From a virus: a stretch of DNA of 35,416 nt. Made by a program: the position numbers and the translations under genes. The notes beneath the pieces are model-generated. The model was not told the DNA's origin. It did not search any database and saw nothing but the letters and a program-made list of their open reading frames with translations. The stretch is from positions 1-35,416 of IMG/VR virus record IMGVR_UViG_3300020195_000004, one strand, 5' to 3'. Positions 1-35,416 of the stretch are shown one piece after another. The number at the start of each line of letters is the position of its first letter. Position 1 is the first letter of the stretch.

Positions 1-127
1 GTTTGTATAGATACCTTGCAAGGTGGATATCAGATAAAACAACACAAACTTATAAATCTTTTACGATAACCATATTGACCGAGGACAGTTGGAGGCGTAA
101 AGAAAAAACAGAATACAATAGATTAAA
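1..127. repeat. terminal overlap, left copy
   Basis: These 127 bases are identical to 35290-35416. The identity begins and ends exactly at the window edges, and an open reading frame continues through it without a break. This is what a circular sequence assembled with a 127-base word length looks like. A real direct terminal repeat of the same length cannot be excluded, but the exact value favours an assembly overlap. Confidence 0.95.
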
Positions 128-155
128 GAAAATATATGGGAAGGAACAGCTATGA
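1..155 (+). CDS. 3' part of small hypothetical protein that spans the contig ends
   Basis: Continuation of the gene that starts at 35217. When the ends are joined (35289 to 1) the frame encodes 75 aa, rich in basic and aromatic residues (N-terminus MSNWYEVEWKHFGD, C-terminus KKIYGKEQL). It stops with TGA at 153-155, overlapping the next start as ATGA. No domain is recognised. It belongs to the chain of tiny early genes. Confidence 0.8.
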   Translation, partial: LYRYLARWISDKTTQTYKSFTITILTEDSWRRKEKTEYNRLKKIYGKEQL

Positions 156-367
156 GTAATACAAGTGAACCAAAGTATAGCCATTTTAGAGGTTTTGAGA
201 TTATAGAAGTAATAAAGATTACGGTAAATGAGGGAGAGGGTGTTAAGGGAGACCCGGTGCGGAGAGTAACTTATTGGTACGAAAAAGACGGCAACCTTAT
301 ATCGCACGATGACCACGAAATTAGACAGTTTGTACCACAGACCAGAGAAGACCAATCGAATGAGTAA
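152..367 (+). CDS. hypothetical early protein, 71 aa
   Basis: Starts at the ATGA overlap with the preceding gene, after GGAAGGAACAGCT, a good ribosome site. The protein is charged (many Glu, Lys, Arg), without membrane segment or cysteines. The middle (VKGDPVRRVTYWYEKDGN) looks like a small beta-strand region. No family is recognised. It is translationally coupled in the early operon that crosses the contig junction. Confidence 0.75.
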   Translation: MSNTSEPKYSHFRGFEIIEVIKITVNEGEGVKGDPVRRVTYWYEKDGNLISHDDHEIRQFVPQTREDQSNE

Positions 368-416
368 TACACCAGACCAAACTCTAGCAAAACTATTTAA
401 TAAGGAGAAAGAGTAA
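360..416 (+). CDS. possible 18-aa peptide
   Basis: Starts inside the last codons of the upstream gene (AATGAGTAA) and reads MSNTPDQTLAKLFNKEKE to TAA, ending immediately before the next ATG. The stop-start arrangement fits the coupling style of this operon, but the length is so small that it may only be a translational bridge. It carries the AAGGAGAAAGAG ribosome site of the next gene. Confidence 0.35.
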   Translation: MSNTPDQTLAKLFNKEKE

Positions 417-530
417 ATGACAAAGCGACACAAAGTAGAAGCAACAGTCGTAATAGGTGTAATAGTATGGACAGCCCTTATACTATCAGCATTTATTGGC
501 ACTATAATACTGTTAGCGATTAAGCGATGA
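417..530 (+). CDS. 37-aa single-span membrane protein
   Basis: ATG follows AAGGAGAAAGAGTAA, a strong ribosome site. The peptide has a basic N-terminus (MTKRHK), one hydrophobic stretch from about residue 10 to 35, and a KR end. This fits a small inner-membrane protein with one span. It overlaps the next gene by ATGA. Similar mini membrane proteins occur at 34074 and 34432. Function unknown. Confidence 0.7.
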   Translation: MTKRHKVEATVVIGVIVWTALILSAFIGTIILLAIKR

Positions 531-805
531 GTGATATTGATCTTACTATGAGCTACTATAACCCATCACTGTTAGATTATGATAGCAAGGAAGCCTCTCT
601 GATATGTCAGTTGGTAGCAGACAAAGTAAAAGCCTGTGGCTATCCTATGTGCAATAAAGAAGTGGTTGGCTGCGCTGTGCATGAAACTATAATAAAAACA
701 AAAGCGGGCTACAAAGATGGCATTCAGTTCTTGCCTGTGTGTAAACGTCACAAAGCATGGGAGTTAGAAAAAGTATCTGGCGTTGAAGCCTGGGGGTTAG
801 CATGA
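527..805 (+). CDS. zinc-knuckle-like hypothetical protein, 92 aa
   Basis: Has an apparent metal site: CGYPMC near residue 37, a second Cys and His (GCAVHE) and then VCKRHKAWE near residue 72. The CxxxxC plus CxxH pattern suggests one structural zinc. No catalytic motif is seen. It overlaps both neighbours by four bases (ATGA at each end), so it is translated as part of the early chain. A DNA- or protein-binding role is only an inference. Confidence 0.75.
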   Translation: MSDIDLTMSYYNPSLLDYDSKEASLICQLVADKVKACGYPMCNKEVVGCAVHETIIKTKAGYKDGIQFLPVCKRHKAWELEKVSGVEAWGLA

Positions 806-1017
806 AACAACTACAAGACATAGAGCTACAAGTCTTTAATAAAAGCAAACGTCACTCTCGTGATAGGTATATGCTCTCTGCAACAATAGATGTAGACGGC
901 ACGAATACTTATGGCATTATGCTTAGGGGTAACGACCTTAAACAACTTGTATGGTGGATAGAGTGGAAACTAAGTCACGACCTCACAGACGGTGAAGTTA
1001 GCATGGACGTACAGTGA
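802..1017 (+). CDS. hypothetical protein, 71 aa
   Basis: Begins at an ATGA overlap and ends at a GTGA overlap. The protein looks mixed alpha/beta with a tryptophan-rich helix (KQLVWWIEWKLSHD) near residue 47. No cysteine, signal or membrane segment. No family recognised. Position in the early chain is the only context. Confidence 0.7.
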   Translation: MKQLQDIELQVFNKSKRHSRDRYMLSATIDVDGTNTYGIMLRGNDLKQLVWWIEWKLSHDLTDGEVSMDVQ

Positions 1018-1202
1018 CCGACATAACCAAAGGGCTAGACCCAAGGATTAAACAAGCACTGTCTCTTATGCAACATGAATGCGATGCTCCAATCCAGATA
1101 TATGCACGGTTAAATACGGATGTGTATTGTGAGGTGCAGGTTACGTGTGAGAAATGCGATGATAGCAAAACTATAACGTGGTCCATGGGGGAGGATAATT
1201 AA
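1014..1202 (+). CDS. Cys-containing hypothetical protein, 62 aa (GTG start)
   Basis: The start is GTG within GTGA shared with the upstream stop; there is no ATG nearby in frame, so translation probably relies on reinitiation. Residues include HECD near 22 and VTCEKCDD near 44, so a small zinc site (CxxC with an upstream Cys) is possible. Ends directly before the next ATG. Function unknown. Confidence 0.65.
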   Translation: MTDITKGLDPRIKQALSLMQHECDAPIQIYARLNTDVYCEVQVTCEKCDDSKTITWSMGEDN

Positions 1203-1562
1203 ATGAGTGACAAAGAAATACTAGAGAAAGCAATACAGAAAGCGATAGATGGTGGGTGGGCAGGAGCATACCCTAATCAATCAGACGTATCTCATCTGGT
1301 GCTTTGGGCGGAGCTAAACAACTGGAAAGTTATTAAAGTACTTTTTAGTAGCATAGTAGGTGAAACTACTAAAGATGTAAGCTCCGTTATCTACAATCAC
1401 CAATTTACTAAAGCACTATGGGGCGAGAAGTTTATTAACCCTGAATACACTGACGATACTGGCAGTCAAGTTATAGGAATGCACAGAACGGCATGGAAGC
1501 ACCACCTACAACAAATGGTCATATCAGACGACCCTATACAATACCTAAAGGATAACATCTAG
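1203..1562 (+). CDS. hypothetical phage protein, 119 aa
   Basis: The last gene of the early region. It begins immediately after the previous stop, with GGGGAGGATAATTAA as ribosome site. The N-terminal pattern EKAIQKAIDGGW is typical of small phage proteins of unknown role; the rest is mixed, with a Trp-rich middle (WAELNNWKVIKVLF). No membrane segment or metal site. It ends two bases before the promoter of the packaging operon. Confidence 0.75.
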   Translation: MSDKEILEKAIQKAIDGGWAGAYPNQSDVSHLVLWAELNNWKVIKVLFSSIVGETTKDVSSVIYNHQFTKALWGEKFINPEYTDDTGSQVIGMHRTAWKHHLQQMVISDDPIQYLKDNI

Positions 1563-1563
1563 C

Positions 1564-1593
1564 TTTACAACCACAAGTACTATACTGTATAAT
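1564..1593 (+). promoter_or_regulatory. promoter of the packaging/head operon
   Basis: TTTACA at 1564-1569, 18-bp spacer, TATAAT at 1588-1593. The predicted start is near 1600. The short leader holds ACCAAAATGAGGA (1610-1622), also present in the leader of the 12.0-kb late promoter. The leader contains ATG AGG AGC TAG, a three-codon open frame that includes the ribosome site for the 1634 gene. Confidence 0.75.
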
Positions 1594-1633
1594 AACTACA
1601 GACATAGTAACCAAAATGAGGAGCTAGATACTT

Positions 1634-1813
1634 ATGATTGAAATAAAACTCAAAACAGCTGTGCTTAGGGGCATTAACACTCAATTGATTATAGAAGCTA
1701 GAAATCTTGAGACTACAGAAGCTAGGATGTATATGTTCCCAAAAGGCAATGGCTCTACATCACTTGAGGATTTACTAGATAAAGCAGAGCAACTGAGAGC
1801 TGAGTTATCATAA
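1634..1813 (+). CDS. hypothetical protein before terminase, 59 aa
   Basis: First gene of the packaging operon. GAGGAG lies 11 bases before the ATG. The peptide (MIEIKLKTAVLRGINTQ...) looks alpha/beta and ends with a helix LLDKAEQLRAELS. It overlaps TerS as TAATG. No family recognised. Position just before TerS suggests a packaging or regulatory accessory, but nothing in the sequence proves this. Confidence 0.7.
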   Translation: MIEIKLKTAVLRGINTQLIIEARNLETTEARMYMFPKGNGSTSLEDLLDKAEQLRAELS

Positions 1814-2313
1814 TGACACGTGCAGACGGTACAAGGGCAACAGAAGGCAGACCATCAATGTACACAGAGGAACTAGCCGACAAGTTCTGCGAGCTACTAT
1901 CTACAGGTAGCTCACTACGTTCAGCATGCCAAGAAGAGGGTATGCCAGCACCAGTTACTATTTTCCAATGGATTAGGAAGCATGAAGAGTTTGCAAAACA
2001 ATATGCGCGCGCGTGTGAGGAAAGAACAGAGGCGATGAGCGAAGATATACTTGATATATCAGACGATGGTTCAAACGATTGGATGGAGAAGAGATTTGGT
2101 GATACCGAAGCATGGGTGACGAATGGTGAGGCACTACAGCGATCAAGGCTGAGAGTTGATACTCGCAAGTGGCTCATGTCCAAAATGAAACCAAAGAAAT
2201 ATGGGGACAAGCTAGACCTGACAGCTGAATCAACCGTAACCCACAAGTTTGAGGAATTAGATGACGAACAACTTGACCAAGCTATCAAGGCAAGACAAAA
2301 TAGACTATCTTGA
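1813..2313 (+). CDS. terminase small subunit (Sf6-type)
   Basis: Recognises phage DNA and regulates the large subunit during packaging. The N-terminal helix-turn-helix has the family pattern: YTEELADKFCELLSTGSS, LRSACQEEGMPAP, TIFQWIRKHEEFAKQYARA. The C-terminal half has the usual RLRVDTRKWLMSKMKPKKYGDK. Length 166 aa is normal for Sf6 gp1-like proteins. It overlaps the upstream gene (TAATG) and TerL (53 bases), consistent with coupled synthesis. Confidence 0.92.
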   Translation: MTRADGTRATEGRPSMYTEELADKFCELLSTGSSLRSACQEEGMPAPVTIFQWIRKHEEFAKQYARACEERTEAMSEDILDISDDGSNDWMEKRFGDTEAWVTNGEALQRSRLRVDTRKWLMSKMKPKKYGDKLDLTAESTVTHKFEELDDEQLDQAIKARQNRLS

Positions 2314-3694
2314 GTTGACTGCTGAACAAGAGCGACGGAAGGTGGACAACCCACTTAAATACGCCAAGCGTCACCCTAAGCAACTACAAGCATACATGGC
2401 ACAAGAAGCCATTAGAGCATTGTTCTGGGGCAACCGTGTAGGCAAGACTGAGTGGGGTGCAGAAGAAGTATCAGAGTACGCCACGGCTCATCATGAGTAC
2501 CGAGAGATAAGTCCACCATTTGATATATGGGCTATCTGTCCATCCTTTGAAGTGCAGGAAAGCACAACACAAAAGAAGCTACTAGCATATCTACCGCCTA
2601 AAGACATCGCACACATTGACTACATCCGTGGTCGTATTATTCGCAAGATAACACTAAAGAACGGTGTAAACATTATCTTCAAGTCATACGAACAGGGGCG
2701 TGAGAAGTTCCAAGGTGCTGGAGTACGGTTGATATGGTTTGACGAAGAGCCACCAAAAGATATCTGGGAAGAGTGTTTTGTCCGTGTTGAAGCAGGGCAA
2801 CAACTAGACGTTATCCTTACTATGACGGCTATTAAGGGCATGACGTGGGTGTACGATGAGATATATCTTGCAACAGACAACAAAGACCTATATGTCTCTG
2901 AGGCAGGATGGGACGACAACCCCTATCTCACAGAAGACCAAAAGGAACAGATGAGCCGTGGATTATCGGCACAGGCATTAAAGGTTCGTCGTGAGGGGAA
3001 GTTTGTTAAACGTGTTGGACTTGTATGCTCATGGTGGAATAGAACAATACATTTGCGACACTACGATAGCCTCGACCCAACGTGGACATGGTACGAAGTC
3101 TTAGACGGTGGATATTCAGACCCCGCAGCGTGGTTACTAATGGGTGTTGATAACGATAACAGTGTGCATATTGTAAACGGTTATAGACAGTCGCATCTTG
3201 AGACAGCACGAATTAAAGAACTACGAGACACCAAGGTTGGAGGTGTCATGATTAGTCATGGATGGACAGACAATGATAACCCACGTATGGTAGAAGAGTT
3301 AAGCAAGCTCGGTATGCGCCTTTCGCCTGTAGAGAAACTACCTGGCGAGACGGGCAATTGGGATGAGACACTTGCGAGTAAGCTAGAGGAGTACGGACAT
3401 ATACAACCAGGTACAGGAAAGCCCCGACTGTACATATCAGACTCGCTTATTGAAGTAAACGAAAAGTCTGGCAAAGAGCAGAACTGGATGGTTCAAGAAC
3501 TAGAGAACCTTGTATGGCAAGAGAAAACATCGAAACAGGGTGAGCAAATCATACCCAAATGGGACGATCACCGACGTTTTGGACATCACTTTGACGGTAT
3601 GAGGGCATTGTCCTATTTTCTTATGAGTTACCAGAAGCCCAAGGCAGTGCGCAGGAAACAACCAACACCAGTTAGGTTAAAGTTTCATGTCTAG
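2261..3694 (+). CDS. terminase large subunit
   Basis: ATPase-nuclease motor that packages DNA into the prohead through the portal. Residues 57-64 GNRVGKTE form Walker A, 157-163 LIWFDEE Walker B with the catalytic Glu, and TMTA near 187 fits the coupling motif. The C-terminal RNase H-like nuclease has Asp282 (VLDGGYSD), Asp435-436 and Asp445 (HHFDGMRAL). The start overlaps TerS by 53 bases but has its own GAGGAA site six bases upstream. At 477 aa it is complete. Confidence 0.96.
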   Translation: MTNNLTKLSRQDKIDYLELTAEQERRKVDNPLKYAKRHPKQLQAYMAQEAIRALFWGNRVGKTEWGAEEVSEYATAHHEYREISPPFDIWAICPSFEVQESTTQKKLLAYLPPKDIAHIDYIRGRIIRKITLKNGVNIIFKSYEQGREKFQGAGVRLIWFDEEPPKDIWEECFVRVEAGQQLDVILTMTAIKGMTWVYDEIYLATDNKDLYVSEAGWDDNPYLTEDQKEQMSRGLSAQALKVRREGKFVKRVGLVCSWWNRTIHLRHYDSLDPTWTWYEVLDGGYSDPAAWLLMGVDNDNSVHIVNGYRQSHLETARIKELRDTKVGGVMISHGWTDNDNPRMVEELSKLGMRLSPVEKLPGETGNWDETLASKLEEYGHIQPGTGKPRLYISDSLIEVNEKSGKEQNWMVQELENLVWQEKTSKQGEQIIPKWDDHRRFGHHFDGMRALSYFLMSYQKPKAVRRKQPTPVRLKFHV

Positions 3695-3920
3695 TCCCAT
3701 GCACGGCAAGACAATCGCTACTGTCACCTATTACGAGGGTGATATTATAAACACTAAAAACGAAATAGAACAAAGTCTGTATAGTACCAAAGAGAATCTG
3801 CTTAAAGATATTATTGATGCACTACTTGTCTTAAACAACAAAGAGTCTAACAAGCTTGATTTAGAGATATGTATTGATAATAAAGGAAGATACAGAATTA
3901 TAAAGAAATGGGTTGTATAG
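3687..3920 (+). CDS. hypothetical protein, 77 aa
   Basis: Starts within the last codons of TerL (8-base overlap); a second Met at codon 5 could also serve. Acidic N-terminal half, a helix around 35-55 (TKENLLKDIIDALLVLNNKES), and a basic end (RYRIIKKWVV). No domain recognised. The 71 bases after it, before the portal gene, hold a possible weak extended -10 (TGCTAATGT) and no clear terminator. Confidence 0.65.
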   Translation: MSSPMHGKTIATVTYYEGDIINTKNEIEQSLYSTKENLLKDIIDALLVLNNKESNKLDLEICIDNKGRYRIIKKWVV

Positions 3921-3991
3921 CTAAACAACTTATGCTAATGTACTAATATAGACAGAGGTCTGCCACTGCGCGAACTGTAAAAGGTTTACAA

Positions 3992-6100
3992 ATGGCATAC
4001 ATCAACAAAGCAGACCTCAAGACTTTATACACAGACAGCAAGACGGCAGCGCACACCTGGCGTGAGGATTACCCATCATACGAACGACTTGCTGATAACG
4101 GACTGCTTGAAGGACTTGACCCCAACCTCCCCGAAGTAAACGATGGCTCACTTGCCGCTGCACTCTTTAAGTTACCTAAGCGTATCGTATCATCTAAACT
4201 ATCAGGGACTATTAAAGCAATAGACCGTGACGAAGCGTGGCTATCTGAACTTGCCAACTTACAATGGCGTAATAACATCATCCCCAACGCTAACTCACAA
4301 GCACCATTCTCCCGCAAATGGAAAGATGCAGTCCGCAAGGCAGCTATATACGGCTCAGTGCCTGTTATTACCCTATTCGTTAAGCGTGGTGAATACACAG
4401 GCTCAGACTTTATTATTGCTCAACCTCAAGATGTTACCTTAGAGCCTGGTAAAGTGTCAGACTACGACTCTGATGTTATCTTTTGGGATGTCTACTACAC
4501 GAAACTTCAACTAGAGAACATGATTGAGGAAGCCAGAGAAGAGCTGAAAGAGAACAAAGACGGTTATAATAAATGGAACATACCAGCACTTGAGAAAATC
4601 CTTGCTACAAACAACCAAGAGGAACGCTCAAGCCTTGACTCACCAAAGCAGGAACAAGACAAGCAAGTTCGAGCTAAAGGTTTTAAGTTCTGTATTGCTG
4701 TCCAGCGTGGCGTAGAAGCACCATTCTATATGTACCACAAAGCCACTGATGAGACTGTTCGTGAGTGGAATAACCCAGACCCAACAGGTGATGTACCCAT
4801 TCACTTCCTCTACTGCTACCAAGACTTTATCAATCCGTATGGTATTGGTATCGTTAAGCTTGCAGGTGGAACACAGAACGTGCTTGATTATATGCGTAAA
4901 GCTGACGTACTTGCTACCCAACTAGGGTTACGACCACCTATTGCTATTGAGGGCGACCAAGATAGTGTTGACCTTGACTCGATTGTTTATGCAGAAAATG
5001 CCGTATGGTTCACAGGTAACGCTAAGGTACAACGTCAAGAGCTTGCTAACGGTGTCTACACTCAACTACCAGCACGTATGAGTATGTACAAAGCGTCTCT
5101 ATCAGCCTTAATCCCTACAGGTGATACATCTACGTCTCAAGGCGAAGGTGGCGATCCTATCGGCTCACGCACACCAGCGGGCGTAAAGTTCCAAGCTGCA
5201 TCTCTCTCTATTGACGATGAGGACTTCAAAGATAATCTATACATTACATACGAAGCAGTTGCTAAGTCTATGGTTAACACTCACTTCGCTAACATGGAAG
5301 GCACAGACCTGATGAAACTATCAGACGATGAGCGTGAAATCCTTACCAAAGCAGGTATGAAGTTCCCAACAGGTGAAGATGGTGAGATGACCAATCAACT
5401 CGAACTACTATGGGACGATGTACGAGCGCAGTTTAACTTTGAAGTAGATGCTGAGATTGACAAGACGGCTGATGACGCACAGAAACTAGAAGGACTTATG
5501 AAAGTTGCTGAACTAAAAGCATTAGACCCAACACTTGAACAAGAGCTTGCTAAATCTGGCAAGAAACTAAACATTGGTGAGTTATTCGGTGAGATTATAA
5601 AGCTGACTACTGATAACGAAAAGATTATAACCGACTCAAGCCCAGAAGAGACAGTTGATGAAAACGGTCAGCCAATTAACCCTGAACAATCCCAAGACCC
5701 TATGGCTCAAGCTATGCCACAGATACAAGAAATGGTACAGCAAATGATACAAGAGGCTATGCAATCACAGGAAAAGCCTACTAAAGCCATGTCTGAATCT
5801 ATCCGCTTTACACCAGCAGACCTATCGCCAGCCGAACGAGCGCAAGTATTAGCTCAAGGTGGCGTACAAGCCGATGCAGACCCAACACTTAATGATGCTG
5901 AGCAGGTAGCCGATATTAACGCTACCATGCAAGAGGGTCAGAGCGACATGACTCCAGAGATGCAAGCAAACATTGACGGTGTTATGCAGGAGTACGGAGT
6001 TGACGAACAGACAGCGATTACAGCCCTTGCAGCAGAAGCGCAGGGACTAAACCCAGATGATGTGATTAAACACCTACAGGGATTACGAGGAGGTCAGTAA
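3992..6100 (+). CDS. portal protein
   Basis: Dodecameric DNA gateway of the capsid. At 702 aa it is the size of podovirus portals. The order TerS-TerL-portal-scaffold-capsid and the pattern of the core (KLPKRIVSSKLSG, AIYGSVPVI near residue 116, INPYGIGIVKLAGGTQNVLDYMRKAD) support this. The region after about residue 540 is Gln/Met/Asp-rich (DPMAQAMPQIQEMVQQ) and ends in a UBA-like helical segment (GVDEQTAITALAAEAQGLN), probably in the internal barrel. Weak spacing from AAAAGG to the ATG; TAATG overlap with the next gene. Confidence 0.85.
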   Translation: MAYINKADLKTLYTDSKTAAHTWREDYPSYERLADNGLLEGLDPNLPEVNDGSLAAALFKLPKRIVSSKLSGTIKAIDRDEAWLSELANLQWRNNIIPNANSQAPFSRKWKDAVRKAAIYGSVPVITLFVKRGEYTGSDFIIAQPQDVTLEPGKVSDYDSDVIFWDVYYTKLQLENMIEEAREELKENKDGYNKWNIPALEKILATNNQEERSSLDSPKQEQDKQVRAKGFKFCIAVQRGVEAPFYMYHKATDETVREWNNPDPTGDVPIHFLYCYQDFINPYGIGIVKLAGGTQNVLDYMRKADVLATQLGLRPPIAIEGDQDSVDLDSIVYAENAVWFTGNAKVQRQELANGVYTQLPARMSMYKASLSALIPTGDTSTSQGEGGDPIGSRTPAGVKFQAASLSIDDEDFKDNLYITYEAVAKSMVNTHFANMEGTDLMKLSDDEREILTKAGMKFPTGEDGEMTNQLELLWDDVRAQFNFEVDAEIDKTADDAQKLEGLMKVAELKALDPTLEQELAKSGKKLNIGELFGEIIKLTTDNEKIITDSSPEETVDENGQPINPEQSQDPMAQAMPQIQEMVQQMIQEAMQSQEKPTKAMSESIRFTPADLSPAERAQVLAQGGVQADADPTLNDAEQVADINATMQEGQSDMTPEMQANIDGVMQEYGVDEQTAITALAAEAQGLNPDDVIKHLQGLRGGQ

Positions 6101-6432
6101 TGTCAAGAGATGATAGTGCATTATATTCAGGCGTATCGAGTGCTAGTTTTGGTTCGACCAGAGAGCAACAAGTATTAAAAGATAAGAAAGAAACATCAAG
6201 CGAGAACCGAGCAAGATTAAAGCCTCACGCTGAGATTGTTATGGCTGAAATCCAAAAAGAGATTGACGACCTAAAGACCATGGAGATAGTAGATGTTAAA
6301 GCTATCATCAGCAATACAGTAGACCCAGATAAGACTCTATCTATCATCATGTTTGGTCGTGAAGAAGCCCGTGAGCGTTTGGTTAGTGTTAAAGCACGAC
6401 TAAGTAACATATTGAGAGATAACAAACGATGA
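6100..6432 (+). CDS. hypothetical head-module protein, 110 aa
   Basis: Starts at TAATG with the portal stop, after CGAGGAGG. Mostly helical and charged (EIVMAEIQKEIDDLKTMEIVDVKAI), suggesting a short coiled coil. It lies between portal and scaffold, where podoviruses often carry small assembly genes. No recognised family. Ends in an ATGA overlap. Confidence 0.75.
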   Translation: MSRDDSALYSGVSSASFGSTREQQVLKDKKETSSENRARLKPHAEIVMAEIQKEIDDLKTMEIVDVKAIISNTVDPDKTLSIIMFGREEARERLVSVKARLSNILRDNKR

Positions 6433-6650
6433 ACCCACAATCATACGCTGAACGCCAAGCCGAGGTGAAGTCTGAGCAAGAGGGACTATCTAAAGATGAG
6501 GTATTAGACCAGATGCAATCAAAGTCTGAGTATGCCATTGACCTAGATAACCTGCCAAAGACTGACCACAACTGGATAAAGAGAGGCATTAAAGTATCGT
6601 GCGAGGGAGCGAGACATCCACACCACAGTCATTTTCTAGTGAAGAGGTAG
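6429..6650 (+). CDS. hypothetical protein, 73 aa
   Basis: Begins at the ATGA overlap. The first half is acidic and Gln-rich (SYAERQAEVKSEQEGLSKDEV); the second half is basic with a His cluster (GARHPHHSHFLVKR). A Cys/His metal site (CEGARHPHHSH) is possible. No family recognised. Confidence 0.65.
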   Translation: MNPQSYAERQAEVKSEQEGLSKDEVLDQMQSKSEYAIDLDNLPKTDHNWIKRGIKVSCEGARHPHHSHFLVKR

Positions 6651-6680
6651 CGACAAGTCATCCTATATGGATGGTTTATC

Positions 6681-6698
6681 ATTACCCCCTTCGGTAAT
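6681..6698 (+). other. hairpin in the leader of the scaffold gene
   Basis: ATTACC (6681-6686) and GGTAAT (6693-6698) enclose the loop CCCTTC. There is no T-run after it, so it is not a simple terminator. It sits in the 115-base gap before the scaffold gene and may be an mRNA processing or stability element upstream of the highly expressed scaffold and capsid genes. Confidence 0.4.
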
Positions 6699-6765
6699 AA
6701 GCGTCGTGGCTATAACATTGAGGCTCGTCACCTATATAACGACAGATAAACAAAAGGAGAGAGAA

Positions 6766-7560
6766 ATGGATGAAGATAATTCACCAGTAGCAGATGAACC
6801 TACACAGGTTGCGGACGCACCAATCGAAACCGATAGTAACACAGGCGACCCCGAAGCTGACCTAGAAAGCATCGAGATTGACCTAGAAGCACTTGAGGCA
6901 GCAGAAGCTAAAGAAGAAACTAAAGACGATGAGTCGGAGGATGAATCTGAGGATGATGCAGCGATTGAGCCAGAGGATGAAGAAGCAGAGGTTGAAGAAC
7001 CAGAAGCTGAACAACCAAAGGAACTGTCTGACTTGGACAAGAAAAAAGCCTTTAATAAACAACAGGCTGAACAGCGAATCCAAGAACGTCAACAACGAGC
7101 CGCATCACTCAAGGACTCACAACAACAATTTGTTGCTGATGCCGAGGATGATAAAGACCTTGTTGATAGACAGCTACAAGTCCAAGTGTACGACATGAGG
7201 ATAGAAGGAAACACTAACAAGCTCACGAACGGTTACGAAAAAGCTATTAAGGACTTTGAAGTTCTTAGTGATAGTTCGCCAGCGGTTCAGGCTGAATTAG
7301 ACAAAGCATTGGATGATTTCCAAGCATTGTACGTTTCCATTGATGCCTATGGCAATCCAATAGAAGTACGTGGCGATTTGTATTCATATTTACAAAACAA
7401 AGCAGATTCTATCTCAAACCTTACGAGTCTCGGTGTCCGCAAGCAGGAAAAAAGCAAGAGTAAAGAGAAATCTAAAACAATTGTTACCCCCTCACGTGCG
7501 CCAAGAGAGCCAAAGGTCGATCCCGACCTAGCCGCTTTCGACGAGGAAGCCTACGGATAG
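6766..7560 (+). CDS. scaffolding protein
   Basis: Assembly core for the prohead, positioned directly before the major capsid gene. 264 aa from ATG 6766, chosen because AAAGGAGAGAGAA lies just upstream; an upstream in-frame Met at 6667 has no good ribosome site. Residues 1-90 are extremely acidic (runs of Asp/Glu with Ala and Pro), followed by a basic Gln/Arg-rich helix (KAFNKQQAEQRIQERQQR) and a basic C-terminal tail (KSKSKEKSKTI...), the part that usually binds the coat protein. Confidence 0.85.
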   Translation: MDEDNSPVADEPTQVADAPIETDSNTGDPEADLESIEIDLEALEAAEAKEETKDDESEDESEDDAAIEPEDEEAEVEEPEAEQPKELSDLDKKKAFNKQQAEQRIQERQQRAASLKDSQQQFVADAEDDKDLVDRQLQVQVYDMRIEGNTNKLTNGYEKAIKDFEVLSDSSPAVQAELDKALDDFQALYVSIDAYGNPIEVRGDLYSYLQNKADSISNLTSLGVRKQEKSKSKEKSKTIVTPSRAPREPKVDPDLAAFDEEAYG

Positions 7561-7577
7561 ATTGAAAGGATAATTTA

Positions 7578-8438
7578 ATGGCTATTAACCTAGCAACTAA
7601 GTTTGAAGCTAAGACTTCAGAACTTCTAAAAGCAGAAGCAAAGACAACAGGGATAGTCAACCAGAGCTGGTCATGGGACGGTGTAAACGCAATTAAGATT
7701 TACACACTAACAGACCCAACAATGGTTAACTACTCTCCAAGCGGTGCTAACCGTTACGGAAACCCAACAGAAGTACAAGACACAGTTCAGACATTCACAC
7801 TGTCTCGTGACCGTGGCTTTTCAAACACAATCGACATGAGCAACTACCAAGATACTTTGGAAATCCGAAAGCCAGCTAGGTTCTTAGCTCAAGCTACTAA
7901 GAACGTCCTAGTTCCTGAAGTTGACGCTTACCGACTAGCAACACTAGCAACTGCTGGTGCTTTGACTAACGGTGGTAACTACGGCACAATCACAGCTCGC
8001 AACGCAATCGTTACGGCTGGTGCTACTACTGCATCAAACGCATACACTAACTTCCTAGTCCTTAATGCAAACATTACAGACAATGAAGCCCCTGAGAGTG
8101 GACGTGTTGCATTGATGACGTCAGCTTACTACCAACTCCTTAAACAAGGCGGTTTTGTACTAGACAGCGATAGCGGACAAAGCAAATTGTCAAGCGGTAG
8201 CTTAGGTCAAGTCGATGGTGTATCAGTTGTTGTTGTTCCTAGTGGTCGTATGCCAAGTGCAACTGACTTGATCATTACGCACCCTAGTAACATGACAGCT
8301 CCCGAAAAGCTAAAAGAATATCAAGTTCACAAAAACCCACCTGGCGTTTCTGGCTACTTAATCGAGTACCGAATCCGTTACGATGCGTTCTTTGACCTGA
8401 ACAAGATTTTCACATTGGCTATCCACAAAACAGCCTAA
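7578..8438 (+). CDS. major capsid protein
   Basis: Shell protein, 286 aa. Ribosome site GAAAGGATAATTTA precedes the ATG. The N-terminus (MAINLATKFEAKTSELLKAEAKT) is the helical arm; the core contains FTLSRDRGFSNTIDMSNYQDTLEIRKPARFLAQATKNVLVPEVDAYRLA, a pattern familiar from coat proteins of this size, then the ALMTSAYYQLLKQ and IDVIV-like segments. It follows the scaffold gene by 17 bases. HK97-type fold is inferred, not shown. Confidence 0.88.
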   Translation: MAINLATKFEAKTSELLKAEAKTTGIVNQSWSWDGVNAIKIYTLTDPTMVNYSPSGANRYGNPTEVQDTVQTFTLSRDRGFSNTIDMSNYQDTLEIRKPARFLAQATKNVLVPEVDAYRLATLATAGALTNGGNYGTITARNAIVTAGATTASNAYTNFLVLNANITDNEAPESGRVALMTSAYYQLLKQGGFVLDSDSGQSKLSSGSLGQVDGVSVVVVPSGRMPSATDLIITHPSNMTAPEKLKEYQVHKNPPGVSGYLIEYRIRYDAFFDLNKIFTLAIHKTA

Positions 8439-8456
8439 TAATTAGAAAGGTTCATT

Positions 8457-8615
8457 ATGGAAACAGTTAAATCTAAAATACTTCAAGAAGTCGAGAATGA
8501 TGCAATCCGTATTCAGACACGACGCTTTAACGAGCAACTTGAAGATATAGAATATAAAAAGTCTCAAGCTGTGGTGGAAGCCGCAGACGCAGACAAGAAA
8601 GGAACTAAAGTATAA
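8457..8615 (+). CDS. small helical protein, 52 aa
   Basis: Lies between the capsid and a decoration-like gene. TTAGAAAGGTTCATT is the ribosome site. The peptide is entirely helical and charged (METVKSKILQEVENDAIRIQ...FNEQLEDIEYKKSQ), ending Lys-rich. It overlaps the next gene as TAATG. It may be a small head or assembly factor. Confidence 0.75.
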   Translation: METVKSKILQEVENDAIRIQTRRFNEQLEDIEYKKSQAVVEAADADKKGTKV

Positions 8616-8992
8616 TGGCTATTGACACAGCAGGTGTAAACATTCGTGGCTTCGGTTACCAAACCAAAGAGGACATCAGTGCAGCAACACTAACAACAGA
8701 CATAAACGACAGTGGTAAGGTCATAAACTTTACTGGCGCAACTTGTGTAGTAACCCTACACGCAGTAGCAGCTGGTGAGAACATGACTTTCCGAGTCGGT
8801 GCTAACCCACAAGTCCTAACCCTAAGCCCTGACGCAAATGACGGCATTAAGGGCAACGACCTAGCTGGTGTAGACAACAAAGACCTCGTATTCACTAACC
8901 AACCAATCGGAAGCTTTGTTACCCTACAGGGTGGCAACGCGACTGCATGGATAGTTACTGCAATAAGTGGTGTTACAACTACAGAAGCCTAA
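8615..8992 (+). CDS. beta-rich virion protein, possible capsid decoration
   Basis: 125 aa of Thr/Asn/Ala/Val-rich alternating pattern typical of a compact beta domain (DINDSGKVINFTGATCVVTLHAV...IGSFVTLQGGNATAWIVTAIS). The layout matches the following gene at 9098 (VTL, FxV, GxxVTL, TSWLMT), so the two may be related by duplication. Translated from the TAATG overlap. Decoration or head-fibre role is inferred from position after the capsid gene. Confidence 0.7.
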   Translation: MAIDTAGVNIRGFGYQTKEDISAATLTTDINDSGKVINFTGATCVVTLHAVAAGENMTFRVGANPQVLTLSPDANDGIKGNDLAGVDNKDLVFTNQPIGSFVTLQGGNATAWIVTAISGVTTTEA

Positions 8993-9097
8993 ACATTAAC
9001 AATTGAAATCTACCTAATATATCACTGACTTTGTAGCCATTGGCCAGAACAGAGCGATATAACGGGTCATTCATAATCAAAGAAAGTAGAAAATATC

Positions 9098-9565
9098 ATG
9101 CCAAAGTTCGTAAGACAAGGGGATAACCTCCTTATCGGAAACAACACGTTCCAAGGGACTAGCACCTTTAGTGGTGCGGTCAACGTTTCAGGTACATTAA
9201 CCCACACAGGCGGAAGCACTAACCCTGTAACCCTAAATGCCCTTGTGGGCGCAACAGTCGTACTGACGGCAGCTGGTTCGGGCGGATTATTCGTAAACCG
9301 TTCAACATCAGGTACACCGTCATTCACCCTACCAACTAACACTGCTGGCTTACGCTTCACGTTTGTAGTCGCTAACACGACTACTGGATTCACCGTCACA
9401 GGTGGAACTATCAAAGCTAAGACTAGTGCAACAGGTACAGCTATCTCAGGTACTACATTAACCAACACTCAAGGTACAGCAGTTGTAGGTGACACAATCA
9501 CTCTCATAGCTGATGGTACTAGCTGGTTGATGACCTCACAAAGCGGAATCTTCGCAGCAGCTTAG
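9098..9565 (+). CDS. beta-rich virion protein, 155 aa
   Basis: Preceded by a 105-base untranslated gap ending in TCAAAGAAAGTAGAAAATATC. The N-terminus (MPKFVRQGDNLLIGNNTFQGTSTFSGAVNVSGTLTH) has the repeating pattern of phage fibre or head-spike N-termini. The C-terminal domain (GSGGLFVNRSTSGTPSFTLP...VGDTITLIADGTSWLM) is beta-sandwich-like and resembles the 8615 product. Probably an exposed virion ornament. Confidence 0.7.
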   Translation: MPKFVRQGDNLLIGNNTFQGTSTFSGAVNVSGTLTHTGGSTNPVTLNALVGATVVLTAAGSGGLFVNRSTSGTPSFTLPTNTAGLRFTFVVANTTTGFTVTGGTIKAKTSATGTAISGTTLTNTQGTAVVGDTITLIADGTSWLMTSQSGIFAAA

Positions 9566-9663
9566 AGCTAACTAACGGTGTTCTAACGCCACGATTACAG
9601 AGCCATAGGCAAGACTGTAACGGCAAAATAGACCGCCTCCATAAATCAAAGAAAGGAAATACA

Positions 9664-10176
9664 ATGCCAACAATTGGAGAACTACTCAACTCAAAGTTCA
9701 ACAAGTCTTTCAAAGACCAGACCCTTACAGGTAACAACACGACTGTATCTACACCTCTATTCAGAGTAACGGGAACAGTAAAAGTAACACAGCTATATTC
9801 AATAGTAACTACCGCACTAGGTTCAAACCTTACCGCAACACACTGGCGCACAAACGACCAGACTGCACAATTACCAATATCAGCAGCAGCAGGTACAGTC
9901 ATCTCTAGCTTTGCAGTAGGTTCAAAACTTACAAGAAAAAGTACCGTAGCCGTAGCCCTTACAGCCGACAACTCATCAGCCGCTAAGGTTATTGACCCAG
10001 TTGCAGCAACAGCTCCAGATGTATACATGCCATTTGAGGTAGTACAAAAGACCGCTGCCGTTCAAACTGACATAGAGTTTACATATACGACTACAAACGC
10101 ACCAACATCAGGTGTTATTCGACACTTCGTTGAATGGCAACCAATGAGCGATGGCGCAGCCCTCGTAGCAGTCTAG
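9664..10176 (+). CDS. beta-rich virion protein, 170 aa
   Basis: Preceded by a 98-base gap ending TCAAAGAAAGGAAATACA, close to the leader of the 9098 gene. The protein is Thr/Ala/Val-rich with strands such as TVSTPLFRVTGTVKVTQLYSIVTTALGSNLTATHW; the end is SGVIRHFVEWQPMSDGAALVAV. No recognised family, but position and composition fit a capsid-associated or fibre protein. Confidence 0.7.
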   Translation: MPTIGELLNSKFNKSFKDQTLTGNNTTVSTPLFRVTGTVKVTQLYSIVTTALGSNLTATHWRTNDQTAQLPISAAAGTVISSFAVGSKLTRKSTVAVALTADNSSAAKVIDPVAATAPDVYMPFEVVQKTAAVQTDIEFTYTTTNAPTSGVIRHFVEWQPMSDGAALVAV

Positions 10177-10211
10177 TATCAGTAGCGTAATTTGATTATA
10201 ATGGAGTAAGA

Positions 10212-11243
10212 ATGCAACCAAGTAGACTAGGCCAAATTAACAAGGCAAGAGCAGACAGTGACTTAGCAGACTCACGTCACAGAGAGTTGCTTGCCTCTGG
10301 CTTAAAGGTATCAAGCACAGTGCTTTCTTCAACGGAGGCACTGATACGATATCTAGAGGGGCATACCACTAAAACAGAGGTAGTTAATCAACTAAACTCT
10401 ATTAGCACTCCTGATGTTAAGTTTGTTGTCCAGGCACTAAACATCCTTGACAATACACTTAAAAATCAGGAAACTACTGACCTTACTGAAATCACACAGG
10501 TTATGCAAGCTATCCTAAACGAAGCTAAGCAAATCCCTAAAAGCAACATAGAGATACCCGAACACGAGGATATTGACTATTCTAAACAGTTCGATGGACT
10601 TACTAAAGCGATTCAAGCAGTAGAAAAAGTAGTCAAAACCCAGAAGCTTATAGCAGAAGCACCTATCGTCAACGTGCCAGAGACAACAGTTAATGTAGAC
10701 GCTCCTGACCTTAAACCACTCCAGGACAGTATGAAAGCAGTTGTAGAGGCTGTTACGTCGATAGTTATCCCAGAGTACAAAACAGACAACACGGGCGTAG
10801 AAAAGCTCTTAAAGACCGCAAACGTAACATTGACTAAGCTACTTCTTAAACCTGTTGGAGGAGGTGGAGGGGGTGGTTCGAGTTGGCCAGCCATCGGCAC
10901 TAATGGTCAAGCCCAGCCACTAAACTTAGATGCAAGTGGCAACCTAAAGACAGTTGGCTCAAGCGTAACAGTATCCAGCGAGGCAACAACCTCACTCTCT
11001 AACTCAATTACAAATGCAACTGCTCTTGTCGCTAATAGCTCACGCCTGATGGCAACATTCTTTAATGATGATACTGCTGCATCTGTATATCTTAAATGTG
11101 GCATAACTGCATCGGCTACAAGCTATAAGATTAGAATAGCCCCAGGTGGTTATTATGAATTACCATCTCCTGTCTATAGGGGAATTATAGACGTTATTGC
11201 CACAGCTGCAACAGGTTCACTACGCATCACGGAGACAATTTAA
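10212..11243 (+). CDS. structural protein with coiled coil, poly-Gly hinge and beta head
   Basis: 343 aa in three parts. Residues 1-215 are helical with heptad-like segments (TDLTEITQVMQAILNEAKQ, KPLQDSMKAVVEAVTSIVI). Residues 217-225 are a Gly-rich hinge followed by Ser-Ser-Trp. The C-terminal 100 aa form a beta domain (SLSNSITNATALVANSSRLMATFFNDDTAASVYLKCG...RIAPGGYYELP...GIIDVIATAATGSLRITET). This design suits a head fibre or tail appendage. TATAAT at 10197-10202 is near the start but has no convincing -35. GGAGTAAG is the ribosome site. Confidence 0.75.
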   Translation: MQPSRLGQINKARADSDLADSRHRELLASGLKVSSTVLSSTEALIRYLEGHTTKTEVVNQLNSISTPDVKFVVQALNILDNTLKNQETTDLTEITQVMQAILNEAKQIPKSNIEIPEHEDIDYSKQFDGLTKAIQAVEKVVKTQKLIAEAPIVNVPETTVNVDAPDLKPLQDSMKAVVEAVTSIVIPEYKTDNTGVEKLLKTANVTLTKLLLKPVGGGGGGGSSWPAIGTNGQAQPLNLDASGNLKTVGSSVTVSSEATTSLSNSITNATALVANSSRLMATFFNDDTAASVYLKCGITASATSYKIRIAPGGYYELPSPVYRGIIDVIATAATGSLRITETI

Positions 11244-11410
11244 TGCCATACGTACCACCTGCAAGCTCAGGCGGAGGTGTATCAGACGGTGACAAAGGCG
11301 ACATCACGGTTATGCAAACTGCGGGCGTGCTAGCGTCTAATGCGGCACTTACACCAGTTACTTCTGTACAGTTGGGTATTAACCGTATTTATGTAGAAAC
11401 AGATTACTAA
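11243..11410 (+). CDS. small virion-associated protein, 55 aa
   Basis: Starts at the TAATG overlap. The sequence MPYVPPASSGGGVSDGDKGDITV continues with LTPVTSVQLGINRIYVETDY. The GDKGDITV pattern is common in phage tail-fibre and appendage proteins. It may be a short adaptor or the remnant of a longer fibre. It is the last gene of the head module, facing the convergent protease gene. Confidence 0.65.
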   Translation: MPYVPPASSGGGVSDGDKGDITVMQTAGVLASNAALTPVTSVQLGINRIYVETDY

Positions 11411-11429
11411 ACCACTATAGCTTTTATAG

Positions 11430-11984
11430 CTAACGTGTTAATACAATCTTAGAGCGATCAATATACTTGTTACAGTCTTGTACGATAGCTAACATATAAC
11501 TATCGGTTGATTCTGTGCAGTAGATACTAAACAGCTCAGTAGGTTGAAATGTACCTTTCTCTATGTATACATCCATGCGTATCTGCATATCAGGGTCTTT
11601 GGCATAGGCAGCATTAAGAGCATCACCAAGCCGAGTACGTTCTGATTCTGTCATAACTTCAAACCATACAAAGTGTAGGTATTCATGTGCGAGGGTTCGC
11701 TTTAACTCATTTATACCGAGGTTGTTACGGATAGTTATATTGTAATAATTATACTGACCCCTATTATCTCCAAGATTGCCAAAACTAAGCTCTAGGTATT
11801 CGATGTCAACATCACCCGTCTGTATTGTACCGAGTAGGTCGTATAGCTGTTTCTCTTGTTTTATTACTGGCTTAACATATTGAACAACAGTAGGCTGAGC
11901 ATAAGGGAATAGATAAGGTATAGCGAATATAAGGGCATTGCTAAGTGCGAGTAATGTGAGGATGATTGATAGTATTATCTTCAT
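11430..11984 (-). CDS. membrane-anchored or secreted HExxH metalloprotease
   Basis: The only clear long gene on the minus strand. From ATG at 11984 (184 aa) it has a signal or anchor segment (MKIILSIILTLLALSNALIFAIPYLFPYAQ, residues 1-28) and then a soluble domain with the zinc site HEYLH at 100-104 (LAHEYLHFVWFE), with possible third ligand Glu in FQPTELFSIYCTES. A longer reading from TTG at 12020 is rejected because that TTG is the -35 box of its own promoter. Own promoter and convergent orientation mark it as an accessory gene. Substrate unknown; a cell-envelope role is inferred. Confidence 0.8.
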   Translation of the reverse strand: MKIILSIILTLLALSNALIFAIPYLFPYAQPTVVQYVKPVIKQEKQLYDLLGTIQTGDVDIEYLELSFGNLGDNRGQYNYYNITIRNNLGINELKRTLAHEYLHFVWFEVMTESERTRLGDALNAAYAKDPDMQIRMDVYIEKGTFQPTELFSIYCTESTDSYMLAIVQDCNKYIDRSKIVLTR

Positions 11985-11990
11985 GCCATA

Positions 11991-12020
11991 CTTATACCAT
12001 ATGCTAATGGTTAAAGTCAA
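11991..12020 (-). promoter_or_regulatory. leaderless promoter of the protease gene
   Basis: On the minus strand: TTGACT (12020-12015), 18-bp spacer, extended TGG-TATAAG (-10 at 11996-11991). Only six bases separate the -10 box from the ATG at 11984, so transcription should begin at or next to the start codon. There is no room for a ribosome site, so the mRNA is probably leaderless. Confidence 0.75.
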
Positions 12021-12031
12021 GTATAAAGTTG

Positions 12032-12060
12032 TTTACTATTTAATACATAAGTAGTATAAT
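12032..12060 (+). promoter_or_regulatory. late promoter for ejection, tail and lysis genes
   Basis: TTTACT at 12032-12037, 17-bp spacer, TATAAT at 12055-12060. It is divergent from the protease promoter, with the two -35 boxes only 11 bp apart (12020 and 12032). Predicted start near 12067. The hexamer resembles the 1564 and 26355 promoters more than the early ones. Confidence 0.8.
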
Positions 12061-12066
12061 GCGACT

Positions 12067-12158
12067 AGATAACTGCATCGCCAGACTCTCAATTCCTACC
12101 AAAATGAGGACGAATTGAAATCAACTAGATTTTAATTTAACTTTATTGGAGAATAATA
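12067..12158 (+). promoter_or_regulatory. long late leader with ACCAAAATGAGGA motif
   Basis: A 92-base untranslated leader. CAATTC (12090-12095) pairs with GAATTG (12112-12117); the loop carries ACCAAAATGAGGA (12098-12110), the same 13 bases as in the 1.6-kb leader. The motif starts a four-codon open frame (ATG AGG ACG AAT TGA). The gene itself uses TTGGAGAATAATA just before 12159. Role unknown; leader-peptide or RNA-structure control is possible. Confidence 0.55.
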
Positions 12159-13310
12159 ATGGCAGACTTAGGATACAATTACAAAACAAACTATGCAAAT
12201 GGTTATACCTTTACGCCGTACCTCGGTAGTGAAGCAGCTGGTGCAAACGATATATATCGTTTTAATCAGAATAAGGACGGGGGTATTAATTATTTCCGTA
12301 ACGACGCGCCTGTTACTAATACAGAGTTTGGTCAAGCTACTGGTGCTGATTACAACTCAATCGAAGGCAAAGGCCCTAATGTTGGGTCTAGTGGTTACTA
12401 CTTTAGGACAGTTGCACCGGACTATTCTGGCGATACTCTTGGTGCTAGCAGTGGTAACAGCAATTTTTCCCTAGTAAACCAACAGGCAGCACAAGATGCA
12501 CAAACTAAGGCTGACACGATTGCCTCACTTGCCGACCAACGTAGCCAACTACAAGGCTTACTAGGACGAACGGAGGTTGGTCTTTCACAAGGGCTGACAC
12601 GTAACGAAAACGACTACAATACCGAAGTAGGTGGTGCTAATGACGCAAAAGCTTTACAATACGGCAATTTTGCTGACAAACGATTAAGCAACAATGAAAA
12701 CAAACAATCAGCTTACGGGACGATTAACCGTAACGCCAACGCTGGCTACCGTTCACTTGCCCAGATTATCGGGCGAGCTTCTGGTACTGGTTCATCAGCA
12801 TTTCGTGATTTACTTCCTAATGTTATTGGACAAGACACCTCTAGCAAGCGTAGTGCCGCTAATGAGAACTTTGGACGCAACCTACAAGGTATTGATAAAG
12901 CACAGCGTCAATATGATATTAGCTTTGAGAGTGTCCTCGCTGACCTTCTTAAACAGAGAGACGACAACGAAAGTAGCCTACGTACAGGCGTAGAGGGACA
13001 ACGACAGAGCATAAACAGTCAACTTGCACAGAACGCAGCACAAGACGCAGAAGCACGAGGCGGTGGATTCGCAGCGGTTAGGGCAGCATCTCAACCCTTC
13101 CAAGACTCAATCAATAGCTCACGAGATACAGTACAGTCATTCTTTGACCAATTCCGCACACCGTTTGCTCAGAAGCAAGCTGTCGCACCTACTCCTGAGC
13201 TGTCTCAGTACACAACTGACCGTTCAGTAGTAAACCAACAAGCGCAAGGTGGAGGCGATGCTTCTAACCCTTACGCACAACTACTCCGTAAAAGACTACA
13301 ACAGGCGTAA
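12159..13310 (+). CDS. internal virion or ejection-type protein, 383 aa
   Basis: First gene of the second late operon. It is rich in Gln, Asn, Ala and Gly. Residues 1-105 are Tyr/Asn/Gly-rich; about 105-325 are helical with coiled-coil character (NQQAAQDAQTKADTIASLADQRSQLQGLLG, YDISFESVLADLLKQRDDNESSL); the end is flexible and Gln-rich. Composition and place before a 1381-aa virion protein resemble the small internal core proteins of podoviruses. No catalytic motif. Assignment by context. Confidence 0.65.
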   Translation: MADLGYNYKTNYANGYTFTPYLGSEAAGANDIYRFNQNKDGGINYFRNDAPVTNTEFGQATGADYNSIEGKGPNVGSSGYYFRTVAPDYSGDTLGASSGNSNFSLVNQQAAQDAQTKADTIASLADQRSQLQGLLGRTEVGLSQGLTRNENDYNTEVGGANDAKALQYGNFADKRLSNNENKQSAYGTINRNANAGYRSLAQIIGRASGTGSSAFRDLLPNVIGQDTSSKRSAANENFGRNLQGIDKAQRQYDISFESVLADLLKQRDDNESSLRTGVEGQRQSINSQLAQNAAQDAEARGGGFAAVRAASQPFQDSINSSRDTVQSFFDQFRTPFAQKQAVAPTPELSQYTTDRSVVNQQAQGGGDASNPYAQLLRKRLQQA

Positions 13311-13344
13311 CCACAATGGGTTGCTCCATAATTAGGAGAGCAGA

Positions 13345-16300
13345 ATGGATTTAAGGAAGCTCTTGCAAGGCAATAATACGTTCGGCACAGCCGTGCGTCC
13401 TCAAGCCACACCTCCAGCAAGTACTTCTCAGTTCCGTCAAGTTCAACGTGCAGATAAAGGTTTTGACTTCTTTAAGGGCAATAATAAAATTACCATCGAA
13501 GATTTTACTAGAGGTACAGGGGCAAACGGCAGTAACCTCAGACAGTCACTTGCTAGGCAGGGTGATCAAGTATCTCAAAACATGATTGCAGAACAGAAAG
13601 CATATGAAAATAACCCAACTGTTAAAGGCTACAATTTGTTAAACGTAGACCAACAACGAATAAAACTGGCTGATATACAAGGTCTGGCTAACCGCAAAGA
13701 CTTTAATACTGTTAATGACCTTAATAACCAACAGTGGGCGCAACAACAATTATTAGCTTTACAAAAAGCGGGTAACGCAAAGAAAGGCAACTTATTAACA
13801 TTTGGACAAGATCTTGTTGGTGGTTTTATTGCTCCAGCTCAACAGATTGGTAACACAATAGGGGACTCACTTAACCAGGCAACTCGTGGAAACAAGCTAC
13901 AAAACCTATTTAATCTAAATGAAATTAACAGTGACCAGTACAAGGCAGGACTAGATGCGGTCTTGCAGAACAGTGTTGATACAAAAGCAACACAAGATGC
14001 TCAAGGCAATGTAGGCACAGAGCGAAAGACCCCGTTAGAGTTTGCACAAAAGTTTGGGGCAGAGGGCGCAAATGCTGGTGTTACATATCTTCCTATCGGT
14101 GCAGCTTACGGGAATGTTGCAAAGCTAGGACTGAAACCTGCCGCTGGTCTCGTTGCGGGCAACATAGCAAAAGAAGGGACAGCCTACACAGTTGCTAATA
14201 CTGTCAATGACGCTTTACAGGGTCGCCAGATAACTCCAGAAAGCATTGCAATGAACGCTGCTCTTAGTTTTGGTGGTGCTGGTGTTGGCGCAAGCACAGC
14301 ACTTATAAGACCTGGTGTTGCTCAGGCTGCTAGAACAACGACTAAACTTGTTAAAGATACTGGCAGAGCAATCGAACAAGTCAACCCTCAAATAGCTCAA
14401 ATAGACGAAACCCTCGGTAATTACAAGAGGGCGTATGACGTTGAGACGAATCCAGTACTGCGAGAACAGATTAACAGAGGTATTACACAGTTAAATACTG
14501 AACGACGCAATATGCTACAGCGTGGTTCTGTTCCTGCCTCTAACTTTGACCCGACGGGAAAGCTAGGTAACGTAGACCCTACACTACCTACCGCACCAAA
14601 GACAGAAGTACCTACTCGTGCAGAAACTCGTGTCGCTAAAGCACTAGACCCTAATGACCCACTTAAATATGGACAACTTGTCCCTAAAGAACAGGCTTTG
14701 TTTAAGGCTACCAAATCAACGACAAGAAAAGTACAGCCCCAAGTAAAAACCCAAGAACCTTTAACACAATCGTCCACAAAGAGTCTAGATAATGTATCAT
14801 CTACGAACCTTAACACAAAACGGCTAGATTTAACAGACGAAGCTACTGCACGACTAAACAAAGAGACGTCTGTGGTTGTTGAGCGACTAACCAACGAAGA
14901 GGTAAAGGGCATCGCTAAATCTGCTGGCATCGACTTTAGTAGCCACGGTGTAAGTGGAACAAAAAAGAAGATAACCGAACAATTAAACCTTCGCAACGAA
15001 ATCACAACAATAGAAAGCAAAATTGTAAAAGCTAGGGCTGCTGGTAAGAGCAACGAAGTAATTGCGTTAATGAACCAATCGGCTGAACTTGGGCGTATTA
15101 GCCGTTCACAAGGTACAGACTTGGGACGACAACTACAAGCACGTCGTATCATTGCTGACCAACTTGCAACGCCACAACAGAAGCTATACCGACTACTCGA
15201 TGAAGCAGGGGTAAACCAAGACGTATATATTAAACGGCTTGCTGATGTTGACATGATGAACGCTAAAGAGGTAACAAAGGCATACCGTGACTTAGTACCT
15301 GCTAACTTTGGTGATTGGCTAGACAAATATCGTTATAGCAATATGTTAAGTTCACCGTTAACGCACATGGTCAACATATCGTCTAACCTAACAGGAATTG
15401 CTGGCATTGCTCCAGTAGAAAAACTGTTCGCTGGTGTGGTAGATGCCACACGATCAGCAGTTACAGGAAAGGCTAGAACACGGTTTGCATCAGAAGCAGG
15501 TTCATATTACAAGGGTGTAGCTAAATCAGTACCAGAGGCATTAAAACGCTTTAAGGATGTTATGACTGGCAAGCAGTCGATTGATATGCCCGATGTTGAC
15601 TCACTTAAATACGGCAAGTTAGCTGACGGTGGCATTAGGGGAGCGGCTGACACTGTCCTATCAGTAATCCCCAAGCTACTTGAGGCTTCCGACCAATTCG
15701 GTATGACGCTTACAAAAGGTGGCGAGATGGCATCATTATTAAAACGTCAATCTAAAGGTGTTAAATTAACAGGTGATATAGCTGGTAAAGTTGATGACGC
15801 TGCTAAATACCGTGTATTCCGTCAGGACCTTGGCAAAGAAGGCCAAGGCACGTTTCTTGATGTGCTTGACTTTATCCCCCAAATGCTTATGCAGGGGCGT
15901 AACAGTAAGAACGTAGTAGTCAGCACTATCTCAAAGTTTACAATCCCATTTATAACTACTCCTACAAACCTATTGAAGCAAGGTATTGAATACTCACCAC
16001 TTGGTATATTAACTCTGTCTAAACACGCTGATAAAACAGGTCAAGTAGCTAAGATGGCGATGGGTACAACCCTGACGGCTGTTGCAGTTGCTGCATTGGC
16101 ATCCAAAGACGCAATAACATTTAACGAACCAAGTAATGCTGAACAACGGAACGCATTTCGAGCTGAGGGCAAACAGCCATACGCAATCAAAATAGGTGAT
16201 AAGTGGTACAACTACTCAAAGCTACACCCAGCTATATCGTTTAACCTCGCAGTTGTCGGTGCGGTAAAAGACGCTCAAGACAAGGGGTCGGTTGATCAAC

Positions 16301-17490
16301 CAACTGCTGACAAGATATTAAATATGGCAGGTGGTGTAATTGGTTATTTCCGTGACCAGTCGTATATGAAAAGTATTGGCGACTTTACCGCAAACTTGGA
16401 GCTGAAAGATGGCGCACAACTCGAAGATGCCTTTGCGAGTGTTGCAAGTAATTACGCAAATCAACTTTCACCGTTTAAGTCAATGGTGTCGTGGATTGGT
16501 CGTCAAGTAGACCCAACGCAGCGTAAGACCGACTATACAAAGGGCGCACTTGAACAGATATACCAAAACATAATTAAAGACATTCCTGGACTTAATAAGG
16601 ACGTACCTGTGCGCCAAAACCCTTATACTGGCGAAGCAATTAAAAACGATAACCCACTACTAAACGCCTTTAGTCCTATCAGAGTAACCAACGACAGAGG
16701 TTATGGCAATACAACAGGACTTAATATAGACCAACGAATGGTTAACTCGGTACTACCTCAAGACCAACGAGACGTGTTTAGGCAAGATGTAATAGATAAA
16801 AAGTATGCTACTTCGCAAGACAACAAAACAAAAGCAGAGTTAGCTCTTAAAGAGTTGACGCTTAATTCAAATCAAACCGTCGGTAAAGAAACTGAAAGCA
16901 ACCAATCAGAGCCTAACATTACTGAGCTTAAAAGCGGAAAGTTCTACGCTAAGGTTGGCGAGGAGTTTAAGACATTTGATACAAAAGCCGAAGCAAAGAT
17001 AGGAATTATAAAAGATGCGTTTGATAAATCTGGTAAAAACTATCAGGTAGAAGGCGATACCGTCTTGAGGAGGAGTGCAGATGGTACTATCTCATCTACT
17101 CCTAAGATTAAGTACGATTATGACGTTGGCACGGCAACCCTTGAGCAACAGAAACAAGCCGACAACTTAGACGGCTGGATGATTACAGCGCAGGGGCAGA
17201 TAGACAGTATCGAAAAACAACTAACAGACCCATCTATTGACCCGTTAGACAAAATAAAACTAGAGAATGACCGCCAGACCATTATAGACAATGCCACTAA
17301 GTACAACGGCTATGGTGGGTTTACGAAAGCTAAAGGTTCAAAGAAGGGTAAAGGTAGCGGGTCGGGTAAAGGTAGTAAGTCCGATTATGCAAGCCTAATA
17401 TCTGCAACAAATAAGACAGCATTTGCGAACCAACAAGCATTACAGAAGCTCATAAAAGGTAAGAAAATAACAAGGAGAAAAATAGCATGA
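13345..17490 (+). CDS. large internal virion / ejection protein, 1381 aa
   Basis: Largest gene. GGAGAG lies just before the ATG. The N-terminal 550 residues are Gln/Thr-rich, with small hydrophobic patches (AAGLVAGNIAKEGTAYTV) and a SAP-like helix pair near 515 (LTNEEVKGIAKSAGIDFSSHG). About 660-1000 holds membrane-compatible segments (SKFTIPFITTPTNLLKQG; MAMGTTLTAVAVAALAS) and the family-like stretch YSKLHPAISFNLAVVGAVKDA. Near 1070 DIPGLNKDVPVRQNPYTGEA resembles the end domain of large polyvalent virion proteins. The tail is Gly/Ser/Lys-rich and basic. Likely expelled into the cell with DNA. No lysozyme motif seen. Confidence 0.7.
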   Translation: MDLRKLLQGNNTFGTAVRPQATPPASTSQFRQVQRADKGFDFFKGNNKITIEDFTRGTGANGSNLRQSLARQGDQVSQNMIAEQKAYENNPTVKGYNLLNVDQQRIKLADIQGLANRKDFNTVNDLNNQQWAQQQLLALQKAGNAKKGNLLTFGQDLVGGFIAPAQQIGNTIGDSLNQATRGNKLQNLFNLNEINSDQYKAGLDAVLQNSVDTKATQDAQGNVGTERKTPLEFAQKFGAEGANAGVTYLPIGAAYGNVAKLGLKPAAGLVAGNIAKEGTAYTVANTVNDALQGRQITPESIAMNAALSFGGAGVGASTALIRPGVAQAARTTTKLVKDTGRAIEQVNPQIAQIDETLGNYKRAYDVETNPVLREQINRGITQLNTERRNMLQRGSVPASNFDPTGKLGNVDPTLPTAPKTEVPTRAETRVAKALDPNDPLKYGQLVPKEQALFKATKSTTRKVQPQVKTQEPLTQSSTKSLDNVSSTNLNTKRLDLTDEATARLNKETSVVVERLTNEEVKGIAKSAGIDFSSHGVSGTKKKITEQLNLRNEITTIESKIVKARAAGKSNEVIALMNQSAELGRISRSQGTDLGRQLQARRIIADQLATPQQKLYRLLDEAGVNQDVYIKRLADVDMMNAKEVTKAYRDLVPANFGDWLDKYRYSNMLSSPLTHMVNISSNLTGIAGIAPVEKLFAGVVDATRSAVTGKARTRFASEAGSYYKGVAKSVPEALKRFKDVMTGKQSIDMPDVDSLKYGKLADGGIRGAADTVLSVIPKLLEASDQFGMTLTKGGEMASLLKRQSKGVKLTGDIAGKVDDAAKYRVFRQDLGKEGQGTFLDVLDFIPQMLMQGRNSKNVVVSTISKFTIPFITTPTNLLKQGIEYSPLGILTLSKHADKTGQVAKMAMGTTLTAVAVAALASKDAITFNEPSNAEQRNAFRAEGKQPYAIKIGDKWYNYSKLHPAISFNLAVVGAVKDAQDKGSVDQPTADKILNMAGGVIGYFRDQSYMKSIGDFTANLELKDGAQLEDAFASVASNYANQLSPFKSMVSWIGRQVDPTQRKTDYTKGALEQIYQNIIKDIPGLNKDVPVRQNPYTGEAIKNDNPLLNAFSPIRVTNDRGYGNTTGLNIDQRMVNSVLPQDQRDVFRQDVIDKKYATSQDNKTKAELALKELTLNSNQTVGKETESNQSEPNITELKSGKFYAKVGEEFKTFDTKAEAKIGIIKDAFDKSGKNYQVEGDTVLRRSADGTISSTPKIKYDYDVGTATLEQQKQADNLDGWMITAQGQIDSIEKQLTDPSIDPLDKIKLENDRQTIIDNATKYNGYGGFTKAKGSKKGKGSGSGKGSKSDYASLISATNKTAFANQQALQKLIKGKKITRRKIA

Positions 17491-18365
17491 TTGTAACAAC
17501 CCTTTTCACACAAATTAACGGAGCTTATAGGGGTACTGATGATGACGCACCTGCATCTGGTACACCAGACTTTACGCTATGGCTTGCAACGGCTAACCGC
17601 AAGATAAGCGAATGGGCAACAGACGACAAAAGCACATGGGGTTCTAACTTCTACTACAGTGAGCCAAGTGAGCCTGGGACGGTAGCCACAACAGCTACAA
17701 CAGCCCTGACGGGTACAAGTACAAACTTTACTGACTACCGTGTAGGGGATAGAATTACCGTGAGTGGCGAGACTGTACGCACTATCGCAACTATCCCTAG
17801 TGCTACAAGCCTGACTGTTACGGTGGCATTTTCTAGCACTACAACCTCTGCAACATTCACACACAAATCAATCATTGCAACAGGTGTGCAATCATACAAC
17901 CTGCACCGTAACTTTAACTATCCGTCAGATAAGACACTTGTCAGTACAACCGCACAGAACTACGAGTATGTACTTGGTGAGCCACAACAGCGTGAAAGAT
18001 TCCAGAACGAAGTCTACATATCTGGTATGAACCCACAAGTTATTACTTTCCAAACAGCTATCGCCTCAACCGACCCGATAGTAGGCGGAACTTTAATCGT
18101 GCCTGGCTACTTCTTGCCACCAGACCTCACCAGTACAAGCGATGTCGTACCAGTTCCCGACCCATACTGGCTTGTATATGCAGTAGCCTCTGAGCTTTCA
18201 TTTAACGACCAGTCATACAGCGATAAATCTCCCGACCTGAACGCAAAGGCTAATAACCTTTATTCGCAGATGGTTAGCAAGAACCGTCGTGGAACATCTG
18301 AAAACCCTCGAACTGTCCCTACGTCTGTTTCTAGGATAACTAATACCGAAGTTGAAAGCCTATAA
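17487..18365 (+). CDS. head-tail adaptor / tail tubular A-like protein
   Basis: 292 aa, ATGA overlap with the upstream gene. The helical ends (FTLWLATANRKISEWATDDKSTW at the start; PDPYWLVYAVASELSFNDQSYSDKSPDLNAKANNLYSQM near 235) match the plan of podovirus adaptor proteins. Residues about 65-125 are an inserted small beta domain (GTSTNFTDYRVGDRITVSGETVRTIATIPSATSLTVT) common in virion proteins. It directly precedes the nozzle-like gene, as gp11 precedes gp12 in T7. Confidence 0.75.
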   Translation: MIVTTLFTQINGAYRGTDDDAPASGTPDFTLWLATANRKISEWATDDKSTWGSNFYYSEPSEPGTVATTATTALTGTSTNFTDYRVGDRITVSGETVRTIATIPSATSLTVTVAFSSTTTSATFTHKSIIATGVQSYNLHRNFNYPSDKTLVSTTAQNYEYVLGEPQQRERFQNEVYISGMNPQVITFQTAIASTDPIVGGTLIVPGYFLPPDLTSTSDVVPVPDPYWLVYAVASELSFNDQSYSDKSPDLNAKANNLYSQMVSKNRRGTSENPRTVPTSVSRITNTEVESL

Positions 18366-20377
18366 TGCCATACCAAGTAAAGGGTCAGCGAGCCAAGAAG
18401 CACCAAGTGCCTATAGATATTCACCAAAATGAGTTTTCTAAGGGCTATATCTCTACCTACGCTGCCTCACGTCGTCCACGTAACTCTGTATCAGACGCTA
18501 CTAACATGGAGCTTGTACAGGACAATATATGGCGTCCTCGACCACCTCTCGTGCGTTATGGCACTCAACCCTCAAATACAGTCATTGGGCGTGGCGCATA
18601 CCGCTACAACGGCTCTAGAGGGCTTCTGTTCATGATGAACGTAGCAGGAGTTGGCAAAATCTACAAACAAGTAGATGGAGGTGCTTTTACTCTCATAGGT
18701 GGTGTTAATGCCTTTAGCATAACTGCTGCGTGGACTGGATTCGTACAATCTAAAAGCCGTGTCTATATATATAACGGTGTTAATAATCTAGGCTATATTG
18801 ACCTTGTTACAAGTGCGACGGTGGAGTATACTGCTCTCGCTACACCAGCAACTCCGTCGGGTGTGGGGTCAACTAACCTTATCTCAGGCAGTAAACCTTA
18901 TAACTATTACTACAAAGTAACTGCTAATAACGCAGTCGGGGAAAGTACCGCCTCTAATGCGTCAGCGGCTATAAATGTCAATGATGTACGTGATAACTGG
19001 TCTGCTACCGCTGCAATCGCTAAAACGGTTGCTGTATCATGGTCAGCAGTTGCAGGTGCTACGTCATACACACTGTACGGAAGTGACAACAACACAGACT
19101 TTTACGAGATTATAACTCTCTCGGGACTTACCACTCTTACCTACACAGATGACGGGTCACAGACATTTAATCCGTTTAAGACAGCACCAGCGTCAAACTC
19201 TACGCAGGGGGCGATATTTAGCTGGATGTATGTAGATGCTCGTAACGCTCAGGTATTCGGGGTAACATCTTCTAACCAACTCTTTTACTCAGCTCCAGGA
19301 ACAGGTGACTTTAGCTCACTCAACGGAGGTGGGTTTACGACTATTGACGAGGGCGGTGACACACTCTTGAACTTCGTAGACGGCTTTAGGACTGGTAAAG
19401 GCGACCCTGTTATTACAACCTCGTCAAGAGGTGCAGCGGGCAAAGGTAAGTTAAACCACGTTACATTTGAATCGGTCACATACGGCGACCAAGTTATCTT
19501 TTACCCTAACGTGATAGAAGCTAACGGACAATCTGGCACATACGCACCACGAGCGACTGTCAAAGTAGGGGACTCACTAATGTACCCAACTGGTGATGCG
19601 TTCAAATCAACTGGAACATCTCAGAACATTGTAAATATCCTAACAACTTCGACGCTATCTACTCTCATTCTCCCCGACATAAACACGATTACACTTGGAA
19701 GCTTAGATAAAGCCGTCGGTGTGGAATATCAAGACAAAGTATATTTTGCTTTACCTATCGGGTCTACTGAGAATAATGAAATCTGGTATATCGACCAATC
19801 ACGCAAGAATGCGTGGGTGCTACGCTGGCCTGTTGCTGCTAAAGACCTATGGCTGTACGAAGATAACACAGGCACGAGTCATTTGTGTGCTTTAGTGAAC
19901 AACGTCATCCTAGAGTTTACTCGTGCTGGTTCACGCAACACGACTGACGACGGAGTAGCGTGGCGATCACGACTTGCCTTCTCATCTCTTGTATGGGACG
20001 AGGACGGTCTGAGTCTTGGTAATATACGCCACCAGTATTTCAAACTATTAAACCCAGCAGGTATTATCGTGGCAAACTCTTATGGGCTTACAAAACGTGG
20101 CGCAACAAGTTCGACTGGTTCAGATACATACTCGATTGAAGTAACTTTTACAGGTATTGGGCAATGGGATTATTCAGGCAACTACAGGTACGGTGACGAG
20201 CCTGGAACTATTGGAACGTTTGCCAAATCTGTTGCGGTACTCGATATTCGTCCCAAAGGTTTGTTGAATCAAGAGGATTGGGAGCTTGTTACTACTCAAG
20301 CAGGATGTGATTATTTGCTAAGTGCCGTATCAACAAGAGGCACAGCAAATATAGACCTCGTTTATTCGGGATTATAA
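18365..20377 (+). CDS. tail nozzle / tail tubular B-like protein with Fn3-like insert
   Basis: 670 aa, TAATG-coupled to the adaptor. Start IHQNEFSKGYISTYAASRRPRNSVSDATNMEL is typical of proteins opening the tail nozzle, followed by beta-propeller-like repeats. Around residues 155-240 lies a fibronectin-III-like domain (PYNYYYKVTANNAVGESTASN ... AVSWSAVAGATSYTLYGSD). Later repeats include the pattern VYFALPIGSTENNEIWYIDQSRKNAWVLRWP. Expected to form the distal short tail tube and to bind the host surface. Confidence 0.8.
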   Translation: MPYQVKGQRAKKHQVPIDIHQNEFSKGYISTYAASRRPRNSVSDATNMELVQDNIWRPRPPLVRYGTQPSNTVIGRGAYRYNGSRGLLFMMNVAGVGKIYKQVDGGAFTLIGGVNAFSITAAWTGFVQSKSRVYIYNGVNNLGYIDLVTSATVEYTALATPATPSGVGSTNLISGSKPYNYYYKVTANNAVGESTASNASAAINVNDVRDNWSATAAIAKTVAVSWSAVAGATSYTLYGSDNNTDFYEIITLSGLTTLTYTDDGSQTFNPFKTAPASNSTQGAIFSWMYVDARNAQVFGVTSSNQLFYSAPGTGDFSSLNGGGFTTIDEGGDTLLNFVDGFRTGKGDPVITTSSRGAAGKGKLNHVTFESVTYGDQVIFYPNVIEANGQSGTYAPRATVKVGDSLMYPTGDAFKSTGTSQNIVNILTTSTLSTLILPDINTITLGSLDKAVGVEYQDKVYFALPIGSTENNEIWYIDQSRKNAWVLRWPVAAKDLWLYEDNTGTSHLCALVNNVILEFTRAGSRNTTDDGVAWRSRLAFSSLVWDEDGLSLGNIRHQYFKLLNPAGIIVANSYGLTKRGATSSTGSDTYSIEVTFTGIGQWDYSGNYRYGDEPGTIGTFAKSVAVLDIRPKGLLNQEDWELVTTQAGCDYLLSAVSTRGTANIDLVYSGL

Positions 20378-20428
20378 GGTAGACATATATGTATAACATA
20401 AGTATTATAAAGAAAGAAGGAAAATAAA

Positions 20429-21853
20429 ATGCCAGCATTTGCAACAGACTATTTCACTAAAGTAGGAAGCCCAGGCTCAGCAACAACTTTAAGTGCGCCT
20501 GGACACACTATTGGAGCAACGTCTTGGACGGTTGGCGCAACAACTAACTGGCCTACAGATACAGGCGCAATCTTTGCCGTAGATACGGTGACACTTGTAA
20601 ACGGAGTAGAAGTCCGTAACGTAGGCTCGTACACAGAGTGGGAGGGTGTTGTTGCAAGTGCAACCTCTGTTACGGGTACGGTATTAAGATACGGTACAGA
20701 CCAAGACTATCCAGCTAACTCGCTGACACGTGTGTATATACCAGTAGCATCAAGCGAGCGAAACCGCTCAGTGGACGGTATTTTAATATCTCATAAGCAG
20801 GATGGGACTATGATTACAAGTCTACCTCTTACTACGCCTAATATTACGACGTCTATCAACGACTCAGCAGGTAACGAGATAATCATCACCCCTGCTACGG
20901 CCTCGGCAGTAAATGAAATTACAGTTACCAATGCTGCAACGGCTACTGACCCTAGAATCTCTGCCAGCGGTGGTGATACTGCAATAAACCTTAACCTTCG
21001 TGGAAAAGGGCTTGCCAAGACAGTTACTATTGGTGCTGGAGCTACAACTATCTATCCGTTCGATTATGTCGCTTCGGGTTGTATATGGACTGCTGATAAC
21101 GTAGGAGTAAATCTTAATGCTTCTGGCACGGCTGGTGTTGTAGTCATAAACGGCAACCCTATCACTGTAGTCGCAGTAACCGCTAGAGCCTTCACACTAA
21201 ACTTAGACACTTATGTTGATGTACTGGACAACGGAAACGGCACAGGGCTGTATGTTTACACAACCGCTGCGACTAACGCCGCTTCACCAGCTTTAGCAGC
21301 CAACTCAATTCGCATAGGTATAATCCAAGCTGCGGCAACAATCACCGCCACAACCAAAGTGAACCAAGGGCAAGAAGATAGAGTGTTTCCTATTGCCTCG
21401 TCTATCCCTTATGCAGTTACAGACTCCCTTGGAAACCTTATATGTCCACGTGACCCAAGTCGCAAACTTTTAGGATACAGACAACTTGTAACGAGCTTTA
21501 CGGCTGGTGCCGCCACATTGGTTGATATTACAGGTCTAGCATCTTCTGTTATTGTCCCAACATCTCGTAAGGTTAGAATAACATTTTCTTTACCGCAGAT
21601 TTCTAGTTCCGTAGACGGAGACCGCCATGATATTCGTATCTATGAAGGCGCAACGTTTATTGGCGGTATATTTAACCGAACCTGGACTTCGGGACTCGGT
21701 GGAAATGGTGGAATGAATTATTCAATGGTCAGAACAGCCACGGCAGGGTTAAATACCTATAAACTAGCAATTATTAGAGGTTCAGGTACGGGCGTTGGGA
21801 CTGTATATTCGGACGGAAATAACCCCTCAAGTATTCAGATTGATTTACTATAA
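20429..21853 (+). CDS. tail fibre / receptor-binding-like protein, 474 aa
   Basis: AAGAAAGAAGGAAAATAAA is the ribosome site. Thr/Ala/Gly/Val-rich beta pattern throughout. The N-terminal 120 aa (APGHTIGATSWTVGATTNW) could attach to the tail; the middle has collagen-free beta repeats; the end (RKVRITFSLPQISSSVDGDRHDIRIYEGATFIGG...GLNTYKLAIIRGSG) looks like a jelly-roll head domain. Position after the nozzle and before the lysis genes supports an adsorption role. Receptor unknown. Confidence 0.7.
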   Translation: MPAFATDYFTKVGSPGSATTLSAPGHTIGATSWTVGATTNWPTDTGAIFAVDTVTLVNGVEVRNVGSYTEWEGVVASATSVTGTVLRYGTDQDYPANSLTRVYIPVASSERNRSVDGILISHKQDGTMITSLPLTTPNITTSINDSAGNEIIITPATASAVNEITVTNAATATDPRISASGGDTAINLNLRGKGLAKTVTIGAGATTIYPFDYVASGCIWTADNVGVNLNASGTAGVVVINGNPITVVAVTARAFTLNLDTYVDVLDNGNGTGLYVYTTAATNAASPALAANSIRIGIIQAAATITATTKVNQGQEDRVFPIASSIPYAVTDSLGNLICPRDPSRKLLGYRQLVTSFTAGAATLVDITGLASSVIVPTSRKVRITFSLPQISSSVDGDRHDIRIYEGATFIGGIFNRTWTSGLGGNGGMNYSMVRTATAGLNTYKLAIIRGSGTGVGTVYSDGNNPSSIQIDLL

Positions 21854-22212
21854 TGGACGGAGTAGCAATCGCAGCAACACTTGGTGGTATTGCTACTATT
21901 ATTGGCTTGTTTATGAAGTACATCTCATCGAGAGATAAAAGCCAGGAAAAGCGAGACGAGATATTTGTCAAGGCACTCTCTGAAAACACTGGTGCTATGA
22001 AGAAAGTAGCCACCGCTACCCAACAGGCCGCCAGAGAAGCCAAAGAACGTAACGGACACCTCGCTGAACTTTCAACCGAAAATAAAAAACTGATTGTCGA
22101 TAACAACAAAAACAATCTTGAAAACAATCAGCGTATCTTTCAAGCTATTGCTCATATTAAAAACCAATCCGTTGATACCCAGACTGTAAAGAACCAAACC
22201 GTAAAGGAGTAG
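21853..22212 (+). CDS. small membrane protein with cytoplasmic coiled coil (lysis module)
   Basis: 119 aa with one N-terminal membrane span (MDGVAIAATLGGIATIIGLFMKYIS), then a long charged helix to about residue 95 with coiled-coil periodicity (KRDEIFVKALSENTGAMKKV, RNGHLAELSTENKKLI). TAATG overlap with the fibre gene and three bases from the endolysin gene. The design resembles holin-associated proteins placed next to endolysins. It could be a second holin, an antiholin or a tail-associated protein. Confidence 0.7.
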   Translation: MDGVAIAATLGGIATIIGLFMKYISSRDKSQEKRDEIFVKALSENTGAMKKVATATQQAAREAKERNGHLAELSTENKKLIVDNNKNNLENNQRIFQAIAHIKNQSVDTQTVKNQTVKE

Positions 22213-22215
22213 TCT

Positions 22216-23052
22216 ATGCGCCCAATATTCCCGATGAAATACCTGAACATTACACAGGGGCATAGAGGGGGTACGCATAAAGCTGGCTTCCCTATAGATA
22301 TAGCAGGGAAAGACACAGGCATTGACGATGTGTTCGCTCCGTTCGATGGCATGATTAACAAGATATTTGAACCTAACAATTCTGCTCTTGGTCACACAGT
22401 ATGGCTAGAAAGCCTTGCACCTGTGACGTATGCAGACGGGACGGTAGACTTTGCCACTGTTATGCTGACACACGACAATGCAGTAACAGACCTCCGTGTA
22501 GGACAGATTGTTAAACAAGGGCAAGTATTCTATCAAGAGGGTACGGCTGGGTTCGCTACTGGCAATCACGTACATCTAGAGGTTGCAAGGGGCAAGATGG
22601 CAGGTTTAGGATGGCAACAAGTGAACGGTAGCTGGATAATTACCAATCCGTATGAACCGCACAAGATGTTCTTTTTAAGTGATACAATAATAATAAATGG
22701 ATTTGGTTATCCATGGAAAGATAAAGCCTTATGGCAGACTGGAGCAACTATGAACGAAAATGGAGTAAGATTTGGCTACCTCGCAGTCACAGGTGGCATA
22801 CAGCCAGAAGCGGCAGACGTTAAATACTGGACAGGTCGTGACCCAGAGGAGTTTACCAAAAACCTTTACGGTCAAAGCGACTTTTACATCGTGCCACTTC
22901 GTGCAGAGAACGCTCTGTTGAAAGCACAACTTGCTGTAAAGCCTGAACCTATTGAAATTATCAAAGAAATTAGAATGCCTGTTGAGCTAGATGGCTTATC
23001 AGTGGGTGAGTTACTATCGGCTGTATGGGCTAAGCTGTTCAAGATTAAATAG
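22216..23052 (+). CDS. M23-type endolysin (peptidoglycan endopeptidase)
   Basis: 278 aa. Zinc-binding LAS motifs are present: His21 and Asp28 (HKAGFPID), a central THDN (His86), and HVH at 118-120 (GNHVHLEVARG). The M23 domain fills residues 1-150 with no signal peptide, so export relies on a holin. The C-terminal 120 aa (LYGQSDFYIVPLRAENALLKAQ...) may bind the wall; its hydrophobic end (VGELLSAVWAKLFKIK) is unusual. AAGGAGTAGTCT is the ribosome site. Confidence 0.9.
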   Translation: MRPIFPMKYLNITQGHRGGTHKAGFPIDIAGKDTGIDDVFAPFDGMINKIFEPNNSALGHTVWLESLAPVTYADGTVDFATVMLTHDNAVTDLRVGQIVKQGQVFYQEGTAGFATGNHVHLEVARGKMAGLGWQQVNGSWIITNPYEPHKMFFLSDTIIINGFGYPWKDKALWQTGATMNENGVRFGYLAVTGGIQPEAADVKYWTGRDPEEFTKNLYGQSDFYIVPLRAENALLKAQLAVKPEPIEIIKEIRMPVELDGLSVGELLSAVWAKLFKIK

Positions 23053-23059
23053 GAGGATT

Positions 23060-23173
23060 ATGAAGAGTTGAAGGCGTTTAGATTTTAGAAAGATTGAGGG
23101 TGAGCTTTTCCGTGAAGTTCACAAAATTGTTAAAAAAGAGATACAATTAAAAGAAGAAAGAAGGATAAGTATT
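23060..23173 (+). other. TGA-interrupted N-terminal extension of the holin gene
   Basis: ATG at 23060 has the strongest ribosome site of the region (AGGAGG, four bases upstream). The frame reads MKS, TGA (23069-23071), then 34 open codons rich in Arg, Lys and Glu (RRLDFRKIEGELFREVHKIV...) running in frame into the holin ATG at 23174. No other start codon lies between. Either TGA is sometimes read through, the base is an error, or this is a decayed start. Read-through would yield a 95-aa holin with a basic, helical extension, as in dual-start holin/antiholin pairs. Confidence 0.5.
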
Positions 23174-23347
23174 ATGACAAACTTTATCAATTGGGCGAAA
23201 CAGTACAACAAGCTATGGATTGCACTACTAGGAGCTGTTTTAACGACGCTGAGCGTACAGTTACCTGGAAACGATTGGGTAACGCTAGTAATCACCTTTA
23301 CGACTGCCCTGGGCGTTTACATAGCCCCTAACAAAAAGGCTGAATAA
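23174..23347 (+). CDS. holin (two-span)
   Basis: 57 aa with two hydrophobic stretches (LWIALLGAVLTTLSVQL and WVTLVITFTTALGVYIA) joined by PGND and ending PNKKAE. The pattern resembles small phage holins found next to endolysins. It would permeabilise the membrane and release the M23 enzyme. AGAAAGAAGGATAAGTATT precedes the ATG. The frame extends upstream through a TGA (see previous entry). TAATG overlap with the next gene. Confidence 0.75.
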   Translation: MTNFINWAKQYNKLWIALLGAVLTTLSVQLPGNDWVTLVITFTTALGVYIAPNKKAE

Positions 23348-23610
23348 TGCCTATTATCGAACACCTATCGACTGAACACATCCTTGCGATGAAAGCTGAG
23401 GCTGACGCAGGTGGAACAGAATTAGAACCAACCGCTGCATTCTTGCGCCACGAACTTGCTAGGCGTATGAAACTAGGCGACACCACTTTACTAGCCCTTG
23501 CTACTGAGAACGACGCAACAGGCGTATACGACGCAGATGATGGTACACCAGACGCACCAAACCACGACGACGAACAATGGCAAACTGACTTTAGACGGAC
23601 AGAAGGCTGA
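23347..23610 (+). CDS. hypothetical protein, 87 aa
   Basis: Begins at TAATG with the holin stop. The first 50 aa are helical (STEHILAMKAEADAGGTELEP, AAFLRHELARRMKLG); the end is very acidic with Asp/His/Thr (VYDADDGTPDAPNHDDEQW). No family recognised. It ends one base before the GTG of the HNH gene. Confidence 0.7.
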   Translation: MPIIEHLSTEHILAMKAEADAGGTELEPTAAFLRHELARRMKLGDTTLLALATENDATGVYDADDGTPDAPNHDDEQWQTDFRRTEG

Positions 23611-23611
23611 T

Positions 23612-23953
23612 GTGACTATCGGGGAATGCTTAGTATCACATACTGAGTGTCCCTGGTTTAATAGACCGCCTAAGTATAAAGGCGCAGAGAATGGATGTTT
23701 TAGTGACACCGATCACATAGTTCCACAAAGACTCGCTCAAACAGCATTATCTAAACTGTACATACATTCACCAGAAAACAAACAACAACTATGCCGTGAA
23801 GCACACGACAATAAAACAGCCGAGGGCGATGAGCCACTCCCAGAACGAGAAACTATGCTTAGTAGTGTATTAGGTCAGATTACAACTGGTGAACTTGCTG
23901 TTAGCAAGAACATCAAACGTCGATTACTAAAAGGCAAGTATGGAGCTGTATAG
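23612..23953 (+). CDS. HNH endonuclease family protein
   Basis: 113 aa from GTG 23612; this start is preferred because AGAAGG lies upstream and it directly follows the previous stop, while the longer reading from 23498 would overlap it by 113 bases with a Thr/Gln-rich, unlikely N-terminus. The HNH core is DTDHIVPQR (residues 32-40), PENKQQLCREAHDNK (55-69), with Cys pairs (C6, C13, C29, C61) that may hold structural zinc. Phage HNH proteins nick or cleave DNA and often assist packaging. Confidence 0.75.
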   Translation: MTIGECLVSHTECPWFNRPPKYKGAENGCFSDTDHIVPQRLAQTALSKLYIHSPENKQQLCREAHDNKTAEGDEPLPERETMLSSVLGQITTGELAVSKNIKRRLLKGKYGAV

Positions 23954-24143
23954 TGAAAAATACGATAAGCTTCCTACACCAGACTTGCTTAATCATCTAC
24001 TGGAGTTTGAGGCTAATGATTACGCTATCATTGTTACTGATACTATCTGGTTTTCGTATAATGCGCTCCGTAGGGAATTACAGAAGCGTGGTGAGTGGAC
24101 AAAGACATGGCAAGAAGAACATCATAACCCTCATAAAGAATAG
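23940..24143 (+). CDS. hypothetical protein, 67 aa
   Basis: Overlaps the HNH gene by 14 bases. Acidic and aromatic, single helix pair (TPDLLNHLLEFEANDY; YNALRRELQKRGEWTKTWQEEHHNPHKE). No family recognised. Its end touches the next promoter; the stop codon lies four bases before TTGACA. Confidence 0.65.
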   Translation: MELYSEKYDKLPTPDLLNHLLEFEANDYAIIVTDTIWFSYNALRRELQKRGEWTKTWQEEHHNPHKE

Positions 24144-24146
24144 TGA

Positions 24147-24175
24147 TTGACATAAGCGGTATGGTGTGCTTTAAT
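24147..24175 (+). promoter_or_regulatory. leaderless promoter of the nucleotide-metabolism operon
   Basis: TTGACA at 24147-24152, 17-bp spacer ending TGTGC, TTTAAT at 24170-24175. Exactly six bases (TACAAC) separate the -10 from ATG 24182, the same distance as at the protease gene. Transcription should start at or within a base or two of the ATG. Confidence 0.7.
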
Positions 24176-24181
24176 TACAAC

Positions 24182-24484
24182 ATGAAGGCAGAACGGTTCA
24201 ATGAATCAAAGCCAAAACTTAGTATATTATTAGAAGCGTCACACGCACTTAATGGCGCAACAAGGGTGCTAGAATACGGCACGAAGAAGTATGCTCGTGC
24301 TAACTGGAAGAAGGGTTTACCTGTTACAGAGATATCCGACAGCCTACTCAGACACCTCATGGCATATACCAATGGTGAGGATTTAGACGAAGAGAGTGGC
24401 TTACCCCACGTAGACCACGTACTTGTAAATGCCCTGTTTCTAGCTGAGATGGCGCACTATAAGGAATGGGATGACCGCATCTAA
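24182..24484 (+). CDS. dATP/dGTP diphosphohydrolase-like protein (DUF5664 / MazZ N-terminal type)
   Basis: 100 aa from ATG 24182, chosen because it lies six bases after the promoter; an upstream GTG at 24143 is inside the promoter. The family pattern is strong: KPKLSILLEASHALNGATRVLEYGTKKYARANWKKG, SLLRHLMAYTNGEDLDEESGLPHVDHVLVNALFLAEM. Conserved His/Asp/Glu pairs (LLRH, GEDLD, HVDH) are likely metal ligands. In phages such enzymes remove purine dNTPs to shape the nucleotide pool. Whether this phage has modified DNA is not shown. Confidence 0.82.
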   Translation: MKAERFNESKPKLSILLEASHALNGATRVLEYGTKKYARANWKKGLPVTEISDSLLRHLMAYTNGEDLDEESGLPHVDHVLVNALFLAEMAHYKEWDDRI

Positions 24485-25262
24485 AATCTTTGTGTACGAC
24501 CTTGAGGTATCGCCTCTGTTAATATGGGCGTATGGAACGTATGACACAAATGCACTAAAGGTTGAGAGACAATCGCATATCTTCTGTTTCTCGTATGGGT
24601 GGCTTGACGTAGAACACCCTGAAAAGTTTAAGGTTAAATGCGTGGCACAGTCCGACTTCCCTGCAAGGTTCAAAGCAGACAAGTATGATGACTATGACGT
24701 TGTTAAAAGCCTACACGGACTTATGGCACAGGCAGATATAACTATTGGATATAACGTAGATGGCTTTGATGATAAAGTCTCAAATACTCGTTTTCTCTTT
24801 CATGGGATGAGTGTTGTTAATCACAAGTCAATCGACCCTCTAAAGACCGCTAGGGGTAGACTTAAACTACCGAACAACAAACTACAGACAGTTGCCGATT
24901 ATTTTGGTCTAGGTAGCAAAACAGAAGTTACCCACGGTAGTCTCTGGTATAGTTGTATACAGGGCGATAAGAAAGCATGGAAAGCTATGAAGATATATTG
25001 TGACCAGGATGTTGTGCTTGTAAAAAATGTCTATACGAAACTCCTACCATACATTAGGGCGCACCCTAACCTTGCTACGCTCACGCAACGACCAGATGCC
25101 TGTCCAGTCTGTCTACATCCTGAGTTTGGCTCATACGGCATTAGGACAACGAATGTGATGACATATAGACGGCTATACTGTAAGAGATGTGGCACGCCAA
25201 TCCGTGAGCGATTAGAAGATAGGGACGCTGGTTTTGAAAAGCCAACGTATGTAAGTCTATGA
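24471..25262 (+). CDS. DEDDy-type 3'-5' exonuclease with C-terminal zinc ribbon
   Basis: 263 aa. RNase H-like fold signs: Asp10 and Glu12 in FVYDLEVSP, GYNVDGFDDK (Asp97/Asp100), and YCDQD at 176-180, the Tyr-x3-Asp of DEDDy enzymes. A zinc ribbon follows: CPVC (211-214) and CKRC (237-240). Overlaps the upstream gene by 14 bases. Probable role in DNA degradation, repair or recombination with ERF and NinG. Confidence 0.82.
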   Translation: MTASKIFVYDLEVSPLLIWAYGTYDTNALKVERQSHIFCFSYGWLDVEHPEKFKVKCVAQSDFPARFKADKYDDYDVVKSLHGLMAQADITIGYNVDGFDDKVSNTRFLFHGMSVVNHKSIDPLKTARGRLKLPNNKLQTVADYFGLGSKTEVTHGSLWYSCIQGDKKAWKAMKIYCDQDVVLVKNVYTKLLPYIRAHPNLATLTQRPDACPVCLHPEFGSYGIRTTNVMTYRRLYCKRCGTPIRERLEDRDAGFEKPTYVSL

Positions 25263-25474
25263 GTGAAAAGTTTATACAGGGTGCATACAATCCAACAGAA
25301 CATAGTCACGTTGAATGGTCTGACGAGCGTCTACATCAAGAAGCAGGAAAAGTAGCAGAACTACGCAAAGCAGTCCCATACGTGGGTCAGAGAGCCGTAC
25401 AAATGGCACTTAGGGCTGATTTAATAATGCACGAGCAAATCTGGCGTTACGCAGAGAGGCATAGAGATGAGTAA
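25259..25474 (+). CDS. hypothetical protein, 71 aa
   Basis: ATGA overlap with the exonuclease. Helical, His/Glu/Arg-rich (SDERLHQEAGKVAELRKA; MALRADLIMHEQIWRYAERHRDE). No family recognised. Confidence 0.7.
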   Translation: MSEKFIQGAYNPTEHSHVEWSDERLHQEAGKVAELRKAVPYVGQRAVQMALRADLIMHEQIWRYAERHRDE

Positions 25475-25805
25475 AGATTGTATATTTTGCGATTTAATAA
25501 AAAACGGAACTGCCCATAGCGTAAACGCTGGTGTCTACAGGATTGAGCCGTTAAACCCCGTAACAAAAGGACATATGCTTTTCGTGTCAGAGACACACTC
25601 AGGAAATGCTAGCGCAATACCAATTATTACTGGTGTTGTCTTTCAGGTTGCGTCTACTTGGGCAGGTTTAGGAGAGTACAACCTTATAACATCAGTTGGT
25701 GCAAACGCCACCCAGACGGTTAATCACCTACACGTTCATTATGTCCCAAGAACCAAAGACGACGGGCTAACACTTCCTTGGACGGGGCAGGTAAGAGATG
25801 AGTGA
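25467..25805 (+). CDS. HIT-family nucleotide hydrolase/transferase
   Basis: 112 aa. N-terminal CIFCDLI (Cys5, Cys8) and PVTKGHMLFVSETH are classic HIT features, and the catalytic triad HLHVH (87-91) is intact. HIT proteins cleave or transfer nucleotides at an alpha-phosphate. It sits in the same operon as the diphosphohydrolase and exonuclease, so a role in nucleotide handling is likely. Rare in phages of this size. Overlaps both neighbours by eight bases. Confidence 0.88.
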   Translation: MSKDCIFCDLIKNGTAHSVNAGVYRIEPLNPVTKGHMLFVSETHSGNASAIPIITGVVFQVASTWAGLGEYNLITSVGANATQTVNHLHVHYVPRTKDDGLTLPWTGQVRDE

Positions 25806-26163
25806 ACCCACAGGAGAGCTAGAACCTAAAATCACTTTACAAGTAGGCTCACAAGAGTTTGAGCTGCGTCGTAGTAATGCCGAGATATTTCATTACATGG
25901 GTTCGCTGGCCGTGTGGAATCACTTGTTCATTCTTGATAATGAAGATGACGAGATACAACGAGGGACGTTCGTGCCACAACTTAGGATAGGTGAAGAAGC
26001 CTTTACCGAGATTATGGTTGCGATGTTGAAAAATGAATACCCTGCACGACTCAATCAGCGTCACGTTGCGCCTGGTGACGTAGAGATCCTCACAAAAATG
26101 GCAAGAGGCGGTGAGATACCTGACGAAGTACCAGAGGAATGGTTTAATGAAGATAACAGTTAA
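25798..26163 (+). CDS. hypothetical protein, 121 aa
   Basis: Mixed alpha/beta (KITLQVGSQEFELRRSN, RIGEEAFTEIMVAMLKNEYP), acidic end (GGEIPDEVPEEWFNEDNS). No cysteines. No family recognised. Last but one gene before the small-RNA region. Confidence 0.7.
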   Translation: MSEPTGELEPKITLQVGSQEFELRRSNAEIFHYMGSLAVWNHLFILDNEDDEIQRGTFVPQLRIGEEAFTEIMVAMLKNEYPARLNQRHVAPGDVEILTKMARGGEIPDEVPEEWFNEDNS

Positions 26164-26350
26164 ATCAGTTAGAGATAACGACAGTATAGATATGCACTGT
26201 CTGTATTGTGGTGGCTATGTCTACTTTGATAATGGATGGTTATTGCTACCAGACTCTAACCAAGCCCTACACGCAGAGTGTCTACAGCAATCAGGTGATA
26301 TACGAGATGACCAGATAGAGTTAATCTTTAGAGACTCTGATATAGAATAG
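26147..26350 (+). CDS. zinc-binding-like hypothetical protein, 67 aa
   Basis: Start at ATG 26147 is preferred over 26111 because AGAGGAATGGTTTA is a ribosome site just upstream, though it overlaps the previous gene. CLYCGG near residue 15 and HAEC near 43 form a likely zinc site. End acidic. The gene closes the operon five bases before the TTTACT of the first small-RNA promoter. Confidence 0.7.
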   Translation: MKITVKSVRDNDSIDMHCLYCGGYVYFDNGWLLLPDSNQALHAECLQQSGDIRDDQIELIFRDSDIE

Positions 26351-26354
26351 TGTG

Positions 26355-26383
26355 TTTACTTATTTATGTGGCTGTGCTACAAT
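26355..26383 (+). promoter_or_regulatory. promoter of small RNA 1
   Basis: TTTACT (26355-26360), 17-bp spacer, extended TGC-TACAAT (26375-26383). Directly follows the stop of the 26147 gene. Predicted start near 26390. Confidence 0.65.
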
Positions 26384-26389
26384 AATTAG

Positions 26390-26446
26390 TAGATATCTTT
26401 GGTAACTGCCAAAATCAATAGAACTCTGTCAGGGGTTCTATTTTAA
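26390..26446 (+). ncRNA. small RNA 1 of the tandem array
   Basis: About 57 nt. A first hairpin CTTTGG-TAACTG-CCAAAA lies near the 5' end, then AATAGAAC (26417-26424) pairs with GTTCTATT (26435-26442), extended by G-U pairs, followed by TTTTAATTT, an intrinsic terminator. No ATG-led frame of useful length. The T-run runs into the next promoter. Confidence 0.55.
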
Positions 26447-26450
26447 TTTG

Positions 26451-26590
26451 TGCTATAATAAACTCAACTGGTTTAGTCCCCAGGCATTTGATAGCGAGCT
26501 ACGACCGTGTATGCTGTGACCTATAAGATGTTAAGATACAGATGACCACTGGTTTACGGTGATTAGACGTCTCTCCACGGGCGTCTTTTC
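26451..26590 (+). ncRNA. small RNA 2 of the tandem array with its extended -10 promoter
   Basis: Promoter is TGC-TATAAT (26451-26459) without a clear -35; transcript from about 26466 to 26590, ~125 nt. Local pairs: CTGG/CCAG near 26468-26483, TAGC/GCTA near 26492, CACTG/CGGTG near 26548-26560. Terminator: AGACGTC with GGCGTCT (26565-26586), then TTTC. ACTGGTTTA occurs twice (near 26467 and 26548). No open frame recognised. Confidence 0.5.
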
Positions 26591-26595
26591 GTTTG

Positions 26596-26700
26596 TGGTA
26601 TAATATACATAGATTCGAAGCTAAATAGCATAGGAAGTAACGGAAGGTTTTAATCTAGGTTGATAATCGCTTGACCGTTACACATCCTGTGCTATTTTAT
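26596..26700 (+). ncRNA. small RNA 3: 20-bp hairpin RNA with its promoter
   Basis: Promoter TGG-TATAAT (26596-26604). The RNA (about 26611-26700) folds into one long stem: AAATAGCATAGGA (26623-26635) with TCCTGTGCTATTT (26685-26697, one U-G pair), a small internal loop, then GTAACGG (26637-26643) with CCGTTAC (26675-26681). The 31-nt loop contains CTAGGTTGA, a word that recurs at 27139. The 3' side ends in TATTTTATTT, so the stem also serves as terminator. Confidence 0.65.
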
Positions 26701-26703
26701 TTG

Positions 26704-26766
26704 TGGTATAATAAAGCTAGCGAACGTCTGCAAAGCAAAAGCCCTCCTAAACGGAGGGTTATTTTG
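26704..26766 (+). ncRNA. small RNA 4 of the tandem array with its promoter
   Basis: Promoter TGG-TATAAT (26704-26712); transcript about 26719-26766, less than 50 nt, consisting of a short single-stranded 5' part (AGCGAACGTCTGCAAAGC) and the terminator. It may be a tiny regulatory RNA or only a terminator-associated start. Confidence 0.45.
26736..26766. terminator. bidirectional terminator
   Basis: CCCTCC (26742-26747) and GGAGGG (26753-26758) enclose TAAAC. On the plus strand the stem is followed by TTATTTT; on the minus strand by CTTTTG. It ends the small-RNA array from the left and the reverse 53-aa gene from the right. Confidence 0.85.
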
Positions 26767-26798
26767 TTGCGTTTGAAACTCTTTGTCTAGTATACACC

Positions 26799-26960
26799 TT
26801 ACTGACATCCCTCACAAGTAAGCAAGTCAGCAGGATCAATAGGTACATCATACCGTTCACTGCTTTTAAGTTTAGTAATAGCTTCCTGCATGGCACGATC
26901 AATCGCTTCTAGTTTCTCATCTAAGGTCATAGAGTCATTGATTATAGTGTTTGCGTTCAT
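26799..26960 (-). CDS. reverse-strand protein, 53 aa
   Basis: ATG at 26960 to TAA at 26799. Sequence begins MNANTIINDSMTLDEKLEAIDRAM, continues as a helix, and ends PADLLTCEGCQ with a CxxC pair. No family recognised. TATACT on the minus strand lies only seven bases before the ATG, so it too may be leaderless; the -35 is weak. It is followed by the bidirectional terminator, which supports a real transcription unit. Confidence 0.6.
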   Translation of the reverse strand: MNANTIINDSMTLDEKLEAIDRAMQEAITKLKSSERYDVPIDPADLLTCEGCQ

Positions 26961-27248
26961 TGTATTTAGTATAGTCTTTTATAAGCATGAGTAGTGTTGT
27001 AGATTTTAGGTAACAAGCCCCCCTTTCCGTGCTAAGAGCGGCAGTGACTAGTTGAACCTTATACAGTTGATACCTAAGACCTTTCCTTTTCCTGAGTACT
27101 AAGTGGTATCGTCCAGACATTTAATAACATCGCATAGACTAGGTTGACGTTTAGGGGGCGATTAATCAGAGCCTAGGTTTAACGTTATTATCAAATCTCT
27201 ATGTCCTTGGCTTGGTCTTACACTCTCTTGCGAGACAGGGGTTACGGA
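26961..27248. other. gene-free segment with repeats; possible origin or regulatory region
   Basis: No convincing gene on either strand; a 61-aa basic reverse frame (27120-26935) lacks a ribosome site. The segment contains pyrimidine-rich runs near 27015 and 27080, the inverted pair TAATAAC/GTTATTA and the CTAGGTT repeats (listed next). Confidence 0.4.
27121..27190. repeat. inverted repeat enclosing two CTAGGTT-ACGTT copies
   Basis: TAATAAC (27122-27128) and GTTATTA (27184-27190) are perfect inverted copies. Between them, CTAGGTTGACGTT (27139-27151) and CTAGGTTTAACGTT (27173-27186) are direct, imperfect copies, and ATCGC/GCGAT can pair. A third CTAGGTTGA is in the loop of small RNA 3. Could be a replication origin, a protein-binding site or a folded RNA. 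Confidence 0.5.
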
Positions 27249-27267
27249 TATAATGTTTGTAAAAGTA

Positions 27268-27295
27268 TTTGCAATTAAGATAAGTATGCTATAAT
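27268..27295 (+). promoter_or_regulatory. promoter of small RNA 5
   Basis: TTTGCA (27268-27273), 16-bp spacer, extended TGC-TATAAT (-10 at 27290-27295). A second TATAAT at 27249-27254 with TTGCGA 15 bp upstream may be another start. Confidence 0.6.
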
Positions 27296-27301
27296 GAGTA
27301 C

Positions 27302-27341
27302 AGCTACAGAAAGCTCGCCCGTTCATTTGGACGGGTTTTTC
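27302..27341 (+). ncRNA. small RNA 5, about 40 nt
   Basis: Starts near AGCTACAGAAAGCTC and ends in a strong terminator: GCCCGT, loop, ACGGG (27317-27335), then TTTTT. Like small RNA 4 it is little more than a 15-nt tail plus terminator. The tail sequence GCTACAGAAAGCTC is repeated 71 bases further on. Confidence 0.5.
27303..27316 (+). repeat. 14-bp direct repeat GCTACAGAAAGCTC, copy 1
   Basis: Identical to 27374-27387. Copy 1 forms the 5' tail of small RNA 5; copy 2 continues with TTTCGG so that GAAAG and CTTTC can form a small hairpin. Confidence 0.7.
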
Positions 27342-27373
27342 TTTATCTTAATTACCCCCTACTTGAACTATCT

Positions 27374-27387
27374 GCTACAGAAAGCTC
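27374..27387 (+). repeat. 14-bp direct repeat GCTACAGAAAGCTC, copy 2
   Basis: Second copy, without a promoter or terminator of its own. The stretch 27342-27460 around it holds no gene that I can support. Confidence 0.65.
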
Positions 27388-27460
27388 TTTCGGTTAAATC
27401 TATCTTATCCTACATTTGACATCATTACAATAGCCATAAGTGGCATGTGCATATCCTGTG

Positions 27461-27497
27461 CAAAATAAACAGCCTCCAAGTGTGAAGCTGAGAGGCT
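27461..27497 (-). terminator. terminator of the reverse RNA
   Basis: On the minus strand AGCCTC, a 14-nt loop, GAGGCT and then GTTTATTTT. No T-run follows on the plus strand, so it is one-directional. Confidence 0.7.
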
Positions 27498-27678
27498 GAA
27501 TGGTTAGTTAGATAGCTAGGTGGGTAGCTACCATCACGAGAGGGGTATTTGACCCAAGGTGCGATCGTACTGACAAGCACGATATAGCTACATACTAGCA
27601 CAAGCGGTATCACAAGTAAATAGACCTCCGTTAGAAAGGATTATTCTTATAAAAGAGTAAATCACACGGAAGTCTATT
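27461..27678 (-). ncRNA. reverse RNA with SD-hiding hairpin and antisense loop
   Basis: About 218 nt on the minus strand from a strong promoter to an intrinsic terminator (AGCCTC 27476-27471 and GAGGCT 27497-27492, then TTTATTTT on the minus strand). The 5' end folds at once: 27679-27666 pairs with 27631-27618 (14 bp, one mismatch). The 3' arm contains GGAGG. The 34-nt loop contains ATAATCCTTTCTA, complementary over 13 nt to leaders at 27765 and 31777 and over 12 nt at 29766. A 62-aa frame (GTG 27613) follows GGAGG, but its stop (27425) lies beyond the terminator. Confidence 0.65.
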
Positions 27679-27684
27679 TGCCTA

Positions 27685-27713
27685 ATAATACCATTATAGA
27701 GGTTAGTTGTAAA
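27685..27713 (-). promoter_or_regulatory. promoter of the reverse RNA
   Basis: On the minus strand TTTACA (27713-27708), 17-bp spacer, extended TGG-TATTAT (-10 at 27690-27685). Only five bases separate its -35 from that of the early promoter (27719) on the other strand, so the two start divergently from one control region. Confidence 0.75.
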
Positions 27714-27718
27714 TATAG

Positions 27719-27777
27719 TAGACAAGCACTAGCAGGTGTGGTACAATTAAGGTATATCAATCAGTAGAAAGGATTAT
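27719..27777 (+). promoter_or_regulatory. early promoter 1 and shared leader
   Basis: TAGACA (27719-27724), 17-bp spacer AGCACTAGCAGGTGTGG, extended TGG-TACAAT (27742-27747). The leader ends ATCAGTAGAAAGGATTAT, a strong ribosome site right before ATG 27778. The same spacer motif (CACTAGCA) and leader occur at 29720 and 31731, so the three promoters probably answer to one regulator. Confidence 0.8.
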
Positions 27778-27909
27778 ATGAACAAAGACCAAGCATCGGT
27801 TATTGAATTACTAATCAGGAAGTCTGCACTTAAAGATGTAGAAATCTGGATAAACGAACAGTACGTTATGATAGCAAAAGCAATAGAGGCGATTGAGGGG
27901 AGCAAATAA
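27778..27909 (+). CDS. small helical early protein, 43 aa
   Basis: First gene after early promoter 1, with the strongest ribosome site (TAGAAAGGATTAT). Helical throughout (DQASVIELLIRKSALKDVEIWINEQY, MIAKAIEAIEGSK). TAATG overlap with the next frame. Its leader is a target for the reverse RNA at 27461. Confidence 0.75.
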   Translation: MNKDQASVIELLIRKSALKDVEIWINEQYVMIAKAIEAIEGSK

Positions 27910-27995
27910 TGACAATACCAGTAACTATAGTAAACAGCACGTTCCCACTAGGAACAACAGATGGTCAGAGCTACACCGTAAAGCCGATAGCGTAA
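27909..27995 (+). CDS. possible 28-aa early peptide
   Basis: TAATG at both ends (27909 and 27995). MTIPVTIVNSTFPLGTTDGQ continues to SYTVKPIA; a beta-rich mini protein. GAGGGGAGCAAATA is the ribosome site. Short but in the coupling style of the operon. Confidence 0.5.
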   Translation: MTIPVTIVNSTFPLGTTDGQSYTVKPIA

Positions 27996-28249
27996 TGAGT
28001 GACTTTTTAGAGCCAACCAAAAAAGATGTTAATGAAATTGCAGAGTACCTTGGTTGCAACAGTGAGGAACTGTGGTCAGAGGTTAGCAAATTGTTACTAC
28101 GGCAAGACACTTACGCACGTGTAAACGAGCTTGAGTTAATGTGGAACAAGACACAGCACGACATTAAGCCAGAAGGATCGGCAGACACACCAATAGACCC
28201 AGCCTATGTATTAAAGCGAAGAACAGAATTATTAAAGGAGAACAAATGA
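27995..28249 (+). CDS. hypothetical early protein, 84 aa
   Basis: Start at ATG 27995 from the TAATG overlap; the upstream in-frame ATG at 27893 would overlap the two previous genes. Helical, acidic (PTKKDVNEIAEYLGCNSEELWSEVSKLLL...), ends KRRTELLKENK. ERF follows by an ATGA overlap. It may be an ERF partner; no family recognised. Confidence 0.7.
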   Translation: MSDFLEPTKKDVNEIAEYLGCNSEELWSEVSKLLLRQDTYARVNELELMWNKTQHDIKPEGSADTPIDPAYVLKRRTELLKENK

Positions 28250-28839
28250 AAGCACTATACAAAGCACTTGCAGACTTCCAGGCAGAAGTACCAAGCATCT
28301 ACAAAAACTCATCAGGGTACAATTATAAGTTTGCAGACCTTGGACAGATTAACGACATCATCAAGCCGTTACTGACTAAGCATGGACTTGGTTACGCTCA
28401 ACCTATAGACGGTAGTACAATTAAGACTATCATCTTTCATGTTGAGTCTGGTCAGTCGCTAGAAAGCTCCGCAGACATCCCCCAGGGCGTACAATTAAAA
28501 GGTATGAACGACTTTCAGGTACTTGGTTCAGCTATCACCTATCTACGTCGCTACAGCCTTAGCTCACTACTAGGACTTATTACAGACGAAGATGCAGACG
28601 CAGCGGGTGAGCAGGTTAAGACTAAGATGACACCTAAAGAACGTGCAGACTCACGCCAAGAAGTATGGGACGCAGGGTCACTCCCACGAGCTAAAAAGAA
28701 GATTAACGAAATGCTAACCGATAAAGGATATGACACCGCAACCTCTAAACTAGCTTTTGTTAAGAGTGTACTGAGCAAAGAAACTATCGACACAGAAGAA
28801 GATTGTAATCTAGTGGCGGATGCTATTGATAATGAGTAA
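28246..28839 (+). CDS. ERF single-strand annealing recombinase
   Basis: 197 aa. The ERF family pattern is clear: YKALADFQAEVPSIYKNSSGYNYKFADLGQINDIIKPLLTKHGL, then GTVIFHVESGQ-like strand, and MNDFQVLGSAITYLRRYSLSSLLGL. The short C-terminal region is charged. It anneals complementary strands in recombination and genome circularisation. Ribosome site TTAAAGGAGAACAA. Works with NinG two genes on. Confidence 0.9.
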   Translation: MKALYKALADFQAEVPSIYKNSSGYNYKFADLGQINDIIKPLLTKHGLGYAQPIDGSTIKTIIFHVESGQSLESSADIPQGVQLKGMNDFQVLGSAITYLRRYSLSSLLGLITDEDADAAGEQVKTKMTPKERADSRQEVWDAGSLPRAKKKINEMLTDKGYDTATSKLAFVKSVLSKETIDTEEDCNLVADAIDNE

Positions 28840-29209
28840 GGTATTCACAATACCCGTTACCCTAGAGGGAGCTAACCGCAAGAAGGATAAAAGTATCTCA
28901 TTACGGTTCAACTCTCTCTTTGAAGTAAACAACGATGATTTTGCTCACCTAGACACCATGTATCAGTCTATGGGCTATCTGCTATTCTCAGAAAGTCAGC
29001 TTAACGAGGAAGATATACCAGACGAGGATATTGAGACAGACATAGCCAAAAGCCAAAGCACTCAGATAAGAGATGCCCTATGGGTACTATACAAAGCTAA
29101 GGGTATGGACGGTGCAAACAAAGACGCATGGAATACCTTTTACCGCAAGAATATGCAAGCATTTAAGGAAAAGATATTAGAACAAGTTAGGGTTTTAGAG
29201 GAGCAATAG
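28832..29209 (+). CDS. hypothetical protein, 125 aa
   Basis: Start ATG 28832, overlapping the ERF end (AATGAGTAA). N-terminal strands (VFTIPVTLEGANRKKDKSISLRF), acidic middle (EEDIPDEDIETD), helical end with basic residues (FYRKNMQAFKEKILEQVRVLEEQ). Lies between ERF and NinG; possibly an accessory single-strand-binding or recombination factor. No OB-fold or other signature recognised. Confidence 0.7.
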   Translation: MSKVFTIPVTLEGANRKKDKSISLRFNSLFEVNNDDFAHLDTMYQSMGYLLFSESQLNEEDIPDEDIETDIAKSQSTQIRDALWVLYKAKGMDGANKDAWNTFYRKNMQAFKEKILEQVRVLEEQ

Positions 29210-29212
29210 AGC

Positions 29213-29707
29213 ATGGCTAAAGTATGTTTAACTTGTGGCAAGAGAGCCTACTCAGACTATTGCGTATCTCACAAGCCACGCAAGCCCCTTAAACGTACAG
29301 CAATTAAAAAGACAGTAAGTAAAGCACCTGTAAAGAAGAAAAACAAAACGGTACTTAAAAAGAAACTTGAAAAGCTTGTAAAAGACTACATTAAAAAGCG
29401 TGATGATTATACCTGCCAGCGTTGCGGATTAGTCGTTGAGGGTTCTAACTGTCATGCGAGTCACGTTATACCAGTATCAAGAAGTGGCTATTTACAGTTT
29501 GAACCGCTTAATATGAAAGTACTTTGTTATCACGATCACATGAATTGGTGGCATAAACATCCAGTAGAGGCAGGTCAATGGTACACAGACACATTCCCAG
29601 ACCGCTGGAAGTACCTTAGCGAGCTACATATACAACGCTTAAAACCCATGAACGAGGTTCAGTTACAAGAAAAAATAGATTATTATAAGGGGTTACTAAA
29701 AGATTAA
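29213..29707 (+). CDS. NinG/Rap-type recombination nuclease
   Basis: 164 aa. Zinc-binding N-terminus CLTCGKRAYSDYC, basic linker (KPLKRTAIKKTVSKAPVKKKNKTV), then DYTCQRCGLVVEGSNCHASHVIPVSRSGYLQFEPLNMKVLCYHDHMNWWHKHP, the NinG HNH-like core. Lambda Rap cuts branched DNA and assists annealing recombination. Fits with ERF in the same operon. Confidence 0.9.
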   Translation: MAKVCLTCGKRAYSDYCVSHKPRKPLKRTAIKKTVSKAPVKKKNKTVLKKKLEKLVKDYIKKRDDYTCQRCGLVVEGSNCHASHVIPVSRSGYLQFEPLNMKVLCYHDHMNWWHKHPVEAGQWYTDTFPDRWKYLSELHIQRLKPMNEVQLQEKIDYYKGLLKD

Positions 29708-29719
29708 ACCACTAGCCTA

Positions 29720-29748
29720 TTGCAAAGCACTAGCATGTGTGCTATTAT
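29720..29748 (+). promoter_or_regulatory. early promoter 2
   Basis: TTGCAA (29720-29725), 17-bp spacer AGCACTAGCATGTGTGC, extended TGC-TATTAT (29743-29748). The leader GTCAGTAGAAAGGATTA (29761-29777) matches the other two early leaders, but no ATG follows; the sequence runs into a structured region. Confidence 0.75.
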
Positions 29749-29754
29749 GAATAC

Positions 29755-30145
29755 AAGTTAGTCAGTAGAAAGGATTAACCGAGGAGCATTCAAGTATAGT
29801 TCGTCATAGACAACTTAACTCCTAAGCAGAACATTAACAATTCATACAGTTACACGGCAACACAATCTGGCAAGGGTGACTTCGCTAGACCCGACTACAT
29901 TACAAAAGCTGTAAAGCTACATACCAGCGTATAAAATACTGTTACGTAAGATGAAAGGGGGATAAAAAGATTGTGTTGGCATCTAACTGTATGGATTGCA
30001 TATTAACAACTCAGTGGTCAGCAAGCGGACAACAAACCAAGTTAGATGTGCAACCCATCTCAAGCTACACACTCACACACATATACTATACATACGAGTA
30101 GCGAAATTGCGTCAAGGTGTCTGCTCGCTGACCACTGAGCTTAAA
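29755..30145 (+). ncRNA. structured RNA of about 390 nt
   Basis: No usable start codon lies between the promoter and 30158. Pairings: AGGAG 29782/CTCCT 29819; AACACAATCT (29859-29868) with AGATTGTGTT (29968-29977), perfect; GTAT/ATAC near 29930; ATCTAACT (29981-29988) with AGTTAGAT (30040-30047), which crosses the next stem and so would form a pseudoknot; CTCAGTGGTCAGC (30010-30022) with GCTGACCACTGAG (30127-30139), extended by GCGGACA/TGTCTGC. An open 44-codon stretch (29803-29934) lacks a start. Could be a stand-alone RNA or a long 5' leader of the next gene. Confidence 0.6.
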
Positions 30146-30157
30146 CGAAAGGACTAT

Positions 30158-30364
30158 ATGTCTAAAAAAGTAGAGGGTGAACGCCCACAGAAAGTACCAA
30201 AAACAATTAAAGTATTCACATTAGTAAAAGGCTTTGCAGTAGTTATTGCTATTGTTGTTGCTTTTATAAGTGGATGGTTTGTGCAGAAGTACGATCAAGG
30301 TCGTGTAACAGCAGAAGCATACCAGATTGTTGAACAAGCCCAAGAGTTAAAAGAAAACCAGTAG
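30158..30364 (+). CDS. membrane anchor; frame 0 part of a split lysozyme
   Basis: 68 aa. ATG 30158 follows CGAAAGGACTAT. N-terminus basic (MSKKVEGERPQKVPKTIK), one membrane span (FAVVIAIVVAFISGWFVQ), then QKYDQGRVTAEAYQIVEQAQELKENQ. TAG at 30362-30364. The -1 frame is open from 30334 and continues as a Pro-rich linker plus a lysozyme domain. The A-rich GTTAAAAGAAAACC lies in the shared window, so a -1 shift would join the two. Confidence 0.75.
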   Translation: MSKKVEGERPQKVPKTIKVFTLVKGFAVVIAIVVAFISGWFVQKYDQGRVTAEAYQIVEQAQELKENQ

Positions 30365-30780
30365 TTACTACAGCCGTACCTACTGAGCCACCCCAGGCTG
30401 TTGAAATTAAAGTACCTGAACAAGTTGTCGCATCAGCACCAATAACCCCACCTGTAGCCTCACAAGCGGTTACAGGGGATATTGAGGGCATAGTACGACA
30501 AGCTGCACGCAAGTATGGTATCAGCGAGGACTATTTTGTGAAGATTGCACGTTGTGAAAGTACCTTAAATCCAAATGCGGTCAATTACAACTACTATGAA
30601 AACGGACACCCTAGCGGACTTTTTCAACACCTGACGATCGGAGAATATGGTGGTTACTGGAAAGCTAGAGCTAGTCAATATGGCTGGAGTGGAGCAAGTG
30701 TTTTTAATGCACAAGCAAACGCTGAAGTCACCGCCCAGATGTTCCGAGATGGAGCAAGCAATTTATGGGAGTGCAAGTAA
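30334..30780 (+). CDS. lytic transglycosylase-like domain in the -1 frame
   Basis: Open from 30334 to TAA 30778-30780. It holds a Pro/Val linker (VPTEPPQAVEIKVPEQVVA), then DIEGIVRQAARKYGISEDYFVKIARCESTLNPNA with likely catalytic Glu in CES, GLFQH, and NAQANAEVTAQMF. No ATG, GTG or TTG precedes the domain; GTG 30538 would cut off its first helix. CAGCC/GGCTG (30371-30400) could form a stimulating hairpin after the slip site. An indel error would give the same picture. Confidence 0.7.
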   Translation, partial: TSPRVKRKPVVTTAVPTEPPQAVEIKVPEQVVASAPITPPVASQAVTGDIEGIVRQAARKYGISEDYFVKIARCESTLNPNAVNYNYYENGHPSGLFQHLTIGEYGGYWKARASQYGWSGASVFNAQANAEVTAQMFRDGASNLWECK

Positions 30781-30787
30781 CTTAACA

Positions 30788-30892
30788 ATTCAAGTGTGTG
30801 GTGTTGGTAGTAAATGCCAGAAGCAACTCGAGAAGCAACACTAGGTTATGCCACAGGGGTGACAGTTTGCTGCCGACACCATACACTTGAAT
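30788..30892 (+). ncRNA. 28-bp stem-loop between genes
   Basis: Bases 30788-30815 pair with 30865-30892 without a bulge: 23 Watson-Crick pairs and five G-U pairs. The 49-nt loop is GCCAGAAG...GTGACA. No T-run follows. It ends 20 bases before the next ATG, upstream of the ribosome site AATAAGGAGAACACA. GTGTTG on the 5' arm could alternatively pair with CAACAC in the loop, so two folds are possible. Confidence 0.7.
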
Positions 30893-30912
30893 AAACTAAT
30901 AAGGAGAACACA

Positions 30913-31380
30913 ATGACCAAATTAACAAAAGAACAGGCACTCGCTAAAATCGAAGAACTAAAACAATACGTTGACCAAGTAGACAATAAGGTCGAAAAAG
31001 TAGTTGGAATAGCTATTAAATCACGATTTGGAGGCGCTACTATTCTTTACCAATCCACTAAAACCACGATTAGAGAAGCGGTTGAGGAGGCGGTTGCTAG
31101 TGGTGCTAACCTGCGTGGTGCTGACCTGAGTGATGCTAACCTGCGTGGTGCTAACCTGCGTGGTGCTAACCTGCGTGGTGCTAACCTGCGTGGTGCTAAC
31201 CTGCGTGGTGCTGACCTGAGTGATGCTAACCTGTTTGGTGCTAACCTGCGTGATGCTAACCTGCGTGATGTTGAATTACAAAATGCCCAGTTTTATGGAA
31301 GAGGCGGAACGCAAATACTCAAACGCTCACAATTACCCGCTTTTCTAGGCGCACTAGGGTTCATAATCGAGGAATCATAA
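30913..31380 (+). CDS. pentapeptide-repeat protein
   Basis: 155 aa. An N-terminal helical region ([28 protein letters not shown]) leads to about eleven pentapeptides of the type A(N/D)LRG or A(N/D)LSD (residues ~64-120). The end ([16 protein letters not shown]) may form a cap. The repeats should form a right-handed quadrilateral beta helix. Some members mimic DNA and bind gyrase; that role here is only a possibility. Ribosome site AAGGAGAACACA. Confidence 0.88.
31101..31270 (+). repeat. 15-bp tandem repeats inside the pentapeptide gene
   Basis: About eleven copies of a 15-bp unit GCTAACCTGCGTGGT. Several adjacent copies (31135-31205) are identical at DNA level; others differ at GAC/AAC and AGTGAT. 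Such identity shows recent duplication or slippage and could change length in 15-bp steps without breaking the frame. Confidence 0.9.
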
Positions 31381-31399
31381 CTAATAAGGAGAACAAGTA

Positions 31400-31612
31400 A
31401 TGCGACCACACATAACTAACATTGATATGAAACCAGACTGGCAAACATTCTACGACCCTAGACAAGTAGGGGAGTACATTAACACCCTAGAGCTTAGCTA
31501 TGGCGAACCAGGACAGGTCATAAAATTAGAACCGGGTATGTACTTTCCGCCATCACCAAAACCAAACCTTAACGACTTCTTGTCGTGGGTTGCTAATCAG
31601 GAGAACAAGTAA
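31400..31612 (+). CDS. hypothetical protein, 70 aa
   Basis: Ribosome site CTAATAAGGAGAACAAGTA is nearly the same as the one before the pentapeptide gene. The protein is Pro/Tyr-rich with no cysteine (LSYGEPGQVIKLEPGMYFPPSPKPN). TAATG overlap with the next gene. No family recognised. Confidence 0.7.
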   Translation: MRPHITNIDMKPDWQTFYDPRQVGEYINTLELSYGEPGQVIKLEPGMYFPPSPKPNLNDFLSWVANQENK

Positions 31613-31725
31613 TGACTAACTGGCTAGACGATGCCCTGCTTGACTACTACATCTTTGGACTAAGATTAGTTGGCCGCAAGCACTTAACACAAGAGCAAAT
31701 ATGGAAACGCTGGATAAGGTCATAA
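31612..31725 (+). CDS. small protein, 37 aa
   Basis: Starts at TAATG after CAGGAGAACAAG. MTNWLDDALLDYYIFGLRLV then GRKHLTQEQIWKRWIRS: an amphipathic helix followed by a basic helix. Ends six bases before early promoter 3. Confidence 0.65.
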   Translation: MTNWLDDALLDYYIFGLRLVGRKHLTQEQIWKRWIRS

Positions 31726-31730
31726 TCCTC

Positions 31731-31789
31731 TTGTAATAAACACTAGCACATGATACTATAGAGGTAGAATAATCAGTAGAAAGGATTAT
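31731..31789 (+). promoter_or_regulatory. early promoter 3 and shared leader
   Basis: TTGTAA (31731-31736), 17-bp spacer with CACTAGCA, extended TGA-TACTAT (31754-31759). Leader AATCAGTAGAAAGGATTAT precedes ATG 31791. The 13 bases 31777-31789 are complementary to the loop of the reverse RNA. Confidence 0.75.
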
Positions 31790-31790
31790 C

Positions 31791-31979
31791 ATGAGAATCA
31801 AAGTGAACTACCAACCGTCATACCAGAAGATAGCTGTATACAACAACTACTTCTTAAACCCTCGTACATTCTTTGAGGGCGCACAAAAGATACGTGATGG
31901 CTACAGCCCAGAGAGAAAACTACGTCTAGCTATGTACGAACGCCAAGCAACAGTAGACTATGGAAAGTTGTATAAGTAA
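31791..31979 (+). CDS. hypothetical protein, 62 aa
   Basis: First gene of early promoter 3 with the strong shared ribosome site. Tyr/Asn-rich start (VNYQPSYQKIAVYNNYFLNP), then a basic helical end (RKLRLAMYERQATVDYGKLYK). TAATG overlap. No family recognised. Confidence 0.7.
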   Translation: MRIKVNYQPSYQKIAVYNNYFLNPRTFFEGAQKIRDGYSPERKLRLAMYERQATVDYGKLYK

Positions 31980-32140
31980 TGGACGACGATCAACTAGAAG
32001 ATTTAGACCAAGCAGACCTCATTGACTCAATGGTTGAGGGGTTCATACAAGATGTTAGCTATCAGTTCAACTTAGCAACTGACCCCCAGGCAGTATTTAT
32101 GATTAAAGAATCCTTAGCAAGACTAGGAGTTACGAAATGA
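31979..32140 (+). CDS. small acidic protein, 53 aa
   Basis: TAATG start, ATGA end. Very acidic N-terminus (MDDDQLEDLDQADLIDSMVE), helical. No family recognised. Confidence 0.7.
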   Translation: MDDDQLEDLDQADLIDSMVEGFIQDVSYQFNLATDPQAVFMIKESLARLGVTK

Positions 32141-32349
32141 TTTCTCAAGAGGCACGTATACTAAACGCAATTAAAGACTCAGGCAAGAGAGGCATAGCAA
32201 ACTATAAACTCTCTCGCTACGCCTTGCAGTACAACCGAGCAATTCACGACCTACGAGCAGAGGGACATAATATTGTCTGTGAGCGTGTCTACAACTGGCG
32301 TGGTAAAGCAACTGGAACATTCAAGTATTTATTGAGAGACGATACATGA
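32137..32349 (+). CDS. winged-helix-like protein, 70 aa
   Basis: EARILNAIKDSGKRGIANYKLSRYALQYNRAIHDLRAEGHNIVCERVYNWRGKATGTFKYLL fits a compact winged helix: helix 1, turn, recognition helix (YNRAIHDLRAEG) and a beta wing. Candidate regulator of the early promoters or a replication accessory. Coupled at both ends (ATGA). Confidence 0.75.
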   Translation: MISQEARILNAIKDSGKRGIANYKLSRYALQYNRAIHDLRAEGHNIVCERVYNWRGKATGTFKYLLRDDT

Positions 32350-32495
32350 TAATCCTTGACGATAAACAGGAACGCACCGTACAGATAAAGATGCGCAAAC
32401 TAGAGCTTTTAACAAAAGACCTAGACGAAGAGATGCTGATATACCTTATCCAAGCAGCAACATACCAGCTAACTATACGACAGGAGAAACGATAA
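32346..32495 (+). CDS. small helical protein, 49 aa
   Basis: ATG overlaps the previous stop (ATGA). MIILDDKQERTVQIKMRKLEL and then LTKDLDEEMLIYLIQAATYQLTIRQEKR; helix-rich, could dimerise. TAATG overlap with next. No family recognised. Confidence 0.65.
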   Translation: MIILDDKQERTVQIKMRKLELLTKDLDEEMLIYLIQAATYQLTIRQEKR

Positions 32496-32710
32496 TGACA
32501 GGAAGAATTAACACCGCATGGAAAACAACAATGCTTGCTAAGTTCAACGGAGACGAAAAAGCACTGAGTGCATACATGGCTGCACGTGGAGCGATTGGTG
32601 GTAGCGTTAAGACCCCTAAAGGCTTTGCAACGATGAGCAGAGAGAAACGAGCAGCAGCAGGACACCTCGGAGGCACTAACTCTAAAAGGACAAAGAAGGT
32701 AGTATTATGA
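32495..32710 (+). CDS. basic KGG-type protein, 71 aa
   Basis: Basic, Gly/Ala/Lys-rich: YMAARGAIGGSVKTPKGFATMSREKRAAAGHLGGTNSKRTKK. The GG-K-GF-A-R-AAAG-HLGG pattern resembles KGG/stress-type motifs seen in small phage and bacterial proteins. Nucleic-acid binding is possible. ATGA overlap to the next gene. Confidence 0.65.
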   Translation: MTGRINTAWKTTMLAKFNGDEKALSAYMAARGAIGGSVKTPKGFATMSREKRAAAGHLGGTNSKRTKKVVL

Positions 32711-33039
32711 CCACACCAGAAGATATCGACCATGCCGACATACTGTTTGCAATAGCTATGACTCTTGCGAGCCAACATACTACTGGGCTTATTAACAAAG
32801 AAAAAGCCATAGAGAGTATTAAAGAACACGCCCAATCTCTCATCACCCTACACACCCAGAAGGCACGCATAGATACAGCTAAAACAATTCAAAAAAACAC
32901 AGAGCAGGCATTTATAAACGATATGCAAGTTGTTGAGATTTTTAGAGACAAAGATAACAAAGTGATTTCAATAACCAACACGACTTGCGAAAACTACATC
33001 GACCACCTCACCAACCCCACAGAAGCAGGAGAGAAGTAA
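32707..33039 (+). CDS. hypothetical protein, 110 aa
   Basis: ATGA start. Helical with alternating charged segments (EDIDHADILFAIAMTLASQHTTG; EKAIESIKEHAQSLITLHTQK). The last codons and following bases (33020-33041) are identical to those ending the next gene (33574-33595), giving both proteins the end EAGEK. No family recognised. Confidence 0.7.
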   Translation: MTTPEDIDHADILFAIAMTLASQHTTGLINKEKAIESIKEHAQSLITLHTQKARIDTAKTIQKNTEQAFINDMQVVEIFRDKDNKVISITNTTCENYIDHLTNPTEAGEK

Positions 33040-33593
33040 TGACCACCAACAATACGGTAGGCGATATACGGATAGACAGGGTTTGGGCGATGCCCAATAA
33101 ATGGACTTTTACTATTAAGCCGATAAGAGAACTGATTAACGATGAAGTGGTCAGTGGTTTGTGGTGCGACCCATTTGCAGGTGAAAATAGTCCCGCTCAG
33201 GTTACTAACGACCTAAGAGAGAGTATGCCGTCCACATACCACCTAGATGCGCTAAAGTTTTTAAGGCTACAACAAGACAATTATTTTGACGGCGTATTGT
33301 TCGATCCGCCGTACTCAATCACACAAGCCAGGCTTTGTTATGAAGGTTACGGTATGGAGTTGTTAGATATCAAGCCGACCTCTATGAAATACTGGGCAGA
33401 TTGCAAGACCGAAATTGCGAGAATACTAAAGCCAAACGGCAAGGCTATATGCTTTGGGTGGACAAGTATGGGTATCGGTAAAAATAGGGGCTTTGTTATG
33501 AATAGAATACTGCTTGTCCCTCACGGAGGTAGCAAAAATGACACAATTGTAACCGTAGAAACCAAACTTTTATCAGAAGCAGGAGAGAAGTAA
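33039..33593 (+). CDS. DPPY-type DNA methyltransferase-like protein
   Basis: 184 aa from ATG 33039 (GGAGAGAAGTA upstream; the longer frame from 32985 runs inside the previous gene). Motif I-like WCDPFAGEN (42-50) and motif IV DPPY (89-92) in FDGVLFDPPYS; later KPNGKAICFGW resembles motif VI. Probably adenine-specific. It may protect phage DNA or mark it. Alternative: a fold-related enzyme on another substrate. Confidence 0.78.
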   Translation: MTTNNTVGDIRIDRVWAMPNKWTFTIKPIRELINDEVVSGLWCDPFAGENSPAQVTNDLRESMPSTYHLDALKFLRLQQDNYFDGVLFDPPYSITQARLCYEGYGMELLDIKPTSMKYWADCKTEIARILKPNGKAICFGWTSMGIGKNRGFVMNRILLVPHGGSKNDTIVTVETKLLSEAGEK

Positions 33594-33787
33594 TGTCATT
33601 TGATAATAAACAATACACGATAGACGGTGAACCAGTTAGCGCCGCAGAGCTAATTGATAGAGCAGGAGAGTTAAACGACATATTTGAGTATGGTCAAATT
33701 AAGTTCACATCTGTAGCCGCAGCTATTTTAAGAAAAAACGGACTAAGGGTAGAAGAGCTAGCACTATCAGAAGATGGAAAACTATAA
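33593..33787 (+). CDS. hypothetical protein, 64 aa
   Basis: Starts at TAATG. YTIDGEPVSAAELIDRAGELND has a short strand and helix pair; the end is EELALSEDGKL. No family recognised. TAATG overlap with next gene. Confidence 0.7.
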   Translation: MSFDNKQYTIDGEPVSAAELIDRAGELNDIFEYGQIKFTSVAAAILRKNGLRVEELALSEDGKL

Positions 33788-34074
33788 TGGATAAATGTGC
33801 TTTATGTAAACAACAGTTCGAGGATAGCGAGATGTATGAATATCGGGGGTTTTTGTCTTGCCAGCCACACTTTGCCGAAGTAATTAAGCGAGTAGATAAC
33901 AAACGTGCGATGGTAATGGAAACCGTAGAGGCGTCCACTATGAGCCAGCGCAAGGGCGAGTTTGTAAATAACCACCACAAGTACAGCCGTAACAATGTTG
34001 CACCCGATGGCTTGCCAATTATCAAAATAAAAGAACCGCAGATACTTAAAGATTATGAAGCAGGAGAACTATAA
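33787..34074 (+). CDS. zinc-binding-like protein, 95 aa
   Basis: MDKCALCKQQFEDSEMYEYRGFLSCQPHF: CxxC plus C..H spaced 20 apart fits a half-LIM or treble-clef zinc site. The remaining part is basic and His/Asn-rich. Ends EAGEL with the same GAAGCAGGAGA junction. TAATG overlap. Confidence 0.7.
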   Translation: MDKCALCKQQFEDSEMYEYRGFLSCQPHFAEVIKRVDNKRAMVMETVEASTMSQRKGEFVNNHHKYSRNNVAPDGLPIIKIKEPQILKDYEAGEL

Positions 34075-34163
34075 TGGATGATTTTACATGGGGATTTATA
34101 TGGGGAATCATTGTTGGAGTGCTTTTTATCCTTATGATTATAACTACACGGAGGAAACTATAA
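34074..34163 (+). CDS. 29-aa single-span membrane protein
   Basis: MDDFTWGFIWGIIVGVLFIL followed by MIITTRRKL. One hydrophobic span with basic cytoplasmic end. TAATG at both ends. Function unknown. Confidence 0.65.
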   Translation: MDDFTWGFIWGIIVGVLFILMIITTRRKL

Positions 34164-34435
34164 TGTCAGACCAAACTATTGAACAACGATTAGATGAGAT
34201 ACTAGATGATATAAGAATAGGACACAATAAAGGCGTTTATACTGGCTCTGTGGAGGAGCGAGCCAAGCAAGCCTTTCTACAGCTCCTAAACGAAGCACGG
34301 ATAGATGAAGGCAGTCACTTTGTAATACTTAGTGACGGCGTGAAGCATCAAGTCGTTTATCAATTAACCCGACACGAGTATTTGACTAGAGACGAGCGCA
34401 TCGCCCAACTAACCCCCAAGGAGAATAACAAATGA
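34163..34435 (+). CDS. hypothetical protein, 90 aa
   Basis: ATG 34163 follows CGGAGGAAACTATA; the longer frame from 34088 overlaps the membrane mini-gene and is not used. Acidic-helical (SDQTIEQRLDEILDDIRIG; SVEERAKQAFLQLLNEARID), then a beta hairpin (HFVILSDGVKHQVVYQL). No family recognised. Confidence 0.7.
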   Translation: MSDQTIEQRLDEILDDIRIGHNKGVYTGSVEERAKQAFLQLLNEARIDEGSHFVILSDGVKHQVVYQLTRHEYLTRDERIAQLTPKENNK

Positions 34436-34536
34436 AAGACAAACTATTCCTAATAATCTTTACCATACTTTGCATACTTGGAACAGCCTTATTGCTATTA
34501 CCGTTTGGGTTTTTGATTGGAGGGGCGAAGCTATGA
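34432..34536 (+). CDS. 34-aa membrane peptide
   Basis: MKDKLFLIIFTILCILGTAL then LLLPFGFLIGGAKL: one long or two short hydrophobic spans. ATGA overlap on both sides, AAGGAGAATAACA site. Function unknown; small phage membrane peptides often alter host envelope functions. Confidence 0.65.
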   Translation: MKDKLFLIIFTILCILGTALLLLPFGFLIGGAKL

Positions 34537-34625
34537 GCCAATGTAGCAACTGCAAAAACCTAATAGACGAACCGTACAGACAGGCTGTAATAAAGGTTGC
34601 TAGACAGATACAGGACACCCTATGA
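34533..34625 (+). CDS. 30-aa Cys-containing peptide
   Basis: MSQCSNCKNLIDEPYRQAVI then KVARQIQDTL. A CxxC pair near the N-terminus followed by a helix. ATGA at both ends. Possibly a minimal zinc or redox peptide. Confidence 0.55.
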   Translation: MSQCSNCKNLIDEPYRQAVIKVARQIQDTL

Positions 34626-34954
34626 GCCTACACACCCTACTCACCAAGCACCAGATAGTCCACGGGCTAGAAAACGATCAGGCTTACATAGATGCGTTTG
34701 TGAAAGAGCTGACAGAGTTACAATTAGATGCTTTACCTAAAGAGAAAGAGAAGGCACTCGAAGCCTTCAATGCTATGATAAAACCCCTGGGAGATGTTTA
34801 CTTTGCCGTTGTTGATTTTAAGGACGCTAAGAAACGTAAACGTCTAGGTGAGGCTTTCAACGTCTTTTCATACGCCGCATATGATATTTATCTAGCAAAG
34901 ATAGACGAAATTAACAGACGACCAACAGCTATTAAACTAATGGGAGAGAAGTAA
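34622..34954 (+). CDS. hypothetical protein, 110 aa
   Basis: ATGA start. Helical throughout with charged faces (DAYIDAFVKELTELQLDALPKEKEKALEAFN...; FSYAAYDIYLAKIDEIN). No family recognised. Ends in TAATG after GGGAGAGAAG. Confidence 0.7.
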   Translation: MSLHTLLTKHQIVHGLENDQAYIDAFVKELTELQLDALPKEKEKALEAFNAMIKPLGDVYFAVVDFKDAKKRKRLGEAFNVFSYAAYDIYLAKIDEINRRPTAIKLMGEK

Positions 34955-35220
34955 TGAGTAAAGTATTCAACATGTCCGAATTAATTTCAAAAATCTCAAA
35001 AGCTAATATTCAAGCAATAGACTCTATGATGGCCAAGTATTTAGAAGAAGTGGTTAAACACATAACTGAACGTGGCGACAAGATAGAGGATTACACACTT
35101 GCATTAGTTAGTAACCCAATGGAGTTTAAAGACAGCAAATTAAAAGTAACCATGCAATATCGAGTGTGTCGAGTTGATGAGTTGCAACACTTGCCAATTT
35201 ATAAGGAGGAACAGCTATGA
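34954..35220 (+). CDS. hypothetical protein, 88 aa
   Basis: TAATG start. MSELISKISKANIQAIDSMMAKYLEEVVKHITERGDKIED is helical, followed by strands (YTLALVSNPMEFKDSKLKVTMQYRVCR). No family recognised. Ends with ATGA shared with the junction-spanning gene; AAGGAGGAACAGCT is the next ribosome site. Confidence 0.7.
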   Translation: MSKVFNMSELISKISKANIQAIDSMMAKYLEEVVKHITERGDKIEDYTLALVSNPMEFKDSKLKVTMQYRVCRVDELQHLPIYKEEQL

Positions 35221-35416
35221 GTAACTGGTACGAAGTCGAGTGGAAGCACTTTGGCGACACTGATACTGTCGTAATAAAATCACGATGGGGTTTGTATAGA
35301 TACCTTGCAAGGTGGATATCAGATAAAACAACACAAACTTATAAATCTTTTACGATAACCATATTGACCGAGGACAGTTGGAGGCGTAAAGAAAAAACAG
35401 AATACAATAGATTAAA
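35217..35416 (+). CDS. 5' part of the junction-spanning small protein
   Basis: Starts at ATG 35217 after AAGGAGGAACAGCT and is open to the end of the window. It continues at base 128 when the ends are overlapped, giving a 75-aa protein that stops at 155. No domain recognised. Confidence 0.8.
   Translation, partial: MSNWYEVEWKHFGDTDTVVIKSRWGLYRYLARWISDKTTQTYKSFTITILTEDSWRRKEKTEYNRL
35290..35416. repeat. terminal overlap, right copy
   Basis: Identical to 1-127 (see the left copy). The unique genome is therefore 1-35289. Confidence 0.95.

Follow-up and report, generated by a model that had tools for sequence, protein, structure and literature searches.

A small antisense RNA, encoded on the minus strand of the virus record IMGVR_UViG_3300020195_000004 (35,416 bases, analysed over its whole length and hereafter called the window), is likely to act in trans and to block the translation of two or three early operons of the same phage. 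The anatomy of the RNA, its complementarity to the leaders of these operons, the co-variation of the two across related phages, the presence of second targets and the promoter geometry are shown by sequence, while the transcription of the RNA, translational repression by pairing, a switch and its timing are inferred only.

The window belongs to a tailed phage (terminase, major head protein and Erf-like annealing protein). Approximately 800 bp without long genes separate a short minus-strand gene (26960-26799, encoding 53 aa) from the rightward erf operon. The window proteins examined, which were a subset and not the full set, included no recognisable integrase or repressor. Among cellular sequences the terminase matched only two contigs, a prophage-like one from a Chloroflexi MAG and a small one from a Firmicutes MAG; at 54% identity each, they are too distant for any host to be named. 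The Chloroflexi contig (L293, 143 kb) carries its terminase relative on an apparent prophage, which adjoins tRNA-like repeats and an apparent site-specific integrase (both read by eye). Elsewhere in the window, 24143-24484 encodes the N-terminal domain of a dATP/dGTP diphosphohydrolase (PF18909, E 6e-25), a possible hint of modified phage DNA. The features of the RNA locus and of its putative targets are as follows.

27685-27713, minus strand: RNA promoter (consensus scan, 10/12) with TTTACA (27713-27708), a 17-nt spacer and the extended -10 TGgTATTAT (27690-27685)
27463-27678, minus strand: small RNA of about 216 nt (predicted ends; fold z -5.5 using those ends)
27618-27679, minus strand: 5' hairpin with a 14-bp stem (27679-27666 with 27631-27618), in the MFE and centroid folds
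27632-27644, minus strand: anti-SD segment AUAAUCCUUUCUA, the putative pairing site, exact complement of 27765-27777 and 31777-31789
27515-27599, minus strand: branched middle domain of the predicted fold, unique to this phage and its 97%-identical relative
27461-27498, minus strand: intrinsic terminator of the RNA, stem at about 27498-27470 and then TTTATTTTG
27719-27747, plus strand: early promoter TAGACA-17-TACAAT with TG, back-to-back with the RNA promoter, 5 bp between the -35 boxes
27729-27734, plus strand: spacer motif CTAGCA (possible operator) in this early promoter, also at 29730-29735 and 31743-31748
27765-27777, plus strand: target leader 1, SD TAGAAAGGATTAT, directly before ATG 27778 of the erf operon, rank 1 of 39 window leaders
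29766-29777, plus strand: third site TAGAAAGGATTA, 12 matching bases, behind the promoter 29720-29748, without a usable start codon
31777-31789, plus strand: target leader 2, SD TAGAAAGGATTAT, before ATG 31791, rank 2 of 39 window leaders

The RNA is predicted to start at about 27678, and the extended -10 layout of its promoter recurs in nearly all relatives. Folding of 27683-27461 (minus strand) gave -68.2 kcal/mol (z -5.3), an energy equalled by none of 200 dinucleotide shuffles, which gave -47.0 ± 4.0. One pair of the 14-bp stem is G-U, and the plus strand would have an A-C mismatch there. The anti-SD segment has a mean unpaired probability of 0.69, compared with 0.40 for the remainder of the RNA. 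That such an RNA is made remains an inference, there being no expression data and every RNA end being predicted.

The 13-mer TAGAAAGGATTAT occurs in exactly three copies in the window (27632, 27765 and 31777, all on the plus strand) where 0.00 would be expected in shuffles, and a single further copy with one mismatch lies at 29766. The second target leader has its own promoter, TTGTAA (31731) to TACTAT (31759), whose similarity to the first within the window is not outstanding (rank 9 of 38). While CTAGCA alone is no rarer than chance in the window, its placement in all three promoters is telling. The three leaders are also alike beyond the paired block (CAGTAGAAAGG...), and therefore something besides this RNA must also conserve them. 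The site at 29766 resembles a leader but has no evident gene behind it; it is kept in the nearly identical relative, where it also lacks a start codon, and could perhaps serve as a decoy for the RNA. 

A preliminary description of this region had proposed a minus-strand promoter, a folded RNA and a terminator, which held at about 27498-27461 for the terminator by consensus scan and fold; its 14-bp stem held in both the MFE and centroid folds, and so did its complementarity of 13 nt to 27765-27777 and 31777-31789 and of 12 nt at 29766. Its placing of the pairing block in a hairpin loop held only in part, the segment being mostly and not wholly unpaired in the predicted fold, and the claim of three early leaders as targets likewise, the third having no start codon. 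The further claim that the loop copies nine bases of the 16S tail remains inferred because the host is unknown.

Relatives were found with three queries: the Erf protein, the terminase and a 28-aa peptide (MTIPVTIVNSTFPLGTTDGQSYTVKPIA, 27909-27995 in the window) that is encoded before erf and, with an LGTTDG core, is conserved there in several relatives. Homologous regions were identified in contigs L004, L005, L006, L007, L119, L123, L125 and G001, the last being 97% identical to the window across 365 bp of the RNA region; L124 has a sequence identical to L125 in the homologous region. L186, with a 76% terminase match, was recognised by complementarity and is thus not an independent case. The comparison set therefore comprises ten contigs including the window, one of them nearly identical to it and one found via the feature itself. 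All nine related contigs (eight besides the 97%-identical one) carry a minus-strand RNA candidate at the same place upstream of the operon, starting approximately 80-105 nt from the first start codon. The predicted RNAs are 77-101 nt long in eight relatives, which lack the branched middle domain, and 216 nt in the window and G001. A hairpin, an anti-SD segment just 5' of its closing arm and a terminator are present in 10/10 RNAs, with hairpin and terminator merged into a single hairpin in L007 and L125, whose terminators were identified by eye in the sequence and fold. In all ten, the anti-SD segment is paired less than other parts of the RNA (unpaired 0.62-0.80 against 0.31-0.48). The RNA and early promoters stand back-to-back in the relatives, with 33-54 bp between the -10 boxes, and most of them have an extended -10 and a 17-nt spacer; the weakest assignment is that of the minus promoter in L125. 

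When terminator-linked RNAs were scanned genome-wide against all leaders without constraints, the result was too noisy for members to be found, since most genomes yield strong chance pairs, and therefore single matches outside this layout mean little. A constrained scan convincingly flagged none of the other terminase relatives (G004, G005, G009 and G013-G024), although absence is not established, and it found no such RNA in phages sharing the exact 16-nt leader CAGTAGAAAGGATTAT.

Support for pairing also comes from differences between phages. The leader bases following the SD core read ...GGATTAT in the window, GGAATCAACATG in L004, GGTTATC in L005, GGTTACA in L006, GGGATTGCAATG in L007, GGAATATCAATG in L123 and GGGTACA in L186, and the RNAs differ in step with them. 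Cognate pairing exceeded swapped pairing to a degree reached by only 6 of 100,000 permutations with whole RNAs and 3 of 100,000 with loop segments. RNA ends and loops had been picked in knowledge of the leaders, and for this reason the test was run again on a fixed interval (minus strand, 85-260 nt upstream of the start codon) that left no choice of RNA ends; the result was again 6 of 100,000, and intervals of other sizes gave 14 and 7 of 100,000. The same intervals on the plus strand gave 7,074, 57,932 and 5,284 of 100,000, such that only the minus strand shows a cognate excess, and random leaders each paired with their own upstream region gave z -0.28 ± 0.88. L119 and L125 have weak cognate pairing and contribute little to the test. 

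Transitions in the first three bases after the SD, or at other positions of the duplex, leave G-U pairs in place in eight contigs (G001, L004, L005, L119 and L186, and the second targets of L006, L123 and L125), and in rows aligned without gaps no transition in the first three bases after the SD breaks pairing. This reading was made from alignments in which L004 and L123 were allowed single bulges; it lends support but does not amount to a formal test. A count of all mismatches (17 keeping G-U, 25 reverse and 46 other) was uninformative because it overran the duplex and indels shifted the register; only the duplex and the first three post-SD bases were read. Net pairing energies of the adjacent pairs, after opening costs, range from -5 to -12.7 kcal/mol. 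Leaders that vary while the loop fails to follow them would have refuted the preliminary description; the reverse is observed, adjacent leaders and upstream RNA differing together across divergent relatives. Its trans-acting RNA that shuts off early genes is accordingly supported by comparison, with RNA production, repression and the "early" timing still inferred, and its divergent control with the early operon is supported by the conservation of the back-to-back promoters.

When leaders with ATG or GTG starts were passed through an SD filter and ranked, the leader adjacent to the RNA came first or second of 25-48 in all eight contigs where it passed. Most contigs have a second RNA-matching leader 3-7.5 kb downstream on the same strand, heading an operon and often with the same promoter-spacer motif. 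The positions of these second leaders, which lie 3.3-7.5 kb downstream, are listed below.

Window: 31791
L004: L296:224
L005: L297:16284
L006: L301:17195
L007: L302:9462
L119: L189:13861
L123: L304:17128
L125: L306:7729
L186: L309:5175

Because complementarity was the criterion by which these second targets were chosen, there is some circularity in their ranks, and independent support comes only from their positions and promoters. In L004, L005, L006, L007, L123 and L186 the promoter of the second leader ranks first or second of 24-47 in its similarity to the adjacent promoter. The spacer motifs common to the promoters differ from phage to phage and are sometimes inverted (L005, L125 and L186); judged from their sequence they may be operators. 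Two features bear on the assignment to trans-acting sRNAs: a promoter and terminator of its own, which are predicted in the window and nearly all relatives, and conserved complementarity to the SD of messages it does not overlap, which is met by sequence.

The mechanism we favour can be put as follows. Transcription of the RNA would start at the promoter that stands back-to-back with that of the early operon and would lead away from this operon, and the RNA would consequently have no overlap with its targets, so that even the adjacent one could be reached via a short match only. It would fold into its 5' hairpin and stop at its own terminator, presenting in the loop an anti-SD copy extended into phage-specific flanking bases. 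Roughly 8-16 bases would pair with the SD and spacer of the first erf-operon gene, and with a second operon head, keeping ribosomes off both. As the RNA and early promoters have their upstream space in common, simultaneous use of the two by RNA polymerase is improbable, and such competition would make the locus switch between early expression and silencing. A collision of two polymerases at these promoters is to be expected, as inferred from their geometry. Whether the role of the RNA is immunity, early shut-off or copy control is undecided.

Three other explanations were considered. The one that survives best, though unlikely, is a shared DNA element, i.e., that the block in the RNA locus is another copy of the promoter-leader unit or a protein-binding site and that no RNA pairing takes place. 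In its favour the block is oriented as the leaders are, and CTAGCA lies at a similar upstream distance (37 versus 34-36 nt). However, the flanks of the block are mostly unlike the leaders, the block sits in the RNA loop beside a promoter and a terminator in 10/10 contigs, pairing in the duplex is retained through G-U pairs and the cognate excess is found on the minus strand only. The upstream resemblance is also unexceptional, with 64 of 1768 genome windows scoring as well, and on the same count a decayed promoter-leader unit inside the RNA locus was rejected. 

Also unlikely, to a similar degree, is a 5' leader with an attenuator, in which the transcript would be the regulated start of a longer minus-strand message, such as that of the 53-aa gene. 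A minus-strand gene does lie downstream in the window, and in L007 one starts just past the RNA, but in the window some 500 nt separate the RNA from that gene, and in L005 the terminator adjoins the end of a plus-strand gene, leaving no minus-strand gene directly after it; this explanation also leaves the complementarity to divergent leaders unaccounted for. A sponge, whereby the RNA is real and pairs but the leaders titrate it away from other (host) targets, would suit the promoter and SD without start codon at 29766 and a general anti-SD core, for which host messages could be partners, but is very unlikely given that most matching leaders stand directly before the start codons of operon heads, as direct repression predicts.

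We return to direct repression in trans, for which the nearest known system is the c4 RNA of P1 and P7 (Rfam RF01695). This RNA is cut by RNase P from a longer transcript and has three stem-loops with two pairing loops, a' and b', the latter covering a ribosome site (PMC5320573); its target is the ant mRNA (PMC12197685), and loop and target differ together between P1 and P7, which do not cross-react (PMC5320573, PMC12197685). The window RNA resembles it as a phage antisense RNA whose loop pairs with a phage ribosome-site region, with a phage-specific co-variation that is met here by sequence only. It differs in that it has a promoter and a terminator to itself, carries a single anti-SD segment, would act on two or three operon heads and is arranged divergently. 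The three stem-loops are not seen either, most relatives folding into one 5' hairpin plus terminator or, in L007 and L125, into the merged hairpin. Processing by RNase P is made unnecessary by a promoter directly before the hairpin but is not excluded. At the gathering score, no Rfam family, c4 included, was matched by the window or by any of eight related loci, and in a search of 27440-27790 up to E 5 c4 was again absent, with only unrelated eukaryotic families far below threshold. With no Rfam match and its own promoter and terminator, the window RNA is not a member of c4. The arrangement was not found described in the literature searched, of which coverage was partial.

The sar RNA of P22 is a phage RNA of 68/69 nt whose pairing blocks the translation start of a phage gene (PMC12197685), a likeness which for the window RNA is inferred; whereas sar acts on ant alone as reviewed, the window RNA meets several operons via a short SD-centred match. 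As to an antirepressor gene, which would be the target of a sar-type RNA, the product of 27778-27909 had no match in Pfam and the proteins behind the second targets had no confident match in PHROGs. OOP and aQ of lambda are antisense RNAs on phage control genes listed as cis-acting (PMC12197685), in contrast to the window RNA, which does not overlap its targets. Bacterial sRNAs have C-rich unpaired stretches able to meet several SDs, RoxS of B. subtilis being one example (PMC8216469); the window RNA differs from these in being phage-encoded, with targets in the same phage genome to which its flanks are tuned.

Few antisense RNAs of phages have known targets, and most of those that do come from enterobacterial phages. 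The comparative evidence here, with an RNA and several targets changing together across divergent phages, makes phage-specific RNA silencing of early operons directly testable. It also offers a rule by which more such RNAs can be searched for: a divergent promoter, a hairpin and an anti-SD segment tuned to an SD >90 nt away. A bolder reading, less likely than not, is RNA-based immunity in an uncultured phage clade, in which one small RNA, from a promoter competing with the early promoter, would silence all early operon heads, and in which loop-leader pairs would diverge between phages, confining the action of each RNA to its own kind. If true, this would be a multi-operon counterpart of c4 heteroimmunity, operating alongside operator-like motifs that likewise vary among the phages.

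Some further elements were observed in the same part of the window. Downstream of the 29720 promoter and the start-less leader at 29766 are two large hairpins (29825-30150, plus strand; joint fold z -6.4), followed by a long, nearly perfect intergenic hairpin at 30784-30900 (plus strand, -49.3 kcal/mol) and by a gene of the early region (30913-31380) for a pentapeptide-repeat-like protein with ANLRG repeats. On the other side of the RNA, 27268-27345 (plus strand) contains a promoter, TTTGCA-16-TATAAT, and then a transcript of about 50 nt with a terminator. The motif GCTACAGAAAGCTC at 27303-27316, within this predicted transcript, recurs at 27374-27387. The layout of 27268-27387 is found, with other motif letters, at the same place in L004, L123, L124 and L125, and may represent a second small RNA.
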